Shown in pieces: positions 1-62,750 of a stretch of 62,750 nucleotides of DNA. A program made the position numbers and the translations under genes. The notes beneath the pieces were generated by a model. That model made no database searches. It was not told the DNA's origin and saw only the letters and a program-made list of their open reading frames with translations. The number at the start of each line of letters is the position of its first letter. Positions within the stretch are counted from its first letter, which is position 1. Origin of the DNA: Nitrospirota bacterium (GTDB lineage: Bacteria; Nitrospirota; Thermodesulfovibrionia; UBA6902); the NCBI GenBank assembly GCA_016214845.1, contig JACRMS010000038.1:1-62750 (forward strand), in the 5' to 3' direction.

Positions 1-262
1 CTGTCTGGCGTTTGCGTATTAGTTTGGGTTCAAAATCTGATTTGCGGTCGCGGGGTACTTCTATTTCCATCTGACCGGAGTCGGTCTGCACTGTCTTTTT
101 TGAATGGCCGTTTCGTGAATTCTCTGTTGTGCTTTGCTGATGCTTGGGATAACCCAGAAAATCATCAAGCTCCCCCTCCAGAGCTTCCTGCATTGCCTGC
201 TGTACAAGCCCTCTGATCTTAGCTTTTACTTCTTCCGTCTTTGCAGATTTCTCTTCCTTCAA
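1..262 (-). CDS. IS256-family (mutator-type) transposase, N-terminal part, cut by window edge
   Basis: Reading the minus strand from a TTG at 262 gives an open frame to the window edge, 87 residues. It contains EGELDDFLGYPKHQ, then NGHSKKTVQTDSGQMEIEVP and RDRKSDFEPKLIRKRQ, which is the typical N-terminal region of IS256-family DDE transposases (known family pattern: NGYSKKTVKT...EIEIPRDR). A strong Shine-Dalgarno AGGAGGTG at 276-269 supports the TTG start. The catalytic DDE part is outside the window. The terminal repeat lies just upstream at 295-319. A matching C-terminal piece of the same kind of transposase, on the same strand, is found at the other end of the window. Confidence 0.9.
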   Translation of the reverse strand, partial: MKEEKSAKTEEVKAKIRGLVQQAMQEALEGELDDFLGYPKHQQSTTENSRNGHSKKTVQTDSGQMEIEVPRDRKSDFEPKLIRKRQT

Positions 263-294
263 TTATCCACCTCCTGTGTTTTGATAAGTTTATC

Positions 295-319
295 AATTTA
301 CACAGTTCGGTGGACACTC
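295..319. repeat. Left terminal inverted repeat of the IS256-type element
   Basis: Read inward on the minus strand the sequence is GAGTGTCCACCGAACTGTGT followed by AAATT. It matches the repeat at 62615-62639 at about 18 of 25 positions, including the block AACTGTGTAA. It lies about 30 bases upstream of the transposase start, as expected for an IS end. The outer edge is placed at 319 by this match; the exact base is an inference. Confidence 0.7.
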
Positions 320-892
320 CCGACACTCCCTACGCCTGATTTGGGGGGAGTGCTTCTCCCGGATTCTCTTCCGCATTTCATGAATTCCCAGCAATTTAAT
401 TTCTTCATAAATAACTCACGCTGTTAATAAGTATATTCTCAAAAAAGTCGAGTTACATAACTTTATCATCCGAGATAGTTTTAATAGTAATTTATTAGTA
501 TCTTGACCCATATTCCATTCGCTAATAAGTGTCATCTCGTTAATTCTTTATAAGCCTACAAGCATTATATGCAGTTACGCTTAAAGGAGGAAGCAGTATG
601 TCTACCAGATTAAAGAAAGCAAAGAATCAATATCAGTTTGTATTCGATTAAACTTGCACCAGACAACGATGCACTGTTCCGAGCGATAGCAGTAACCGTC
701 TTTAACCACTACATGAATGTTAATGCCTGTCTGATTACTGTATGGGCACGGAATGTGAAGCTTTCCCGTTTCCATAGCATAGTTTTTCTGCATGAATGGG
801 TCTTTCATGTTTATATTTTATTCCAATTTACTTGTCTTTGCAAAGGGATGCTAATTGACAAAAACCATTATGTTTAGTTAACTTCACACTTA
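320..892. other. Gene-free stretch between IS end and rhomboid gene
   Basis: No convincing gene is seen. A 17-codon frame (598-651, starting MSTRLKKAKNQYQ) has an excellent Shine-Dalgarno (AAAGGAGG at 582-589) but stops at once; the frame beside it stays open to 877. This could be the broken start of a lost gene. A small hairpin GGGAG/CTCCC lies near 346-360. Codons downstream do not resemble a family I know. Confidence 0.4.
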
Positions 893-1567
893 ATGATCCC
901 TTTTAAAGACGATAACCCTTCGCAAACTTTCCCTTTTGTGACAATAGCTTTGATAGCCGCCAACGCTGCGGTCCTTGTCTCGCAGATGCTTTATCCAGGG
1001 GACCAAAGACAAATAGTATTTGCGTATGGCGCAATTCCTCACTCTCTATTGACGTTTGAGACAGCACAGCCTGTTCATCCCGTCTTGACCGTGTTCACTT
1101 CCATGTTTATGCATGGGGGAATACTTCATCTTGTAAGCAATATGCTTTATCTCTGGATATTCGGGAATAATATTGAAGACAGCTTAGGCCATATGCGATT
1201 TATAATATTTTATCTCCTTTGCGGTGTTGCGGCATCATACGCCCACGCGTTAACAAGTCCCGCCTCACAAATACCCATGATAGGCGCAAGCGGCGCTGTA
1301 TCCGGGATCCTCGGCGCCTACCTGCTTCTGTTCCCGCATGCAAGGATACATACCCTTATCTTTCTTGGTTTTTTTATTCAGGTTGTCAGGCTCCCAGCAA
1401 TATTTGTAATCGGCTTTTGGATAGTAATCCAGATCTTGAACGGCATGTTAAGCAAAGGTCTTGCAAATAGCGGGGGAGTAGCTTGGTTTGCACACGTTGG
1501 AGGTTTTATTGCCGGACTGTTATTAATAAAGCTTTTCTTGAAAAATAAAAGAAGACGCTACTATTAA
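893..1567 (+). CDS. Rhomboid-family intramembrane serine protease
   Basis: 224 residues, polytopic membrane protein. The catalytic serine lies in GASGAVSG (Ser133) and the partner histidine in AHVGGF (His201); HLVSNMLYLWIFG (His79, Asn83) carries the conserved oxyanion-side residues. About six hydrophobic segments are visible and the C-terminus is basic (KNKRRRYY), on the cytoplasmic side by the positive-inside rule. Rhomboids cut single-pass membrane proteins within the bilayer; the substrate here is unknown. There is no clear Shine-Dalgarno before the ATG. The gene stands alone, upstream of groES and divergent from nothing. Confidence 0.9.
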   Translation: MIPFKDDNPSQTFPFVTIALIAANAAVLVSQMLYPGDQRQIVFAYGAIPHSLLTFETAQPVHPVLTVFTSMFMHGGILHLVSNMLYLWIFGNNIEDSLGHMRFIIFYLLCGVAASYAHALTSPASQIPMIGASGAVSGILGAYLLLFPHARIHTLIFLGFFIQVVRLPAIFVIGFWIVIQILNGMLSKGLANSGGVAWFAHVGGFIAGLLLIKLFLKNKRRRYY

Positions 1568-1694
1568 GGGTTCCCATTAACATATCTCGTCTTAACTTTT
1601 TCACGATAAGTAAAATTTTTGATTAATTTCAAGCTAAACAAGCTTATTCAGGTTTATTTAGCAGATTTCATTGTTTTTCCGACGAAAGAAGGCC

Positions 1695-1749
1695 TTGTTT
1701 TCGCAGTCGATTAACTATTATATTAGCACTCGCCTCGTTTGAGTGCTAA
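1695..1749 (+). promoter_or_regulatory. CIRCE operator (HrcA site) with overlapping promoter, groESL
   Basis: TTAGCACTC (1723-1731), nine bases, GAGTGCTAA (1741-1749) is a perfect CIRCE inverted repeat, the binding site of the heat-shock repressor HrcA. It lies 68 bases upstream of the groES start. A plausible sigma-70 promoter, TTGTTT (1695-1700) with 17-base spacing to TTATAT (1718-1723), runs into the operator, so HrcA would block transcription initiation. The CIRCE call is firm; the promoter hexamers are weaker. hrcA itself is not in this window. Confidence 0.92.
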
Positions 1750-1816
1750 CTTCAAATTTAATTAACTCTAACTTAAACTGAAATCAATCTTAATTCAAAA
1801 GAAAGGAGAGGTGACA

Positions 1817-2107
1817 ATGAAATTTAGACCATTGAAAGACAGGTTGTTAGTAAAATACTCTGAGGAACCTGAAAAAAGCACAGGGGGGCTTTACATCCCT
1901 GACAGCGCAAAGGAAAAACCACAAAAAGGAGAAGTAATTGCGGTCGGCCCGGGCAAGATAACCGATGACGGCAAACTGCAAAAGATGGAAATTAAAATAG
2001 GCGATACCGTCCTGTTTGAAAAGTATTCCGGTTCCAAGATAAATATTGAGAATGAAGAATACCTGATTATCAGGGAAGACGACGTCCTTGGGATCATAGA
2101 AAAATAA
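1817..2107 (+). CDS. groES: Co-chaperonin GroES
   Basis: 96 residues beginning MKFRPLKDRLLVKY and ending DVLGIIEK, the normal GroES length and pattern, with the mobile-loop region EKSTGGLYIPDSAKEKPQ. GroES caps the GroEL cavity in the cytoplasm. ATG 1817 is preferred over the in-frame GTG at 1811 because the GGAG at 1805-1808 is well spaced only for the ATG. It is followed after 36 bases by groEL, forming a bicistronic operon under CIRCE control. Confidence 0.96.
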   Translation: MKFRPLKDRLLVKYSEEPEKSTGGLYIPDSAKEKPQKGEVIAVGPGKITDDGKLQKMEIKIGDTVLFEKYSGSKINIENEEYLIIREDDVLGIIEK

Positions 2108-3787
<1,680 letters not shown>

Positions 3788-3818
3788 AATCCGCGACATA
3801 ACTCACAACAATTTATTT

Positions 3819-3849
3819 AAAAGGGGTGAGGTCAATCCTCACCCTTTTT
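3819..3849 (+). terminator. Rho-independent terminator of groESL
   Basis: Stem GGGTGAGG (3824-3831), loop TCAAT, stem CCTCACCC (3837-3844), followed by a run of Ts. It lies 36 bases after the groEL stop codon. Confidence 0.9.
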
Positions 3850-4058
3850 GTTTGCCTTTTTTCCCAATATCGATCTTTTTTCTGTTCATTCTGAGAAAAA
3901 TATCAGATTCGTTTATGGTAAAAACAAACATAGCGGTCATTGAAGTCAATGAGCCGTGGATCTGCTTCCAGGAATCCGGGATGTGATTCACCTTTCGCTA
4001 CTTTAATTTTTTTGTGCTTATCTGTTATAGTATTTAGCCTGAAGTTTGAACAGCTCTC

Positions 4059-4134
4059 GGGCGGGTAGCTCAGTTGGGAGAGCATCGCCCTTACAAGGCG
4101 AGGGTCACAGGTTCGAGCCCTGTTCCGCCTACCA
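4059..4134 (+). tRNA. tRNA-Val (anticodon TAC)
   Basis: 76-nt cloverleaf: acceptor GGGCGGG pairs with TCCGCCT (4124-4130) using two G-T pairs, discriminator A, encoded CCA at 4132-4134. The anticodon loop CTTACAA gives TAC, reading GTA valine codons. The D-arm TAGCTCAGTTGGGAGAGCA and T-arm with GGTTCGAGC are canonical. Confidence 0.95.
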
Positions 4135-4155
4135 TTTACTTCAGGATTATGGCTT

Positions 4156-4232
<77 letters not shown>

Positions 4233-4325
4233 TTTTTTCTCTCATTCTATCTTCAATATCCATGAGCCCCCCTTGAAAGCGTGTCCTCAGGTTCCAGGTC
4301 GGGATTTCAACGAAAGGATGGTGGA

Positions 4326-4424
4326 ATGTCATTGGTAACATTGGAAGAGACGATGAGTGTTAACGTGAAAGACATCGATGGTCAGCGCAAGAAACTAATT
4401 TCTTTGATTAATGAACTTCATTAA
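4326..4424 (+). pseudogene. N-terminal remnant of a bacteriohemerythrin
   Basis: 32 codons starting MSLVTLEETMSVNVKDID and ending LISLINELH before a TAA. This matches the start of bacteriohaemerythrins (known pattern: M-S-V-x-V-K-E-I-D-E-Q-H-K-K-L), an oxygen-binding di-iron family of about 130 residues. The first iron-ligand histidine of the EQH motif is replaced (GQR), and everything after the first helix is missing. It is therefore a non-functional fragment. A start elsewhere does not rescue it. Confidence 0.6.
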
Positions 4425-4608
4425 GGGACAAAAGTATGATAAGGGAGAGAGAGAGCTTTTTTAGTGAAGCCTGCTCCTTGTTGAAAGACCGGCTGACAAT
4501 CCATATCCGGGGCACTGACAAGGAATATACGCCCTTCTTCAACTGTAAAGGGCATTTACTTATAACACTTCTCTTAGCAGACCCCGAAGAGATACGCCGG
4601 ATTAATAT

Positions 4609-6189
4609 TTATGCTCTCTCTAAAAAGAGCTTGAGGTTCTGACTCCTTGAGGGATGTCTCAATTTTCTCAAGGCCTTCCCTTCAAGCTGCCTTATGCGCT
4701 CCCTTGTGACCCTGAATTGTTTCCCTACCTCTTCAAGGGTTTGAGAGACTCCGTCTCCGATGCCGAAACGTCTTTCTATGATCTCAGCCTCTTTTTTGGT
4801 AAGAGAGGTCAAGGCCTTCCTCACCTGCTCTTTTAATTCATGCTGTATGACGCTGTCCAGAGGAATGAGTGAGGCCTTGTCCTCGATAAAGTCTTCAAGG
4901 TGGCTGTCCTCATCGTTTCCTATAGGCGCTTCCAGGGACACGGGCTCTTTGCATATCTTGAGGATTTCACGCACCTTGTCAAGGGAGAGATTCATCCTCT
5001 TTGCAATTTCCTCCGCCCTCGGCTCTCTGCCTAACTCCTGAACAAGACCTTTTGCCACCTGGGTCAGCTTATTGATGGTCTCGATCATATGCACCGGGAG
5101 CCTTATGGTCCTTGCCTGGTCCGCAAGCGCGCGGGTTATCGCCTGTCTTATCCACCATGTCGCATACGTGCTGAATTTGTATCCTCTTTTATAATCGAAT
5201 TTGTCGACAGCGCGCATCAATCCGATATTGCCTTCCTGTATCAGATCCAGCAGGGTGAGCCCCTTGCCGAGGTATCTTCTTGCTATGCTGATTACCAGTC
5301 TCAGATTAGCTTCGGTCAGGGTTTTCTTTGCCCCGGCAATTTCCTTTTCGCTCTCCTGGATAAGCGTTAAAGCGCGCGCCACATCTTGACCTTTAATTCC
5401 AAGCTCCTGCTCTACAAGCGTTAATTCAGTGTTGAGTCTCTTGAAATTGTCATACAGCCTTTTGACCTCAATGGGGTCTTTGCCTGATTCGGCTGCTGCT
5501 TTCATCAATGTGCTTTTGTTCTTAAGTCTCTCAACCGGAATTTTTACTGCCTCCCGGATTTCTTCAATCTCCCTGCAAATATTGATGTGCAGAGACGCAA
5601 GCTTCTTAAACTGGGTACAGAACCCCTCAATTATTTCCTCACGGAAATGAAGTTCGGAGATATTGTTTACTATCTTTGAGGAATTTTCTGATAACTGGAG
5701 CTTTACCTTTTCAATCTCCTGCGCGGTCTTTAGTTCAGGAAGTCTTTTTAAATAAGAATCTCTTTTCTGGAAAAGGGACCTTAATGATTTTATGGTGTTG
5801 AGGAGATCATCCAGGATCTTCTTTTTCTGCGCGTCGGTTAAATCTTTTTCAACCGGGCTGACCCCGTTAAGCGACACTCTCTTTTCTTTCAGAAGATGCG
5901 GCAGATATAAAGTTTGTTTTACAGCGAAGGGGGTGGCAAAAATAGTCTCTAAAATTGCCTGTCTCGCGCTCTCGATCTTCTTTGCGATCTCAACCTCTCC
6001 CTCTTTGGTAAGAAGTGGAAGCGATTCCATTTCACGGAGGTACATCTTTATCGGGTCGTCCGAGAAGTAGTTTGACGCCGGGTAAACGGCTTTGGCATCT
6101 TGTACGGAATTGTCTATTTCCTCAATCAGCACATCGTGATCGTGATATTTTTCATCCTGCATTTCAACTTCTTCTAATGTTTCTTTCAT
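4609..6189 (-). CDS. rpoD: Primary RNA polymerase sigma factor RpoD (sigma-70)
   Basis: 526 residues. Region 1.2 ([10 protein letters not shown], near residue 46), region 2 ([16 protein letters not shown]; core of 2.3-2.4 [14 protein letters not shown]), region 3 and region 4.2 ([20 protein letters not shown]) are all present, with the large non-conserved insert between 1.2 and 2 that marks primary sigma factors. The acidic region 1.1 is short. It directs RNA polymerase to housekeeping promoters. Its start overlaps the end of the preceding small gene (6164-6376) by 26 bases, so it is translationally linked to an upstream operon that includes a STAS protein and two Cys-rich proteins. No dnaG neighbour is seen, unlike many genomes. 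Confidence 0.95.
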
Positions 6190-6376
6190 TTCTCCTGCCT
6201 CCTGTCAGATATAAGAGCTTAAGCTGCTTTAAGGTATTTAAGCCGGCGACCTCAGAGCTGATCCTAAAGCCGCCCTCCTGAAAAAACTTCCTGCTTTCTT
6301 CACTGTGCGCAGGGTCATGAAGGTCTTCCAGAGATTGAAGAATAATGGCCTCTGCAAGACTCTTTATCCCCTTCAT
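6164..6376 (-). CDS. Small conserved-looking protein of unknown function, overlapping rpoD
   Basis: 70 residues if started at the ATG of [19 protein letters not shown], 20 bases after the stop of the STAS gene. An upstream in-frame TTG at 6460 would add 28 residues but would overlap the STAS gene. The C-terminal part [20 protein letters not shown] is mostly helical and hydrophobic-patterned. No catalytic motif is visible and I do not recognise the family. The overlap with rpoD by 26 bases suggests coupled translation. It may be a regulatory partner within the sigma-factor operon, which is inference only. Confidence 0.55.
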
Positions 6377-6395
6377 CTTTATGTCAGGCAACTTA

Positions 6396-6755
6396 CTAAT
6401 TGTAAATTGCTTTTTTCGTGATGTTGTCTGATGACTTGTCATTAACATATTTGCAATCAACCTTGTTTCCCTTGTCCTTTGCAGTATGGTGCGACAGTTC
6501 TGATGAATAATCTTCAGGCATATTTGTCAAAATCAAAGGGTTCTTCAACCTCACCGAGGTGGAATAAGCCTGTTTTATCAGGTGTAAACATTTAAAATCG
6601 ATCCTGCTTACTTTTTTGAAATTTAACACCGCCCGGTCAATACCGTGTATTGCCTTCATCAGTACCATTTTCAGGTCGTCTTCGCATTCACTTGTGATCT
6701 CGCCGCAGAAGGTAAATATTCCCACGCGCTGAAACTGTTCGAATTCGCAATTCAT
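6396..6755 (-). CDS. STAS-domain protein (anti-sigma factor antagonist-like)
   Basis: 119 residues. The pattern of beta strand (RVGIFTFCGEI), helix (CEDDLKMVLMKAI), strand (RAVLNFKKVSRID) and helix (CLHLIKQAYSTSV) is that of the STAS fold of SpoIIAA-like antagonists. The position of the phosphorylatable serine in classical antagonists is taken by DFKC, so phosphorylation control cannot be assumed. The C-terminal 35 residues are charged and unlike the fold. The chemosensory operon encodes another STAS protein (22078-22419) with the same arrangement. Its place two genes before rpoD makes a role in sigma-factor control tempting but unproven. Confidence 0.65.
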   Translation of the reverse strand: MNCEFEQFQRVGIFTFCGEITSECEDDLKMVLMKAIHGIDRAVLNFKKVSRIDFKCLHLIKQAYSTSVRLKNPLILTNMPEDYSSELSHHTAKDKGNKVDCKYVNDKSSDNITKKAIYN

Positions 6756-6783
6756 CGTTTCGTTTCCTGTTCCTTTCTTAAGA

Positions 6784-7023
6784 TTAGATCCTGTAATTGT
6801 TGTAAATTTCCTTTCTCACGGGACAATTGCAGATATATGAGTATCCGAATGTTATTTTGTAATTGCACAATCCATTTATATTTACAGGCTTTATAAAATG
6901 GATTTTTTCATCTGCGCAGTCTTCTACTTCGCAAAGGCATTCACGACTGCCTCCGAGGCAGGAAAAATTGCTCCTGCATTTCGTTGCATTTCTTAAAATT
7001 ATGTCGCTTACTTCCAGCTTCAA
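6784..7023 (-). CDS. Small Cys-rich protein (eight cysteines), unknown function
   Basis: 79 residues with cysteines at 16, 22, 29, 31, 36, 53, 65 and 67, including CLCEVEDC and ICNCPVRKEIY. The spacing suggests a metal site (Zn or Fe-S) or disulfides; no signal peptide is visible, so a cytoplasmic metal site is more likely. The start is TTG at 7023, overlapping the stop region of the preceding gene, so the two are coupled. I do not recognise a named family. No frame-shifted rival frame looks better. Confidence 0.6.
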   Translation of the reverse strand: MKLEVSDIILRNATKCRSNFSCLGGSRECLCEVEDCADEKIHFIKPVNINGLCNYKITFGYSYICNCPVRKEIYNNYRI

Positions 7024-7024
7024 T

Positions 7025-7228
7025 TTAACTCACCCGAACATAGGACCTTTTTTCATGAGGAATAAGGTCCTTGATCTTTGCAGAGTATGGACATTTATCA
7101 TATTTTTTTGTCTTGCAGTATGAATGGATTTCAGCCAGATTCGGCACATAAGGTTTGTCTGCCTTTTTACAAAGAAGTATGATGCCATCCACCCATTCCA
7201 CTAATTCAGGACATTTAACACTGTTCAT
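7025..7228 (-). CDS. Small four-cysteine protein, first gene of the rpoD operon
   Basis: 67 residues starting MNSVKCPELVEWVDG, with cysteines at 6, 20, 38 and 46 (CKTKKYDKCPYS). Four spaced cysteines suggest a small zinc or iron-sulfur binding domain. The ATG at 7228 follows a GAGGG Shine-Dalgarno. It is followed by the eight-Cys protein with virtually no gap. Function is unknown; it has no signal sequence. Confidence 0.6.
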   Translation of the reverse strand: MNSVKCPELVEWVDGIILLCKKADKPYVPNLAEIHSYCKTKKYDKCPYSAKIKDLIPHEKRSYVRVS

Positions 7229-7264
7229 TAGGCCCTCTCTTTTTTATATGATTAGATTTCTATT

Positions 7265-7360
7265 GCGAGGTCTGACAGAGCGATCTGATAATTTAACCAT
7301 TAAGTTATCGACTCCTTAATTACTTAATGACTAATTATTTTCGACTCTTGTCAGCCTCGC
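7265..7360. repeat. Nested inverted-repeat element upstream of the Cys-rich/rpoD operon
   Basis: Outer arms GCGAGGTCTGACA (7265-7277) and TGTCAGCCTCGC (7349-7360) match with one bulge. Inner arms CATTAAGT (7298-7305) and ACTTAATG (7322-7329) are perfect. The element could be an operator region, a 5' leader structure of the minus-strand operon, or a small mobile palindrome. Confidence 0.6.
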
Positions 7361-7610
7361 CAAGTGGGAGCTTTTAAGGAGAAAAAAATCTTCTCCTCTT
7401 TGCTGCGTGCCCCACATTGAATTACAAGATGAATCAGATGCACTCGCTATATAACAACAATCATGCCAGGAAGGAATATTATTGAGAAAAGGCACCGGGT
7501 TCATGAGTGCTGTAATTCAACTATTTGTTTTTTAAGAAATTAGCCCGGGGTCGGCTAATACTTAAACCATTTAATGCGGTGGCTGGAAAGGTCACAAACA
7601 AAGCATGAAA

Positions 7611-7661
7611 CCATGACATGTCATGAAGTCATGCATGTCATGGAACCATGACATGTCATGG
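7611..7661. repeat. Three tandem ATGACATGTCAT-type palindromes
   Basis: CCATGACATGTCATG (7611-7625), GTCATGCATGTCATGG (about 7628-7643) and CCATGACATGTCATGG (7646-7661) lie in a row, ending two bases before the stop codon of the NtrC-type regulator. Each is self-complementary and they can also pair with each other. They may act as a 3'-end structure or a protein-binding array. Confidence 0.75.
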
Positions 7662-7663
7662 TA

Positions 7664-9355
7664 TTAGTGGATATTTTCTGATGTTATGTTGAATTTTTCA
7701 ATCTTACGGTAGATCGTCCTGACGTTTACTCCAAGCAGGCGGGCTGCCTTGGATTTGTTCCATCCTGACTTCTCAAGGGCCTCAATTATCATTTGCGGTT
7801 TCAGCTCCGTGTCGTCTGTGAGGAAGTTATCATTTGCCTTGAGGTTTTGGGGCAGGCAATCGACAACAATGGTATTTTGGTGGCATACAATAAAGGCGTG
7901 TTCAAGGGTATTTTCCAGTTCCCTGATATTCCCTGGCCAGTAATAATCCATGAAGATCTTCTGAACTTCTTCCGATACGGCCTCTATGTTCCTGTTCAGT
8001 TTATTGTTTAGCTTTTGCAAAAAATGGGTCACGAGAAGAGGGATGTCGTCTTTCCGTTCCCTGAGGGGAGGCAATTGCAGTTCCATGACTTTCAGGCGGT
8101 AATAAAGGTCTTCCCTGAATTTACCGAGCTTGACCCTCCTCTGGAGGTCCTGATTGGTGGCCGCAATAATACGGACGTCAACTTTTATCGGGGTTGAATC
8201 GCCTACGCGGTCAATTGTCTTTTCCTGGATGACCCTCAACAGGCGCAACTGCATATTCATTGAAATGTCGCCTATTTCATCGAGGAATATAGTGCCGCCT
8301 TCAGCGCTTTGAAAACGCCCTATCCTGTCCTTGTCGGCCCCTGTAAAGGCCCCCTTGACGTGGCCGAAGAGCTCGCTTTCAAGAAGGTTCTCGGACAATG
8401 CCGAACAGTTAACTTTTACAAATGGTTTGCTGCTCCGCGTGCCGGTATAATGGATGGCGTCGGCAACAAGCTCTTTCCCGCTTCCGCTTTCCCCGGTAAT
8501 TAAAACTGTTGTCTGGACATCAGCAAGGTCTTCTACGAGCGCGTAAATCTTCTGGATATTTTCATTCTGTCCGATCAGGTTGTGAAATTGCCTGCGCTCT
8601 TTCAAGTTCCTCTCAAGGAAGCTCAGAAGGGTTTCGTCTTTTACAACCATAACGGCCCCGTAAAAAGCACCGGAAGTGTTTAGAAGCGGTGAAGCGCTTA
8701 TTGTCACAACTTTTCTGCCGCTGTTATGCGGGCATTCCGAGCGTGACAGCTCTGCCGGTTTTTTTGTATCAATGGTCTTTTTGAGGACGTCTGAACATCT
8801 GCCCTTGCAGTTAGCTGAAAAATTTGAAAAAGACTTTCCTATCCAGTTGCGGTCAATTCCGCACATATTTTTAGCGGATTCATTGACCTCAAGCACCGTC
8901 ATGTCTTTGTCCACCGTAATAATGGCGTCCTTTACACTCCTGAATATTGCCTCGAGATTGGAGCGGTACTGCTCGTTCTTTTTCTGCAGGTCGCTGTGCT
9001 GCAGGGCCATTGTGGCAGTGCGAAGGAGGGTGGCCTGCCTGACGGGTTTGGAAATATAATCAAAAGCGCCCATCCGCACCGCTTCAGAGGCTGTTTCAAC
9101 ATTGGGGTATCCGGTAATCATAATTACGGGACAGTTGATCTTTCTCGTTCTTATTTCTTTCAGGATATCAAGCCCTGACTTGTCGCCGAGAATGATGTCT
9201 GTGAATATAACGTCGAAGCCCCCATCTGTTATCCTGGACATGGCCTCAGCATAGTCTTTTGCAGTGGTTACGGAATATCCTTCATCCGAAAGAAAGCTTT
9301 CAAATGTGAACCGGATGCTTTCTTCATCATCAATTACGAGTATTTTTTCGTTCAT
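7664..9355 (-). CDS. Sigma-54-dependent response regulator, NtrC family (REC-PAS-AAA-Fis)
   Basis: 563 residues from ATG 9355, preferred over GTG 9364 because the GGGTGGG ribosome site fits it. Receiver domain 1-120 with phospho-acceptor Asp53 (FTDIILG). A PAS domain follows (about 130-245) with extra cysteines (CKGRCSDVL, ECPH). The AAA+ domain has Walker A GESGSGKE near 283 and the sigma-54 contact loop GAFTGA near 334. The C-terminal Fis-type helix-turn-helix reads NKSKAARLLGVNVRTIYRKI. It would activate sigma-54 promoters when phosphorylated. The two kinases just upstream in the same direction are the likely phosphodonors. A 10-base inverted repeat (TGAAATACAA, 9374-9383, with its complement at about 9418-9427) fills the gap to the kinase gene. 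Confidence 0.93.
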   Translation of the reverse strand: MNEKILVIDDEESIRFTFESFLSDEGYSVTTAKDYAEAMSRITDGGFDVIFTDIILGDKSGLDILKEIRTRKINCPVIMITGYPNVETASEAVRMGAFDYISKPVRQATLLRTATMALQHSDLQKKNEQYRSNLEAIFRSVKDAIITVDKDMTVLEVNESAKNMCGIDRNWIGKSFSNFSANCKGRCSDVLKKTIDTKKPAELSRSECPHNSGRKVVTISASPLLNTSGAFYGAVMVVKDETLLSFLERNLKERRQFHNLIGQNENIQKIYALVEDLADVQTTVLITGESGSGKELVADAIHYTGTRSSKPFVKVNCSALSENLLESELFGHVKGAFTGADKDRIGRFQSAEGGTIFLDEIGDISMNMQLRLLRVIQEKTIDRVGDSTPIKVDVRIIAATNQDLQRRVKLGKFREDLYYRLKVMELQLPPLRERKDDIPLLVTHFLQKLNNKLNRNIEAVSEEVQKIFMDYYWPGNIRELENTLEHAFIVCHQNTIVVDCLPQNLKANDNFLTDDTELKPQMIIEALEKSGWNKSKAARLLGVNVRTIYRKIEKFNITSENIH

Positions 9356-9425
9356 GATTCCCACCCTTCGCCCTGAAATACAATCAACGCGGTGGACACC
9401 TTTAGAGAAACTGTGGTTTTGTATT

Positions 9426-11429
9426 TCAAGTGATCTTAGGATTTACCGGCAATTCAAGGACAACTTTTGTGAATTTGTCCTTGACGCTGATTAACCTTAT
9501 ATTACCATTGTGATTTGCGATAATGCTATGGCTGATGCTCAACCCGAGCCCTGTCCCGACATTGGCCGGTTTTGTTGAAAAAAACGGGTTCATTACCTTC
9601 TCCATGATCTCCTGTGGTATTCCCGTCCCCCTGTCATGAAAATTTATCCGTACATGAGGCTTATGATTGACTGATACACTCTGTCCGGTAATCTCTAATA
9701 TTTTATTTTTATGGGGTTTTGGATACTTCTGGTTCAGGGCGTATCTGGCGTTGCTGATGATGTTCAGAAATACCTGCTCGATCTGCTGTGTAATAACGAA
9801 GACGGCCGGCAACTCCCCTGGGACACCCACTTTGAGCTTGATGCCGTCCTTTTTCAATTGGGTCTCAGTCATGGCGAGTATCTCGGAAAGCATATCGTTG
9901 ATGCGGGCCGGGTATTTTTCATCGTTTGTGTTCCTTGTAAAAGAAAGCAGGTTCCTGACGATGTTGGCAATCCTGTCGCCTTCTTTTATGATCCTGCCTG
10001 CGATATCATGCTCTTTGCTACCCGGAGAACTTTTGTTGGCAATAATTTCAGAGTAGTTGAGAATGCCGTTGATGGGATTGTTGATCTCATGGGCCACTCC
10101 CGCCGCAAGTTCACCAAGCGCTGCAAGATGGCCGGCGCGTATGGCTTCCGCCTCGGCGCGTTTAATTTCGGTGATGTCTCTCGCGATCGCCCTTATTTCC
10201 GCTATGTCTTCCTGACTGTCGAATTCCGCAAACACGTTTATGCTTGCGGGGAATGTGGAGCCGTCTTTTCTGACAAATGTCCTCTCAAGATTTTTCAGGA
10301 CCTTCTCTTTTCTTAATCTCGGGAAGTCTTCCTCAAGAAGTCTCCTGGAGGATGTTGTAAAAAAGGCTGAAATGGGCCTTCCGATTATCTCTTCTTTTTT
10401 ATAGCCTAACATCTTCGCTTCGGTGTCATTGCAGTCAATGATTATCTTGTCTTTGTTCAGAGAGTGATACATGTCAGGGGCGTTGTTGTAGAGGTCGCGG
10501 TATTTCTTTTCCGAACTCCTGAGTTGATTTTCAACCCCCCTGCGGTCCATTATCTCCTGCCTTAGGAGCTCATTTGAGGCTGTTAGTTCGGATGTACGGT
10601 CTTCAACGAGCTTCATGAGCTCATTCCGGTGTTTTTGCAATTCGATTTCCGCAAGCTTCCGGTCAGTGACGTCCCTGATAAGTTTTATTCCTGCGATTAT
10701 TTTTCCCCTGGAATTTCTCAAAGCCGATGATGTCAACTCAAAATACATGATGCCTTTATCAGTGGATACATGACGCTCCGACCTGTGCACCCTTCCGTCT
10801 TTAAAGGTCTTTTCAACGGGACAGCCTTTACAAACAGTGTCGAGGCCTTCATATACCTTGTAACAGTAGTTGCCTGTCTGATCTCCGTACAGTTTATTCT
10901 GGATCTCATTTTGATATATGATCCTGTAATCAGTGTCCTGGATAATAATCCCGTCGGCGAGGGCCGCGATAATCGCCTCTATTTTTTTCTTTTCCTCTTC
11001 AGCTTTTGAGATAATTGCCTTGATACGGTCTTCGACCTGCTTGCGCTCGGTGACGTCCCTGATTATATGGATAATTCCAACCAGCTCATTGCTGCTGTCA
11101 AATTGCGGAATGGCCCGTATCTCAATAAATGATTTTAAATGCGGCTCAAACATCTCGCTGGTTACAGGTTTCCCCGTCTTCAGACAACTGCAGCTTGGGC
11201 ATGCTTTTGGCGGGGAGTTTTTCCCGTGATAATATTTGTAACATTTAATTTTTCCGCCGTTTAAAAAAGGCAGCCTCAGCGCCTTTTCAGCGGCCCTGTT
11301 GGCATATACAATGTTATAGTCCTTGTCGTGAATGGTGACAATATCGATAATGCTGTCGAACAGGTTTTCCCAGTCGTTTAACTGAAAGGGCGTTTTTTTT
11401 GTCTGCTTCAAGGCCCGAGATTTTCTCAT
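9426..11429 (-). CDS. Soluble PAS-domain sensor histidine kinase
   Basis: 667 residues with no transmembrane segment. Three PAS domains: first about 20-130 with the Cys motif KYYHGKNSPPKACPSC, second about 150-265 with CYKVYEG and CKGCPVE, third about 315-430. Then the kinase core: H-box LAAGVAHEINNPINGILNY, N-box NIISNARYALNQ and G-box GTGLGLSISHS. The start overlaps the stop of the upstream kinase gene by four bases (ATGA), so the pair is translationally coupled. It is clearly a paralogue of the 903-residue kinase, sharing the first two Cys-containing PAS domains and the kinase core. It probably phosphorylates the NtrC-type regulator encoded next. Confidence 0.92.
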   Translation of the reverse strand: MRKSRALKQTKKTPFQLNDWENLFDSIIDIVTIHDKDYNIVYANRAAEKALRLPFLNGGKIKCYKYYHGKNSPPKACPSCSCLKTGKPVTSEMFEPHLKSFIEIRAIPQFDSSNELVGIIHIIRDVTERKQVEDRIKAIISKAEEEKKKIEAIIAALADGIIIQDTDYRIIYQNEIQNKLYGDQTGNYCYKVYEGLDTVCKGCPVEKTFKDGRVHRSERHVSTDKGIMYFELTSSALRNSRGKIIAGIKLIRDVTDRKLAEIELQKHRNELMKLVEDRTSELTASNELLRQEIMDRRGVENQLRSSEKKYRDLYNNAPDMYHSLNKDKIIIDCNDTEAKMLGYKKEEIIGRPISAFFTTSSRRLLEEDFPRLRKEKVLKNLERTFVRKDGSTFPASINVFAEFDSQEDIAEIRAIARDITEIKRAEAEAIRAGHLAALGELAAGVAHEINNPINGILNYSEIIANKSSPGSKEHDIAGRIIKEGDRIANIVRNLLSFTRNTNDEKYPARINDMLSEILAMTETQLKKDGIKLKVGVPGELPAVFVITQQIEQVFLNIISNARYALNQKYPKPHKNKILEITGQSVSVNHKPHVRINFHDRGTGIPQEIMEKVMNPFFSTKPANVGTGLGLSISHSIIANHNGNIRLISVKDKFTKVVLELPVNPKIT

Positions 11430-14137
11430 TTTCTTAATTGCTGCACTAAATTATTTTGCTTACATGCCGGAAGCTCGATTATTACATTTGTAAAATCGCC
11501 TTCACTGCTGGTTATTATTATTTTACCGCCGTGGTTGTTAATGATGCTGTGGCTGATGCTTAATCCCAGGCCCGTCCCAAGATTACCGGGTTTTGTGGTG
11601 AAAAAAGGGTTCATAACCTTGTCCAGTATCCCGGCCGGGATGCCTGTGCCTTTGTCATAAAACATTATCCGTACACATGGGTTATCATCATCGCTTATCG
11701 CTTCTCCCATGATCTTAAGCATTTTATCATCATGCGCTCCCCCGTATTTCTGGTTCAGTGAATAACGGGCGTTACTGATGATATTCAGGAACACCTGTTC
11801 GATCTGCTGCGGCTGGGCAATGACCTGAGGCAGATCGTTAGGGATGTTTATCATGAGGACAATGCCGTCCTTTCTCAGTTGCGCCTCAGTCAGGGAGAGG
11901 GTGCTGCTGATTATTTCATTTACCCCGACGGGATGCCTTTCTTCTTTGCTGTCACGGGCAAATGAAAGGAGGTTTCTGACGATAGTGGCAATCCTTTCGC
12001 TCTCCTTGATGATCCTGTTGGCTATATCGGACTCCGTGCTTCCCGGCGTGTTTTTATTCGCCAGTATTTCGGCATAATTTAAAATGCCGTTAACAGGGTT
12101 GTTGATTTCATGGGCGACACCGGCTGCAAGTTCCCCGATGGCCGCAAGCTGGCTCGCCCTCACGGCCTCTGTCTCCGCCCTCTTGCGCTCCTCGATTTCT
12201 TTTAAAAGTCGCTCGTTGGTCCTTTTCAGTTCGAATGTGCGCTCCTCGACGATCTCCACAAGCTGACTTCCGTGTCTTTCCAGCTCATCCTCCGCGCGTT
12301 TGCGCTCAATGCCGATCGCTATCACATCGGCTATTGACGCAAGGGCTTTGACAGCGGTGGCCGATAAAGGTTTGCGGGAGAATACCGCCATGACTCCAAC
12401 GAGCCTGTTTTCCACAACAAGCGGATGCCCTGCAAAGGCCGTCATCCCTTCCTTCCTGACCCATTCCTGGTTATGAACAAGCGGATCGTCCAAAATATTA
12501 TTGGTCAGGTGAGGGCTGAGATTTTTTGCAATCATGCCGATCTTGTATTGGCCAAACGGTATCCTGCTGTGAAAGCCGTTTGTATGCGTGTATATCCCGG
12601 CGCTGCACTGCAGTTCAAGGACATTTTCTTCAATGTTAAAGGTCCAGATGCGGGCAAAGGACGCGTCGAGGTATTTGACCAGAGACTCCGCGCAGCGCTG
12701 CAGGGCGTTTTGCAGGGCGATGCTTTTGGCAAGGGACAATGCCACCTCGGCGTTCAATTCAGCCAACTGCATCCGCTCCTTCAATTCCTCCTCAGCCAGT
12801 TTTTTCTCCGTGATGTCCCTGATATAGGCGCCGACCCCGAATTTGTCGTCTGCGATTCTTACGCGGAATTTTCTTGTCTCAAAGACCCTGTCGCAAATGA
12901 CCTCTTCGCTTGCAAAAAAGCCCTCTGATTGAATGGCCTTGATATCGGTTTGTCTGCAAACCGCGGCTGCGCTTTCCGGCATAAGTTCGAAATCAGTCTT
13001 CCCCATAATTTCATCTTCTTTTTTGCCAAAGAACAAAGAGCAAGCCTTGTTGGCTATTAAATATCGGAGATTTTCATCCTTGAAGAAGGATATGTCCACT
13101 GCTGAATCTATGAACAGGCGATAGCGTTCCTCGCTCTTTTTAAGTGCGACCTCAATTAATTTTTGTTCTGTGATGTTCCTGATAACTTTTATCCCGGCTA
13201 TTATCTTTCCGGTAGCGTCTCTTAAAGGCGAAGATGTAAGCTCGAAGTACATGGTCCCATTGTCCGTTGTCACAACTTTCTCGGTCTTGTGTATCTTCCC
13301 GTCCCTGAAAGTCAATTCAACCGGGCAATCTTCACATATGCTGTCCCTGCCTTCGTATACTTTATAACAGTATTCGCCGTCATGGTTGCCGTATATTTCA
13401 GTCTGTATCTGGTTCTGATACACGATCCTGTAATCCGCATCCTGGATAATAATGCCGTCACCCATTCCGGCGATAATTGCCTCTGTCTTTGCCTTTTCCC
13501 CTTCTGCTTTCATAATAGCTGCCTCAAGTTGCTGTTCCATTTCCTTGCGCCTGGTTATGTCCCTGACAACGTGAATCAGTCCCGTGAAATTCTTGTTTTT
13601 GTCGAGCCGCGGCATCGTCCTGATCTCAATAAATTTATTTAAATGCGGTTCAAAGGTCTCATATATATCGGGTTTGCCTGTTTTAATACTTGCGCAGGAC
13701 GGGCATTTTTCAGGAGCGGAAGACTTCCCATGATAAAACTCAAAGCATTTTTCATTGCTGATATTTTTTATAAAAGGAAGGGACAGTGTTTTCATTGCCT
13801 CTATATTTGCGCGTATGATATTGAAGTCTTTATCATGGATGGTAATTATATCGGTGATGCTGTCAAATGTTTCCTCCCAGTCGTTTTTTGCCTGGATGAG
13901 CAGTTCTTTGAGAATCTTCTGCCTTGATACGATCCTTGAGATCACTATTCCGAAGAGGACAAAGCCTGCTATAAAGAATGTGCGGAAATAAAGCTCATGC
14001 GGGGACACTTCAAATATCAGTGAATCTAAAAATGACGAATTGGATGCAAAGAAATAAGAGTCTACAAGTGCGTCGATTACCCACAAGGATATGCCTGCGA
14101 TAATTGAGGATAAGACTATCTTACGGTTTACTTTCAT
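11426..14137 (-). CDS. Membrane-bound PAS/GAF sensor histidine kinase
   Basis: 903 residues. Two transmembrane segments (about 6-30 and 48-70) frame a very short outside loop. Then PAS 1 (with EFYHGKSSAPEKCPSC), PAS 2 (CYKVYEG...CEDCPVE), PAS 3 (about 330-440), a GAF domain (about 455-620), a short coiled coil, and the kinase core with ELAAGVAHEINNPVNGIL, NIISNARYSLNQ and GTGLGLSISHS. With almost no periplasmic part, sensing is probably inside the cell or in the membrane; the conserved cysteines make redox or metal sensing a reasonable guess. It is the first gene of the three-gene kinase-kinase-regulator group. Confidence 0.92.
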   Translation of the reverse strand: MKVNRKIVLSSIIAGISLWVIDALVDSYFFASNSSFLDSLIFEVSPHELYFRTFFIAGFVLFGIVISRIVSRQKILKELLIQAKNDWEETFDSITDIITIHDKDFNIIRANIEAMKTLSLPFIKNISNEKCFEFYHGKSSAPEKCPSCASIKTGKPDIYETFEPHLNKFIEIRTMPRLDKNKNFTGLIHVVRDITRRKEMEQQLEAAIMKAEGEKAKTEAIIAGMGDGIIIQDADYRIVYQNQIQTEIYGNHDGEYCYKVYEGRDSICEDCPVELTFRDGKIHKTEKVVTTDNGTMYFELTSSPLRDATGKIIAGIKVIRNITEQKLIEVALKKSEERYRLFIDSAVDISFFKDENLRYLIANKACSLFFGKKEDEIMGKTDFELMPESAAAVCRQTDIKAIQSEGFFASEEVICDRVFETRKFRVRIADDKFGVGAYIRDITEKKLAEEELKERMQLAELNAEVALSLAKSIALQNALQRCAESLVKYLDASFARIWTFNIEENVLELQCSAGIYTHTNGFHSRIPFGQYKIGMIAKNLSPHLTNNILDDPLVHNQEWVRKEGMTAFAGHPLVVENRLVGVMAVFSRKPLSATAVKALASIADVIAIGIERKRAEDELERHGSQLVEIVEERTFELKRTNERLLKEIEERKRAETEAVRASQLAAIGELAAGVAHEINNPVNGILNYAEILANKNTPGSTESDIANRIIKESERIATIVRNLLSFARDSKEERHPVGVNEIISSTLSLTEAQLRKDGIVLMINIPNDLPQVIAQPQQIEQVFLNIISNARYSLNQKYGGAHDDKMLKIMGEAISDDDNPCVRIMFYDKGTGIPAGILDKVMNPFFTTKPGNLGTGLGLSISHSIINNHGGKIIITSSEGDFTNVIIELPACKQNNLVQQLRK

Positions 14138-14250
14138 GACCTGCTTGATGTTCCCGGCAGTAAGCCGGGATTGCCCGAGTATATTCTTTTAAGACTTTTA
14201 TATCTTACCACGACCGGGGATTAAATATAAAATATAAATTGATGCTCAGA

Positions 14251-15327
14251 TTACTTCTGCAGGCTGCAAATCCTGATAACATCAGGGGCGATCTTCTCAA
14301 GCGGCAATACCTTGTCTACCCCGCCCCGCTTTATCGCCTCATGAGGCATTCCGAAGACCACCGAGGTATTTTCATCCTGGGCGAAATTGTATGCCCCGGC
14401 CTCTTTCATCTCAAGCATCCCCCGCGCCCCGTCATCACCCATTCCTGTCATTATGACGCCTACGGCATTTTTGCCTGCGTAGCGTGCAGCCGAACGGAAA
14501 AGCACGTCTACAGAGGGACGATGCCTGGAGACGAGGGGGCCATCCTTGATCTCAACATAGTACCTCGCCCCGCTTCTTTTCAGGAGGGTATGGCGGTTGC
14601 CCGGCGCGATCAGCGCCCTGCCGCGTATTACGGTGTCATTGTCTTCTGCTTCCTTCACGGTCACCCTGCATAGACCATCCAGCCTGCGGGCAAAGGCCGC
14701 GGTAAAGTTTTCCGGCATGTGCTGCACTATAACTACACCGGGCGCATCCGGAGGCAGCACCTCAAGAAATATCCTCAGCGCCTCTGTTCCCCCTGTCGAA
14801 GCCCCCACTACAACAACCTTCTCGGTGGTCTGTATCATTGCCCTTGATGTCGGTTTTGCAATGACAGCGTCAGCGGTCAGTTTTGGCGTGGCCTTTAAAG
14901 GGGCTGAATGCAGGGTATTTAATTTTGCGGACGCGGCGGCTTTGACAGCGTCGCATATGAGCATCTTTGATTCCTCAAGAAACTGTTTCGCTCCCATTCT
15001 CGGTTTTTGAATAATATCGACGGCCCTGTATTCCAGCGCCTTCATGGCGGTCTCAGATCCTTTTTCAGTAAGACTGGAGCACATGACCACTGGAATAGGA
15101 TGCTGGCTCATGATCTTTTGAAGAAAGGTTATGCCGTCCATGCGCGGCATTTCTACATCAAGAGTGATAACGTCCGGGACTTCGTGTTTGATCTTTTCCG
15201 CCGCAATGTACGGATCGGCGGCAGTTGCTATCACCTCAATCTGCGGGTCGGAGGAGAGGATTTCCTCCAGTGCCTGCCTGACAATGGCTGAGTCGTCAAC
15301 TATGAGAACCTTTATTTTATCTTTCAT
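14251..15327 (-). CDS. cheB: Chemotaxis response regulator / protein-glutamate methylesterase CheB
   Basis: 358 residues. Receiver domain with Asp57 ([12 protein letters not shown]), a linker, then the methylesterase domain with catalytic Ser in [13 protein letters not shown], His in VQHMPENF and Asp in IMTGMGDDG. It removes methyl groups from (or deamidates) chemoreceptors and is activated by CheA phosphorylation. It is the last gene of the chemosensory operon, with an AAGGGG ribosome site before ATG 15327. Confidence 0.96.
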
Positions 15328-15394
15328 ATTACCCCTTAAGTTTAATTATCTGTTCCATTGGAGAGATGGTGACCCTCGTTATCTTAAATATATT

Positions 15395-16648
15395 TTATGC
15401 CATTTCCTCCAGAGGTAAATAAATAGTTACGGAAGTACCGCTCCCGGCAGGGGATTGGACCTCTATCCTGCCGCCATGCGCGTGAATAATAGTCTGTGAA
15501 ACAGTCAGCCCGAGACCAATCCTTTTTATCGAATCCTTCGTAGTATAGAAAGGTTCAAAGATATTGCTGATCTTTTCAGGCGGGATCCCGCCTCCTGTGT
15601 CTTTAACTTCAATGCAGGCCCATCTATCATTGCGGAATACCCTTACGCGTATTTCCCCGCTTGAGTCTACAGCGTCAGCCGCGTTGTTCAATATATTTTC
15701 AACAGCAATGTTGAATTGTCCGATATTACAATAAACAACCAAGGGGCCATCCGGGAATTCCGATACAAGAGACACGGCCGGCGGCAGACTTATGCGTAAA
15801 TGTTCCAGCAGCTTTTTCAATAAAGCGTTTAAATCCTCGGGGGCAGTCTGCATTGAACATCCGGCCTGGTCCATTATTAACAAGCTGCGTATAAATGAAG
15901 ACATCCTGTCGATCCCCTCAAGGATTTCGGATATCATCGGAGAAATATCCTGCTGAATATATTCAAGTTTGGATTTCCCGGTCCACTTCTGAAACTCCTC
16001 CACGGCGCTGTGCAGGCCGGAAGTATCTTTGTTATTAATTATTGAAGCAATGCGGAGCGTCCTCTCCGCGCTTTCCGACAGGACGTTTGCATAACCTGAG
16101 AGTGTATTGAGATTACTGCGAATATATCCAAGCGGGTTATTCAGCTCATGCGCCACACCGGCGGTCATCTTTGCAAGGGTGAGGATTTTCTGCTTTTCGA
16201 TCAGACGGCCCTGCGCATCATTCAGTTTTTGATAGGCATCCATGACCGCATCGTTAGCGTTTAAAAGGTCCTTTTTCAGGTTTGTAGTTCTTACCGCGGC
16301 ATTGACCCTGGCAATCAGCTCGCCCGGTTCAAAAGGTTTTGAGATGTAATCGTCCGCGCCCATATTTAATCCAAAGGCGCGGTTCATAGTGCCGGATAAA
16401 CAAGTGAACAGGATAACGGAATACAATCGTCTTTGAGAATTCACCCTGCTTAGGACTTCGAGCCCGTTCATCACGGGCATCTCGATGTCGAGCAGAACTA
16501 CATCGAGATCATGTGATTCAATATACTTCAGCCCCTTTTCCCCGTCTGAAGCCGTATCAACCATATAGCCGGCCTGCTCAAGCAATTCTGTAACATAACG
16601 TGTAATTGATAGACTGTCATCCACGATCAGTACGCGGGGTTTGATCAT
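15395..16648 (-). CDS. Receiver-histidine kinase hybrid in the chemosensory operon
   Basis: 417 residues. N-terminal receiver domain with Asp54 (LLDIEMPVMNG) and Lys in SKPFEPGE, a helical linker, then a kinase core with MTAGVAHELNNPLGYIRSNL (His near 165) and an ATPase domain ending in GLGLTVSQTII. The receiver-first order is that of kinases whose activity is set by phosphorylation from another kinase, here plausibly CheA. It overlaps cheR by four bases (ATGA), so expression is coupled. It may pass the chemosensory signal to a regulator outside the operon. Confidence 0.9.
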   Translation of the reverse strand: MIKPRVLIVDDSLSITRYVTELLEQAGYMVDTASDGEKGLKYIESHDLDVVLLDIEMPVMNGLEVLSRVNSQRRLYSVILFTCLSGTMNRAFGLNMGADDYISKPFEPGELIARVNAAVRTTNLKKDLLNANDAVMDAYQKLNDAQGRLIEKQKILTLAKMTAGVAHELNNPLGYIRSNLNTLSGYANVLSESAERTLRIASIINNKDTSGLHSAVEEFQKWTGKSKLEYIQQDISPMISEILEGIDRMSSFIRSLLIMDQAGCSMQTAPEDLNALLKKLLEHLRISLPPAVSLVSEFPDGPLVVYCNIGQFNIAVENILNNAADAVDSSGEIRVRVFRNDRWACIEVKDTGGGIPPEKISNIFEPFYTTKDSIKRIGLGLTVSQTIIHAHGGRIEVQSPAGSGTSVTIYLPLEEMA

Positions 16649-17529
16649 GCCGGCTTCCTGTAAATAGTCGTTGAAACCGATACCAGCGGGACATTCATAC
16701 TGTGCAGTGTCTCAGAATGTCCCAATAAAACATATCCTCCCGGTCTGAGATGACGGCAGAATTTGTTCAGTATCTTTTCCTGCGTAGGCCTGTCAAAGTA
16801 GATCAGGACGTTCCGGCAGAAAATAATATCCATCGGTTCCCGCATACCGAAATCACCGTCCAGGAAGTTCAGCCTCCGGAACTTCACCTTCTCTCTCAAC
16901 TCCGGTACTATCCGTACAAGGTTTTGACTGCGGTCCCTGCCGCGAAGCAGATATTTCTTCCTTAATTCAATCGGGACAGGTGCAACGGTCTCATGATTGT
17001 AAACGGCGTTCTTCGCCTTCTCCAGCACCTTCGTTGATATGTCGGTTGCGAGTATCAAGAAATCAAATTCGCCTCTGTAGCAATGGTCCGCAAACTCGCT
17101 GAGGACCATTGCGAGCGTGTACGGCTCTTCGCCCGTGGAACATCCCGCGCTCCAGACCATGAGTTTCCTGCTTGAGCCCGCGCCTTTTTTGTTGATCAGT
17201 TCAGGCAATACAACACTGGCCAAATACTGAAAATGCTTCGGCTCACGGAAGAAGTCCGTCTTGTTGGTCGTGACCACATTTATCATATGGACCAGTTCAT
17301 CCTGCATCCCTTCGGGGCTGAAAAGAAAATCGCAATATTCTCCATATGTTCTTAATCCCAGGGCGCGCAGTCTTTTGTGCAGGCGTGATTCAAGCATGAC
17401 TTTCTTAACGGGAGGCATCTTGATGCCGCATTCATTATATATAAAATTACTCAAACGGCTGAAGTCATTATCGGAAAGTTTCGCTTTGAATAAGTTCAGA
17501 TGCGTGCTTTCATTCATTACAGTTGTCAT
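16645..17529 (-). CDS. cheR: Chemotaxis protein methyltransferase CheR
   Basis: 294 residues. The N-terminal CheR helical domain (FSRLSNFIYNECGIKMPPVK) is followed by the SAM-binding domain with VWSAGCSTGEEPYTLAM and IIFCRNVLIYFD. It methylates glutamates of the chemoreceptors. A terminator-like hairpin lies between cheW and cheR (17576-17608), so cheR and the two genes after it may be made at a lower level or from their own promoter. Confidence 0.96.
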   Translation of the reverse strand: MTTVMNESTHLNLFKAKLSDNDFSRLSNFIYNECGIKMPPVKKVMLESRLHKRLRALGLRTYGEYCDFLFSPEGMQDELVHMINVVTTNKTDFFREPKHFQYLASVVLPELINKKGAGSSRKLMVWSAGCSTGEEPYTLAMVLSEFADHCYRGEFDFLILATDISTKVLEKAKNAVYNHETVAPVPIELRKKYLLRGRDRSQNLVRIVPELREKVKFRRLNFLDGDFGMREPMDIIFCRNVLIYFDRPTQEKILNKFCRHLRPGGYVLLGHSETLHSMNVPLVSVSTTIYRKPA

Positions 17530-17575
17530 ACAGTTTTATCCTGATAAATCTTTTCGTGACCCGGTCCACATTCAT

Positions 17576-17608
17576 AAAAAAGGGCAGGCACGCAGGCCTG
17601 CCCTTTTT
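17576..17608 (-). terminator. Hairpin between cheW and cheR, terminator-like on both strands
   Basis: GGGCAGGC (17582-17589), loop ACGCAG, GCCTGCCC (17596-17603), with T runs on either side depending on strand. On the minus strand it starts just after the cheW stop codon. It may end or attenuate transcription from the upstream cheY-to-cheW genes. Confidence 0.8.
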
Positions 17609-18121
17609 TTAGTTTTTACTCTCGACGGCTTTTGTCTGTCCGCCCGCGTTCTGCACCATGGTCAGTTCATCAATTGAGAACACCTTGTCAATATCAAGGA
17701 TGATAATGAACTCCCCGTCCCTTTTACCCATTCCCTTGATGAATTCCGTGTTCAGCCTCATGCCGATCTTCGGCGCAGGCTCTATCTGCTCCGGCTCAAG
17801 CTCAAGCACCTCCTGCACTGAGTCCGCAAGGGCGCCAAGTATGGTCTTCTCTCCGTCAACCGACACCTCAACAATGATAACGCACGTATTTATCGACTTC
17901 TGCGTTTCTGTCATGCCGAATTTCAATCTTAGATCAACCACCGGCACCACGCTGCCTCTGAGGTTTATCACTCCTCTCATGAAGTCCGGCGTCTGCGGGA
18001 CCTTTGTAACTTTTGTATATTCAAGCACCTCACGCACCTTCGCTATATCAAGGGCGAATATCTCATCATCCAGCTTGAAGGTCAGGTGCTGTGTGGCCTC
18101 TGTTATTTCAGCTATGCTCAT
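17609..18121 (-). CDS. cheW: Chemotaxis coupling protein CheW
   Basis: 170 residues with the CheW beta-barrel pattern: YTKVTKVPQTPDFMRGVINL (residues about 35-55), RGSVVPVVDLRLKFG and the C-terminal ILDIDKVFS. It bridges receptors to CheA. A perfect AGGAGG lies before ATG 18121. The last 15 residues are an unstructured tail. Confidence 0.96.
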   Translation of the reverse strand: MSIAEITEATQHLTFKLDDEIFALDIAKVREVLEYTKVTKVPQTPDFMRGVINLRGSVVPVVDLRLKFGMTETQKSINTCVIIVEVSVDGEKTILGALADSVQEVLELEPEQIEPAPKIGMRLNTEFIKGMGKRDGEFIIILDIDKVFSIDELTMVQNAGGQTKAVESKN

Positions 18122-18212
18122 TTCATCCTCCTGTAATTAGCTTTTAGCTGCAGGCTGTAAGCCGGGAAACATTTCTTCAGCTCACAGCTTATCGCTTAAT
18201 GCTTATAGCTTT

Positions 18213-19889
18213 TTAATATTTCTCAAACTCATCATCCGAGTGGCTGTCAAGTGCAAGCACAACTCCTGCGGGCTTGGCGGCCGGGGCTGTTTTAACGGAT
18301 GCTGCCTTCACTGGAAGCGGTTTCACTTTTGCAGCGGGTTTTTTCACCCTTGACGCTGTGCGATGCGTTCCGCTTTCAGTATCGGTTGTCTTAAAGAAGG
18401 CAATAGAATCCTGAAGCTGCTCTGCCTGCGACGCAAGCTCTTCCGACGTGGATGACATCTCCTCTGACGCTCCGGCATTTTGCTGGATCACTGTGTCAAG
18501 CTGCTGTATCGCCCTGTTGATCTGCTCAACTCCGGCGTTCTGCTCGTTGCTTGCCGCGCTTATCTCCTGCACGAGTTCCGCTGTCTTCTGGATATCGGGC
18601 ACCAGCTTTGTCAGCATCTCTCCTGCCTTCTCCGCAACATGCGTGCTTGTGCTCGATAACTGGCTGATCTCTGCTGCCGCGGTCTGGCTCCTCTCAGCAA
18701 GCTTCCTCACTTCCGCCGCTACCACCGCAAAACCTTTGCCGTGCTCTCCCGCGCGTGCCGCTTCTATCGCCGCGTTCAGCGCAAGAAGGTTCGTCTGCCT
18801 CGCTATTTCTTCAATGATCGATATCTTCCCGGCGATCTCTTTCATCGCTGTAACTGCCTCTGATACCGCCCTGCCGCTTTCCTGCGCGTCAAGGGCTGCC
18901 TTCTCGGATATCTTTGCGGTCTGCTGTGAGTTGTCCGCGTTCTGCCTGATATTGGATGCCATCTGTTCCATCGATGATGAGGTCTCTTCAATAGATGACG
19001 CCTGTTCAGTCGCGCCCTGTGACATCTGCTCCGAGCTTGCGCTTAACTCCTGGCTCCCTGCCGCAACATTGTCCGCGGCGGCCTTAACGTCAACAACAAC
19101 CATCGTTAGTTTATCAACCATGGTCTTCATGGCAGCAAGCAATTGCCCTGTCTCATCCTTGCTGGTTGCGTCAATATTGACGGACAGATCGCCTTCAGAC
19201 AACTTGTTTGCTACGTGCACGCCTTCACTTATAGGCTGTGTAATACTGCGCGTTATGAAGAGGCTGATGCCTACACCCGCGACGACAGCTAATAAAGCAA
19301 GCACCGTCATGATCGTTATGACGCGGCTTGTGAAGCCTTTAATAACAGCTTCTTCCCCTTCCATGGTTTTGCTCGCAGTGTCAGCAAGTTCCTCCGCTGT
19401 AGCTTCAAGTTTATGGATCTCGGCTTTTACTTCAGTAATTGCCTTATTGCCTTCCTGGGGCGTCGTTATCTTTCCGGTCTGGACCATGCCGTAAACTTTG
19501 CTGAATCCTGATGCATATCCCGCTAAATTTTCCTTCATCTGTTTGACGGCATCTTTATCGTCCTGATGTACTGCAACTTTTTCCAGATTGTTGATTGCTT
19601 CCAGTAACTCCTCATATCTTCCTTTCCATTTGTTCAGATACTCAGCCTGTTTTTCGGGCGACCCCATATTGAGGAATATATCTTTTTCAGATCTGCGCAG
19701 GTTCAGAATATCTGCATTCGCATGTGCTGCGTTTTCAGCAATCTGTGCTTCACCCTGCAGCATGGTTATTGTTTTGTCCTCAAGAGAATTTACTCCCCAG
19801 TAACCTGACCCTCCTATTATTAACAGCAGCGCCAGGACGATGCCGAATCCCAGCATCAATCTTGTTCCGATCTTCATATCTTTTAACAT
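18213..19889 (-). CDS. Methyl-accepting chemotaxis protein (4HB-HAMP-MA)
   Basis: 558 residues. TM1 at about 10-30, a helical periplasmic four-helix-bundle ligand domain (about 35-185), TM2 at about 190-215, HAMP, then the signalling domain with the hairpin tip [21 protein letters not shown] proline/alanine/lysine-rich tail follows, without a CheR-tethering pentapeptide. The four-helix-bundle class senses small molecules. The ribosome site GGAGGA is strong. It lies between cheA and cheW and is probably the main receptor of this system. Confidence 0.94.
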
Positions 19890-19956
19890 TTAGTTTTCCT
19901 CCTTTTGATCTTATAAATATTATTTGATACACTCAAAACTGAAAATTGGTCCCTGC

Positions 19957-22074
19957 CTATAACATCACCTCCTGTTCAACATTTTGATAAAGCTTTGGGA
20001 TATCAAGAATGAGAGCGACTGTCCCGTCGCCAAGTATCGTGGCCCCTGATATCCCTTCCACATTTTTATAGAATCTTCCAAGGGTCTTGATAACTGTCTG
20101 ATGTTCACCTATTACATGATCGACCACAAAACCTACCCTGTGGCCGTCTATCGAAGTGATGACTATCTGTTCGATCTCGGGCGCGCTGCCGTTTACGGCG
20201 AACTGTTCCCTGAGACTTATGTACGGGATTATTTCTCCCCTGACATTGGCTATCTGTCTGCCGTGCGCCCTTGCCACATCCTGCCGGGTCAGTTCAATGC
20301 ACTCTTCCACAGAAGAGAGCGGCAGCACAAAATGCTCTTCGTCGATATTCACCAGCAACCCTTCTATGATCGCCAGTGTCAGCGGGATTTTCAGAGTTAT
20401 TGTTGTCCCGGTCCCCTTCCGGCTGCTTATGTCTATTGAGCCTCTCAGGTTTTCAATGGCCCTCTTTACTACGTCCATCCCCACACCCCGCCCTGATACA
20501 TTGGTTATGGCCTTTGCCGTTGAAAAACCAGGCGCGAGGACCAGAGAAAAGATCTCCTTCTCAGTCAGTTCAGCATCAGGCGCTATCATCCCTCTTTCAA
20601 CCGCCTTTGCACGGATTACTTCAGGGTCAAGCCCTGCGCCGTCATCTATTATTTCAATTAATACATACGCGCCCGAATGTCTGGCTGAAAGCTGCAGCAT
20701 CCCCTGGACCGGCTTTCCCGCAGCGCTCCGCATCTCCGGTTTTTCAATGCCGTGGTCAATGCTGTTTCTTATCAGATGCACGAGCGGGTCGTTGAGTCTC
20801 TCGATCACGGTCTTGTCGATCTCGGTTTCAGCCCCTTCAACGAGCATCTCTACTTCTTTTCCGGTTTCCATTGAGAGGTCGCGGACAAGGCGTTTGAACT
20901 TGCTGAACAGCGTACCGATAGGCACAAGACGTACGCTCATGGTGTTGTCCCGCAGCTCGCCGGTAAGCCGTTCAACTTCTTCTGCTATTAAAATGAGTTC
21001 AGGATCGCTTTTGAATGCGGCAGTCTGTGTAAGTCTCGCCTGGACTGTCACCAGCTCACCGACTAAATCAACAAGCCGGTCAAGCTTGTCGGAAGATACC
21101 CGTATGCTTGAGGCCGCTTCTGTCTGCTGACTGCTTTGCTTCGGTTCTTTTACTTCTTTGACCTCTCTCATATGCTGCTGTTCAAGGAGGGCAGCTTCAA
21201 CCTTGCGGGAGTCAAGTACTTTTGACGCAACAAGCATCTCGCCTACGCGTTTCTGCTGTCCGAGCACCTTCTGCAGGTCTTCATTTGTAATGAACCCACG
21301 TTCAATGAGGATCTCGCCTATTTTCTTGTTGCCCACTTCTTCCTCGAACCTGCCGGTATCGTCAATAATGTCGATGGTCAGTCTACAGTCATCTTCGATG
21401 AAAATAAAAACGTCCTTTACGGCATTAAGTCCCTTGTCCGTCGTAAGGATAATGTCCCAGTATGTATAACATGACTCGGGGTCAATAGCGTTCAGCGGCG
21501 GGATTGCGTCTGTATATGCAAGACACTTACAGTTTCCCAGTGAGCGAAGTTCATTAATTAATAGTACCGGGTTTGTCCCTTTTAGAAATATGTCCCGGTC
21601 CGGACGGAACTGTATCCGGCAGGTTATGATGTTCCCATCTGTTTTTTGCGTCGCACTGCTGCCTTTTGATGCGGCGGGGTCCCCTTTTTTTTCTGTGCTG
21701 CCCGGGACAAGTTTTTTTAATCCGGTTAGAATCTCTTTACCATGAGATTCATCGGTATTATCAGGAGCGTCAAGCAGGGTCCTGATATAATCACGGGCTG
21801 ACAGGGTCAGATCTATCAGATGTTTGGTAACGGTCACCCCGCCGTTTCTTACAAGGTCAAAAACGGTCTCTACATCATGAGTGAACGCGGCGATTTTATC
21901 AAAACCGAACATTGCCCCTGAACCCTTGATGGTGTGGAGGGCACGGAAGGCCCGGCTTACCAGTTCCTTGTCATCAGGCCTTTCTTCCAGTTCGAGCAGA
22001 GATGATTCGAGTTCTGCAAGCAGTTCACTTGCCTCTTCCAGATATGCTTCCTTATGTTTATCCATGGTTGACAT
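19957..22074 (-). CDS. cheA: Chemotaxis histidine kinase CheA with an extra GspE/PilB-N-like segment
   Basis: 705 residues. HPt domain with phospho-His47 (ALHTIKGSGAMFGF). A middle domain (about 150-245) follows. Then comes an unusual segment, about 248-300, with two half-repeats IGEILIERGFITNEDLQ and VGEMLVASKVLDSRKVE, resembling the N-terminal domain of type II secretion/pilus ATPases. Dimerisation and kinase domains follow (HLIRNSIDHGIEKP, GVGMDVVK), then a CheW-like domain. It starts 3 bases after the STAS gene. The kinase should phosphorylate CheY, CheB and possibly the REC-kinase. Confidence 0.95.
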   Translation of the reverse strand: MSTMDKHKEAYLEEASELLAELESSLLELEERPDDKELVSRAFRALHTIKGSGAMFGFDKIAAFTHDVETVFDLVRNGGVTVTKHLIDLTLSARDYIRTLLDAPDNTDESHGKEILTGLKKLVPGSTEKKGDPAASKGSSATQKTDGNIITCRIQFRPDRDIFLKGTNPVLLINELRSLGNCKCLAYTDAIPPLNAIDPESCYTYWDIILTTDKGLNAVKDVFIFIEDDCRLTIDIIDDTGRFEEEVGNKKIGEILIERGFITNEDLQKVLGQQKRVGEMLVASKVLDSRKVEAALLEQQHMREVKEVKEPKQSSQQTEAASSIRVSSDKLDRLVDLVGELVTVQARLTQTAAFKSDPELILIAEEVERLTGELRDNTMSVRLVPIGTLFSKFKRLVRDLSMETGKEVEMLVEGAETEIDKTVIERLNDPLVHLIRNSIDHGIEKPEMRSAAGKPVQGMLQLSARHSGAYVLIEIIDDGAGLDPEVIRAKAVERGMIAPDAELTEKEIFSLVLAPGFSTAKAITNVSGRGVGMDVVKRAIENLRGSIDISSRKGTGTTITLKIPLTLAIIEGLLVNIDEEHFVLPLSSVEECIELTRQDVARAHGRQIANVRGEIIPYISLREQFAVNGSAPEIEQIVITSIDGHRVGFVVDHVIGEHQTVIKTLGRFYKNVEGISGATILGDGTVALILDIPKLYQNVEQEVML

Positions 22075-22077
22075 CCG

Positions 22078-22419
22078 CTATATCCCCTTCCAGAGACAGC
22101 TCTTTTCCGACTCAATTGAACAACCAAAATTCCGGGAGTATCCTGTTTCCTTCACTACCTTTTTAAATATCTCCGGATAGCCGGGTGTCAGCGCAAAAGA
22201 TTTTTTTGAAATCAACGAGGTCCTGTGAGCAGAGCAGAGGAGCTGAAGGCAGGCGAGGTCCGCGCTTTCAACATTTTTCAGATCAACGAACACGCTCTCG
22301 GCGCCCTCAAAAGATCTTGCCAGCGCATCCTTAAGCGCTGCAGCGCATTCTATAGTCATCTCGCCGCTGATGATGAGCGCCGTGTTCTTCCCCCGTTGTT
22401 CGATCTTTATGTCTGCCAT
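22078..22419 (-). CDS. STAS-domain protein of the chemosensory operon
   Basis: 113 residues from ATG 22419 (the upstream GTG 22428 is too close to the GGGAGG ribosome site). The STAS pattern is clear: TALIISGEMTIECAAALKDA, SVFVDLKNVESADLACLQLL. The usual antagonist serine is replaced (DLAC). It ends with CSIESEKSCLW. Such proteins are often encoded with cheA and cheY in multi-signal chemosensory systems, where their role is poorly understood. Confidence 0.85.
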   Translation of the reverse strand: MADIKIEQRGKNTALIISGEMTIECAAALKDALARSFEGAESVFVDLKNVESADLACLQLLCSAHRTSLISKKSFALTPGYPEIFKKVVKETGYSRNFGCSIESEKSCLWKGI

Positions 22420-22439
22420 GTTTTTCACCCTCCCATTTT

Positions 22440-22470
22440 GCAGGGTACGTTTCAGCCCCGCCCCTACAGG
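22440..22470. repeat. Degenerate GTAGGGGC-type palindrome between STAS gene and cheY
   Basis: On the minus strand the sequence reads GTAGGGGCGGGGCTGAAACG and then TACCC, a decayed member of the palindromic family seen intact at 52219-52247. It fills the short gap between cheY and the STAS gene. Confidence 0.5.
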
Positions 22471-22836
22471 TCATTTCACAAATTTCTTTATTACCTCTAT
22501 TAATTTATCAGGGGTAAAGGGCTTCACAAGCCATCCACTGGCGCCGGCCTGTTTGCCCTCCAGTTTCTTTGTTTCCTGTGATTCTGTTGTGAGCATTACA
22601 ACAGGAGTGAACTTGTTTGACGGGCTGCTGCGGAGCTGTTTTATCAGCGTGATCCCGTCCATGTTCGGCATGTTCAGGTCGGTCACCACCATATCAACTT
22701 TGGCGCCGTTAAGTTTTCCCAGTGCGTCCTTGCCGTCAACAGCCGCGATCACATCGTACCCCGCGTCTTTCAGCGCAAAGGTGACAAGCTGCCTCATTGA
22801 AGCGGAGTCGTCAACTATAAGGATTGTCTTTGCCAT
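22471..22836 (-). CDS. cheY: Chemotaxis response regulator CheY
   Basis: 121 residues, a stand-alone receiver: acidic pair DD (9-10), phospho-Asp53 (VVTDLNMPNMDG), Thr in VMLTTES and Lys in WLVKPFTP. As a single-domain protein it acts by protein contact, classically with the flagellar switch, but in alternative systems with other targets. Starts 3 bases after the short MCP gene. Confidence 0.95.
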   Translation of the reverse strand: MAKTILIVDDSASMRQLVTFALKDAGYDVIAAVDGKDALGKLNGAKVDMVVTDLNMPNMDGITLIKQLRSSPSNKFTPVVMLTTESQETKKLEGKQAGASGWLVKPFTPDKLIEVIKKFVK

Positions 22837-22839
22837 GTC

Positions 22840-24066
22840 TCACCCCTTGTTTGTACCGGCAGGCCTGGTTGCGGCACCGCCTTTCCCTGATAATGTTTTC
22901 TTCAAAACGCTTCGCTCGGATTCCATCGTGTACATCTTTTCGAGCCATTCCGTATTGTTGCTGACGTTATCGAGTTCGTGGATCCTGCCGTCCATAATAT
23001 TTGCGTTTTGCAGCATCTCTTCAATTTCCATTTTGAATTTTTCGAGAGGCTCAATTACATGCTCGATACGCTGTCTCGTGATATCCTGGAATTGCATTGA
23101 TATGACCACGCTGCTGATATCTGATGCAAGCGCCTCGGTCTCGCGAGTGAGATAATCAAGGTGGGTTTTTACTGTGTCAATTGTTTCGTCGATTTTGCTC
23201 ATTGTCTCTTCAACCACTGATGATGATTTTGCTGAAACAGTAAAACTCCTCGAGAGGCTTTCTTCCGAGTTTTTATAAATCTCTCTTGTGTCAGTCTCAA
23301 TCTTTGTGATGAGTTTACGGATTTCCTCAGCCGCGGCATTTGACCTGTCAGAAAGTTTTCTTACCTCGTCGGCCACAATTGCAAAGCCCCTTCCGTGTTC
23401 GCCGGCGCGTGCAGCTTCAATGGCCGCATTAAGGGCCAGAAGGTTTGTCTGCCCTGCAATAAATTCGATCTCATCGACAACTTTATTGATATTGGCCGTG
23501 TCTTCACTCATTATTTTTAATTCGTTCATGGTCTGGCTGGCAAAGGCGATAGCCTCCTGCAAACTTTGTGTTACCTCTGAAAGGGCATTTTTGCTTAAAT
23601 CGATAGCGCTGGTACTCTGATTATTTCCATCCCCTGTAAATTTCCCCAAAACAGCCGAGGAGTCAGCAGTATTCTTTCTTGCACGCTCAACCATATCCAT
23701 GAATTTGGCGCCTATATCGAGGGCTGCGGACTCGGTCTGATCAGTCACCTCCCTGAGCTGGTTGACAAGTACGGGAATGAGCTGCGCTTTGTCATGAAGG
23801 GGCCTTTCGATAGGCTTTATCATCTCCTCGATTTCAGATAATTGTTGCTTCATCTGAAATATATGCTTATTGTTTAAGTTTCTTATGTGTTTTTTGACAA
23901 GAACATAGCTTGCCGCTAAGACCGCTAAAGCAACAACGGAACTGACGGTCATTCTGAGGTAGGTGTTGTTTATTAAGGAGGGGACTGTCAGCAGAATGAG
24001 AATTACGATTAATTGTGTATAGACCGTCCAGCGTTTGCTAACTGGATCTCTCGTTGGGTTTTTCAT
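22840..24066 (-). CDS. MCP-like signalling protein with a minimal membrane anchor
   Basis: 408 residues. Two transmembrane helices (about 15-35 and 40-58) are separated by only a few residues (NNTYLR), so there is no periplasmic sensor domain. No clear HAMP domain follows. The signalling hairpin [20 protein letters not shown] is intact, and the C-terminal part is a long coiled coil ([19 protein letters not shown]) of a type seen in receptors that sense internal signals. It is the first gene of the chemosensory operon. It probably senses cytoplasmic or membrane state or responds through partners. Confidence 0.88.
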
Positions 24067-24386
24067 ATCCCCACCTTGTCCTTAAATGAAATATCACTGT
24101 TTCCATAGTTCTTGTCCCTAAGTTCATTTAGAAAAGCAGGAGAGAATTTTTCATCGGGGGAGATAGAAAGGAACTCTCTCCTGCTTTCTTGCAAGTCATG
24201 TTAAATATGTCGGATATTCGACAGGTTCTCTATAGAGGGGCAATCCTGTTTTTTATTAGGGGAAATCTATTAAAAAATGTATAAGGGGAACCCCTATGCT
24301 GATTAAGGGGATGGATTGGGCCTTATTATCAGGCTAATAGTTCTATTTTATAGTAGGGGGACGAGGGAATTATTAAACGGTAGCGG
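24067..24386. promoter_or_regulatory. Upstream region of the chemosensory operon with repeated TA(A/G)GGG boxes
   Basis: 320 bases without a gene. Five G4 boxes lie at 24237-24240, 24259-24262, 24285-24288, 24307-24310 and 24356-24360, most as (T)TA-A/G-GGGG, spaced 22, 26, 22 and about 48 bases apart, that is close to two helical turns or a multiple. One has a facing copy (AAGGGGAACCCCTAT, 24283-24297). The region separates a NarL-type regulator from the operon, so regulator binding is plausible. Confidence 0.45.
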
Positions 24387-25070
24387 CTACTTTGACTTTT
24401 CATTCATCAGCCATTGCACAGCGTGCAAAAACAAATTGCGTGAGTCGTTGAGGTTCATCTTCTTCTTGATGTGGTCCATATATGTCTCGATTGTTTTCAC
24501 GCTGAGATTTAAATGTTCTGCTATTTGGCGGGTTTTCAGCCCTTTGCCGATAAGCTCGAACACCTCCAGTTCACGGTTGCTGAGACTTTCGATAGGGGAA
24601 CTGTTAAGCACAGGTTGTTTAGCGATGAACTTATGTAATAATTTTGCGGCCAGGGTGTCGCTTACAAATATCTCGCCATTCAAGACCCTTCTTATTGCCA
24701 AGATCACCTTCTCGGGCGGTTCTTGTTTCATGATATATCCTTTTGCGCCTATCCTGAGACAGCGTTCAGCGTATAATGCTTCATCGTGCATGGAGAGAAC
24801 AAGAGTTAAGGTTTCGGGGTTTTTATTTAAGAGGCTTTCGATGAGTCTGATGCCATTGCTTTGACCGAGAGAAATATCAATTATTATGAGGTCCGGATGA
24901 CAGTCCTCAATAGCAGGCAAAGCTTGAGAAATATCACTTGCTTCTCCGCAAACAGTAAGGTCGTTTTCCTGGTTAATAAGAAGGGCGAGTCCCTGCCGGA
25001 CTATTGGATGATCATCAACTATAAAGATTTTGTATTTATGGGTCGCGTGTTCCTTGTTATTATTGCTCAT
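24387..25070 (-). CDS. NarL/FixJ-type response regulator (REC-LuxR HTH)
   Basis: 227 residues. Receiver with Asp65 (LIIIDISLGQSNG), then a LuxR-type helix-turn-helix: LSNRELEVFELIGKGLKTRQ and AEHLNLSVKTIETYMDHIKK. It binds DNA when phosphorylated. No partner kinase is adjacent on its own strand; the kinases of the downstream chemosensory block are candidates. Its stop lies at the edge of the repeat-rich region upstream of the operon, so it may be the regulator of that operon. Confidence 0.93.
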   Translation of the reverse strand: MSNNNKEHATHKYKIFIVDDHPIVRQGLALLINQENDLTVCGEASDISQALPAIEDCHPDLIIIDISLGQSNGIRLIESLLNKNPETLTLVLSMHDEALYAERCLRIGAKGYIMKQEPPEKVILAIRRVLNGEIFVSDTLAAKLLHKFIAKQPVLNSSPIESLSNRELEVFELIGKGLKTRQIAEHLNLSVKTIETYMDHIKKKMNLNDSRNLFLHAVQWLMNEKSK

Positions 25071-25282
25071 GATGTCTCAACTCAAATAATGTAAATTTTA
25101 TTTTTAATATTAACACAAAAATCGCCTTTCCTGAAGGCATGCCAAATGACTGAGTAAAGTCATGCAAAGCACAAGATGGAATAAAATAGCTTAGGCGTAT
25201 TGAAAAAAAGTTGTATTCTCCATTAAACTCTATATGGTTATTTTACTGTATATCTAAGATCGTTCAAATAATCAACAGCATC

Positions 25283-25358
<76 letters not shown>

Positions 25359-25522
25359 TTTATTTTCAAACAGTTGCATGTCACTTAAAACCAACCATGT
25401 ACGGATGTTCGATATTATGCCGGGCCCAGCCTGATATTTTTGTTGCAAATTACAAAAAAAGTAGTATGCTTTTTCTTAAAGGGACGCAACATAAACTTTC
25501 CATAAGTGAAAGGAGAATGAGA

Positions 25523-25936
25523 ATGAGAGCGGTTGGGTTATTGATTATATTTCTGATGCTAACAGGAGTTGTATTTGCCGGGGACAAGGGAGAGGCGGTA
25601 AAGGTTTACAAGGCGACTGTTGCTGCTGACGGTGTTCAGAGGATCGAGATCGTCGGCGGTGATTATTTTTTCGATCCGAACTATATAGTTGTAAAGAAGG
25701 ATGTACCGGTGGAACTGATAATCAGGAAAAACCCCGGCATAGTGCCCCATAATATCGTGATAGCTTCACCGGATGCAGGGATGGAAATCAGGGATTCGCT
25801 GGACACGGAGAAGAGGACACTGAAATTCACTCCGTCTAAGACGGGCACATATCCTTTCTACTGCGATAAAAAGTTCCTGTTTTTTAAAAACCACAGGGAA
25901 AAAGGCATGGAAGGCGTTATCGAAGTTACCGATTAG
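25523..25936 (+). CDS. Secreted cupredoxin-domain protein
   Basis: 137 residues from ATG 25523, which fits the AAGGAG at 25510-25515. Signal peptide MRAVGLLIIFLMLTGVVFA. The mature part ends in a type-1 copper pattern: VPHNIVIAS (His), GTYPFYCDKK (Cys), NHREKGMEG (His and Met). It probably carries electrons or binds copper in the periplasm. Length and single domain fit plastocyanin-like or nitrosocyanin-like proteins; the exact partner is unknown. It stands alone after tRNA-Ala. Confidence 0.82.
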   Translation: MRAVGLLIIFLMLTGVVFAGDKGEAVKVYKATVAADGVQRIEIVGGDYFFDPNYIVVKKDVPVELIIRKNPGIVPHNIVIASPDAGMEIRDSLDTEKRTLKFTPSKTGTYPFYCDKKFLFFKNHREKGMEGVIEVTD

Positions 25937-25955
25937 CGGGCCGGCACAGATCAAT

Positions 25956-26825
25956 TTATCTTCCCGCTATCTCCTCTATCGCTGATCTAATACCGAGGAC
26001 GACCTTTGCCATCCGTTCATAATCGAGGACCTCAGGGACATCGCCGGTCCCGTGATATTGCGGGTTTCTGTAAAAGGCGGTGTCCGTCACCATAATTGCA
26101 TTATAGCCGCATTTCCAGAAAGACCTGTGGTCTGAGAAGTCTGTTCCAGGGACGATCGGAAGGCCTGTAAATGACTCGGCGCGCAAGTCCGTTCCTTTTT
26201 TAAAGCCTTTCATCATCCTGTTCAGAAACGCTCTCGATCGAATATTACCGACAAGGGTTATAAAATTTCCTTCAGAGGGATAGAACCATCTGAGGAAGGG
26301 CAACGGGAAAAACTGGCTGTCCGGCCTGTCGGTGAAATACCCTATCATCTCAAGGCATATCATGCCTTCAACCTGAGCGCCCTTTTGTCTGAGGTCATGA
26401 GCGTATACATAACTGCCCTGATGCCTGCTCCTGAAAAAAGGAGGCTCCTCAAGGGTAAACGCGGCAAACTGAACGGTCCTGTCAAGCCGCGTGTCTTTTA
26501 ACAGCCGAGCAAGCTCAAGCAGTCCCGCAATCCCGCTTGCGTTGTCATCCGCACCGGGAGTTCCGATCACCGTGTCATAATGAGCGCCTGCCACAAGGAG
26601 CTTCTCCGGCATCTTTTTGCCTCTGACCTCCACGTAGATATTTGCGTATGTATTTTCTTCAACTTTATACGGCTGCTCAAAGACATGATAACCGTATTCG
26701 CTGAATTTTGATTTAATATAATCAGCGGCCTTATTCAGCGCGCCGGTTTGTGTATAGGGGCGCGGGCCTATTTCTTTTGCGAGGAAGCTTACAGTCTCCC
26801 TGAGATGGTCCCTGATATCGAGCAT
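25956..26825 (-). CDS. M28-family zinc aminopeptidase
   Basis: 289 residues. Zinc-ligand motifs of the M28 family are in order: GAHYDTVIGTPGADDNASG (His, Asp), TLEEPPFF (catalytic and ligand Glu), and later DFSDHRSFW (His). No signal peptide is visible, so it is likely cytoplasmic. It is convergent with the cupredoxin gene. Confidence 0.88.
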   Translation of the reverse strand: MLDIRDHLRETVSFLAKEIGPRPYTQTGALNKAADYIKSKFSEYGYHVFEQPYKVEENTYANIYVEVRGKKMPEKLLVAGAHYDTVIGTPGADDNASGIAGLLELARLLKDTRLDRTVQFAAFTLEEPPFFRSRHQGSYVYAHDLRQKGAQVEGMICLEMIGYFTDRPDSQFFPLPFLRWFYPSEGNFITLVGNIRSRAFLNRMMKGFKKGTDLRAESFTGLPIVPGTDFSDHRSFWKCGYNAIMVTDTAFYRNPQYHGTGDVPEVLDYERMAKVVLGIRSAIEEIAGR

Positions 26826-26889
26826 GGATTGAATTTGGTCCTTATATTCTGTAAAAGTATAGCACTGGCCGTGAGGCGTTTTTGATTAT

Positions 26890-27459
26890 TTGCACAAATT
26901 GGAAGGCAATCTGTTTTATACTTATGCGGCGGGTTTACCAATGAAAATATCGAAATCTTTAAGGCCGACATCCTCGAAGGTCCGGGAGGCTTTATTCAAC
27001 ATCCTGCGCGGCAGGACTGACAATGCCCGGTTCCTCGATCTATACGCGGGCACAGGCGCTGTCGGCATCGAAGCGCTCAAACACGGAGCATCGGAGGCGG
27101 TATTCGTCGAGGCAGGCAGGAGCAACGTCAAGGGCATCGATGAAGCCATCCACAAAAATCGTTTCGCTGAAAAGGCGAGGGTGGTAACAAAAAAAGTCCT
27201 GGCTTTTATTGACTGGGCTGAGATGAACGGGGAGGGCTTTGACATAATTTTTCTCGACCCTCCTTACCACACAGAGGAGATAATGGAGGCCCTGTCCGCG
27301 CTTGGAAAATCAAATATCCTGAAGGATGACGGGATCGTCGCCGCAGAGCATTTCACGAAAAAACACCTGCCGGATGCATTTGACAGGCTGCATAAGATCA
27401 GGGACTACACTTACGGCGACACGGTGCTCAGTCTTTATGAAGCTAAAAAGGTTTATTAG
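26890..27459 (+). CDS. rsmD: 16S rRNA (guanine-N2)-methyltransferase RsmD-like
   Basis: 189 residues from the TTG, or 172 from ATG 26941. RPTSSKVREALFNIL near the N-terminus, the SAM loop FLDLYAGTGAVGIEALKHGA and the catalytic IIFLDPPYHT are the RsmD signature. It methylates G966-type guanine of 16S rRNA. The first 30 residues are unlike the family's usual RIISG..KGR start, so the true start is uncertain. coaD follows, a common pairing with rsmD in bacteria. Confidence 0.9.
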   Translation: MHKLEGNLFYTYAAGLPMKISKSLRPTSSKVREALFNILRGRTDNARFLDLYAGTGAVGIEALKHGASEAVFVEAGRSNVKGIDEAIHKNRFAEKARVVTKKVLAFIDWAEMNGEGFDIIFLDPPYHTEEIMEALSALGKSNILKDDGIVAAEHFTKKHLPDAFDRLHKIRDYTYGDTVLSLYEAKKVY

Positions 27460-27559
27460 CCACGAATTGACTCGAATAAAAAAGATGCAACAGACAGTTA
27501 CCATACTAATTTCAAAGACACACATGTTTTATTCGTGATTATTCGTGTTCATTCGTGGC
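27459..27559. repeat. ~100-bp inverted-repeat element between rsmD and coaD
   Basis: Ends GCCACGAAT (27459-27467) and ATTCGTGGC (27551-27559) are perfect inverted copies; inner CTCGAATAAAA pairs with TTTTATTCGTG. The short direct motif ATTCGTG is repeated three times at the right end. Looks like a small non-coding mobile palindrome, beginning in the rsmD stop codon. Confidence 0.65.
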
Positions 27560-27635
27560 AACTGTCTTATTCAGGATAAAAAAGAATAATGGTATTTCTT
27601 TATTAATCAGCTATAATTTACGACAGGAGCGGATG

Positions 27636-28118
27636 ATGAGTAAAATTGCGATTTACCCGGGTACATTTGATCCTCTGACCAACGGCCACATAGACCTTAT
27701 ACAAAGGACGCTGAAGATCTTCGATGAGGTGGTCATCGCCGTTGCGCCAAGCTATAAGAAGCAGCCCTTGTTCACAATTGAGGAGCGGTTAAATTTCATA
27801 GAGGAATCGATCAGGGGATTCAAGGGGGCCAGGGCGGAGCACTTTAGTAACCTTCTGGTCGATTACACTAAAGATAAAAAGAGCATCGCCATCATCCGGG
27901 GCCTTCGCGCGGTGTCTGATTTTGAATACGAGCTCCAGATGGCCCTCATGAACAGGCGGCTTGACGCAAACATTGAAACAGTCTTTATGATGCCAAGCGA
28001 AGAATACACCTTTCTTTCGTCAACACTGGTCAAGGAAGTTGCGTCATTCGGCGGCTCTGTCAAAGGTTTGGTGCCTGAGATGGTCGAGAAGGCGCTGGTT
28101 GATAAATTCAAACAATAA
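27636..28118 (+). CDS. coaD: Phosphopantetheine adenylyltransferase
   Basis: 160 residues, the family length. Starts MSKIAIYPGTFDPLTNGHID with the nucleotidyltransferase TxGH motif, contains IIRGLRAVSDFEYE and ends the active region with FLSSTLVKEVA. It makes dephospho-CoA from phosphopantetheine and ATP. ATG 27636 fits the CAGGAG site better than ATG 27633. Confidence 0.97.
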   Translation: MSKIAIYPGTFDPLTNGHIDLIQRTLKIFDEVVIAVAPSYKKQPLFTIEERLNFIEESIRGFKGARAEHFSNLLVDYTKDKKSIAIIRGLRAVSDFEYELQMALMNRRLDANIETVFMMPSEEYTFLSSTLVKEVASFGGSVKGLVPEMVEKALVDKFKQ

Positions 28119-28130
28119 TGGAGAGTATAG

Positions 28131-28673
28131 GTGAATGGTGTCAGTGTCAGTAATAAGGAAGCCCTGATTGTGATAGATATGCTGAATGATTTTGTCCTTG
28201 AAGGTTCGCCTCTTGAGGTGCCGGATACGCGGAAGGTCATATCTGCCATTAAAAAAGAAATAGAGAACGCGCGCTCTAAAGGCGACCCCGTAATTTATCT
28301 CTGCGACGCTCACGACAAAGAAGATAGGGAGTTTGCCAAATTCGGCTGGCCTGCGCACACGGTTGACGGGACCAAAGGGGCGCAGGTGATTGATGAACTC
28401 AAGCCGCAGGGAGATGATATCGTCATCAAGAAAAAAAGTTATTCCGGCTTTTACAATACAAAACTCGAAGAGACCTTGAAGGGACTCAAAATAGACAGCG
28501 TCAGGCTTACAGGATGCGTTACCCACATATGTGTAATGTTCATTGCATTTGAAGCTGTGCTGCTGGATTACAAAGTTACAGTCGTTGAAAGCGGTGTTGC
28601 CGGGCTTGCAAAAGAAGACCACGATGCGGCATTAAGGATAATGAAGAACGTGCTTGGGGCAAAGATTTTATAG
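28131..28673 (+). CDS. Isochorismatase-family hydrolase, probable nicotinamidase
   Basis: 180 residues, GTG start with GGAG seven bases upstream. Catalytic Asp in ALIVIDMLNDF, Lys in VIKKKSYSGF, Cys in LTGCVTHICV; metal-ligand pattern CDAHD and PAHTVDGT. Nicotinamidase (nicotinamide to nicotinate) is favoured because the next gene is nicotinate phosphoribosyltransferase; together they salvage NAD. A different isochorismatase-type hydrolase remains possible. Confidence 0.82.
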   Translation: MNGVSVSNKEALIVIDMLNDFVLEGSPLEVPDTRKVISAIKKEIENARSKGDPVIYLCDAHDKEDREFAKFGWPAHTVDGTKGAQVIDELKPQGDDIVIKKKSYSGFYNTKLEETLKGLKIDSVRLTGCVTHICVMFIAFEAVLLDYKVTVVESGVAGLAKEDHDAALRIMKNVLGAKIL

Positions 28674-28675
28674 TA

Positions 28676-28696
28676 GGGGCGTTTCGCGAAACGCCC
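28676..28696. repeat. Perfect palindrome GGGCGTTTCGCGAAACGCCC
   Basis: A 20-bp perfect palindrome preceded by GTAG, in the 46-base gap between the nicotinamidase and nicotinate phosphoribosyltransferase genes. It belongs to the same GTAGGGGC family as 52219-52247. There is no T run, so it is not a standard terminator. Confidence 0.8.
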
Positions 28697-28719
28697 AACA
28701 AGATTGTTCTGGAGGAGGG

Positions 28720-29877
28720 ATGTTCCATACTGCTGACCCGAAAGACATTTTAGACGGCAAAATAACGGACGTATATTTTGAGCGCACCATTAAAATACTG
28801 AAGGCCAAAAAGATAAACCCGGTTGTCAAGGCGGAGTTTATCGCAAAGACCCTTCCCGATGCCTGGCAGTGGGCTGTACTTTCCGGCATGGAGGAGGTCG
28901 CGTATCTCCTCAAACACGTCCCTGTCAAAGCGAGGGCGTTTAAAGAAGGCACGGTCTTTTACCCCTATGAACCGGTGATGGAGGTTGAGGGCCGGTATCA
29001 GGATTTCTGCGTGTTTGAAACTGCGCTGCTTGGGCTCATGTGCCAGGCTTCTGGCATCGCCACAAAGGCGGCGCGTTTTAAAAAGCTTGCCGAAGGACGC
29101 CCGGTAATCAGCTTTGGCGCACGGAGGATGCACCCTGTTTTGGCCCCTATGATAGAGAGGAACGCGTACGTCGGCGGATGTGACGGCGTGGCTGTCGGGA
29201 AGTCGGGAGAGATTATCGGCGAAGACCCTATGGGCACAATGCCGCACGCGCTGATAATTTGCATGGGCTCAACAGTCGAGGCCATAAAGGCATACGACGA
29301 GGTGCTTGCTCCAAGATTCAAAAGGGTCGCGCTCATCGACACATTCCTTGATGAAAAATTCGAGGCACTGAACGTGGCGGAAGCAATGGGAGAAAAACTT
29401 TTTGCGATGAGGCTTGATACGCCTTCTTCACGGAGGGGCAGCTTCTACCGCATCCTTCAGGAGGTGCGCTGGGAGCTGAATCTGAGAGGGCATAAAAAAA
29501 TAAAGCTTTATGTGAGCGGCGGGATCAGGGAAAAAGATGTGCCGGAATTGAACCCCTTTGTTGATGCTTATGGGATCGGCACGTCAATAAGCAACGTGCC
29601 TGTTGTGGATTTCGCGATGGACATCATGGAGGTTGACGGCAAGTCTCTTGCGAAGAGGGGGAAATGGTCAGGCAGCAAGCGCGTGCTTCGCTGCGGGAAA
29701 TGCAATACGCCGCTCATAGCCCCAAACGATAACAGGAAGCACAGATGCAAATGCGGCGGGAGATTCAATGACGTACTCACTCCCTTTATCGCCAAAGGTA
29801 AGGTTTCACAAAAGCCCCTGCCTGCAAAAGAGATAAGGGCTTTTGTTCTTGAGCAAGTGAAAAGGCTGGAGTTGTAA
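28720..29877 (+). CDS. pncB: Nicotinate phosphoribosyltransferase
   Basis: 385 residues from ATG 28720 with GGAGGAGG directly upstream. SFGARRMHPVLAPMIERNA and GTMPHALI match the family's phosphate and PRPP-binding regions. The C-terminus carries an added zinc ribbon (RCGKCNTPLIAP and HRCKCGG), typical of one branch of the family. It turns nicotinate and PRPP into nicotinate mononucleotide. Pairs with the preceding hydrolase. Confidence 0.93.
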   Translation: MFHTADPKDILDGKITDVYFERTIKILKAKKINPVVKAEFIAKTLPDAWQWAVLSGMEEVAYLLKHVPVKARAFKEGTVFYPYEPVMEVEGRYQDFCVFETALLGLMCQASGIATKAARFKKLAEGRPVISFGARRMHPVLAPMIERNAYVGGCDGVAVGKSGEIIGEDPMGTMPHALIICMGSTVEAIKAYDEVLAPRFKRVALIDTFLDEKFEALNVAEAMGEKLFAMRLDTPSSRRGSFYRILQEVRWELNLRGHKKIKLYVSGGIREKDVPELNPFVDAYGIGTSISNVPVVDFAMDIMEVDGKSLAKRGKWSGSKRVLRCGKCNTPLIAPNDNRKHRCKCGGRFNDVLTPFIAKGKVSQKPLPAKEIRAFVLEQVKRLEL

Positions 29878-29943
29878 TAAATATTTTTTGAGATCAATAT
29901 TCCTTAATTTATCATTCTTCATTTTTTATCCTTTATTGTTTAA

Positions 29944-30807
29944 ATGGGTTATTTAAAGATCATCATCGCAATCCTTATCTGGAGCTCGCTCGGGATCTTT
30001 ATCAGGAACATCGGGCTGCCCAATGTCGCTATTGTTTTCTACTCCTGCGCCATCGCCGGGGTAATCCAGTGGATATTGCTGTTGCTGAAAGGGCAGTTCA
30101 GGAAGGACCTTGACATCGCAAACCGCGTCCACAAAATTCTGCTTCTCATTGCCATACCGGTATGCACTATTGCAAATACCCTGCTTTTTTATTTCGCGTT
30201 CAAGCACACGACAATAGCCAATGCCGTGCTGGCGCACTACACGGCCCCGATATTCGTCGCGATCTTAGCGCCCATATTTTTAAAAGAGAAGAGTCATAAG
30301 ACAACGTGGCTTGCCATCGTCCTGTCATCCATCGGGTTGTGGCTTATGCTCTGGATGCCCTCATCAGGCGGGGCAGCGTCCATGAGCGTCAGCGAGCGTT
30401 ACGGAATTATTGCCGGGGCCTGCTCAGGCATCGCATATGCCTTCCTCATACTGATACTGAGGGTTGTTGCATCGCAATATCTGTCCCTTGTTATCATCTT
30501 CCTGCAAAACAGCATAGTCGCCGTTTTACTCCTGCCGTTTGTTTTCACAATCCCCGTCTCAATGCAGTCATTGCCCTACCTGATTGCCATGGGCGTGCTT
30601 CATTCCACCATTGCCCCGCTGATTTATGTCCAGGGCTTTCAGAGCGTAAAGGCAAATGACGCCGCGATACTCGGCTACTTTGAACCCATAGGCGCGACCA
30701 TATTAGCGTTTATCTTTCTCAATGAACTGCCGGGGCTGACCGCGCTCTTTGGCGGATCACTGATCCTGCTTTCGGGGTACCTGATCTTCAGGGACAGGGG
30801 GAAGTAG
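29944..30807 (+). CDS. EamA-family (DMT) transporter
   Basis: 287 residues with ten hydrophobic segments in two five-helix EamA repeats, for example LKIIIAILIWSSLGIFIRN and the second-half FEPIGATILAFIFLNE, the typical end of the second repeat. Inner-membrane exporter of amino acids or other metabolites; substrate not predictable. A hairpin with a following T run at 30806-30840 probably ends the transcript. Confidence 0.9.
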   Translation: MGYLKIIIAILIWSSLGIFIRNIGLPNVAIVFYSCAIAGVIQWILLLLKGQFRKDLDIANRVHKILLLIAIPVCTIANTLLFYFAFKHTTIANAVLAHYTAPIFVAILAPIFLKEKSHKTTWLAIVLSSIGLWLMLWMPSSGGAASMSVSERYGIIAGACSGIAYAFLILILRVVASQYLSLVIIFLQNSIVAVLLLPFVFTIPVSMQSLPYLIAMGVLHSTIAPLIYVQGFQSVKANDAAILGYFEPIGATILAFIFLNELPGLTALFGGSLILLSGYLIFRDRGK

Positions 30808-30840
30808 TAGGGCACTTTTGTGCTGTGGCACTATTTTTTT
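30806..30840 (+). terminator. Hairpin plus T run after the EamA gene; AGTGC-rich
   Basis: TAGGGCACTTTTGTGCTGTG GCACTA followed by seven Ts. The stem is imperfect. Its complement (ATAGTGCCACAGCACAAAAG then TGC) loosely resembles the AGTGC repeats at 32671 and 33499. Confidence 0.5.
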
Positions 30841-30952
30841 CTTTATTGCTTTTTTCACAGACTTTTTCAGTATTAAGGAAAGCTCAAGCAGTTCGAGGGC
30901 GATTTCAATGTTCTTGCCGTTAGGTTTCAAAGTCCGTTTTTTCTCCTGTGCT

Positions 30953-31711
30953 TTATATACTATTGCACTGTTTCTGGAACACAAAAATGTGCTCGTGCAT
31001 TATGAGCAGAAAGTTGTACAGCTTCGACTTCTTCACCCAGAAGCCCGTTGCCCTGCAGTTGTGCTGGACTTTGATGATGTCCTCCCGCAAAACAAATCCC
31101 GCCTTTAAAAACCGCTCCATGGCTTTGAATGCGAGGGGAATGTAGAACTTGTTTCTTCTCGTATCGCCTATAAGGATGGCGCAGAACTTACCGGGTTTTA
31201 AAACCCTGAAACATTCACGAGCTACTTTTTCTATTTCATCACAGAAGGAATCAATGGAATGAATGTTCGACAGGTCTTCGTTAATCTTACCTTCCGAATA
31301 TTTGATAATGTCCGCATACGGCGGATGAGTCAATACCAAATCAATTGATCCCTCTTCGATGACTTCAAGATTCCTTGCATCTCCAATAAAACAATCTTGA
31401 GGTTGCGAGTAGAGATAATCAAAATTCAATCTCTCCTGAGTAATCTTTATTGAGTTAGGGTTTATGTCAATGCCAATACCTCTTCTTCCTGTCAGCTTGC
31501 ATTCAATCAATGTCGTTCCTCCGCCGACCATAGGGGCAAGGACCGCATTGCCTTCATTTAAATAGCGAAGGACCAAGTTGCGGACGACCTGCGGAGACCA
31601 GTTACCCCTGTAGTCGGATCTGTGGGTTGCCCAGTTGCCTCTTTTCGGAAAAGACCAAACTGTGGTGCATTCAAGGTCAAAGCTTTCAGGTTGAAGCTTC
31701 TTTACACCCAC
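30953..31711 (-). CDS. DNA methyltransferase (N4-cytosine/N6-adenine class)
   Basis: 252 residues. Motif order: VLAPMVGGGTTLIE near residue 57 and the catalytic LTHPPYAD (a variant of S/D-PPY) near 131, separated by GRRGIGIDINPNSI, the SAM-pocket acidic strand. This is the alpha/beta-type order of site-specific DNA methylases. The GTG start follows a GGCGG-rich site. It is divergent from a putative nuclease across a 195-base region full of GATC, so it looks like the modification half of a restriction-modification pair. Base and site specificity are unknown. Confidence 0.87.
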   Translation of the reverse strand: MGVKKLQPESFDLECTTVWSFPKRGNWATHRSDYRGNWSPQVVRNLVLRYLNEGNAVLAPMVGGGTTLIECKLTGRRGIGIDINPNSIKITQERLNFDYLYSQPQDCFIGDARNLEVIEEGSIDLVLTHPPYADIIKYSEGKINEDLSNIHSIDSFCDEIEKVARECFRVLKPGKFCAILIGDTRRNKFYIPLAFKAMERFLKAGFVLREDIIKVQHNCRATGFWVKKSKLYNFLLIMHEHIFVFQKQCNSI

Positions 31712-31735
31712 CGCCGCCTGCTTAACATTCTAATC

Positions 31736-31834
31736 AGGCTCTCAGGACGATCCTCGATCGTATGAAGTAATGTAAGACATTATTTGCAATACACGAAGAC
31801 CGTCTGAGAGCCCTATTTTGATCGATCATTGATC
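31736..31834. promoter_or_regulatory. Shared control region: 12-bp inverted repeat and five GATC sites
   Basis: AGGCTCTCAGGACG (31736-31749) and CGTCTGAGAGCC (31801-31812) form an inverted repeat with one extra base. GATC occurs at 31749, 31756, 31820, 31824 and 31831, five times in 86 bases, including TCGATCG and TGATCGATCA palindromes. It lies between the divergent methyltransferase and nuclease-like genes. Confidence 0.6.
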
Positions 31835-31906
31835 GAATCGGGTGCAAATGTCAACAGACTATAAGTAACAATAAAAAACTTGAACGCTTTTGCTAAAATA
31901 CCAAGC

Positions 31907-32641
31907 ATGAAACAACATGAAGCAGTTATAAAGGTGATGCAAGATAATGGGGGATACGCAACTCTTGGCTTTTTGAATCAGGAAGTTCTAAGAGTAAAGG
32001 ATTGCGAGTGGAGAACTAAAACCCCTTTTGCGAGCATCAGAAGAATTGTGCAGGACGACAGGTTTTTCTTCAGAATCAGACCGGGGTTGTGGGCTTTAAA
32101 ATCTTTCAGGAATAAACTACCCGACAATATACTGCCGACAAAGGGGATGCCCAAAACAAAACAGGAAGAATTTAATCATACATACTATCAGGGATTGCTT
32201 GTGGAAGTCGGGAATTTAAAAAAGTTTAAAACCCATGTCCCAAATCAGGACAAGAATAAAATCTATTTGGGCCAAAGGATTGGCCAGATAACAACAGTCA
32301 GCGAACTTTATAAATTCACATATGACAGCATCCTTCAGAAAGCACGAACAGTTGATGTTAGCTGGTTTAATTTCAGGAAAATGCCGCATATGTTTTTTGA
32401 GATTGAACATTCAACAGATATTCAAAACTCTCTACTGAAATTTTTAGAGCTTCAAGATTTTTATGTGCAATTTTACATTGTGGCGGATAAAGCAAGAGAA
32501 AAAGAATTCGAGACTAAATTGTCTTTAAATGCTTTCACGCCGATTCTAAAGAGGACCCGATTTATGAGTTATGTCCAGTTGTCTGAATTGCACACAAGAA
32601 CGTACGAGATTACAAGTTTAGAAAGCAGTCTCAATTTCTAA
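31907..32641 (+). CDS. Putative restriction endonuclease with N-terminal winged-helix domain
   Basis: 244 residues from ATG 31907 (an upstream TTG at 31880 is less likely). The first ~85 residues resemble a HARE-type winged helix (KQHEAVIKVMQDNGGYATLG, RFFFRIRPGLWALKS). The C-terminal part has MFFEIEHSTDIQNSLLKFLE, a pattern close to PD-(D/E)xK-type nuclease cores with ExE. It is divergent from a DNA methyltransferase, which supports a restriction role. Sequence-specificity unknown; a transcription regulator is the main alternative. Confidence 0.6.
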   Translation: MKQHEAVIKVMQDNGGYATLGFLNQEVLRVKDCEWRTKTPFASIRRIVQDDRFFFRIRPGLWALKSFRNKLPDNILPTKGMPKTKQEEFNHTYYQGLLVEVGNLKKFKTHVPNQDKNKIYLGQRIGQITTVSELYKFTYDSILQKARTVDVSWFNFRKMPHMFFEIEHSTDIQNSLLKFLELQDFYVQFYIVADKAREKEFETKLSLNAFTPILKRTRFMSYVQLSELHTRTYEITSLESSLNF

Positions 32642-32670
32642 CGCATCCGCCCCCAAATCTGTCGGCAACG

Positions 32671-32699
32671 ATAGTGCAAAAGTACAGAAGTGCAATAGT
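32671..32699. repeat. AGTGC repeat, left of the toxin-antitoxin pair
   Basis: ATAGTGCAAAAGTACAGAAG then TGCAATAGT. Related to the tandem 16-bp units at 33499-33562 on the other side of the toxin-antitoxin genes. Confidence 0.65.
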
Positions 32700-32771
32700 C
32701 GGAAGCACAAAAAAGGGGTTCTGAAGTTTAAAGGACAGGGAAGATACGTGGTTGTAAGGTAAAGGTATTTA

Positions 32772-33194
32772 TTACGCTTTCAAAATCTTCAACAGTTTTG
32801 CAGTTGTAAAAACCTCAATTCCTGAATGTTTAAAATCCCTGTCATTGCTCCAGACAGGAACTTTCAGCTTCATTGCAAGCGCAAGCAATTCTATATCGTC
32901 TTCATCCCTGCCTGACAATTTCCTGGACGCCTTTTGAATAAAATCTTCGTAAGAATGCTGAGGGTAAATTTTAATGGGAAGGAGTTTGAGCTGGGACTCA
33001 AGAATTTCTTCGCTGATTCCATACTGCTCCGCGATAACGCCAAGGTATTCTCTGACTTCGTCAATATTAAACTGTGTTGTTACGAAATCAATATCTTCTT
33101 TCAGAAATACGCGGAGCGCTGCCTTGCCGGCAACTGCGGAGAGGATGACGTTAGCGTCTGCGGCGAGTTTTTTTAAAGGCGTTGAAATCTGCAA
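32772..33194 (-). CDS. PIN-domain toxin (VapC-like ribonuclease)
   Basis: 140 residues. Acidic residues of the PIN active site are in place: LAADANVILSA, FNIDEVREYL, DEDDIELLALA and WSNDRDF. TTG start with GAGGGG seven bases upstream. It overlaps the end of the antitoxin gene by 44 bases, an arrangement that ensures antitoxin is made first. It would cleave RNA when freed from the antitoxin. Confidence 0.87.
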   Translation of the reverse strand: MQISTPLKKLAADANVILSAVAGKAALRVFLKEDIDFVTTQFNIDEVREYLGVIAEQYGISEEILESQLKLLPIKIYPQHSYEDFIQKASRKLSGRDEDDIELLALAMKLKVPVWSNDRDFKHSGIEVFTTAKLLKILKA

Positions 33195-33417
33195 GTAGTT
33201 TCCCCTCTGTTATTCCCTTTTTCTCAAGTGAACGGCCTACGAATTCACCAAGACGGACCAGCAGCTCTTTTCTGAGTTCCAAAGGAAAGCTCTCCGGATG
33301 TTCGATTGGCAGATAAAGTCCTGCTACTTTGCCATGCCTTGTAACAAGAACAGGCTCGTCGTCCTTAAAATAACTTGTAGCTTTGTCCCTGAATTCTCTG
33401 ACTGTTGCCACCTTCAT
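33151..33417 (-). CDS. Antitoxin, Phd/YefM-like
   Basis: 88 residues starting MKVATVREFRDKATSYFKDD, then PVLVTRHGKVAGLYLP, the Phd/YefM DNA-binding fold. The basic tail KKTRRRR is unusual. A strong AGGAGG precedes ATG 33417. It neutralises the PIN toxin and probably represses the operon. Confidence 0.88.
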   Translation of the reverse strand: MKVATVREFRDKATSYFKDDEPVLVTRHGKVAGLYLPIEHPESFPLELRKELLVRLGEFVGRSLEKKGITEGKLLADFNAFKKTRRRR

Positions 33418-33498
33418 ATTGCCTCCTGCAATAAGTTTAGCAAGTATATTTTGATTGTGTCAATAATTGTGACCACAAAACTCTACCAAAAGCAAAAC

Positions 33499-33562
33499 AG
33501 TGCAGAAGTGCAATAGTGCAGAAGTGCAATAGTGCAGAAGTGCAATAGTGCAAAAGTTCAAG
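33499..33562. repeat. Tandem 16-bp repeat AGTGCAGAAGTGCAAT, right of the toxin-antitoxin pair
   Basis: Three perfect units at 33499-33514, 33515-33530 and 33531-33546, then a decayed fourth (AGTGCAAAAGTTCAAG). Each unit is two 8-base halves, AGTGCAGA and AGTGCAAT. Confidence 0.9.
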
Positions 33563-33593
33563 TAAATGAAAGATGTCAGCGCGGGGTGTGGCT

Positions 33594-33962
33594 TTAAGCG
33601 CTGGCGTTGCCTTTAGGCATGAACTCGGTCACTTCAACTTCCCCGGAATTGTTTTTGAAGAGATAGAAAGTCTTGTTGCAGGCTTTTTTATTGGGAACAC
33701 AGATCTCCAGTCTTACCGGATAGCAGTTGCAGTCTTTATTATATTCTCCGCGTTCAATCACCTTGGCCCTGATCTGCTCGCCCGCGTGGTTGAAAAGGTA
33801 ATAATTTTTCACAAGCTTAACAACATCTGCGTCAGAGGTAGTCTTCGATAACGTACATCCTGCAAAAAACAGGAGGGCAATTACTATGGGTAATAAACAA
33901 ACAGCGCGGCGTGTCCTCATCACATTACAAATAGTCTTAAGAAGCGAATTGAATTTTCTCAT
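33594..33962 (-). CDS. Lipoprotein of unknown function
   Basis: 122 residues. A lipobox LFFAGC follows a hydrophobic signal (AVCLLPIVIALLFFAGC). The mature part has four further cysteines (DCNC, CVPNKKAC). ATG 33962 is well supported by AAGGAG eight bases upstream; it gives a longer than usual n-region. Function is not recognised. Confidence 0.75.
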   Translation of the reverse strand: MRKFNSLLKTICNVMRTRRAVCLLPIVIALLFFAGCTLSKTTSDADVVKLVKNYYLFNHAGEQIRAKVIERGEYNKDCNCYPVRLEICVPNKKACNKTFYLFKNNSGEVEVTEFMPKGNASA

Positions 33963-34049
33963 GCATAGTTCTCCTTGTAACTCTCATCGGCAGTTTATTG
34001 AAAAACTTTACAGATAATTTATAATACCGTTCGGAAGAGGTTTAGTATT

Positions 34050-34502
34050 ATGAAACTGAACAAAGACATCATCGAGGCCATGTTTCAACATGCCCTGAAA
34101 ACATACCCTGAGGAATGCTGCGGAATTATAACGGGTGACGGGCATAATCAAACCGCGCATATGTGCGAGAATATTCAAAACAGGCTGCATTCGCAGGACC
34201 CCCGGGGCCACCCCAGGGACGCCCGCACGGCTTATGTCATTGACCGGAAAGAATTAGAGGGGATCATTTCAAGGGCAAAGGGGCATGGCGAAGGGGTTAT
34301 CGCTTTTTATCACTCCCACCCTGAGAATGATGCTTACTTTTCAGAAGAAGACTTTACCGCTCAAACCGTATTCGGAGAGCCGGAATTCCCCGATGCCCTG
34401 CACATAGTGATCTCGGTGAGAAGCGGAAAGATCCACGACTTGAAATGTTTCAAATGGGACAGGAGCAAACAGGGCTTCCTGACAGTTGAGGGTTGTATTT
34501 AA
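34050..34502 (+). CDS. JAMM/MPN-domain (M67) metallopeptidase
   Basis: 150 residues. Glu in YPEECCGIITG and the zinc motif YHSHPENDAYFSEED (H-x-H...S..D) define an active JAB domain. Bacterial members cut peptides from the C-terminus of ubiquitin-like sulfur carriers or cell-wall-like substrates. No sulfur-carrier gene is adjacent. Confidence 0.88.
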   Translation: MKLNKDIIEAMFQHALKTYPEECCGIITGDGHNQTAHMCENIQNRLHSQDPRGHPRDARTAYVIDRKELEGIISRAKGHGEGVIAFYHSHPENDAYFSEEDFTAQTVFGEPEFPDALHIVISVRSGKIHDLKCFKWDRSKQGFLTVEGCI

Positions 34503-34600
34503 ATCAGTCAATTAATAAATCCGGCAATCAAAAAACGTGATACAATTTACATAGAAGCTCGCTTTTATTATAAACACTTAACCGGCGGGAGGGTGTTGAG

Positions 34601-35488
34601 ATGAAGATATTGCTTGCCACGGACGGCTCGGAGAATTCCGAGGGAGCGGCAAAGTTTTTAACAAGGTTTAATCTTTCCTCTGATGATGAGGTCCTGGTCT
34701 TTCACGCTGTAAGCTGGACGCCTCTCATGAGTGAAATGGAGGCCTTTTACGTTAATGTCAAGGGGTTGATGGAGGAAATCGTACCGGGGATCCTCAAATC
34801 AACCGCTGATATTCTCAAACCGGTAAAAGCAAAGGTCAGCACGTCATCCGTTGAAGATTTCCCTGACAAGGCTATTGTAAATACAGCCGGCGATTCGGGA
34901 GCAGACCTTATAGTCATGGGGGCAAAAGGCCGCAGGGGTCTCGAATCACTCATTGTCGGGAGCGTTACAAAACTGGTTGCCATCAAATCGCCTGTGCCAG
35001 TCCTCGCAGTTAGACCTCCGCAGTGGAAAGAGACCGGGAAGCTGAAGGTCCTCTTTGCCTCGGACGGCTCCATATATTCAGATGCGATGGGCAAGACCCT
35101 GGCCTCAATCCCGTTTCCCGCAGATACAGAGGTGACGGTACTGAATGTGGTGTCTTCCGCGCTCTCGGATATTCCGGAGAGGTTCGCGTTTGGAATAAAT
35201 GAAAAAATCAAGGAAATGGTTGCGAACACAAGAGAGGCTGAATTTAAAGAATCTGAAAAGATAACTAAAAAGGTCCGTGAATATTTAGGCGGACGGTTTT
35301 CAAAAATCGAGGAGCTGTCAAAATCCGGGGACCCCTCGATAGAGATACTGAAGACAGCGAATGACATAAACGCAGACATCATTGCCGTTGGAAGCAGCGG
35401 GATGAGGGGCATCAGGGGGATGCTCGGCAGCGTGTCACGGTATGTCCTGAATCATTCGATGTGCTCTGTTTTAATAGGGAAGACCTGA
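34601..35488 (+). CDS. Universal stress protein, two tandem UspA domains
   Basis: 295 residues. Two UspA units, about 1-145 and 150-295, each ending in the nucleotide-binding G-rich loop: GAKGRRGLESLIVGSVT and GSSGMRGIRGMLGSVSRYV. Cytoplasmic, ATP-binding type. ATG 34601 follows GGGAGGG. Role under stress not specified by the context. Confidence 0.93.
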   Translation: MKILLATDGSENSEGAAKFLTRFNLSSDDEVLVFHAVSWTPLMSEMEAFYVNVKGLMEEIVPGILKSTADILKPVKAKVSTSSVEDFPDKAIVNTAGDSGADLIVMGAKGRRGLESLIVGSVTKLVAIKSPVPVLAVRPPQWKETGKLKVLFASDGSIYSDAMGKTLASIPFPADTEVTVLNVVSSALSDIPERFAFGINEKIKEMVANTREAEFKESEKITKKVREYLGGRFSKIEELSKSGDPSIEILKTANDINADIIAVGSSGMRGIRGMLGSVSRYVLNHSMCSVLIGKT

Positions 35489-35500
35489 GGGGAGTTATTT

Positions 35501-35716
35501 TCAATCCACGACAACTACGTTTTGCGCCTGGCTGCCTTTTGGACTTTTAAAGATTGTAAATTTTACCCTGTGGCCTTCTTTTAATGAGCAGTCGTTGCCT
35601 TCGCAAAGGACAGCGCTGTAATGGACGTAGATCTCTCCGCCTTTATCGCGGGCAATAACGCCGAATCCTTTATTGTCATCAAACCATTTAACAATGCCTG
35701 TTTCGAGAAGTTTCAC
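35501..35716 (-). CDS. Cold-shock-domain protein
   Basis: 71 residues from GTG 35716 (AAAGG eight bases upstream); longer frame to 35767 is probably leader. Core pattern GIVKWFDDNKGFGVIARDKG and YVHYSAV contains the RNP1-like motif, with one change from the usual F(V/I)HFSA. Single-stranded RNA/DNA binding. Convergent with the UspA gene. The segment to 35911 is a gene-free leader. Confidence 0.9.
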   Translation of the reverse strand: MKLLETGIVKWFDDNKGFGVIARDKGGEIYVHYSAVLCEGNDCSLKEGHRVKFTIFKSPKGSQAQNVVVVD

Positions 35717-35911
35717 GCAGATGGCCTTTCTTGGCGGAAACAAATAGAGATACCCTTCCCGGGGCAATCACTAATCGTAAACCGGAACAATCTTTCCCTT
35801 CACCACTGAATACTCAGTATTAGACTTTTTAACAACAGGCATACCATTGTCAAATATATTATTGTTATGGAACCTTAAGATTTGTTTATTTAATGCGGCG
35901 GGAGCAGTTAT

Positions 35912-36361
35912 TTAATGGATCTCAAGCTCCATCAACAATGCGTCATCGGCAGGCTTTTGGTAGTATCCTTTTCGTGAGCCGGTTATGGTAAAGCCGAATT
36001 TTTCATACAGCTTTATGGCCGCAGTGTTTGATTGCCGGACTTCGAGTGTGAGCTTTATGCCGGGCTTTGAGCGTTTCAGTTCTTCGATGACCGCGCGCAG
36101 GAGCATGTCCGCCACACCTTTGCGTCTGTGTTCAGGCAATACCGTAATGTTCAGCAGATGCGTCATATCGAGTATTGTTCGCGCGCATGCATAGCCGATC
36201 ACCCGGTTTTCAGAAACAGCAGCTTTCAGGACCGCGTCCGGATTTCCGATCTCATATTTGAATGAATTTAAAGACCACGGGGTTGTATAGCAACGGGTTT
36301 CAATGGCATGGACCTGCGGCAGGTCGGCAAGGGACATAGCCCTGATCGTTATCCCTTCCAA
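35912..36361 (-). CDS. rimI: Ribosomal protein S18-alanine N-acetyltransferase
   Basis: 149 residues, GNAT fold: N-terminal ITIRAMSLADLPQVHAIE, acetyl-CoA loop VLPEHRRKGVADMLL, C-terminal KLYEKFGFTITGSRKGYY. The TTG start at 36361 is chosen since ITIRAM is part of the family's first strand; ATG 36337 is the alternative. It overlaps tsaB by 13 bases; tsaB-rimI pairing is common in bacteria. Confidence 0.93.
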   Translation of the reverse strand: MEGITIRAMSLADLPQVHAIETRCYTTPWSLNSFKYEIGNPDAVLKAAVSENRVIGYACARTILDMTHLLNITVLPEHRRKGVADMLLRAVIEELKRSKPGIKLTLEVRQSNTAAIKLYEKFGFTITGSRKGYYQKPADDALLMELEIH

Positions 36362-37035
36362 CGGAGCTCTGCCTCAGACTTGCGTATATAAAATGGGGCG
36401 AGACTCACAGTGTCTGCTGTTATGCCCTCTTTTAATTTCTCCACCGCTATTTCCGCGACAGTCGAGGCTGACGGCGACATTCTCGATGGAGGGGCAAATA
36501 CGGCAAACTCCTTCACGGTATCCAGGATAAGCCCTTTATAAATCTTCACTCCTTCACCCATGAACACTGTGGGCCCATTAATTTTTTGCAGCAATTCAGC
36601 AGGGCTTATAGCGGTTTCAGGCAGCACCTTTCCGCAGGCGCCTCCGTCCCAGCGATAGAGTCCCGCATAAACCTCATTTCTTCTTGCATCAAGCATCGGG
36701 CATATTGTGTATGAACAGAAAGGGAGTGTTCTCGCGAATGCGTCAAGGGTCGGCACCGGCACAAGCGGTTTGCCTGTCGCATACGCAAAGCCCTTTGCCG
36801 TGCTGAGGCCGATCCTGAGCCCGGTGAAGGAACCCGGTCCGATGGATACGGCAAAGGCGTCAATTTCATTTATTGAGATGCCGGCGGCGTTCATCAGCCA
36901 CTGGATAGAGGGCATCAGTCTCTCGGCATGAACGACTTTAACGTCCACCCTTATCTCTGCGATAAGGCCGGTGTTATCGTCGAGTATCGCAATGCTGCCT
37001 GCGACTGTTGCGGTTTCAATGGCAAGAATTTTCAT
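36349..37035 (-). CDS. tsaB: tRNA threonylcarbamoyladenosine biosynthesis protein TsaB
   Basis: 228 residues. MKILAIETATVAGSIAILDD and GPGSFTGLRIGLSTAKGFAY are the TsaB (YeaZ) signature within the ASKHA fold. It is the non-catalytic partner of TsaD in t6A37 tRNA modification. First gene of a two-gene unit with rimI. Confidence 0.95.
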   Translation of the reverse strand: MKILAIETATVAGSIAILDDNTGLIAEIRVDVKVVHAERLMPSIQWLMNAAGISINEIDAFAVSIGPGSFTGLRIGLSTAKGFAYATGKPLVPVPTLDAFARTLPFCSYTICPMLDARRNEVYAGLYRWDGGACGKVLPETAISPAELLQKINGPTVFMGEGVKIYKGLILDTVKEFAVFAPPSRMSPSASTVAEIAVEKLKEGITADTVSLAPFYIRKSEAELRWKG

Positions 37036-37077
37036 TTTAACTTTAAGCCACAGAGGACACAGAGATAAAAATTCAGT

Positions 37078-37130
37078 CCGCAGATTACACAGATTTCACA
37101 GATAATAATAAGATTTCATTAATCTGCGAT
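37078..37130. repeat. Inverted-repeat element with CGCAGATTA ends
   Basis: CGCAGATTACACAGATTTCA at the left and TTAATCTGCG at the right are inverted copies. Sequence of this type (ACACAGATTTCACAG) is a common non-coding repeat in environmental genomes. Lies between tsaB and the thiol oxidoreductase gene. Confidence 0.55.
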
Positions 37131-37150
37131 ATTCATCATCCTCGGTATGG

Positions 37151-37783
37151 CTAATGACCTTTCAAAATACTCTTTATTATTGTAATCACATTTTCTCTGA
37201 AGGCGTCCACATTGGGTCCGGCCATGCTCGGGCTTACCTTAAGGTTGCCGGCAATTATCAATGTGGGTGTTTCCTCGATATTGTAAGTCTTCATCATTAT
37301 TAACGCCTCGCCGATATCTTTGGCCTTTTCTCCCGCCCTCAGCCTGCGGCTGAAATCAAAACCGAGCCCAAGCTGCGTGCCTATGTTTTCCAGGACCTCA
37401 ACGTCGCCGATTTCTTTCTTCTCAAGAAAAAAGGAGTCGAAGAGCGCCTTCTTCATCTGTTCGCCCTTGCCGGACTCCTCGGCAAGCAGGTAAGCCTCTC
37501 CGGGTTTCGGAGAACCCTTGCCCCAGAAGACCGGGACGATCTTCCATTTGATCTTTTTAGGAAAATTCCCTTTTATGACCGGGACAGATTTTTCAAATTC
37601 ATAGCAGTGCGCGCAATAGAAGCTGAGAAATTCAACCACCTCAACCTTTTCCCCGTCGAATGTAAATTTACTTTCCGGCAATTGGGTGTATGCGCCCTTA
37701 ATTGATGAACTGTCAACCGCGTATGCAGAGAATGGCAGCATGACTAAAAATAGTAATGTTACCAATAACTTTTTGAAAATCAT
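37151..37783 (-). CDS. DsbA-like periplasmic thiol-disulfide oxidoreductase
   Basis: 210 residues from ATG 37783, which follows AGGAGG; the frame to 37831 is not needed. Signal peptide MIFKKLLVTLLFLVMLPFSAYA. Active site FYCAHCYEF in a thioredoxin fold with helical insert, cis-Pro in EETPTLII. It oxidises or isomerises periplasmic disulfides, which would help with the adjacent cytochrome and cytochrome-maturation genes. Twenty bases after the cytochrome gene, same operon. Confidence 0.9.
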   Translation of the reverse strand: MIFKKLLVTLLFLVMLPFSAYAVDSSSIKGAYTQLPESKFTFDGEKVEVVEFLSFYCAHCYEFEKSVPVIKGNFPKKIKWKIVPVFWGKGSPKPGEAYLLAEESGKGEQMKKALFDSFFLEKKEIGDVEVLENIGTQLGLGFDFSRRLRAGEKAKDIGEALIMMKTYNIEETPTLIIAGNLKVSPSMAGPNVDAFRENVITIIKSILKGH

Positions 37784-37802
37784 TTCTTTCCTCCTGAGTC
37801 TA

Positions 37803-38975
37803 TTAATGTTTGATCTTTTCCCTGTAAACATTGTAATTGAAATCAGGGCTGTTGTCCTTTGTGTGACATCTCAGACAGGCTGATTCTGTAACAGGCGTTA
37901 AGGATTTGTCAAAGTCTTTGAGATGTTCTTTGCCCGGTCCATGGCAGACCTCGCACTGGACATTGGCGAGGTCAGGAGTGGTTTGAAAGCTGTAAAATCC
38001 GCCTTCCTCTCCAAACCCGACAACGTGACATTTTATACACTCAGGGTCTTCTGACTTTCCCACCCTTTCAAGGCTTGCAAAAGCGCCCGCATGACGCGTG
38101 TCCTTCCAGCCCTCAACAAAAGGCTGATGGCATTCAGCGCATTTTGCCACTCCGAGATAAGTTGTTTGTGCCTGCGGAGGTCTTGCGGATTCCTTAAAAA
38201 GCTTTGCGACCAGGGCGTCATAGTCGTTTAAAATACCGCGCACCGCCGTATCTTCTTTTATATCATTACCGAGGGGCTGCCATCTGTGCTTGAAACTGCT
38301 TACCTTCCCCGTATGGTCCATGATCTTCAGGGCCAGGACACCGAGGTTCTTTCCCTTCGGGTAACCGGCCGTGACAATCGCGCCATCTACTTTAACGGGT
38401 TCATCGAGTATCTCGCCGGATGAAGTGATAATCACGTCCCATCCTTTCACGTCTTTTAATCCGGAAACAGGGGTGTCCGTAAGAAGGATATTCAGCTTGC
38501 CCTTTTGATAATCCGCAGGACCAGAACCTATGTTAATGCCGGCCGTGCCCCTGATTACTGGAATTGATCGTGTTTTGGAAACGGCGGGTATTTTATATTT
38601 TTGCAGCAGGGGGGAGATAAAATCATCGGGGGACAGCTTCGCTTTTTTCATTAATGCGACCGCGTCATATTTCATCATATTAAATGCCTTGAGCATGGCC
38701 CCGGTCTTTAACCTGCCCTGCGGCGTATCATCGCCGCTGAAATTGCCGGAGTCGATCAAGACGTAAGGGGACAGGTTTTTACCGTTTTCAGAGATATAAC
38801 CGGCAAGCCTTGCCACGCCGCCGAAGTCGGTCTTGGGAGAACAGCCGCACGGTTCAAGCTCGCCCTGAAGGCCTCCGGTATAAAGGATAGTCAATACTTT
38901 CTGGTGCCCGTGAGAAGCCAGCGGAGTTAGGACAATCAGCATGACCAGGTTGAGCAATAAAATATTTTTCAGCAT
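37803..38975 (-). CDS. Secreted four-haem cytochrome c with N-terminal phosphoesterase-like domain
   Basis: 390 residues. Signal sequence (NILLLNLVMLIVLTPLASHG), then about 240 residues starting VLTILYTGGLQGELEPCGCS, the beginning of the UshA/5'-nucleotidase-like metallophosphoesterase pattern with a cysteine pair. The C-terminal part has four CxxCH sites: CAECH, CIKCH, CEVCH, CLRCH, arranged as in cytochrome c554-like proteins. Periplasmic electron transfer is likely. Many canonical metallophosphoesterase ligands are absent, so the first domain may not be catalytic. Confidence 0.85.
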   Translation of the reverse strand: MLKNILLLNLVMLIVLTPLASHGHQKVLTILYTGGLQGELEPCGCSPKTDFGGVARLAGYISENGKNLSPYVLIDSGNFSGDDTPQGRLKTGAMLKAFNMMKYDAVALMKKAKLSPDDFISPLLQKYKIPAVSKTRSIPVIRGTAGINIGSGPADYQKGKLNILLTDTPVSGLKDVKGWDVIITSSGEILDEPVKVDGAIVTAGYPKGKNLGVLALKIMDHTGKVSSFKHRWQPLGNDIKEDTAVRGILNDYDALVAKLFKESARPPQAQTTYLGVAKCAECHQPFVEGWKDTRHAGAFASLERVGKSEDPECIKCHVVGFGEEGGFYSFQTTPDLANVQCEVCHGPGKEHLKDFDKSLTPVTESACLRCHTKDNSPDFNYNVYREKIKH

Positions 38976-39025
38976 CGGTATATTTTAACAGTAAAAAATA
39001 TTTTCTCAAAGCTTGCCGGGTAATT

Positions 39026-39072
39026 TTGACAGTAATCAGGTTAAATGATATACTTGAACAAGTGAGCAAGTA
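39026..39072 (+). promoter_or_regulatory. Sigma-70 promoter with ArsR/SmtB-type operator
   Basis: TTGACA (39026-39031), 17 bases, TATACT (39049-39054): near-consensus. Over the -10 and start lies the inverted repeat TACTTG (39051-39056) / CAAGTA (39067-39072), with the inner palindrome CTTGAACAAG. This is where an ArsR/SmtB-type repressor would bind. It drives the repressor gene and the metal ATPase. Confidence 0.8.
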
Positions 39073-39088
39073 AAGAAAGGAGTCTGCA

Positions 39089-39451
39089 ATGCCGCCTAAA
39101 AAGAAGCAGGATGTCTGCCAGGTAAAAACCATAGACAAAAAGAAGGTCAGGGCCGTTAAGAAGGTGATGCTTACCGACAATGAAGCGGGTAAGCTGTCGG
39201 AGACGTTTAATGTTCTGGCAGACCCCACCCGCACAAAAATAATACATGCCCTTTCAGAGGAAGAGCTTTGCGTATGCGATATTGCAAGCATACTCGGCAT
39301 CAGCATCTCAGCGGTTTCGCACCAACTGAGGACCCTGAGGAACATGCGTCTGGTAAAATTCAGGAAAGAGGCCAGGATAGTTTACTACTCGCTGGTTGAC
39401 GCGCACATTAAGACATTGTTCAACCAGGGGTTAAGACACGTAAGAGAATAG
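39089..39451 (+). CDS. ArsR/SmtB-family metal-responsive repressor
   Basis: 120 residues. Winged-helix with ELCVCDIASILGISISAVSH (the alpha-3 site CxC used by CadC/ArsR) and an N-terminal cysteine (DVCQV), plus DAHIKTLFNQGLRH at the C-terminus like the alpha-5 zinc site. Cadmium, lead or zinc sensing is expected. AAGGAG before ATG 39089. Followed by the ATPase it should control. Confidence 0.92.
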   Translation: MPPKKKQDVCQVKTIDKKKVRAVKKVMLTDNEAGKLSETFNVLADPTRTKIIHALSEEELCVCDIASILGISISAVSHQLRTLRNMRLVKFRKEARIVYYSLVDAHIKTLFNQGLRHVRE

Positions 39452-39482
39452 AAATGTAGAGGCGAGGCGCTGCCTCGACTGG
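39452..39482. repeat. Decayed GTAGGGGC-type palindrome between repressor and ATPase
   Basis: GTAGAGGCGAGGCGCTGCCT then CGACT is an imperfect palindrome of the same family as 52219-52247, in the gap between the two genes. Confidence 0.5.
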
Positions 39483-39495
39483 GAAGTTAAAAGTC

Positions 39496-41454
39496 ATGAG
39501 CCGGATCAAACTACAGACCGAAACAAATTCCTGCGGCAGCAACGAGAGGACCTGCTCGTGCTGTGCGGTTGACTTCCTTGAAGAAAAGCCCCCTTTCTGG
39601 AAACGCCGGACATTGATAATCAGTATCTCGACGGGGCTGCTCTTATTGTCCGGTTTGTTAATTAACTTCCTGACCTCATACCATTTTGCCGCTCAGTTGA
39701 TATTTATATCAGTTGTAGCAGTGGCGGGAAAAGATATTTTGAAAAAGGCGGTCCTTTCGCTTTTTAAATTGCGGCTGGACATGAATTTTCTCATGAGCTT
39801 AGCGTCGTTCGGGGCCTTTTTCATCGGGCACGGCGAAGAGGGCGCTGCGGTAATTTATCTCTTTTTCGTCGCGGAGTCCCTGGAAGCATACGCGGGCGAT
39901 AATGCAAAGAAATCGATCAGCCAGTTGCTGAAACTGGCCCCTGAGACCGCGAGGGTAAAAAGGGACGGAAAAGAGACCGAGCTCCACACTCATGAAGTTG
40001 AAATAGGAGACATCGTTGTCATACGCCCCGGTGAAAAAATCCCTATGGACGGCAAAGTCATTGCCGGGCGGTCATCCGTCAACGAGGCGACAATAACAGG
40101 AGAGTCGTTGCCGGCAGACAAGTTCGAGGGGGATGAGGTTTTCGCGGGCACTATGAACGAGGACGGCTATCTTGAGGTCGAGGTTGACAGGAAAGCGGAG
40201 GACACTGTCCTTTCCAAAATTGTAAGGATAGTTGAAGAGGCTGAAAGACAGAAATCAAAGACTGAAAAATTCATAGACAGGTTTGCCCGTTATTATACCC
40301 CCGTAGTGATCTCCCTGGCATTCGCAACGTTTTTCATCCCCGCGTTCATTCTCGGTTATCCGTGGCATGACTGGTTTTACAGGGCACTGGTCCTTCTGGT
40401 CGTGTCCTGCCCCTGCGCAATGGCGATCTCAACGCCGGTTGCCATGGTCTCAGCAATATCAAGCGCGGCGAGGCACGGGGTTTTAATTAAGGGGGCAACG
40501 TTTATCGAAGAGTTGAGCAGGGTAAAGGCTTGCGCGTTTGATAAAACCGGCACGCTGACAAGGGGCAGGCTTGAAGTGGCGGATGTTATCGGTTTTAACG
40601 GTCATTCCGGGCAGGAGGTCCTCTCCATCGCCGCTTCCCTGGAAGCTCGCTCGCAACATCCCATCGCAAAGGCCATACTTGCCAGAGCGCATAAGGAAGG
40701 CATCCGGCTGAAGGAGATAGATAATTTTATGTCGGTTAAAGGTAAGGGAGTGCAGGCCCTGATAAACGGCAATACATATTATGCGGGCGCAAGGAACCTC
40801 TTCGATAATTTGTCCATCAACCTGCCTGACGAACTGCCGGGGCTGGAGAAGGAAGGAAAGACCTCTATTTTTATTTCAACCAGGGAGCAGGCAGTGGGAG
40901 TAATAGCGCTGGGAGATATGGTCAGGCAAAACGCGCATGAGATAATTACGCACCTTAAGAATGCAAACATAAGAACGGAGATGCTGACCGGTGACAACAG
41001 GAAGGTCGCGGAGGCGTTGGCGGACACGATCGGAATTGACGGATATCATGCTGAGTTGTTGCCTGAAGACAAGGTCAGGGTTGTCGAGGAACTCGCCGGC
41101 AAATACGGCTCTGTTGCAATGGTCGGCGACGGCGTTAACGACGCGCCTGCGCTTGCAAAGGCAAATGTCGGGATAGCCATGGGCACTATCGGCTCCGACG
41201 TTGCCATAGAGACAGCGGACATCGCATTGATGCATGATGATCTGTCCAGGATTGATTACCTCATATCGTTAAGCAGAAAGACCATGCAGGTTGTTAAACA
41301 GAACCTCACCGTCTCAATTCTCATCAAGGGAAGTTTTACTGTCCTCGCCTCTCTGGGGTTTATCAACCTCTGGATCGCAGTCGGGGTGGGTGACATGGGC
41401 CTGAGCCTCGCTGTTATCTTAAACGCTATGAGACTGACGAGGGTAAAGGCGTAA
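39496..41454 (+). CDS. P1B-type ATPase, Zn/Cd/Pb exporter (CadA/ZntA-like)
   Basis: 652 residues. N-terminal cysteine cluster SCGSNERTCSCC instead of a full heavy-metal-associated domain. Eight membrane segments expected; transmembrane metal site SCPCAM near 303-308, phosphorylation motif DKTGTLT near 348, TGESLP in the actuator domain, SQHP, and MVGDGVNDAPALA in the hinge. The CPC motif and ArsR/CadC-like repressor point to zinc, cadmium or lead rather than copper. Inner membrane. Confidence 0.93.
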   Translation: MSRIKLQTETNSCGSNERTCSCCAVDFLEEKPPFWKRRTLIISISTGLLLLSGLLINFLTSYHFAAQLIFISVVAVAGKDILKKAVLSLFKLRLDMNFLMSLASFGAFFIGHGEEGAAVIYLFFVAESLEAYAGDNAKKSISQLLKLAPETARVKRDGKETELHTHEVEIGDIVVIRPGEKIPMDGKVIAGRSSVNEATITGESLPADKFEGDEVFAGTMNEDGYLEVEVDRKAEDTVLSKIVRIVEEAERQKSKTEKFIDRFARYYTPVVISLAFATFFIPAFILGYPWHDWFYRALVLLVVSCPCAMAISTPVAMVSAISSAARHGVLIKGATFIEELSRVKACAFDKTGTLTRGRLEVADVIGFNGHSGQEVLSIAASLEARSQHPIAKAILARAHKEGIRLKEIDNFMSVKGKGVQALINGNTYYAGARNLFDNLSINLPDELPGLEKEGKTSIFISTREQAVGVIALGDMVRQNAHEIITHLKNANIRTEMLTGDNRKVAEALADTIGIDGYHAELLPEDKVRVVEELAGKYGSVAMVGDGVNDAPALAKANVGIAMGTIGSDVAIETADIALMHDDLSRIDYLISLSRKTMQVVKQNLTVSILIKGSFTVLASLGFINLWIAVGVGDMGLSLAVILNAMRLTRVKA

Positions 41455-41561
41455 AGACCGGGAGTGCGCATTCACAAATTCTTCATAACAACCCTGTATC
41501 CTATAAAATGTCAATTTGCCCTGCTCACGTTGACTTCATAATTTATGAAAAGCTATATTAA

Positions 41562-43028
41562 ATGTCGGAGGTTTTTTTGGAAGAGAAAGAAAAGAAAGAT
41601 ATATTCGAGTCGGTCTGGAGTTTTTTAGCGTCCGTAAAACTCGCTATCGGCGTTTTCATCATTATAGCCCTTTCTTCAATAATCGGCACCATTGTTGAAC
41701 AGCAGGCTGAGCCCGCAAAAAATATTGCACTGCTCGCGAAGTTTTTCGGCGATTCCGCCGCGCCGTCGGTTTACAACGTTTTCGCGAAACTCGGTTTCAT
41801 GGATATGTACCGCTCGTGGTGGTTTGTAAGCTTCCTGATAATTTTCAGCATTAACCTCATCGTCTGCACAATCGATAAATTTCCAAAGACATGGCGCCTC
41901 GTGAAAAACCCTTTGAGGCCGCTGCCGGAAAACGTACTTAAAACCCTTCCCGTAAAAAAGGAAGTAAAATTTAAGACCCACCTCAATATAGCAAAGGACG
42001 AGTTCGTAAACATCCTGAATTCATCAAGATACAAATTCCTTGAATCAAAGGAAGAAAATTCCGTACAGCTTTATTCCCAGAAAGGCAAGTATGCCCGCTT
42101 TGGGTTTTACATCGTGCATGTGAGCATCATCCTGATTTTAGTTGGCGCCATAATCGGGGCGCGTTTCGGGTTCACCGGATTTCTGAATCTTCCCGAAGGG
42201 CAGGTTTCTGACATGGCGTTTTCACAGGACGGCAAGACAATCCCCCTGGAATTTTCAGTCAGGTGCAACTGGTATGATACGAAATATTATGAAGGCACTG
42301 ATACGCCCATGAAATTCCAGAGCGAACTGACAGTGATTGACAACGGCAGCGAAGTCATGAAAAAGATCATTGAGGTCAACTCCCCGCTCAAGTACAAGGG
42401 GATCACCTTTTTCCAGTCAAGCTACGGCATGGTCCCAAACGCGGTGGGCACTTTTGTCCTGGACATTACCCCGAACGGCGGCCAGTCAACCAAAGTGCAG
42501 CTCAGACCAGGTGGCTCTTTTGAAGTCCCGGGCACCGGGATCAGAGGCACTGTTGTTAATTTTTCACCAGCGCTTACACAGGACAGAAACACCGGCGCGT
42601 TGACCACATATTCAGATAACATGGTTAATCCCGGAGTAGCAATACAGTTCAGCATCCCCGGTATGCAGCCTTTTACCGGCTGGGTCCTGAAAAGATATCC
42701 TGAAACAGGCGCGCTGCCCGGAGGCCATTCGGTCAAATTCGCAGACTACCAGGGCGTGGAATACACGGGTCTTCAGGTATCAAAAGACCCCGGCGTGATC
42801 TTTATTTATATCGGCTCTATTTTAATGGCGATCGGTTTGTACGTTGCCTTTTTTATTAGCCATAAAAAGATATGGATAAATCTTGCGCACGAATCCCAGG
42901 GCGGCAAAGGCCCGGTCAGGGTAACTGTCGGGGGAAATACAAGCAGGAACCGGCTTGCATTTGAAAAGGAAATAGAACATATCTTATCAAAGGCTTCTGA
43001 AGCTATAGAAGGAAGGAGTAAAAAATGA
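41562..43028 (+). CDS. resB: Cytochrome c biogenesis protein ResB (Ccs1)
   Basis: 488 residues. Several membrane segments near the N-terminus, a large periplasmic domain (about 210-420) and a final membrane helix (VIFIYIGSILMAIGLYVAFF). It is part of the System II haem lyase with CcsA and attaches haem to CxxCH apocytochromes outside the membrane. A TTG at 41577 has a better spaced GGAGG and is an alternative start. It overlaps ccsA by four bases. Confidence 0.93.
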   Translation: MSEVFLEEKEKKDIFESVWSFLASVKLAIGVFIIIALSSIIGTIVEQQAEPAKNIALLAKFFGDSAAPSVYNVFAKLGFMDMYRSWWFVSFLIIFSINLIVCTIDKFPKTWRLVKNPLRPLPENVLKTLPVKKEVKFKTHLNIAKDEFVNILNSSRYKFLESKEENSVQLYSQKGKYARFGFYIVHVSIILILVGAIIGARFGFTGFLNLPEGQVSDMAFSQDGKTIPLEFSVRCNWYDTKYYEGTDTPMKFQSELTVIDNGSEVMKKIIEVNSPLKYKGITFFQSSYGMVPNAVGTFVLDITPNGGQSTKVQLRPGGSFEVPGTGIRGTVVNFSPALTQDRNTGALTTYSDNMVNPGVAIQFSIPGMQPFTGWVLKRYPETGALPGGHSVKFADYQGVEYTGLQVSKDPGVIFIYIGSILMAIGLYVAFFISHKKIWINLAHESQGGKGPVRVTVGGNTSRNRLAFEKEIEHILSKASEAIEGRSKK

Positions 43029-44131
43029 GCAGTTCACTTTTTTTCGATATATCCGCAGGCGCATATATAGCCGCGATGATCGTATATGTAATCTACCTTG
43101 TAACGAGGAGCAAGACAGTCGGCCTTGCCGCTACTTCCGTTACAATATTCGGGTTTGTCTGTCAGACAATCGCTTTTCTAACCAGGTGGAGCCACTCCTA
43201 TGATTTCTGGGTGGCGTCAAATCCCACATCGAGTTTAGTGGAATCTCTTTTACGGGCCGCTCCACTGAGAAACCTTTACGAGTCGCTGATATTCTTTGTA
43301 TGGTCGCTGATATTGATCCATCTTTTGATCGAGTTCAAATATAAAAACCGCTCCTTAGGCGCATTTGTCACGCCGGTTGCGGCCCTCGCGCTGCTGTTTA
43401 TTGACATATCCGGCACGACAAAAGAGATCCAGCCCCTCATGCCGGCGCTCCAGTCGAACTGGCTGCTCTTTCACGTGCTGCTGGCCTTCCTGGGATACGC
43501 GGCTTTCGGCGTGTCCTTCGGCGCTGCCGCGGCGTACATAATCATGATCACGGAAAACAGGAAAGAGAAAACATATATTTTCTGGAGCATAATAATCGGC
43601 ATCTTCCTGGTCGTCCTGATCGCTATGGGGATGGATTTCCTGGGCCTTTCCGCTGAGGAACGCAAGGAACTGATCCAGAGTCATTTCCTCAAGACCACAT
43701 TCAGGAGCGATTCAGGCGGCGTAGCGGCAGCAAGTTATGTTATCGGTATCGCGTTTATTTATCTTATCTGGCAGTTTGGACTTGGGCTGAAAAAAGTCCT
43801 CGGTTCGTTAGCGGTCACTCCGCAGATGCTTGAGGACATCGAATATAAGAGTATCGCAATAGGTTTTCCGTTATTCACGATCGGCGGTCTGATAATGGGC
43901 GCGATATGGGCCAACAGCGCATGGGGCAAGTACTGGAGCTGGGACCCGAAAGAGACCTGGTCGCTGATAACATGGTTTGTTTACGCGCTCTATATCCACG
44001 CGCGTTTTGTCGCCGGATGGAGAGGGAAGCGGGTTGCGATCCTCGCGGTAGTCGGCTTCGTAGCGGTCATCTTCACATACCTCGGAGTCAACCTCGTACT
44101 GTCAGGGTTGCATTCTTACGGCAGTGGTTAA
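43025..44131 (+). CDS. ccsA: Cytochrome c biogenesis protein CcsA (ResC)
   Basis: 368 residues, about eight membrane segments. The haem-handling tryptophan-rich motif WGKYWSWDPKETWSLITW lies near residue 300, with conserved histidines before and after. It is the haem channel partner of ResB. The ATGA overlap with resB shows coupled translation. The last ~45 bases and the terminator are duplicated at 45820-45926. Confidence 0.94.
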   Translation: MSSSLFFDISAGAYIAAMIVYVIYLVTRSKTVGLAATSVTIFGFVCQTIAFLTRWSHSYDFWVASNPTSSLVESLLRAAPLRNLYESLIFFVWSLILIHLLIEFKYKNRSLGAFVTPVAALALLFIDISGTTKEIQPLMPALQSNWLLFHVLLAFLGYAAFGVSFGAAAAYIIMITENRKEKTYIFWSIIIGIFLVVLIAMGMDFLGLSAEERKELIQSHFLKTTFRSDSGGVAAASYVIGIAFIYLIWQFGLGLKKVLGSLAVTPQMLEDIEYKSIAIGFPLFTIGGLIMGAIWANSAWGKYWSWDPKETWSLITWFVYALYIHARFVAGWRGKRVAILAVVGFVAVIFTYLGVNLVLSGLHSYGSG

Positions 44132-44190
44132 GAGGTAAAATAGGATAAAGTTACAAAGGCACAGAGTTGCAAAGCTCTGTGCCTTTTTTT
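44083..44190 (+). repeat. Copy A of a ~107-bp direct repeat (end of ccsA plus terminator)
   Basis: Starts CGGAGTCAACCTCGTACTGT within ccsA and runs through the terminator. Copy B at 45820-45926 matches it at about nine of ten positions. Confidence 0.93.
44156..44190 (+). terminator. Rho-independent terminator of resB-ccsA
   Basis: AGGCACAGAG (44157-44166), loop, CTCTGTGCCT (44175-44184), then a T run to 44190. Confidence 0.92.
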
Positions 44191-44225
44191 ATCTCGTGCA
44201 GGTTATTTTTTTACGTTCCTATGTG

Positions 44226-44291
44226 ATGCGAATTATGAGAGGGAGAATCACGAGACGCTGTAGCACTATTCCCCCCCTTTATAATTCGCAT
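44226..44291. repeat. 66-bp inverted-repeat element
   Basis: ATGCGAATTAT (44226-44236) and ATAATTCGCAT (44281-44291) are perfect inverted copies, with AGAGGG facing CCCCCC inside. Lies in the inserted segment before the deacetylase-like gene. Confidence 0.65.
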
Positions 44292-44423
44292 AGAAGGTCA
44301 GCAGATTTTTAAATCTACATTGATGATGTTCAATTATATCTTGTTATTAGCGCCGTACAAGTATAGAATAATCATATATTACTTTTCATTTAATCACGGA
44401 TTAGCCTCTGTAATTTTATACCC

Positions 44424-45731
44424 ATGATACACGGTAAATTATTTCGAAAGACCTTCACAGTAATATTTTGCATGATTTTAGTCTTGACCTGCGGTGTAAC
44501 AAAAGGCATAGGTGCTGATATATGTTCTTCAGTGAATGACATCACCTCTAAAATATATTTCTGTTTTATCATTCACAATGAAGAAGATGACGTTAACGGG
44601 GTCCCAAACAGCAATCCCCTTATTCCCGATTACAATGGCAATCCAGCGGTATTTAACCATTTCGCTGATGCTATGATGGATTACGCACTAATGCTCAACA
44701 GCTACGGAGCGACATTGAGCTTTCAGCCTGACTGGACCTTTATCGAAGGTGTTCAAAAATACCGTCCCGGCTTTTTCACAGATCTCCTTCAACTCGGAAA
44801 CGTTGAGATCGTGCCTCATGCGCATGAGACATACGTCCCTTATGATGAAGTTTATACCATGCTGGAGATGAACTATGCTCAACCGCTAAAGATTCTCGGC
44901 GGGATGACACATGATAAATATAAAGCAAGTCAGGTGTGGTTTGATGCGAATCCGGGATTTGCTTTCTGGGGGGCTCCCCTGCAAACTTCTAATCATATAA
45001 ATGATAAGGCCCCTCCGCCGATGGTATACAGGATAGCAGAGCCCAAAGACATATACGACTACTATGATCTTTACAGGCATGTTGCATCCTCCTCCATAAT
45101 AGCCACTCCCGGGGTGCCATCCGATGTCACTAAAATGTTTCAGATAAAGCCTGTCGGAAATTATATCACGCCTTCATATGAACTGTATGCAACGAGGTAT
45201 TTTCTTGCTGAGCCTGATGATACAAGTGTTCCAAGAATATGGCGGAAGAGGCTTGATGGTACACAAACACCTGGCGCAGGCAACAGGACTGCATCTGAGA
45301 TAATTAATTCTGTAGCCTACAAAATCCAGAATGAATTGCAACCTCTCATCCTTCAGGGGAAGCTTGAGTTTAAAACAGTTGGAGAAATTATCAACCTCTT
45401 TAAGCAATACGAACAGTGCCTGGATATTAGAGACAACCAGGACTTGTGTGATTTCGTCCCCCTCATGCCCCATTATGAGCCGGTGCGGGTTGCGTCTGCC
45501 TACAGCTCTTCTCTTCAGGCTGCTTATGACTCAGCGATGGATGGGAGCACCATACAGAGTCGTGCGGTGGTGCTTACCGAGAATCTTAACATTAACCGGG
45601 ATGTTTCAGTTTTTATAGACGGAGGGTACAGTTGTGATTATTCAGCCGGCAGCAGCATGACACGCTTAATTGGCGATATAGTTGTAAGCAGCGGAAACGT
45701 AGAGATTGGAAATGTTATTCTTGAAAAGTAA
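44424..45731 (+). CDS. Secreted polysaccharide-deacetylase-like protein, function uncertain
   Basis: 435 residues. Signal peptide (TVIFCMILVLTCGVTKGIGA). The next part has IIHNEEDDVNG, HFADAMMDYALMLNSYGA, and VPHAHETYVPY, a layout recalling NodB-type or related TIM-barrel deacetylases (metal-binding Asp and His pairs). The last ~60 residues (NINRDVSVFIDGGYSC, SGNVEIGNVILEK) look like a short beta-rich surface domain I have seen repeated in secreted proteins of this kind of bacterium. The whole gene lies between two copies of the ccsA end, so it was probably brought in by an insertion. Confidence 0.6.
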   Translation: MIHGKLFRKTFTVIFCMILVLTCGVTKGIGADICSSVNDITSKIYFCFIIHNEEDDVNGVPNSNPLIPDYNGNPAVFNHFADAMMDYALMLNSYGATLSFQPDWTFIEGVQKYRPGFFTDLLQLGNVEIVPHAHETYVPYDEVYTMLEMNYAQPLKILGGMTHDKYKASQVWFDANPGFAFWGAPLQTSNHINDKAPPPMVYRIAEPKDIYDYYDLYRHVASSSIIATPGVPSDVTKMFQIKPVGNYITPSYELYATRYFLAEPDDTSVPRIWRKRLDGTQTPGAGNRTASEIINSVAYKIQNELQPLILQGKLEFKTVGEIINLFKQYEQCLDIRDNQDLCDFVPLMPHYEPVRVASAYSSSLQAAYDSAMDGSTIQSRAVVLTENLNINRDVSVFIDGGYSCDYSAGSSMTRLIGDIVVSSGNVEIGNVILEK

Positions 45732-45802
45732 ACGCCAGCCCTCTTTCCCCCGGCCTGTTTTGATACTTGCTTGACAAAGTGATGCGGTTTCAAAAGTTCC
45801 TT

Positions 45803-45819
45803 TGTAGGGGTATCTACCC
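45803..45819. repeat. Short GTAGGGGTATCTACCCC palindrome
   Basis: A 17-bp palindrome of the GTAGGGG type directly touching the start of repeat copy B. Confidence 0.6.
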
Positions 45820-45926
45820 CGGAGTCAACCTCGTACTGTCAGGCTTCATTCTTACGGCAGCAGTTAAGAGGTAAAAAAGGATAAAAATACAAAGGCGCAG
45901 AGCCGCAAGGCCCTGTGCCTTTTTTA
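45820..45926 (+). repeat. Copy B of the ~107-bp direct repeat (ccsA end plus terminator)
   Basis: CGGAGTCAACCTCGTACTGT at the start, then a terminator AAGGCGCAGAG/CCCTGTGCCTT with a T run. It has several substitutions relative to copy A and no reading frame of its own. Confidence 0.93.
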
Positions 45927-46014
45927 ATTAGTCATGAATCTTTTCAGATCTTCTTTGGCAGGTTTACTACAGGACAGAAAGGCAAGGGAAAAACGGGATG
46001 CAAGAATTAAAGAT

Positions 46015-46245
46015 TTAAAGCTCTGATTCCCAAACGCTGAATTCTGTCTTGCCGGCAGGATGACGCTCATATCCTTTTTTATGTTTTTTTTCAAGCGCGT
46101 TGATATTCACCTGCTTGATAGCATCCTTCAATGCCTTACGGGTAAAAGCAGAACGCGTTGTTTTTAGTTTTTTAGCAATTATATCAACGGCTGTTATCAG
46201 GTCATCATCTAAGGTCATTTGAATTGTCCTATAAGGTCCTCCCAA
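46015..46245 (-). CDS. Ribbon-helix-helix antitoxin-like protein, orphan
   Basis: 76 residues: strand YRTIQMTLDDDLITAVD, helix KKLKTTRSAFTRKALKD, typical of CopG/MazE-type RHH proteins that bind DNA as dimers. A toxin gene would normally follow downstream on the minus strand, but that position holds the duplicated ccsA end, so the toxin may have been lost. Starts are ambiguous by a few codons. Confidence 0.7.
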   Translation of the reverse strand: MGGPYRTIQMTLDDDLITAVDIIAKKLKTTRSAFTRKALKDAIKQVNINALEKKHKKGYERHPAGKTEFSVWESEL

Positions 46246-46403
46246 TAATGTGGCTCTTTATAGCTAAAAAAACCCACATCATTTCCTGAGTCAATTGGTT
46301 CCCCTTACTCTGTGGTACACACCCCTTAATCCCTCGCTATCTCCCGAAGGGGAGAGGGGAATAAAGAAGTTGCGGGTTCGGGGGCGCTTATTTATAATAG
46401 ACG

Positions 46404-48104
46404 ATGCTGCGGGTGCTCTATATTAAAAACTTCTCCATTATCGATGACGCAAACATAGAGTTCGCTGAAGGGTTTAATGTCCTCACGGGGGAAACAGGCG
46501 CGGGGAAATCCATAATCATTGACGCGCTTTGTCTGGCGCTTGGTGAAAGGGCGACTGCCGAGGCCATCCGCAGCGGTGAGAAGGAGGCGGTTGTTGCCGC
46601 GTTCTTTGATATCTCTCCGCGATTGCTGAACCCTGCCACGCATCAGTTCCTGACAGACTACGGGATCAACATTGATGAGGGTCTTATCCTCAAGAGGATC
46701 GTCTCCGCGCAGGGCAAAAGCCGCGCGTTCGTCAACGGCTCAATGGTGAACGTGCAGACACTTTCCGATATCAGTAAGAGCATCATCGATGTCCACGGAC
46801 AGTACGAGCACCAGTCTCTGCTTTCGTCAGACAATCAGCTTGACCTGCTTGACGCATTCGGCGGGCTGCTTTATGAACGGCAAGAGGTAAAGAACGTTTA
46901 TGAATCAGTGAGCGCCTTGAGACGGCAGATCGAGGAACTCATTCAGCAGGAAAAAGAGAGGGCCCAAAGGCTGGACCTTCTCAAGTATCAAATAAATGAA
47001 ATTGAAACGGCACAATTAAATCCGGGCGAGGAAGAGGAGCTTTCCGGCGAGGTGAAATTCCTGGGCAGCGCGGGCAGGCTTGCAGGACTTGCAAATGAGG
47101 CGTACGATTCCCTTTACTCATCTGATTCCGCCTGCATCGCGGAGCTCTCCCGCATACTGAATTCTCTCCGGGACATTGCGGCCATCGACCCCCGCGCGGA
47201 TGACGCGGTCAAGTCTGTCAAAGACGCGCTCCCCCTGCTTGAGGAGGCGGGATATTTTCTCAGGGACTATAAAGAGAAACTGGACAATGACCCTCAACGG
47301 CTTGAGCAAATACAGGAAAGGCTTGAGCTGATAAAGGGCTTGAAGAGAAAATACGGCGGCAGCATTCAGGAGATTCTCGATTACAAAGATAAAGCCGTTA
47401 TCGAGCTTGAAGCGCTCCAGCATTCCGAGGAAAGACTGGAGACGCTGAAAAAAGAGCTTGAAGAGCTGAAGAAAAGTTTGACTGAAAAGGCGGGGACGCT
47501 TTCAAAAAAGAGAAAGACATCGGCAAAGAAAATAGAAGCGGAGGTTGTGTCCCATCTCTCTGAGCTGTCAATGCCCGACACCAGGTTTTCAATTCACATC
47601 ACGCAGGAAAAAGGCGACGATACCACAGACGGGTTAAAGGCCACGCAAAAGGGAATTGACGGTATTGAGTTTCTAATATCCCCAAATGTCGGTGAAGACC
47701 TCAAACCCTTAGCTAAGATCGCATCCGGCGGAGAGCTTTCAAGGATAATGTTAGCGTTAAAAAGCATCATGGCAAAGGGTGATAACATCCCGGTCCTCAT
47801 ATTTGATGAAATTGACGCGGGTGTAGGCGGCAAGACAGCGGAGAACGTCGGCAGAAAATTGAAGAACCTTTCAGCAAGCCACCAGGTTATTTGCATAACA
47901 CACCTTCCACAGATCGCGTCATACGCGGACAGGCACCTGAAGATTGAAAAGAAGGTCAAGAAGGACAGGACGGTTGTTGAAATAGCCGCTGTTGAGAAAG
48001 ATGAAAGGACCGCGGAGGTTGCGCGGATGCTGGGAGGGGAGATCTCAGAGGTGTCATTAAAACACGCGAAGGAAATGCTGAAGAAGGGCAAAGGGTATAA
48101 ATGA
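46404..48104 (+). CDS. recN: DNA repair protein RecN
   Basis: 566 residues. Walker A VLTGETGAGKSIIIDAL, long central coiled coil (about 165-360), signature IASGGELSRIMLALK and Walker B VLIFDEIDAGVGG. SMC-like ATPase acting early in double-strand-break repair. Starts MLRVLYIKNFSIIDD, the family start. The next 220 bases hold no convincing gene. Confidence 0.96.
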   Translation: MLRVLYIKNFSIIDDANIEFAEGFNVLTGETGAGKSIIIDALCLALGERATAEAIRSGEKEAVVAAFFDISPRLLNPATHQFLTDYGINIDEGLILKRIVSAQGKSRAFVNGSMVNVQTLSDISKSIIDVHGQYEHQSLLSSDNQLDLLDAFGGLLYERQEVKNVYESVSALRRQIEELIQQEKERAQRLDLLKYQINEIETAQLNPGEEEELSGEVKFLGSAGRLAGLANEAYDSLYSSDSACIAELSRILNSLRDIAAIDPRADDAVKSVKDALPLLEEAGYFLRDYKEKLDNDPQRLEQIQERLELIKGLKRKYGGSIQEILDYKDKAVIELEALQHSEERLETLKKELEELKKSLTEKAGTLSKKRKTSAKKIEAEVVSHLSELSMPDTRFSIHITQEKGDDTTDGLKATQKGIDGIEFLISPNVGEDLKPLAKIASGGELSRIMLALKSIMAKGDNIPVLIFDEIDAGVGGKTAENVGRKLKNLSASHQVICITHLPQIASYADRHLKIEKKVKKDRTVVEIAAVEKDERTAEVARMLGGEISEVSLKHAKEMLKKGKGYK

Positions 48105-48327
48105 GTAGATTGTATAAATATTCAGGATTGCTTCAAGTAAAAAGGGAAACCTCTTTCAGGATTTCTATAATCGACAGATTATTTGAAATGTTATCCTCAA
48201 ACAATCTAAGCGGTTTTTATAATTCTGTGCTTAATGCTCTTTACTATCTTCTTCTTAAGAGGTGTCGTATAGAAATTCTGAAACAGGCCCCCCTTTTTGC
48301 AGCAAGACCTGTAAAATTAAGTTCGCT

Positions 48328-48600
48328 ATGAATCCAGTGAAGCCCTCTAATGAGAAGGAGAAGAAGCGCGAGCTCTTCCGCTATCTCGGCGTGGCGAGCA
48401 CGGTCGGGATAAACCTTGTAATTAGCACATTCATCGGTTTTGCGCTCGGCTACTATCTGTTAGACAGATATTTCGGAACGTTCCCGTGGCTTACACTTGT
48501 ATTTACGCTTCTCGGGATTGTTGCGGGGTTTAAATTTTTATTCAGGATAGCGTCAAGGATCAGCAAGGACAATAATGGAGATTCTGAAAAGGGTAATTAA
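48328..48600 (+). CDS. AtpZ-like F0F1 ATP synthase accessory membrane protein
   Basis: 90 residues from ATG 48328. Two membrane helices (NLVISTFIGFALGYYLLDRYFG, split here, and LTLVFTLLGIVAGFKFLF) with a charged N-terminus, the AtpZ/AtpI small-protein pattern. Its end overlaps the next gene by 26 bases. Normally these genes precede atpB and atpE. Confidence 0.75.
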   Translation: MNPVKPSNEKEKKRELFRYLGVASTVGINLVISTFIGFALGYYLLDRYFGTFPWLTLVFTLLGIVAGFKFLFRIASRISKDNNGDSEKGN

Positions 48601-48925
48601 GAAGAGCATTTTCATCATCCTGCCTCTGGCGGCAATCTCATTCTTTATTGAATCACGGAGACTGCCGCTGGGGATTTTGATGGGGTGGTTGTTCGGGATA
48701 TTCAATTTGCGCGCGCTGACGAGGAACGTTGAAGGCCTGCTCGGGCCGGACAAGGCCACAGCAAGGATAGTCGTTTTAAATATGGCGAGATTATTGATGC
48801 TTTTTACCGCGATCTTTTTTCTTGTGTATTACAGGGTTGTAAATGTCATCGGTTTGCTGATAGGATTTACAGTCGTGTTTGCTTTAATTCTTATTGAAGG
48901 ATGGAAAGTTGGGAAAGGGGAATAG
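48575..48925 (+). CDS. ATP synthase subunit I-like membrane protein
   Basis: 116 residues with four hydrophobic segments, for example SIFIILPLAAISFFIES and MARLLMLFTAIFFLVYY. This is the pattern of AtpI-type proteins. No atpB or atpE gene follows; instead there is a repeat and pyrE. Overlap with the AtpZ-like gene supports an accessory pair. Confidence 0.65.
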   Translation: MEILKRVIKKSIFIILPLAAISFFIESRRLPLGILMGWLFGIFNLRALTRNVEGLLGPDKATARIVVLNMARLLMLFTAIFFLVYYRVVNVIGLLIGFTVVFALILIEGWKVGKGE

Positions 48926-48937
48926 AGTCTGTTGGTT

Positions 48938-49000
48938 GTCATTCCGGGCTTGACCCGGAATCCAGTTTTTTCCTCTATATTCCCGCTTTCGAGGGAATGG
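48938..49000. repeat. Copy of the SFPRKRES-type palindromic repeat
   Basis: GTCATTCCGGGCTTGACCCG then GAATCCAG at the left, and ATTCCCGCTTTCGAGGGAAT at the right. Both halves are hairpins and match, in the opposite order, the halves of the element at 52936-53004. Confidence 0.85.
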
Positions 49001-49035
49001 CTAACTTAAGTAAATCCGAAATCATGGAGGAATAA

Positions 49036-49680
49036 ATGCGGAGGTATCGTTCATCAAAGGCAATGAAACAAAGGCTCGTAGAGCTGGTCCTTGAGCGCTC
49101 ATTTAAGTTCACCGAAGAGCCGACCTTCAAGCTCGCATCGGGCAAGATGAGCAATTTCTATTTCAACTGCAAACCGGCAACGCTTAACCCCGAGGGCATG
49201 TTCCTCATCGGCAACCTTTTTTACGGACTGATTAAAAGTAAAAAGAAATGGAATGTTAAAGCCGTTGGCGGGCTTACACTTGGCGCAGACCCGGTTGCCG
49301 ACGCAATAGCCTATACATCGTATTTAAAAGGCGGGCCTTTGGAGGCCTTTGTTGTAAGAAAGACGCCGAAGAAGCACGGGACCATGCTGTGGATAGAGGG
49401 CAATGTGCGGGAAGGCGATAAGGTCTTGATTGTCGAGGATGTTATCACGACCGGCGGTTCTTCAAAAGAGGCCATCCTGAGGGCGAGAGAATGCGGGCTT
49501 AAAGTGATGGGCGTTATCGTGCTCATTGACAGGCAGGAGGGCGGAAGGGAAGAGATAGAGGCAATGGGCCTGCCGATCGAGGTTTTGTTGACGAAGGAAG
49601 AGATTTTTGAGGCCTATAAGAAGACAGGGAAGGGCGCAAAGGAACAAAGTCACAAAGGGACAAAGGTGAAAAAGACTTAG
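49036..49680 (+). CDS. pyrE: Orotate phosphoribosyltransferase
   Basis: 214 residues. TFKLASGKMSNFYFNCKPAT near the N-terminus, GGLTLGADPVADAIAY, and the PRPP loop VLIVEDVITTGGSS. Makes OMP from orotate. GGAGG five bases before ATG 49036. The last ~16 residues (lysine-rich, with SHKGTK) are encoded by one arm of an inverted repeat and are not part of the family. Confidence 0.95.
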   Translation: MRRYRSSKAMKQRLVELVLERSFKFTEEPTFKLASGKMSNFYFNCKPATLNPEGMFLIGNLFYGLIKSKKKWNVKAVGGLTLGADPVADAIAYTSYLKGGPLEAFVVRKTPKKHGTMLWIEGNVREGDKVLIVEDVITTGGSSKEAILRARECGLKVMGVIVLIDRQEGGREEIEAMGLPIEVLLTKEEIFEAYKKTGKGAKEQSHKGTKVKKT

Positions 49681-49711
49681 CGCCTGTGTGCCTTTGCCAC
49701 TTTGTCCCTTC
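49655..49711. repeat. Inverted repeat overlapping the 3' end of pyrE
   Basis: AAGGGACAAAGGTG (49655-49668) and CACTTTGTCCCTT (49699-49711) pair with one bulge. It includes the pyrE stop codon and may act as a transcript end. Confidence 0.7.
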
Positions 49712-49751
49712 AAAAATAAGCATCGATGATGTTTTGATTAAATTTTTTTAT

Positions 49752-49791
49752 TTGACGGCCAAAAGAAAGTTGTTTTAATATGGTTAACCAT
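49752..49791 (+). promoter_or_regulatory. Probable dsr promoter with palindromic operator
   Basis: TTGACG (49752-49757), 17 bases, TTAATA (49775-49780). Immediately after it lies ATGGTTAACCAT (49780-49791), a perfect 12-bp palindrome placed where a repressor or activator would act. Further inverted repeats lie in the 120-base leader: CTAAGA/TCTTAG and CTTGTAACTATACAAG (near 49873). Confidence 0.6.
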
Positions 49792-49911
49792 TTTTTCTAT
49801 TCTACCCCTGAATTGAGAAAAAATACTAAGACCGAAGGGACTCTTAGATTAAAAACACTGTACAAATTTCTCTTGTAACTATACAAGGGCAAAATCAAGA
49901 AGGAGGTATAC

Positions 49912-51096
49912 ATGAGCGGTAAGTACAAAACACCAATGTTGGACGAGCTGGAAAAAGGACCGTGGCCGAGTTTCGTAACAGAAATAAAAAAGGCTGCGAA
50001 GAAAAGCCCGATGGCGGAAGACGAATTGGGCCAGCTTGAAAAGTCATACAGGACAAAACGCGGCTACTGGAAACACGGCGGTATCGTCGGCGTTCTCGGT
50101 TACGGGGGCGGAGTTATCGGAAGATATTCCTCCCTTCCTGAAGAATTTCCCGGCATCGCGCATTTCCACACTGTAAGAATTAACCAGACCAGCGGTTTCT
50201 TCTACACAGCAGAGTCATTAAGAATGATATGTGACATCTGGGACAAGTACGGAAGCGGACTTACCAATGTGCACGGCTCCACAGGCGACCTGGTCCTTCT
50301 GGGAACAACCACAGAAAACCTTGAAGCCATCTTTGCAGAGTATTCATCACGCGGATGGGACCTCGGCGGTTCAGGTTCGGCAATGAGGACACCGAGCTGC
50401 TGCGTAGGACCAGGCCGTTGCGAGTGGTCCAATATCGACACGCTCGATATTACATATGAACTTACACAGGAATTCCAGGATGAACTTCACAGGCCTGCTT
50501 TCCCGTACAAATTCAAGATCAAGACAGCCGGATGCGCCGTTGACTGTGTTGCGGCTATTGCCCGCGCAGACTTGTCCATCATCGGAACATGGAAAGGCAA
50601 TATCCAGATCGATCAGGCTGAAGTGAAGAAATATGCAAGCTCGGGCATGAACATCCAGAAAGAGATTGTGGAAATGTGCCCGACAGAATGCATGAGCTTT
50701 AACGGCAGCGAGTTGAAAATAAATGACGTTGAATGCAACAGGTGCATGCATTGCATAGCTAAAATGACAAAGGCCCTCAGGCCCGGCAAAGAAAAAGGCG
50801 CGACCCTTTTGATGGGCAGCAAGGCCCCTATCGTTGTCGGCTCCCTGCTTTCATGGGTCATCGTTCCCTTTATTAAATTAGAGGCGCCCTACACAGAATT
50901 GAAGACACTCATCCGCAGCATGATCGAATGGTGGGATGATAACGCAAAGCCGAGAGAAAGAATAGGCGAGCTGCTTGAATCAAAAGGCATGAGGCCTTTC
51001 CTTGAGCACATCGGCGTACCACCTCAGCCTCAGCAGGTGAAAGAGCCGAGGAAAGATCCGTTCTTCTTCTGGTCTGAAAGCGATTTCAAAAGATAG
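49912..51096 (+). CDS. dsrA: Dissimilatory sulfite reductase alpha subunit DsrA
   Basis: 394 residues, somewhat short for DsrA. Siroheme/4Fe-4S cysteines: PSCCVGPGRCEW (C164, C170) and TAGCAVDC (C208, C212). An inserted ferredoxin domain carries C256 (CPTEC) and VECNRCMHCIAKM (C275, C278, C281). It reduces sulfite to a DsrC-bound trisulfide with DsrB. First gene after the promoter, AAGGAGG before ATG. dsrC and dsrMK are not in this window. Confidence 0.97.
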   Translation: MSGKYKTPMLDELEKGPWPSFVTEIKKAAKKSPMAEDELGQLEKSYRTKRGYWKHGGIVGVLGYGGGVIGRYSSLPEEFPGIAHFHTVRINQTSGFFYTAESLRMICDIWDKYGSGLTNVHGSTGDLVLLGTTTENLEAIFAEYSSRGWDLGGSGSAMRTPSCCVGPGRCEWSNIDTLDITYELTQEFQDELHRPAFPYKFKIKTAGCAVDCVAAIARADLSIIGTWKGNIQIDQAEVKKYASSGMNIQKEIVEMCPTECMSFNGSELKINDVECNRCMHCIAKMTKALRPGKEKGATLLMGSKAPIVVGSLLSWVIVPFIKLEAPYTELKTLIRSMIEWWDDNAKPRERIGELLESKGMRPFLEHIGVPPQPQQVKEPRKDPFFFWSESDFKR

Positions 51097-51132
51097 ATAA
51101 GTGATTATTAATAAATAAAAGGAGGAATAACA

Positions 51133-52209
51133 ATGGCATTACCCAAAAGACAAACAGACATTGGACCACCAAAATATGATCAGTTCATTCCGCCCGTAAT
51201 AAAGAAGAATTACGGCAAATGGAAATATCATGAAGTATTAAGCGGCGGCACAATGGTCCATGTAGGTGAAAGCGGTGACAAGCTCTTTACCGTAAGATGC
51301 GGTTCACCGAGAATCTTAAGCACTGAAACCATCCGTGAAATCTGTGATCTCGCGGAAAAATACTGTGACGGGTATCTCCGTTTTACAACAAGAAACAACG
51401 TGGAGTTCCTCGTATCAGACCAGAGCAAGCTGGATCCGCTCGTGGCCGACCTGAAGGCAAGAAAATATGCAATCGGCGGAATCGGGCCGAGGATCAGCAA
51501 TATCGTCCATACTCAGGGATGGGTACACTGCCACAGCGCATGTACTGATGCATCCGGATTAGTTAAAGCGATCATGGATGATCTCTTTGAATACTTCACC
51601 ACAAAAGAGCTGCCGAACAAGGTCAGACTCGCAGTTGCATGCTGCGTTAACATGTGCGGCGCGGTCCATTGCTCTGACATAGCGGTTGTTGCCGTGCACA
51701 GGAAAGTGCCGACGATCAATCATGAGATGGTGAATAAGGTATGTGAAATTCCGACAACCATTGCATCATGCCCGACATCGGCGATCAGACCGAATCCGAA
51801 AGACAAATCGGTCATAATCAATGAAGACAAATGCATGTACTGTGGAAACTGTTTCACGGTATGTCCTCCGATTGACATCCACAAGCCGGAAGAAGACGGT
51901 GTTGCAATAGTGATAGGCGGAAAGATAGGGAACCTCAGGACCCCGCCTAAGTTCTCGAAGCTTGCTATCCCGTTCTTTTACAACGAACCTCCAAGGTGGC
52001 CCAAGGTTGTTGCTGCTATCAGGAGCATCCTTGAGACATATGAACAACATGCCAGAAAGCATGAGAGGGTCGGTGAATGGATAGAGAGAATCGGATGGGA
52101 AGGGTTCTTCAACCTTACAGGCATTCAGTTCACCTTCCAGCACATTGACGATTTCACATTCGCAAGAGACACATTCAGGACCACTGCAGCATTTAAGTAT
52201 TCAAAGTAA
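51133..52209 (+). CDS. dsrB: Dissimilatory sulfite reductase beta subunit DsrB
   Basis: 358 residues. Siroheme-cluster cysteines VHCHSACTD (C133, C137) and [14 protein letters not shown] (C170-C180); ferredoxin part [15 protein letters not shown] near 235-247. Partner of DsrA in the alpha2beta2 enzyme. Thirty-six bases after dsrA with GGAGGA. Confidence 0.97.
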
Positions 52210-52218
52210 AAATCGTAT

Positions 52219-52247
52219 GTAGGGGCGGGTTTCAAACCCGCCCCTAC
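52219..52247. repeat. Perfect 29-bp palindrome of the GTAGGGGC family
   Basis: GTAGGGGCGGGTTT, a central C, then AAACCCGCCCCTAC: two perfect 14-base arms. It lies between dsrB and dsrD and is followed by an A run, so it is not a plus-strand terminator. Related palindromes lie at 28676, 39452, 45803 and 22440. Confidence 0.92.
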
Positions 52248-52273
52248 AAAAAAAAATAGAAAGAGGTGAGGAT

Positions 52274-52522
52274 ATGGAAACAGCAGAATTACAGGATAAA
52301 ATCTTCGCTTTCATGGAAAAGATGAAGGGCAAAAAGAAACTGAAAGAAAAAGATGTTATCAAGGCGCTTGCGGAAGAGACCGCAGAGGCCCCTGATAATG
52401 TAAAAAAAGCCCTTCGCGGAATGATTGATATCGGCAGACTCATGTATTCTTACGGCGGCGGAGCCAGTTCAGTGGAGATCCCGAGCGAAGAATACTTGAG
52501 GGAAAAAGGCCTCATTAAGTAG
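52274..52522 (+). CDS. dsrD: DsrD, small winged-helix dsr protein
   Basis: 82 residues with KKKLKEKDVIKALAEETAEA and KKALRGMIDIGRLMYSYGG, the winged-helix pattern of DsrD. DsrD is an allosteric activator of sulfite reduction and its presence is taken as a mark of reductive (not oxidative) use of DsrAB. AGAGGTGAG ribosome site. Confidence 0.95.
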   Translation: METAELQDKIFAFMEKMKGKKKLKEKDVIKALAEETAEAPDNVKKALRGMIDIGRLMYSYGGGASSVEIPSEEYLREKGLIK

Positions 52523-52628
52523 ATCATTGAGACAATAAGTCATTAAGTTATTAACGATCCAGTAAAAGAAATATAATAACTTAGTTGATAACGGATGCAG
52601 CAAATCTATACTTACACTTAATAACTCA

Positions 52629-54170
52629 ATGACTGAATCAGTTAGTTACTCAATACCAAGGATAGTTGTTTCCGGTCTTCGGGGGGGGAGCGGAAAGACT
52701 ATCCTTTCTTTATGCCTTGTCGCATTACTAAGGAAAAAAGGTTTAACAGTTACTCCCTTCAAAAAAGGCCCCGATTATATTGACGCGGGCTGGCTGGCAA
52801 AGGCTGCTGGCGTATCATGCTACAACTTAGACCTGTTCATGATGTCTCCTGAACAAGCGCTACAGTCGTTTATAGAGCATACGTCCCAGATATGCGCGAG
52901 AAAAAAATTTACAAATGATAATAAAAGCACTGAGGCGTCATTCCCGCGAAAGCGGGAATCCAGAGAATTAAAAGACTGGATTCCGGGTCAGGCCCGGAAT
53001 GACGGCATGAAGAATACAACTATATCCTCAACGCACATCGCTGTCATCGAGGGCAACCGGGGACTATATGATGGGGTTGACCATGAAGGCACTTACAGCA
53101 CGGCAGAGCTTGCCAAGCTGTTAAACGCACCGGTGATACTAATTGTTGATTGCACCAAAGCCACCAACACAGTTGCCGCTATGGTTTTAGGCTGTCAGAA
53201 GATGGATGAAAAAGTCCCCATCGGCGGCGTTGTCCTGAACAGGGTAGCAACCGCCAGACAGGAGTCGGTGATCAGGAAGGCAATAAATGAGAGGTGCGGC
53301 CTGCCTGTTGTCGGCGTAATACCAAGACTGAAGAATGACCCGTTTCCCGAAAGACACATGGGGCTCACTCCATTTCAGGAGACCAAAGGCGTTGAAGAAT
53401 CACTCGCCCTTGTCGCTGAGATCGGGGAGAAGTATATTGACATTGACAGTGTGTTGAAGATTGCTAACGAGGTTGCACCGCTGGGGATTTTTACTAACCC
53501 CCAACCCCCAACCCCCAACCCCGCTTCTGTTAAGATCGGCATTATCCGCGACTCCGCGTTTCAATTTTACTATCAGGAGAATTTTGAGGAGCTTGAAAAA
53601 AGAGGCGCGAGCCTGATAGAGGTGAGTCCTCTGAGAGAAACCAAACTCCCTGATATCGATGCCCTGTATATCGGCGGCGGGTTCCCTGAGACACACGCGA
53701 TCGCCCTGGCTGAAAATGTGGGCTTCAGGAACGCGCTTTACAGCGCAATCCAGAACGGGCTTCCGGTATATGCCGAGTGCGGCGGTCTAATGTATCTTGG
53801 CAAGGGCCTTATTTTAGATAACAAGACGTACCCCATGGTGGGCGCTCTGCCGGTAGTGTTTGATTTAGAGAGAAGACCGCATGCGCACGGTTATACAATT
53901 GTTGAGGTTGAAAAAACAAACCCGTTCTATCAGGTTGGAACAGTTCTCAAAGGGCATGAATTTCACTATTCGCGGGTGATCGAAATAGAGAAAGATAAAA
54001 TACACTTTGCTTTCAGAATGAAGCGTGGCAAAGGAGTTGTTGATAATGAAGACGGGTTGTGCTATAAAAATGTATTCGCAACGTACACTCATCTTCACGC
54101 CATCGGCGCGCCTGAGTGGGCTGATGGGCTGATCAAATGCGCGGTTAAATTTTGCGCAGATAGAAAATAA
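52629..54170 (+). CDS. dsrN: Cobyrinate a,c-diamide synthase-type amidase of the dsr cluster (DsrN, siroheme amidation)
   Basis: 513 residues. P-loop GLRGGSGKTILSL (17-30), DxVEG-like VIEGNRGLYDGVD, and a type-I glutamine amidotransferase domain with catalytic Cys384 (YAECGGLMYLG) and late His (LHAIGAPEW). In dsr clusters this homologue of CbiA amidates siroheme. Two insertions are visible: a repeat-derived segment (103-126, SFPRKRESRELK...) and a CCCCCAA-repeat linker (about 290-298). The reading frame is intact through both. Confidence 0.9.
   Translation: MTESVSYSIPRIVVSGLRGGSGKTILSLCLVALLRKKGLTVTPFKKGPDYIDAGWLAKAAGVSCYNLDLFMMSPEQALQSFIEHTSQICARKKFTNDNKSTEASFPRKRESRELKDWIPGQARNDGMKNTTISSTHIAVIEGNRGLYDGVDHEGTYSTAELAKLLNAPVILIVDCTKATNTVAAMVLGCQKMDEKVPIGGVVLNRVATARQESVIRKAINERCGLPVVGVIPRLKNDPFPERHMGLTPFQETKGVEESLALVAEIGEKYIDIDSVLKIANEVAPLGIFTNPQPPTPNPASVKIGIIRDSAFQFYYQENFEELEKRGASLIEVSPLRETKLPDIDALYIGGGFPETHAIALAENVGFRNALYSAIQNGLPVYAECGGLMYLGKGLILDNKTYPMVGALPVVFDLERRPHAHGYTIVEVEKTNPFYQVGTVLKGHEFHYSRVIEIEKDKIHFAFRMKRGKGVVDNEDGLCYKNVFATYTHLHAIGAPEWADGLIKCAVKFCADRK
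52936..53004. repeat. Palindromic repeat inserted in frame inside dsrN
   Basis: 69 bases (23 codons). Left hairpin TCATTCCCGCGAAAGCGGGA, right hairpin ATTCCGGGTCAGGCCCGGAA, outer ends CGTCATTCC and GGAATGACG inverted. The frame reads SFPRKRESRE and WIPGQARND. Confidence 0.93.
53496..53522. repeat. CCCCCAA heptamer repeat within dsrN
   Basis: AACCCCC repeated almost four times, coding the linker NPQPPTPNP between the two dsrN domains. The opposite strand has four G4-G5 runs and could form a G-quadruplex. Confidence 0.9.
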
Positions 54171-54356
54171 ACCTCACATTCCTGAAAAATTTCCTTGACC
54201 AACCGAAAGAGATTATGTTTTAATTATCCAACCAACCTGTTTTGAATTGTTTGCATTCGGTAAAAAAGTGGGCTCAAAAGAGATGTTCTTTATTTAAAAG
54301 CTTTATCTTTTGACGAGAGTAAAGCAGAAGCTTTTTATCAAAAGTCGGTTATTTAT

Positions 54357-55202
54357 ATGCACGAGAAGGGGAAATCAAAAAGGGCTTTCTTAGCATTATA
54401 TATACTGAGCATTTTATTATTTGCTTCCACTAATTTATTTGCAGCAACTAAGATACCCACAATTAAACATTCAGTAAAACCTCTTGATTTTTCCCGCATA
54501 CCCACAACAGAAGAATTGATGGCTGCCGGTCAGCTTGGCGGACAACTCTATCCGACTGATGATATTCAGCTTGATGAGAGTAGTCTCCTTCAAAGCACAA
54601 TGGCTGCAAACGGCAATGCCGTTGCAGTAAAAGAGAAACTCGCTCGTAATAAAACTATCAATCTTTCCTTTGGCCAGGCAATTCAGGAATGGAACAAACA
54701 TAATTATAAAGAAGCAGCGAAGATGTTCAAAAAACATGTTCAGGATTATCCTGACAGTCCATGGGCGTCTGAGGCGGTTTTGCATACAGGATGTGACGCG
54801 ACTTATAACGGCAGATACACTGAGGCAGAAGAGAGTTTCAACTGGTTACTTAATCAAAACAAAGGCAAAGACCATGAAGGCGCAAAGATCTTGATGAACA
54901 AGGCCAAGACGCGTCTCGGGATTTTGAAGGTCTATCAAAATAATTTTACGGAAGCAAAGCGATTATTCAGTGAATTGAAAAAAGAGAGCTTGGACTGGCG
55001 TGACCGTACCTATGCATCTCACTGGATTCAGAGATTAAGCAGGTATTCATCAAACCAGCTTGCAATGTTGAACTGCGGGACACAGGCTCTTGCCTATATG
55101 CTGGAAAAAGACGGCAGGAAGGCAGAGGCACGCAAGGTAATCGAGATGCTTCCCGAAAGTCTTCAAGGTCACAGCATAAAAAACCTATCGAATATTGCTT
55201 AA
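54357..55202 (+). CDS. N-terminal part of C39-peptidase/RHS protein, ended by an in-frame stop
   Basis: 281 residues. Signal peptide (AFLALYILSILLFASTNLFA), then a TPR-like helical region (WNKHNYKEAAKMFKKHVQDY and similar, about 105-215), then the first half of a C39-type peptidase with its catalytic cysteine in AMLNCGTQALAYM. It stops at TAA 55200-55202 in the middle of the peptidase domain. The missing half continues in the same frame directly after the stop. Confidence 0.85.
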   Translation: MHEKGKSKRAFLALYILSILLFASTNLFAATKIPTIKHSVKPLDFSRIPTTEELMAAGQLGGQLYPTDDIQLDESSLLQSTMAANGNAVAVKEKLARNKTINLSFGQAIQEWNKHNYKEAAKMFKKHVQDYPDSPWASEAVLHTGCDATYNGRYTEAEESFNWLLNQNKGKDHEGAKILMNKAKTRLGILKVYQNNFTEAKRLFSELKKESLDWRDRTYASHWIQRLSRYSSNQLAMLNCGTQALAYMLEKDGRKAEARKVIEMLPESLQGHSIKNLSNIA

Positions 55203-58200
55203 AAGTACGGATATGATCTTGCAGCCATCAGGGTTTCTCCATTAGAACTCAACAGTCTTCCTTTGCCCGCAATCATTCATGTTAATAGAAAAAATGAAGG
55301 CGACAGCGGACATTACTGGATATTGGAAAAAGTCGTCGGAGATAATTTAAGACTCTTTGATCCGCAGTCAGGCATGAGATTTGGTCAGAGCGTTGAAGAA
55401 TTCACAAGTGAATGGAGCGGAAATGCGCTCGTATTCTCGAATAAGATAATTCTTCCTGGTATCCGACTGACTGGAAAAGAGATGGAGCAGATTTACGGCG
55501 GCTGCTGTGGGGTGCCAAGATCGGAAGACGATATGGGAGATCCACAGGAAGATGCAGGAGGCCCGCAGAATGACGAATGTTCCAACGGCGCTCCTGTCTG
55601 GAATGTAAATATGATAAATATGAACCTGTTCATGACAGATACGCCGATGTGGTATACACCTAAAATAGGCCCTCCCGTAAAAATCCAGTTGAGCTATAAT
55701 TCTCAGTCTTCTATTGCCCAATATGAACCATTCGGCAACAAGTGGCAGTTCAATTATGCAAGCTATCTCGTAGTCGATACCGGTGGGAATGTCACAATCT
55801 TTATGCCTGACGGCAGGCGTGATGTGTATGCGATAGACTATCAGGGCGGCTATACAAAGCCATATGGCGTTTTCAATACTCTTACAAAAATAGCTGAGAA
55901 CCACTTTGAGCTTGCCTTCTCTGACGGCGCGGTTTATGTCTATAATATCCCTCAGGGCACAAGCTCACTCCAGCCGTTTCTGGTCGAGATCAAAGACGCA
56001 TACAATCAGAAGCTGACTTTCGGATATAACAACAATGTTCAGTTGACGACAATTACAGATGCATCCGGCAAGATTACAGTGCTGACTTATAATGGCAATG
56101 GCTTGGTCGAGCGTGCGGATGACCCGTTCGGGCGTTCTGCAACTTTTGAATATGACACCAATAGCAATCTTACCAAAATAACGGATATGGGCGGTTACTG
56201 GTCGAGCTTCACTTATGATGTAAATGTATACCTTACGAGCATTGAAAACACCAGAGGCAGATGGGATTTTTATATAGAACCGGCAGACGGGATTCCTGCC
56301 AATGCTGATAATTATCCGCCCCCGGGAGATTTGATGTGGGAGAATTACAGAATTACAGTCACAAACCCTTTGGGCGGCAAAGAAGAATATTTCTATTACG
56401 GAGGGAGCGGTTACGGGTGGTATGTAAGTCCAAGAGATTATATAACGTGGGAAAGCCAGTCAATGAATAATTTCAAAGTTAATACCCCGAAGATCACATA
56501 TTTTTATACAGAGACATCGCCGAGAGAAGAAATTTACAAAATTCTCTATCCGGAAGGCGGATATGTTGAATATGGTTATAACGATCCATACGGCAACCGG
56601 ACAAGCATAAAAGATCCCCGTCGGCATGCAGTCAACTATGTCTACAACAGTAAAGGCCGCATCACAGCCTTTACTGATGCGAAAGACAATATCACAACAT
56701 TTAACTATTACCCAAACAATATAGACGTTCAGGAAATTAAATATAATTTAAGCAGTACGCCTGAAGACGACAATATTCTTCTTAAGACCTTCACGTATAA
56801 TGGCAGCACTCATGATATTGCAACTATTACGGATAGGCTTGGCAATGTAACTGAGTTTAACTACAACTCATATGGACAATTGACTGCGATTACCCAGGCA
56901 ACGGGAACATCGGTCGAGACAGCAATGGAAATGACCTATGACCCGGTGAAGCATGAGCTTATGGAAATAAAAAGGAATGGGAATACAGTTTCATCTTTCA
57001 CCCATGACAACGCAGACAGGGTAAGGACACGAACCGATGATGCCGGGCTTACACTCATTTATGATTACAACAACCTCAACAATGTCACGAAGATTACATA
57101 CCCTGACGACAAATTCACAAGCTATACCTATTCAGGCTGCTGCCCGCATTTAATAGACACTATAACGGACCGCTCCGGTAGAGTTACTACCTATAAATAC
57201 GACTCCCTTAAACGCCTTACCGAGGTCGTTAATCCTGATGGCGGAATAATGAAATATGATTATGATGCCAACGGGAATCTGATCAAATTCAATGATACAA
57301 ACAACAGTGTTAATACCTTTGAATATGATAATGATAACCGCATGACCAGGAAAACCTATGCCGATGGAAAGGTTGCAAAATATACTTATGACTCGGCGGG
57401 ACTGCTGACGAAATTCACAAATTCGAGGAACATAGCGAAGAGCTATACATATGACGCAAACCACAACCCTCTTTCGATTAACTACTCTGATACAACGCCT
57501 GACGTTACATTTACATATGATGATTACGACCGTGTAGAGACAATGACCGACGGAATTGGTTTGCATGATTACGGATATGATGACAATAACAGACTTATCA
57601 GTGTAGACGGCCCGTTGGCGGATGACACCATCACGTATGGATACGATGAACTTGATCAGTTGAAGATATTGATACCGCAGTTGGGGCAGGCGATAAATTA
57701 CGGTTATGATTCTCTCGGTAGACTCACAACCATTCAAACAGGATCAAGCACTTTCACCTATGGCTACGCAGGCGTCAATCCGCTTATTCAGACACTGACA
57801 AGGCCGAACGGCAGCATCACGGAATATCTATACAATGATCCGTTAAAGAGGCTGACAGAGATCACCAATAAAAAATCTACACAGGAGATAATCAACAAGC
57901 ATGTTTTTACCTACAACAATCTTGATTTGATTGGTGCAGAGACAATAACTACCGGAACGGCTCTTGATTCGTTTACCGCAGGGCAGAAAACTTATAGCTA
58001 CAACAAGCTCAATCAGCTTTTAAGCTCTACAAATCCTGCACAGGCGTTTACTTATGACGAAGACGGAAACATGACGCAGGGGTATACGCCTGATGGATAT
58101 CAGTTTACCGCAGCGTATGATGCAGATAATCGTTTAAAGAACATTCAATATACTGATAACGGAAACGTTATTCACAGGACGGAATATTTTTATGCTGGAG

Positions 58201-59045
58201 ATAGCATACTGGCTCAGGTAAAGAAGTTTGAAAATGGAATTCTTGTCAGTGATACACGGTTTGTAAAAGCGGATTTTCTGCCAGTTCAAGAGAGAGATGC
58301 AAGCAATGCAATTACAAGAGAATATACTTGGGGGCTGAATCTTGGCGGCGGTATCGGGGGGCTACTTAATCTCAAGCAGGGAGGAGCGAACTACAACTAT
58401 CTTTATGATGGGAAAGGGAATGTTTCAGCACTGATAGACGGTAGTCAGAATATTGTTGCTTCATATCGCTATGATGTGTTCGGTAGGCCACTTAAGAAGA
58501 CAGGGATACTGAATCAGCCTTATCGCTTCTCTACAAAATACTATGATGAACAAACGGGGCTACCATACTATGGTTATAGATTTTATAATCCTACAATTGG
58601 AAAATGGATGACAAGAGATCCTCTGGGAGAAGTTGGGGGGATAAACCTATCCCAATTTGTGGGAAATAATCCGGTCAACTTTATTGATCCACGAGGATTA
58701 TTTTATTTTGGAAAACGTCCATTGAGTGGGTTGCCGTGGATTACGGGCGCATCAAGTAATCCTATTGATGATTATTTTAATACTGAACTTTCTCATGAAC
58801 ATGGGTTTTTCGAAGACGGTACAGGAGAGAATATTGGTTTTGGCCTTAAGGGGAGATTTTCAGAGGATCCAGCAGGAAAGGGATATAGATATGAAAACAA
58901 GCATTATGATGACGATCTTATGAGAAAAGCGTTGAAAAATATTAAAGACAGAGAATATTCCAATTTGCCTTGGAAAAAGAATAATTGTCAGGATTGGGCT
59001 GACAGCCTACGTCAAGAATATGAGAGTTTAAAAAGAGAAAGATAG
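55203..59045 (+). CDS. C39-peptidase remainder and RHS (YD-repeat) toxin delivery protein
   Basis: 1280 residues after the stop, of which 1260 follow a TTG at 55263. Begins KYGYDLAAIRVSPLE and contains DSGHYWILEK (His) and RLFDPQSG (Asp), completing the C39 triad. Then a long chain of YD repeats and the RHS-core end (YYGYRFYNPTIGKWMTRDPL, ending VNFIDPRGL near 1146). The C-terminal tip (about 115 residues) is a distinct toxin-like domain with SHEHGFF and NCQDWAD. No ribosome site precedes 55263, so translation past the stop is doubtful. Confidence 0.88.
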   Translation, partial: KYGYDLAAIRVSPLELNSLPLPAIIHVNRKNEGDSGHYWILEKVVGDNLRLFDPQSGMRFGQSVEEFTSEWSGNALVFSNKIILPGIRLTGKEMEQIYGGCCGVPRSEDDMGDPQEDAGGPQNDECSNGAPVWNVNMINMNLFMTDTPMWYTPKIGPPVKIQLSYNSQSSIAQYEPFGNKWQFNYASYLVVDTGGNVTIFMPDGRRDVYAIDYQGGYTKPYGVFNTLTKIAENHFELAFSDGAVYVYNIPQGTSSLQPFLVEIKDAYNQKLTFGYNNNVQLTTITDASGKITVLTYNGNGLVERADDPFGRSATFEYDTNSNLTKITDMGGYWSSFTYDVNVYLTSIENTRGRWDFYIEPADGIPANADNYPPPGDLMWENYRITVTNPLGGKEEYFYYGGSGYGWYVSPRDYITWESQSMNNFKVNTPKITYFYTETSPREEIYKILYPEGGYVEYGYNDPYGNRTSIKDPRRHAVNYVYNSKGRITAFTDAKDNITTFNYYPNNIDVQEIKYNLSSTPEDDNILLKTFTYNGSTHDIATITDRLGNVTEFNYNSYGQLTAITQATGTSVETAMEMTYDPVKHELMEIKRNGNTVSSFTHDNADRVRTRTDDAGLTLIYDYNNLNNVTKITYPDDKFTSYTYSGCCPHLIDTITDRSGRVTTYKYDSLKRLTEVVNPDGGIMKYDYDANGNLIKFNDTNNSVNTFEYDNDNRMTRKTYADGKVAKYTYDSAGLLTKFTNSRNIAKSYTYDANHNPLSINYSDTTPDVTFTYDDYDRVETMTDGIGLHDYGYDDNNRLISVDGPLADDTITYGYDELDQLKILIPQLGQAINYGYDSLGRLTTIQTGSSTFTYGYAGVNPLIQTLTRPNGSITEYLYNDPLKRLTEITNKKSTQEIINKHVFTYNNLDLIGAETITTGTALDSFTAGQKTYSYNKLNQLLSSTNPAQAFTYDEDGNMTQGYTPDGYQFTAAYDADNRLKNIQYTDNGNVIHRTEYFYAGDSILAQVKKFENGILVSDTRFVKADFLPVQERDASNAITREYTWGLNLGGGIGGLLNLKQGGANYNYLYDGKGNVSALIDGSQNIVASYRYDVFGRPLKKTGILNQPYRFSTKYYDEQTGLPYYGYRFYNPTIGKWMTRDPLGEVGGINLSQFVGNNPVNFIDPRGLFYFGKRPLSGLPWITGASSNPIDDYFNTELSHEHGFFEDGTGENIGFGLKGRFSEDPAGKGYRYENKHYDDDLMRKALKNIKDREYSNLPWKKNNCQDWADSLRQEYESLKRER

Positions 59046-59079
59046 ATTTCTATCAGGAGAAAAGACAAGGAAAAGAAAT

Positions 59080-59679
59080 ATGATTATCATAAGCATTTTA
59101 GTTTTAATTCTTATCGCAGGATTATTTTTTGCATTGAGGGAAAAGAATATGATTATCATAAGCATTTTAGTTTTAATTCTTATGTCGGGATTGTTATTTA
59201 AATTGATTAAGGGCTTTATTCCGTTCCCTATCGGCCTAAGACACCTTATAAATATAACAATTGCCCCGAAAGATTTATATCAACCTGTAGCACTTGATGA
59301 TTTTTCGTTTTACGAGCAAGGTTTTACCAAGTCATATTCTGTTAAACCTGCGTATCTCGATACATACGAGATAGGATTTTTAATTGAGAAGAACGGGATA
59401 GAGTCAACATATAAATTTAAAGGAAAAATAAAAGTTGAATTTTTCTGGAGGGACAAGTTTCTATTTGACAGCATAATAACCTCAATGGAGCAAGCAAGGT
59501 ACGTTCAAAATGATATGACCCATTATAAAGAAATTGTCCTGTTTAACTTTGATGTTCCGTTGCAAGGGAAATATAAAAATGATCTTGCTGTGAAACTAAC
59601 AGTTTTAGAGCCGGACATGGAATTGAAACGACTTAGTGACTCCATTAAGCTTTATATCGCGGTAAGCGCAACTCCGTGA
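59080..59679 (+). CDS. Membrane-anchored candidate immunity protein
   Basis: 199 residues. The N-terminal MIIISILVLIL membrane helix is repeated 23 residues later by a 69-base tandem duplication; a beta-rich outside domain of about 140 residues follows (IKVEFFWRD, IVLFNFDVPLQGKY). Position directly after the RHS gene suggests immunity to its tip; no family is recognised. Confidence 0.6.
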   Translation: MIIISILVLILIAGLFFALREKNMIIISILVLILMSGLLFKLIKGFIPFPIGLRHLINITIAPKDLYQPVALDDFSFYEQGFTKSYSVKPAYLDTYEIGFLIEKNGIESTYKFKGKIKVEFFWRDKFLFDSIITSMEQARYVQNDMTHYKEIVLFNFDVPLQGKYKNDLAVKLTVLEPDMELKRLSDSIKLYIAVSATP

Positions 59680-59716
59680 TAAGACAAAAAAGGAATCCTA
59701 ATGCAATGCTTCTGAA

Positions 59717-59917
59717 ATGCTAAATTGGATCGGGGCAATTTGTTGGATAATATCAGCTATCTGCATTGCATTTGTGGGAGCAAAATATCAGATCCGACAT
59801 GGTTTTTTCCGTTCCGCGATAATTGAACTAAACAAACAGGATAAACGTTTAGTAAAAATTGCACTGTTTTTCTTTTTAGGGGGTATATTTTTCTTTATCT
59901 TTGGCTCAATAGTTTGA
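59717..59917 (+). CDS. Small two-helix membrane protein in the RHS locus
   Basis: 66 residues with hydrophobic helices NWIGAICWIISAICIAFVG and LFFFLGGIFFFIFG and a basic linker. Possibly a second immunity gene or a remnant. No motif identifies it. Confidence 0.5.
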   Translation: MLNWIGAICWIISAICIAFVGAKYQIRHGFFRSAIIELNKQDKRLVKIALFFFLGGIFFFIFGSIV

Positions 59918-59918
59918 A

Positions 59919-60734
59919 ATGACAAAATTTAAGAATAGCACATTGGTAAGTGATACTCGATTTGTAGGCGCGGGATTTCTGCCTGTTCAAGAGAGAGATG
60001 TAAGCAATGCAATTACACGTGAATATACGTGGGGATTGAATTTAGGAGGAGGTATTGGAGGATTATTAAGCCTCAAGCAAAGCGGACAGAATTATTTCTA
60101 CCTTTACGACGGAAAAGGAAATGTGAGCGCTTTGGTAGATAGTACACAAAACTTGGTTGCCAGTTACAGATATGATGTGTTTGGAAGATTGTTGAAAAGG
60201 ACCGGAACGCTTGACCAACCATTTAGATTTTCTACTAAGCAATATGATGAACAAACCGGCCTTTTATATTACGGTTATCGTTTCAACAATCCAGCTATCG
60301 GCAAATGGATGACAAGAGATCCGTTGAGTGAGCAGAGCGATATAAACTTATATCGGATGGTGGGGAACTCGGCAGTGAACTGGATTGATCCATGGGGGTT
60401 GAAAATAACGCAAATGTGGAGACCCTTAGCAGGAGGTGCATGGCCAGTAGGCTACCACACTGCTATTAATGTGAACGGACAAATATATGGTTTTGGTAAA
60501 GAAGGTGTCCGGAGAGAAAACCAAAGTGATTATGGTTGGGGCAGTCATGAAGTAGTGATTTATGAAGGCGATGAATACGACCAAGCTATGCTCGGCTACC
60601 TTAGAAATGCCGCTGCAGGTAATGAACCTCGCTTTACAGATGAAAACTATAGTGTGTTAGGAAATAATTGTATATCTTTTGTTGATTGTACAATTAGAGA
60701 GGTCCTAAATCCTGAGGAGAAGCAATGTCAATAA
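59919..60734 (+). CDS. Displaced RHS C-terminal tip with papain-like toxin domain
   Basis: 271 residues: the first ~160 are nearly the same as the RHS-core end of the large gene (PVQERDVSNAITREYTWGLN, FNNPAIGKWMTRDPLSE, INWIDPWGL-like end). The tip is different: GYHTAINVNGQIYGFG (His near 179) and YSVLGNNCISFVDC (Cys near 250). His-before-Cys order suggests a permuted papain/NlpC-like fold. There is no signal sequence or start region of its own, as for orphan RHS cassettes that recombine into a full gene. Confidence 0.8.
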   Translation: MTKFKNSTLVSDTRFVGAGFLPVQERDVSNAITREYTWGLNLGGGIGGLLSLKQSGQNYFYLYDGKGNVSALVDSTQNLVASYRYDVFGRLLKRTGTLDQPFRFSTKQYDEQTGLLYYGYRFNNPAIGKWMTRDPLSEQSDINLYRMVGNSAVNWIDPWGLKITQMWRPLAGGAWPVGYHTAINVNGQIYGFGKEGVRRENQSDYGWGSHEVVIYEGDEYDQAMLGYLRNAAAGNEPRFTDENYSVLGNNCISFVDCTIREVLNPEEKQCQ

Positions 60735-61651
60735 ATAAATGTAGTTTTACTCTATATCTTGCTATTTTTATGATAATAGCTTTTTTTTCTGTTAGCGACG
60801 ATATTGTGCAGGCATCATCAATACCAAATTTAGTTGTATTCAGGTGTAATGGTGAAGTAAAAATATATGCAGGTCAGCAATATGAGAAACTTACCGACAA
60901 AATGTGGCTTGGAGATATTCAGAGAGGATATCTTTTTAAGGAAGATTTCTTCTACATAGATAACGATAGAATTAAATCTACCAATTTGCTATTACGAAAT
61001 ACACATACCATCTCCGACTTAAAAGAAAATCTTGGAAGAGATCAACTGCCGTGGCAGATTGGATACGTTGATGACGGAGTTATTTATTTTAGCGCCTACA
61101 AATATGACAAAAACCGCCCTATAAACAAACAACAATCTCTCGCTTTTATTTATAGACTTAATAGGAAAACAAAAGGGATAGAGAAATTAAATATAGCTGA
61201 ATGTAGTAGCCCTTATTTTTCCGTCCATCAAGATAACATTTATTTTACAGCAACAAGTGGAGAGATTCATAAGTATGCAGACGGAAACATAACATCTCTA
61301 TACATTAAAGGGGATTTCCCTTCTGTATCTCCTGATGGCACTAAAATAGCGTTTGTGTCGTTCGGGTTAATTAATGAAAGAATTATTCTTTATAACATAC
61401 AAAATAAGAATCGTATCTCGTTAATCAGTTTTTTTGGCCCGAAATCAGTTGATCCAATAATCAGGTGGTCTAATAATAGCGAATTTATTGCTGTGAAACA
61501 AAAGAGCGATATAGCAAGTAAGCCTCTTTATCTTGTTAGCACAATAAATGAAAAAGTGATTCAAAAGGTAACAAATAATTATGCGTGTAATTGGTTCTTG
61601 ATTGACGAAAACAAAATATCAAAGGAGCCTACCCAAAAAACGGATAAATGA
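60725..61651 (+). CDS. Secreted beta-propeller-like protein, candidate immunity to the second RHS tip
   Basis: 308 residues. Signal peptide (TLYLAIFMIIAFFSVSDD). Repeated strands of the TolB/WD kind: GDFPSVSPDGTKIAFVSFG, RWSNNSEFIAVKQKS, PYFSVHQDNIYFTATSG. It overlaps the RHS tip gene by 10 bases. Overlap and secretion fit a periplasmic immunity role, but this is inference. Confidence 0.65.
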   Translation: MSINKCSFTLYLAIFMIIAFFSVSDDIVQASSIPNLVVFRCNGEVKIYAGQQYEKLTDKMWLGDIQRGYLFKEDFFYIDNDRIKSTNLLLRNTHTISDLKENLGRDQLPWQIGYVDDGVIYFSAYKYDKNRPINKQQSLAFIYRLNRKTKGIEKLNIAECSSPYFSVHQDNIYFTATSGEIHKYADGNITSLYIKGDFPSVSPDGTKIAFVSFGLINERIILYNIQNKNRISLISFFGPKSVDPIIRWSNNSEFIAVKQKSDIASKPLYLVSTINEKVIQKVTNNYACNWFLIDENKISKEPTQKTDK

Positions 61652-61875
61652 GAAACAGATATAGAACATTAGGTGGAATATGTGGGATCGGTCTTTGTGG
61701 GTTTGTCGGAAATAATCCCGTGAACTTCAGAGACCCGCTTGGTTTATGGTACGTCGATGTAAATGTTTCACTCGGATACTGGGGTGGCGGAACAGGCGGG
61801 GTTTTAATTGGTTCAGAAGGTATTTATCCGTACGCTGGTGGTGGAGTCGTTTCACCTCCTGGGGTGTTTCTGTGA
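61648..61875 (+). CDS. Short RHS tip remnant with glycine-rich C-terminus
   Basis: 75 residues: CGFVGNNPVNFRDPLGLWY, the end of the RHS core, then a glycine-rich strand region (SLGYWGGGTGGVLIGSE, YAGGGVV). It stops early compared with the related segment just downstream. Confidence 0.6.
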   Translation: MRNRYRTLGGICGIGLCGFVGNNPVNFRDPLGLWYVDVNVSLGYWGGGTGGVLIGSEGIYPYAGGGVVSPPGVFL

Positions 61876-61894
61876 CATGGTCCCCTTCTGATCT

Positions 61895-62081
61895 GATGTA
61901 AGATGGAATGTAGGTTTACAAGGTGGATATTGGGGTGGGGGGGCAAGTAGGGTACAGTTTTGGTGAAGAAGGAGGCGCATTCTGGGAGATTGGTTTTGTG
62001 ACTCCAGGATTCTCTGGTACAGGGTATTATGTCTGGGAACCGTGGGAATGGCCATGGACAGATAAAGAGAAATGCAAATAA
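61895..62081 (+). pseudogene. Frameshifted duplicate of the glycine-rich tip
   Basis: RWNVGLQGGYWGGG runs in one frame to a seven-G tract (61937-61943); after one base change the adjacent frame continues QVGYSFGEEGGAFWEIG and VTPGFSGTGYYVWEPW to a TAA at 62079. The pattern repeats that of the preceding tip (NVSLGYWGGG..SEG..GGVVSPPG). A homopolymer indel has broken it, or the assembly has one base wrong. Confidence 0.6.
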
Positions 62082-62099
62082 TAGGGCATGAAATAGATC

Positions 62100-62315
62100 A
62101 TGATTAACACTATTGGAGTTACCATAATTGTAATGGCGGGGGTGCTATTTGTAATCTTTCATAAAGCGTTTGGCCGTAGAACCGCAGAATTCTATTACAA
62201 ACTTTCACATGTACATTTTAGCGAAAAAGGTTATCAAATTGGATTTCTATTAATAGGTTTAGTATTTATTGTTTTTGGTTTATTGTCGTTACTTCAGGTA
62301 ATTAAATTCAAATGA
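62100..62315 (+). CDS. Small two-helix membrane protein, candidate immunity gene
   Basis: 71 residues: helix INTIGVTIIVMAGVLFVIF, a polar middle (RRTAEFYYKLSHVHF) and helix IGFLLIGLVFIVFGLLSLL. Follows the broken tip in the usual toxin-immunity order. Similar in design to 59717-59917, but not obviously homologous. Confidence 0.5.
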   Translation: MINTIGVTIIVMAGVLFVIFHKAFGRRTAEFYYKLSHVHFSEKGYQIGFLLIGLVFIVFGLLSLLQVIKFK

Positions 62316-62403
62316 TGGAATACGGCGCCTATTGAGAGTTAAAAGCCAGAGGAACACTTCCCATAATGAATATGTATTCCACAAGAGGGTGGGTTTATAT
62401 TGA

Positions 62404-62628
62404 ATGAGAATGAATTTAATTAAAAATGTCTTGGCTCTCATCATATTTGTCTTCCTATTGTCTAACGGTTCTATCCTTGCTGTCACAGAAACGATTCAGT
62501 ACGATTACGATAATGCTGACCAGATTACGAAAGTTACATATGAAGACGGCACGGTTGAGGAGTATGTCTATGACAATATGGGCAACCGTTTGCAGAAAAC
62601 GATAACTCTTGCGAGACTGTCTCACTAA
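62404..62628 (+). CDS. Start of another secreted RHS-repeat protein, truncated by the IS
   Basis: Signal peptide (LIKNVLALIIFVFLLSNGS) followed by two YD repeats (YDYDNADQITKVTYEDG, YVYDNMGNRLQKT). The last few codons (ARLSH) come from the IS terminal repeat at 62615. The rest of the gene lies beyond the IS or is lost. Confidence 0.75.
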   Translation: MRMNLIKNVLALIIFVFLLSNGSILAVTETIQYDYDNADQITKVTYEDGTVEEYVYDNMGNRLQKTITLARLSH

Positions 62629-62639
62629 CTGTGTAAGTT
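62615..62639. repeat. Right terminal inverted repeat of an IS256-type element
   Basis: GACTGTCTCACTAACTGTGT then AAGTT. Matches the repeat at 295-319 read from the other strand. Seven bases beyond its inner edge the transposase stop codon is reached. Confidence 0.75.
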
Positions 62640-62645
62640 CAATTT

Positions 62646-62750
62646 TCACTGTATCCTATCCTCAAACAATATAGCGATCTGAGAATAGACTTGAGACCAT
62701 CCTCTGAGAGGCATGGTCCATTTTTTATCGAGTTCCAGTGCTGCCATATA
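62646..62750 (-). CDS. IS256-family transposase, C-terminal part, cut by window edge
   Basis: 35 codons, no start, ending at TGA 62646-62648. MAALELDKKWTMPLRGWSQV and then YSQIAILFEDRIQ match the C-terminus of IS256-family transposases (known: KKWTMPI..W..VYSQLAI.F). Same strand as the N-terminal piece at the left end. Confidence 0.92.
   Translation of the reverse strand, partial: YMAALELDKKWTMPLRGWSQVYSQIAILFEDRIQ

Follow-up and report, generated by a model that had tools for sequence, protein, structure and literature searches.

Precedents for the control of a restriction-modification (R-M) locus through methylation of a promoter site, or through binding of the DNA methyltransferase (MTase) to an operator, are described for CfrBI, AhdI, LlaDII and Ecl18kI in excerpts of PMC12707154 and PMC3874152. 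For LlaDII and AhdI, the passages of PMC12707154 on these systems report that methylation affects the MTase gene only. DpnI, as presented in an extract of PMC4117772, cuts Gm6ATC and has a winged helix that separately binds Gm6ATC. A survey excerpted from PMC11037411 found that 87% of more than 1,000 winged-helix endonucleases have no neighbouring MTase, which was taken as a sign of stand-alone, modification-dependent enzymes. In addition, fusions of a HARE-HTH domain with a restriction endonuclease (REase) domain were proposed to discriminate modified DNA in a section of PMC10853773, and such fusions are also listed in part of PMC12839542.

Here, we analysed a 62,750-bp stretch of DNA from a Nitrospirota bacterium (the window), in which an MTase gene and a gene coding for a nuclease-like protein diverge from a gap rich in GATC. 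Our literature search returned no report of this locus and none of an experimentally tested HARE-HTH nuclease.

A divergent gene pair and its GATC dyads

The divergent MTase/nuclease pair claimed in the preliminary description of this DNA was confirmed. The MTase ORF (30953-31711, minus strand) codes for a 252-aa protein that its profile matches assign to the N6/N4 DNA MTases and that bears the motif THPPY. The facing ORF (31907-32641, plus strand) codes for a 244-aa nuclease-like protein with an N-terminal winged helix and a PD-(D/E)XK-like C-terminal domain; the ORF listing begins it at an upstream TTG, 31880. In the same listing, the 195-bp gap is free of other ORFs of 60 aa or more and no controller-like (C-protein) ORF appears among those listed around it, and an Rfam scan of the window returned three tRNAs only.

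A motif scan of the window placed GATC at 31749, 31756, 31820, 31824 and 31831. The count of five in 86 bases given in the preliminary description is right, and 86/256 = 0.34 would be expected with equal base use; the window as a whole contains 234 GATC against 288 expected. Base shuffles of the 195-bp gap never reached five GATC in 86 bp (0/20,000). Furthermore, a count of GATC upstream of 72 loci, some of which are the same genome reached via two collections, gave five for the window, three for the next-highest locus and zero for 46 loci. Density alone is weak because five GATC in 86 bp turned up somewhere in 16 of 200 windows simulated at this length with a first-order Markov model, which makes it about a 1-in-12 event window-wide, and we rejected it as the main argument. 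Three GATC within 72 bp are common, with 229 such places genome-wide.

Four of the five GATC make up two 15-bp dyads of the form CGATC-N3-GATCG located 75 bp apart. The left dyad (31747-31761, ACGATC-CTC-GATCGT, with GATC at 31749 and 31756) is kept in all eight genomes compared, and the right dyad (31822-31836, TCGATC-ATT-GATCGA, with GATC at 31824 and 31831) in six of the eight; the fifth GATC, at 31820, stands beside the right dyad. The assembly of 3,445,234 bases contains CGATC-N3-GATCG three times, twice in the MTase/nuclease gap and once inside a coding ORF that we take to be lipoate-ligase-like (lipoate ligase, PIN, Phd, DGQHR and HATPase are presumptive names in this text). Unlike the density, the arrangement and conservation of the dyads are well beyond chance. 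The idea of a control region with an unusual GATC element was upheld in the form of two dyads that are the best-conserved stretches of the gap across the eight genomes. Another palindrome, TAATGT-AAG-ACATTA near 31767, was dropped as it is imperfect in G158 and absent from the other six genomes.

The dyads lie in a conserved control region (31712-31878) that is common to G158 and G233 and, less closely, to another five genomes. The similarity of G158 and G233 to the window stops at 31878, just short of the nuclease start; the end of the common region is 28 bp before the nuclease ATG. The inverted repeat said to lie between the two genes was recovered as two 14-nt arms, 86% complementary, at 31732-31745 and 31804-31817, on either side of the left dyad. 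This long-range repeat is recognizable by eye in the eight-genome alignment in G158, G233 and G116, and not in the other four. A consensus scan predicted a leftward MTase promoter (31825-31854, minus strand) composed of TTGACA (31854-31849), 18 nt and AATGAT (31830-31825), with 10 of 12 consensus bases; two promoter-like sites were returned in the region scanned, and shuffles give 0.9. AATGAT, which we take to be the -10 box, would lie inside the right dyad by this consensus match. TTGACA, presumably the -35 box, is exact in five of the eight genomes and differs by a single base in the remaining three, as seen by eye in the alignment.

Conservation of the dyads with the MTase gene

The eight carriers aligned (the window, G158, G233, G261, G343, G116, G315 and G245) come from several families of one phylum, and the genomes compared are drafts, probably metagenome bins. 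A DNA search of 37 genomes of the family found the MTase and control region, without the window nuclease, in G158 (same genus) and G233. The other carriers came from an MTase search of 395 genomes of the phylum, 32 of which have a match at E<=1e-20. The start-to-start spacing of the dyads is 75-77 bp in carriers, and their consensus is (A/T)CGATC-N3-GATCG(A/T). Mean pairwise column identity across the eight gaps was 92% for the dyad arms, 70% for the spacers and 58% for the rest of the gap. Since the eight gaps are related by descent, part of the conservation of the dyads reflects common ancestry, yet it still exceeds that of the rest of the same gaps.

The dyads are also largely confined to this gap. 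Fourteen of the 16 CGATC-N3-GATCG sites present genome-wide in the eight carriers lie in the MTase upstream gap, four sites in all were found in the seven non-carriers searched, and every strict dyad site in 164 loci (876 kb) is located in an MTase upstream gap. A looser dyad-pair pattern matched 79 of 395 genomes; among the matches listed, most are non-carriers, apparently matched by chance, and we do not use this pattern as evidence.

Both dyads were present in 6/6 genomes whose MTase is full length and at least 79% identical. The left dyad alone was found in the two genomes with a damaged MTase, G315, where it is cut short, and G245, where it bears an internal deletion. No dyads were found in G126 and G164, two DpnI genomes without a full MTase; in G126, an MTase tail of about 23 residues remains upstream of DpnI. 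G136 carries a window-type nuclease, an MTase in pieces and, at the homologous place, TTGATC-ATT-GATCAA, a variant changed on both arms with its symmetry kept. Judged from these genomes, the dyads follow the MTase and not its neighbour gene.

In the 265 bp upstream of the G269 MTase (61%), no dyad was found, and the genome of G269 has two scattered sites and no pair; therefore, a dyad operator would not be general to the MTase family. At L113 101-3162, the gene of this relative diverges from one coding for a 641-aa protein that contains two D12 MTase domains, and the two genes have no GATC dyads between them. Orphan ORFs of 470-540 aa with about 50% identity to the MTase were also observed in the taxonomic class (L161 2959-4383, L125-L133); that of L161, the one inspected, begins with an HTH-like part and carries one more domain behind the MTase.

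The MTase, the nuclease and the exchanged partners

The best families for the window MTase were PF01555 (2.5e-24) and PADLOC PDLC03376 (3.7e-83), and no MethyltransfD12, TIGR00571 or dam match was obtained at E<=1. By these profiles, the MTase is not of the Dam/D12 type. It aligns nearly end to end with catalytic relatives and has no HTH extension before the catalytic domain, the 252 aa being aligned from the N-terminus and the Pfam scan giving no HTH. Its structure model has a mean pLDDT of 71.3, with residues 1-35, 133-137 and 216-238 below 50. What we take to be motif I (like THPPY, a motif name that we presume to apply) reads LAPMVGGGTT, with Ala59 (codon 31535-31537) at the position of Asp in 12/12 other aligned rows. 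Because of this replacement, the window copy of the MTase may be impaired or failing.

Structure prediction had been proposed as a check for a PD-(D/E)xK core in the facing protein; the C-terminal domain of the nuclease model (pLDDT 90.4, from the homologue alignment) resembles such enzymes. VIA-align related the model to EcoT38I (Z 7.6, rmsd 3.9, 123 aligned), LmuA (Z 7.5, 3.8, 130), BstEII (Z 7.0, 3.7, 119) and BsaWI (Z 7.0, 4.0, 136), all below 8, folds missing from this listing not being counted as excluded; Foldseek with the same model returned no match at E<=0.001. The window nuclease has conserved D...(D/E)-x-(K/E) catalytic residues, as D150, E165 and E167 are invariant in 33/33 aligned homologues, in the form E-x-E and not E-x-K. 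The 33 rows are the window, 31 of the 56 genome-contig loci and one plasmid; L049 and L063, which have a stop within the match, and several others were left out.

Residues 1-77 of the nuclease match winged-helix structures, and HARE-HTH (PF05066) reached 19.3 bits (E 0.0015), below the cut-off of 25.9; we call the N-terminal domain no more than HARE-like. The window nuclease gave no PF06044/PF17726 match at E<=1, a PDB sequence search found no nuclease relative, and viral contigs and phages yielded no nuclease match. Matches to it occurred in 37 of the 395 phylum genomes (E<=0.001), roughly half being short or weak, and the family was seen at 56 loci in named genomes spread over many phyla. 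Among the 39 loci of L034-L086 having at least 1.5 kb on both sides, an MTase-like ORF was undetectable within that distance at 30, fragmentary at 4 and larger at 5; detection combined a single profile with six query proteins and a C5 motif, and so covered some MTase families rather than all. Since the nuclease is mostly solitary (30/39 loci), the no-MTase-neighbour logic of the survey excerpted from PMC11037411 can be applied to it as well, and by analogy it is probably modification-dependent (type IV/IIM-like). As the nuclease usually occurs without an MTase, the window genes probably do not form an R-M pair of the classical type. In three genomes, an ORF of 106-131 aa was noticed immediately ahead of the nuclease gene (L036 1160-1480, L034 3603-3998 and L078 3685-4011); the one at L036 is without a Pfam match and overlaps the nuclease start.

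Divergent from the MTase gene stands a HARE-like nuclease in the window; in G158, G233, G343 and G116, a DpnI homologue takes this position. In G261 and G315, a radical-SAM gene runs toward the gap, and in G245 the partner is an AccI-like REase with an N6-MTase. The partners of G158 and G233 match both DpnI domains (PF06044, 4.4e-66 and 3.4e-64; PF17726, 7.9e-30 and 6.2e-29, respectively), that of G158 matches PDB 4esj at 2e-67, and the homologues of G343 and G116 stand at 77% and 75% to that of G158. By eye, the methyl-cleft residues Leu129, Arg135, Trp138 and Gly140 of DpnI are kept in all four. The catalytic Glu, which we take to be E64 of DpnI, is Gln in the four partner homologues, hence their activity is not certain. 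Because DpnI cuts Gm6ATC and the cleft is kept, production of Gm6ATC by the MTase would be suicidal in these carriers if their DpnI is active. The pairing with DpnI argues that the MTase is not a Gm6ATC maker; m4C at GATC by a window-type MTase is possible. The switch by GATC methylation put forward in the preliminary description was not borne out, given that DpnI partners in four genomes keep the m6A-reading residues.

Past the nuclease stop, we found the relic of a DpnI-type gene 3' end (32644-32762, plus strand), common to G158, whose pieces (32644-32667 and about 32712-32762) are split by a short-repeat insert. It is followed by a presumably PIN-like/Phd-like gene pair (32772-33417, minus strand) that is syntenic with G158 and marks the same genomic place; the pair and the adjacent relic end are 90.6% identical to G158 over 844 bp. 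By this synteny, the loci of the window and of the congeneric G158 are at the same genomic place. Since the relic comes after the nuclease stop and the same relic is found in G158, the sequences indicate that a DpnI gene once stood at the window locus; the genome itself has no DpnI homologue at E<=1e-10. We infer that the HARE-like gene replaced DpnI, rather than being inserted after its loss.

Several features were observed around these loci. Short repeats of the AGTGCAATAGTGCARAAGTGCAATA type lie on both sides of the module and within the DpnI relic, which they split (30812-30990, 32670-32715, 33500-33560), and the last MTase codons run into one of them. Pieces of MTase and DpnI gene 3' ends turn up repeatedly in each other's vicinity, around other genes (L147, L151, L155, L110 1906-2226; L149 5943-6026; L159 16-126), and resemble scars of repeated replacement. 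Beside the MTase of G261 (L147 4767-8935) are a radical-SAM protein with an apparent B12-binding part, a 334-aa protein, a 112-aa DpnI_C protein and an ATPase that presumably is HATPase-like. G315 also has the radical-SAM gene (L150 1815-2914), in two frames, beside an ORF that we take to be DGQHR-like.

A rule that DpnI hosts are without Dam was tried and kept as a lead only, being mixed over the eight genomes with a DpnI homologue: D12 matches are lacking in G233, G343, G164 and G031, weak in G158 and G126 and moderate in G116, and G013 has a Dam-subfamily match above the cut-off despite its DpnI homologue. The genome of the window, without DpnI, also has a Dam-subfamily match above the cut-off; at L195 1477-3119 (G000:C19), a Dam-subfamily MTase (TIGR00571, 126 bits) precedes a PADLOC type II REase match of HNH look.

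A putative operator, its alternatives and its relatives

With moderate confidence, and from sequence comparison, we propose that the GATC cluster is a private two-site operator for feedback control of the MTase gene. A dimeric protein would bind each dyad. Occupancy of the right dyad would block the predicted MTase promoter, and joint occupancy of both dyads, about 7 helical turns apart, would tighten repression, thereby placing the MTase gene under feedback control. Because the dyads are private and the MTase is the sole gene common to all carriers, the MTase would itself be the likeliest binder, either by attaching to its half-sites or by modifying them, with a winged-helix protein encoded at the locus in second place. 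As no HTH is apparent in the MTase, its action as a repressor would need binding via the catalytic fold. The divergent nuclease, standing where G158 has DpnI, would be exchangeable and not kept in check by the MTase. What is unusual is that the MTase and its putative operator are stable under nuclease exchange, with DpnI among the partners.

A switch like that of CfrBI or LlaDII, in which the MTase would modify a GATC-type promoter site and methylation of the dyads would lower MTase and change nuclease transcription, seems to us somewhat unlikely. The genes are divergent with a candidate site inside the MTase promoter, as in CfrBI, AhdI and LlaDII in the relevant passages of PMC12707154, and the dyads and the MTase are kept and lost together. 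However, given the activity of DpnI outlined in the extract of PMC4117772, the four DpnI pairings exclude Gm6ATC unless the DpnI homologues concerned are inactive, the MTase is outside the Dam/D12 family, GATC as such requires no dyad, and the window MTase is without the Asp of motif I. The loss of this Asp also speaks against a classical type II R-M system, in which the HARE-like protein would cut an unmodified site protected by the MTase. Similar MTases, apparently full length, do adjoin the nuclease in unrelated phyla (L056, L074, L076 and L083), but for 30 of the 39 nuclease loci no MTase-like ORF was detected within 1.5 kb, for 4 only fragments were, and the same MTase pairs with DpnI, which requires no protecting MTase; we hold this explanation to be unlikely.

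Repression could instead come from the winged helix of the nuclease (DpnI_C or HARE-like), or from a small DpnI_C-type protein, binding the dyads. DpnI-type and HARE-like partners both have a winged helix, that of DpnI separately binds Gm6ATC in the extract of PMC4117772, and G261 keeps its DpnI_C protein about 4 kb away. Nevertheless, the DpnI winged helix requires methylated GATC, dyads persist where neither nuclease is the partner (G261, G315 and G245), and they are absent from G126 and G164, which have DpnI and no full MTase, making such a binder decidedly unlikely. Rather unlikely, too, is a methylation sensor, with a repressor sitting on unmethylated CGATC-N3-GATCG until a foreign GATC methylase (phage or plasmid Dam) lifts repression and a plug-in modification-dependent nuclease destroys the methylated DNA. 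If it were true, the HARE-like family would be a second, unrelated Gm6ATC-dependent family beside DpnI, and the locus an inducible, modular anti-methylation defence with swappable effectors. Finally, the dyads might be cassette-exchange sites, serving recombinase binding or crossover and explaining the partner changes, and not an operator. The common region does stop 28 bp before the nuclease ATG, and pieces of MTase and DpnI gene 3' ends are found repeatedly around the loci; yet these repeated fragments are gene ends and not dyads, the dyads are away from the junctions, the right one overlaps the promoter match, and no recombinase gene was noticed among the ORFs listed at the locus. We regard cassette exchange at the dyads as highly improbable.

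With the operator for feedback control of the MTase gene as the preferred reading, a GATC count would become a defined operator, with the MTase and control region staying while unrelated nucleases, DpnI included, change. The locus also makes directly testable the standing proposal that HARE-HTH nucleases read modified DNA; if the nuclease cuts only modified DNA, a widespread family gains a function.

Like CfrBI as excerpted from PMC12707154, the locus has a divergent MTase and nuclease and candidate sites in an inverted-repeat region overlapping the predicted MTase promoter. Unlike CfrBI, it has two longer dyads 75 bp apart and an inconstant partner nuclease, and GATC m6A by its MTase is argued against. 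With LlaDII and AhdI, in the passages of the same source, it would share a control that concerns the MTase gene alone, whereas it has no fixed cognate nuclease. The regulatory MTases of Ecl18kI and SsoII, in the excerpt of PMC3874152, likewise pair an operator in the divergent gap with a proposed repression of the MTase promoter, but the window MTase is without their N-terminal HTH extension. As for the nuclease, it resembles DpnI and the winged-helix m6A-dependent nucleases (extracts of PMC4117772 and PMC11037411) by combining a winged helix with a PD-(D/E)XK-like domain and by mostly stand-alone genes, and a DpnI homologue occupies the same divergent position in four genomes; it differs from DpnI by having the winged helix first and by showing no homology to it in the scans used. 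It shares with the HARE-HTH and REase fusions presented in portions of PMC10853773 and PMC12839542 the idea of a HARE-type winged helix fused to a REase domain; those fusions are near Dnd/BREX modules, whereas the window-type nuclease stands beside an MTase or alone.
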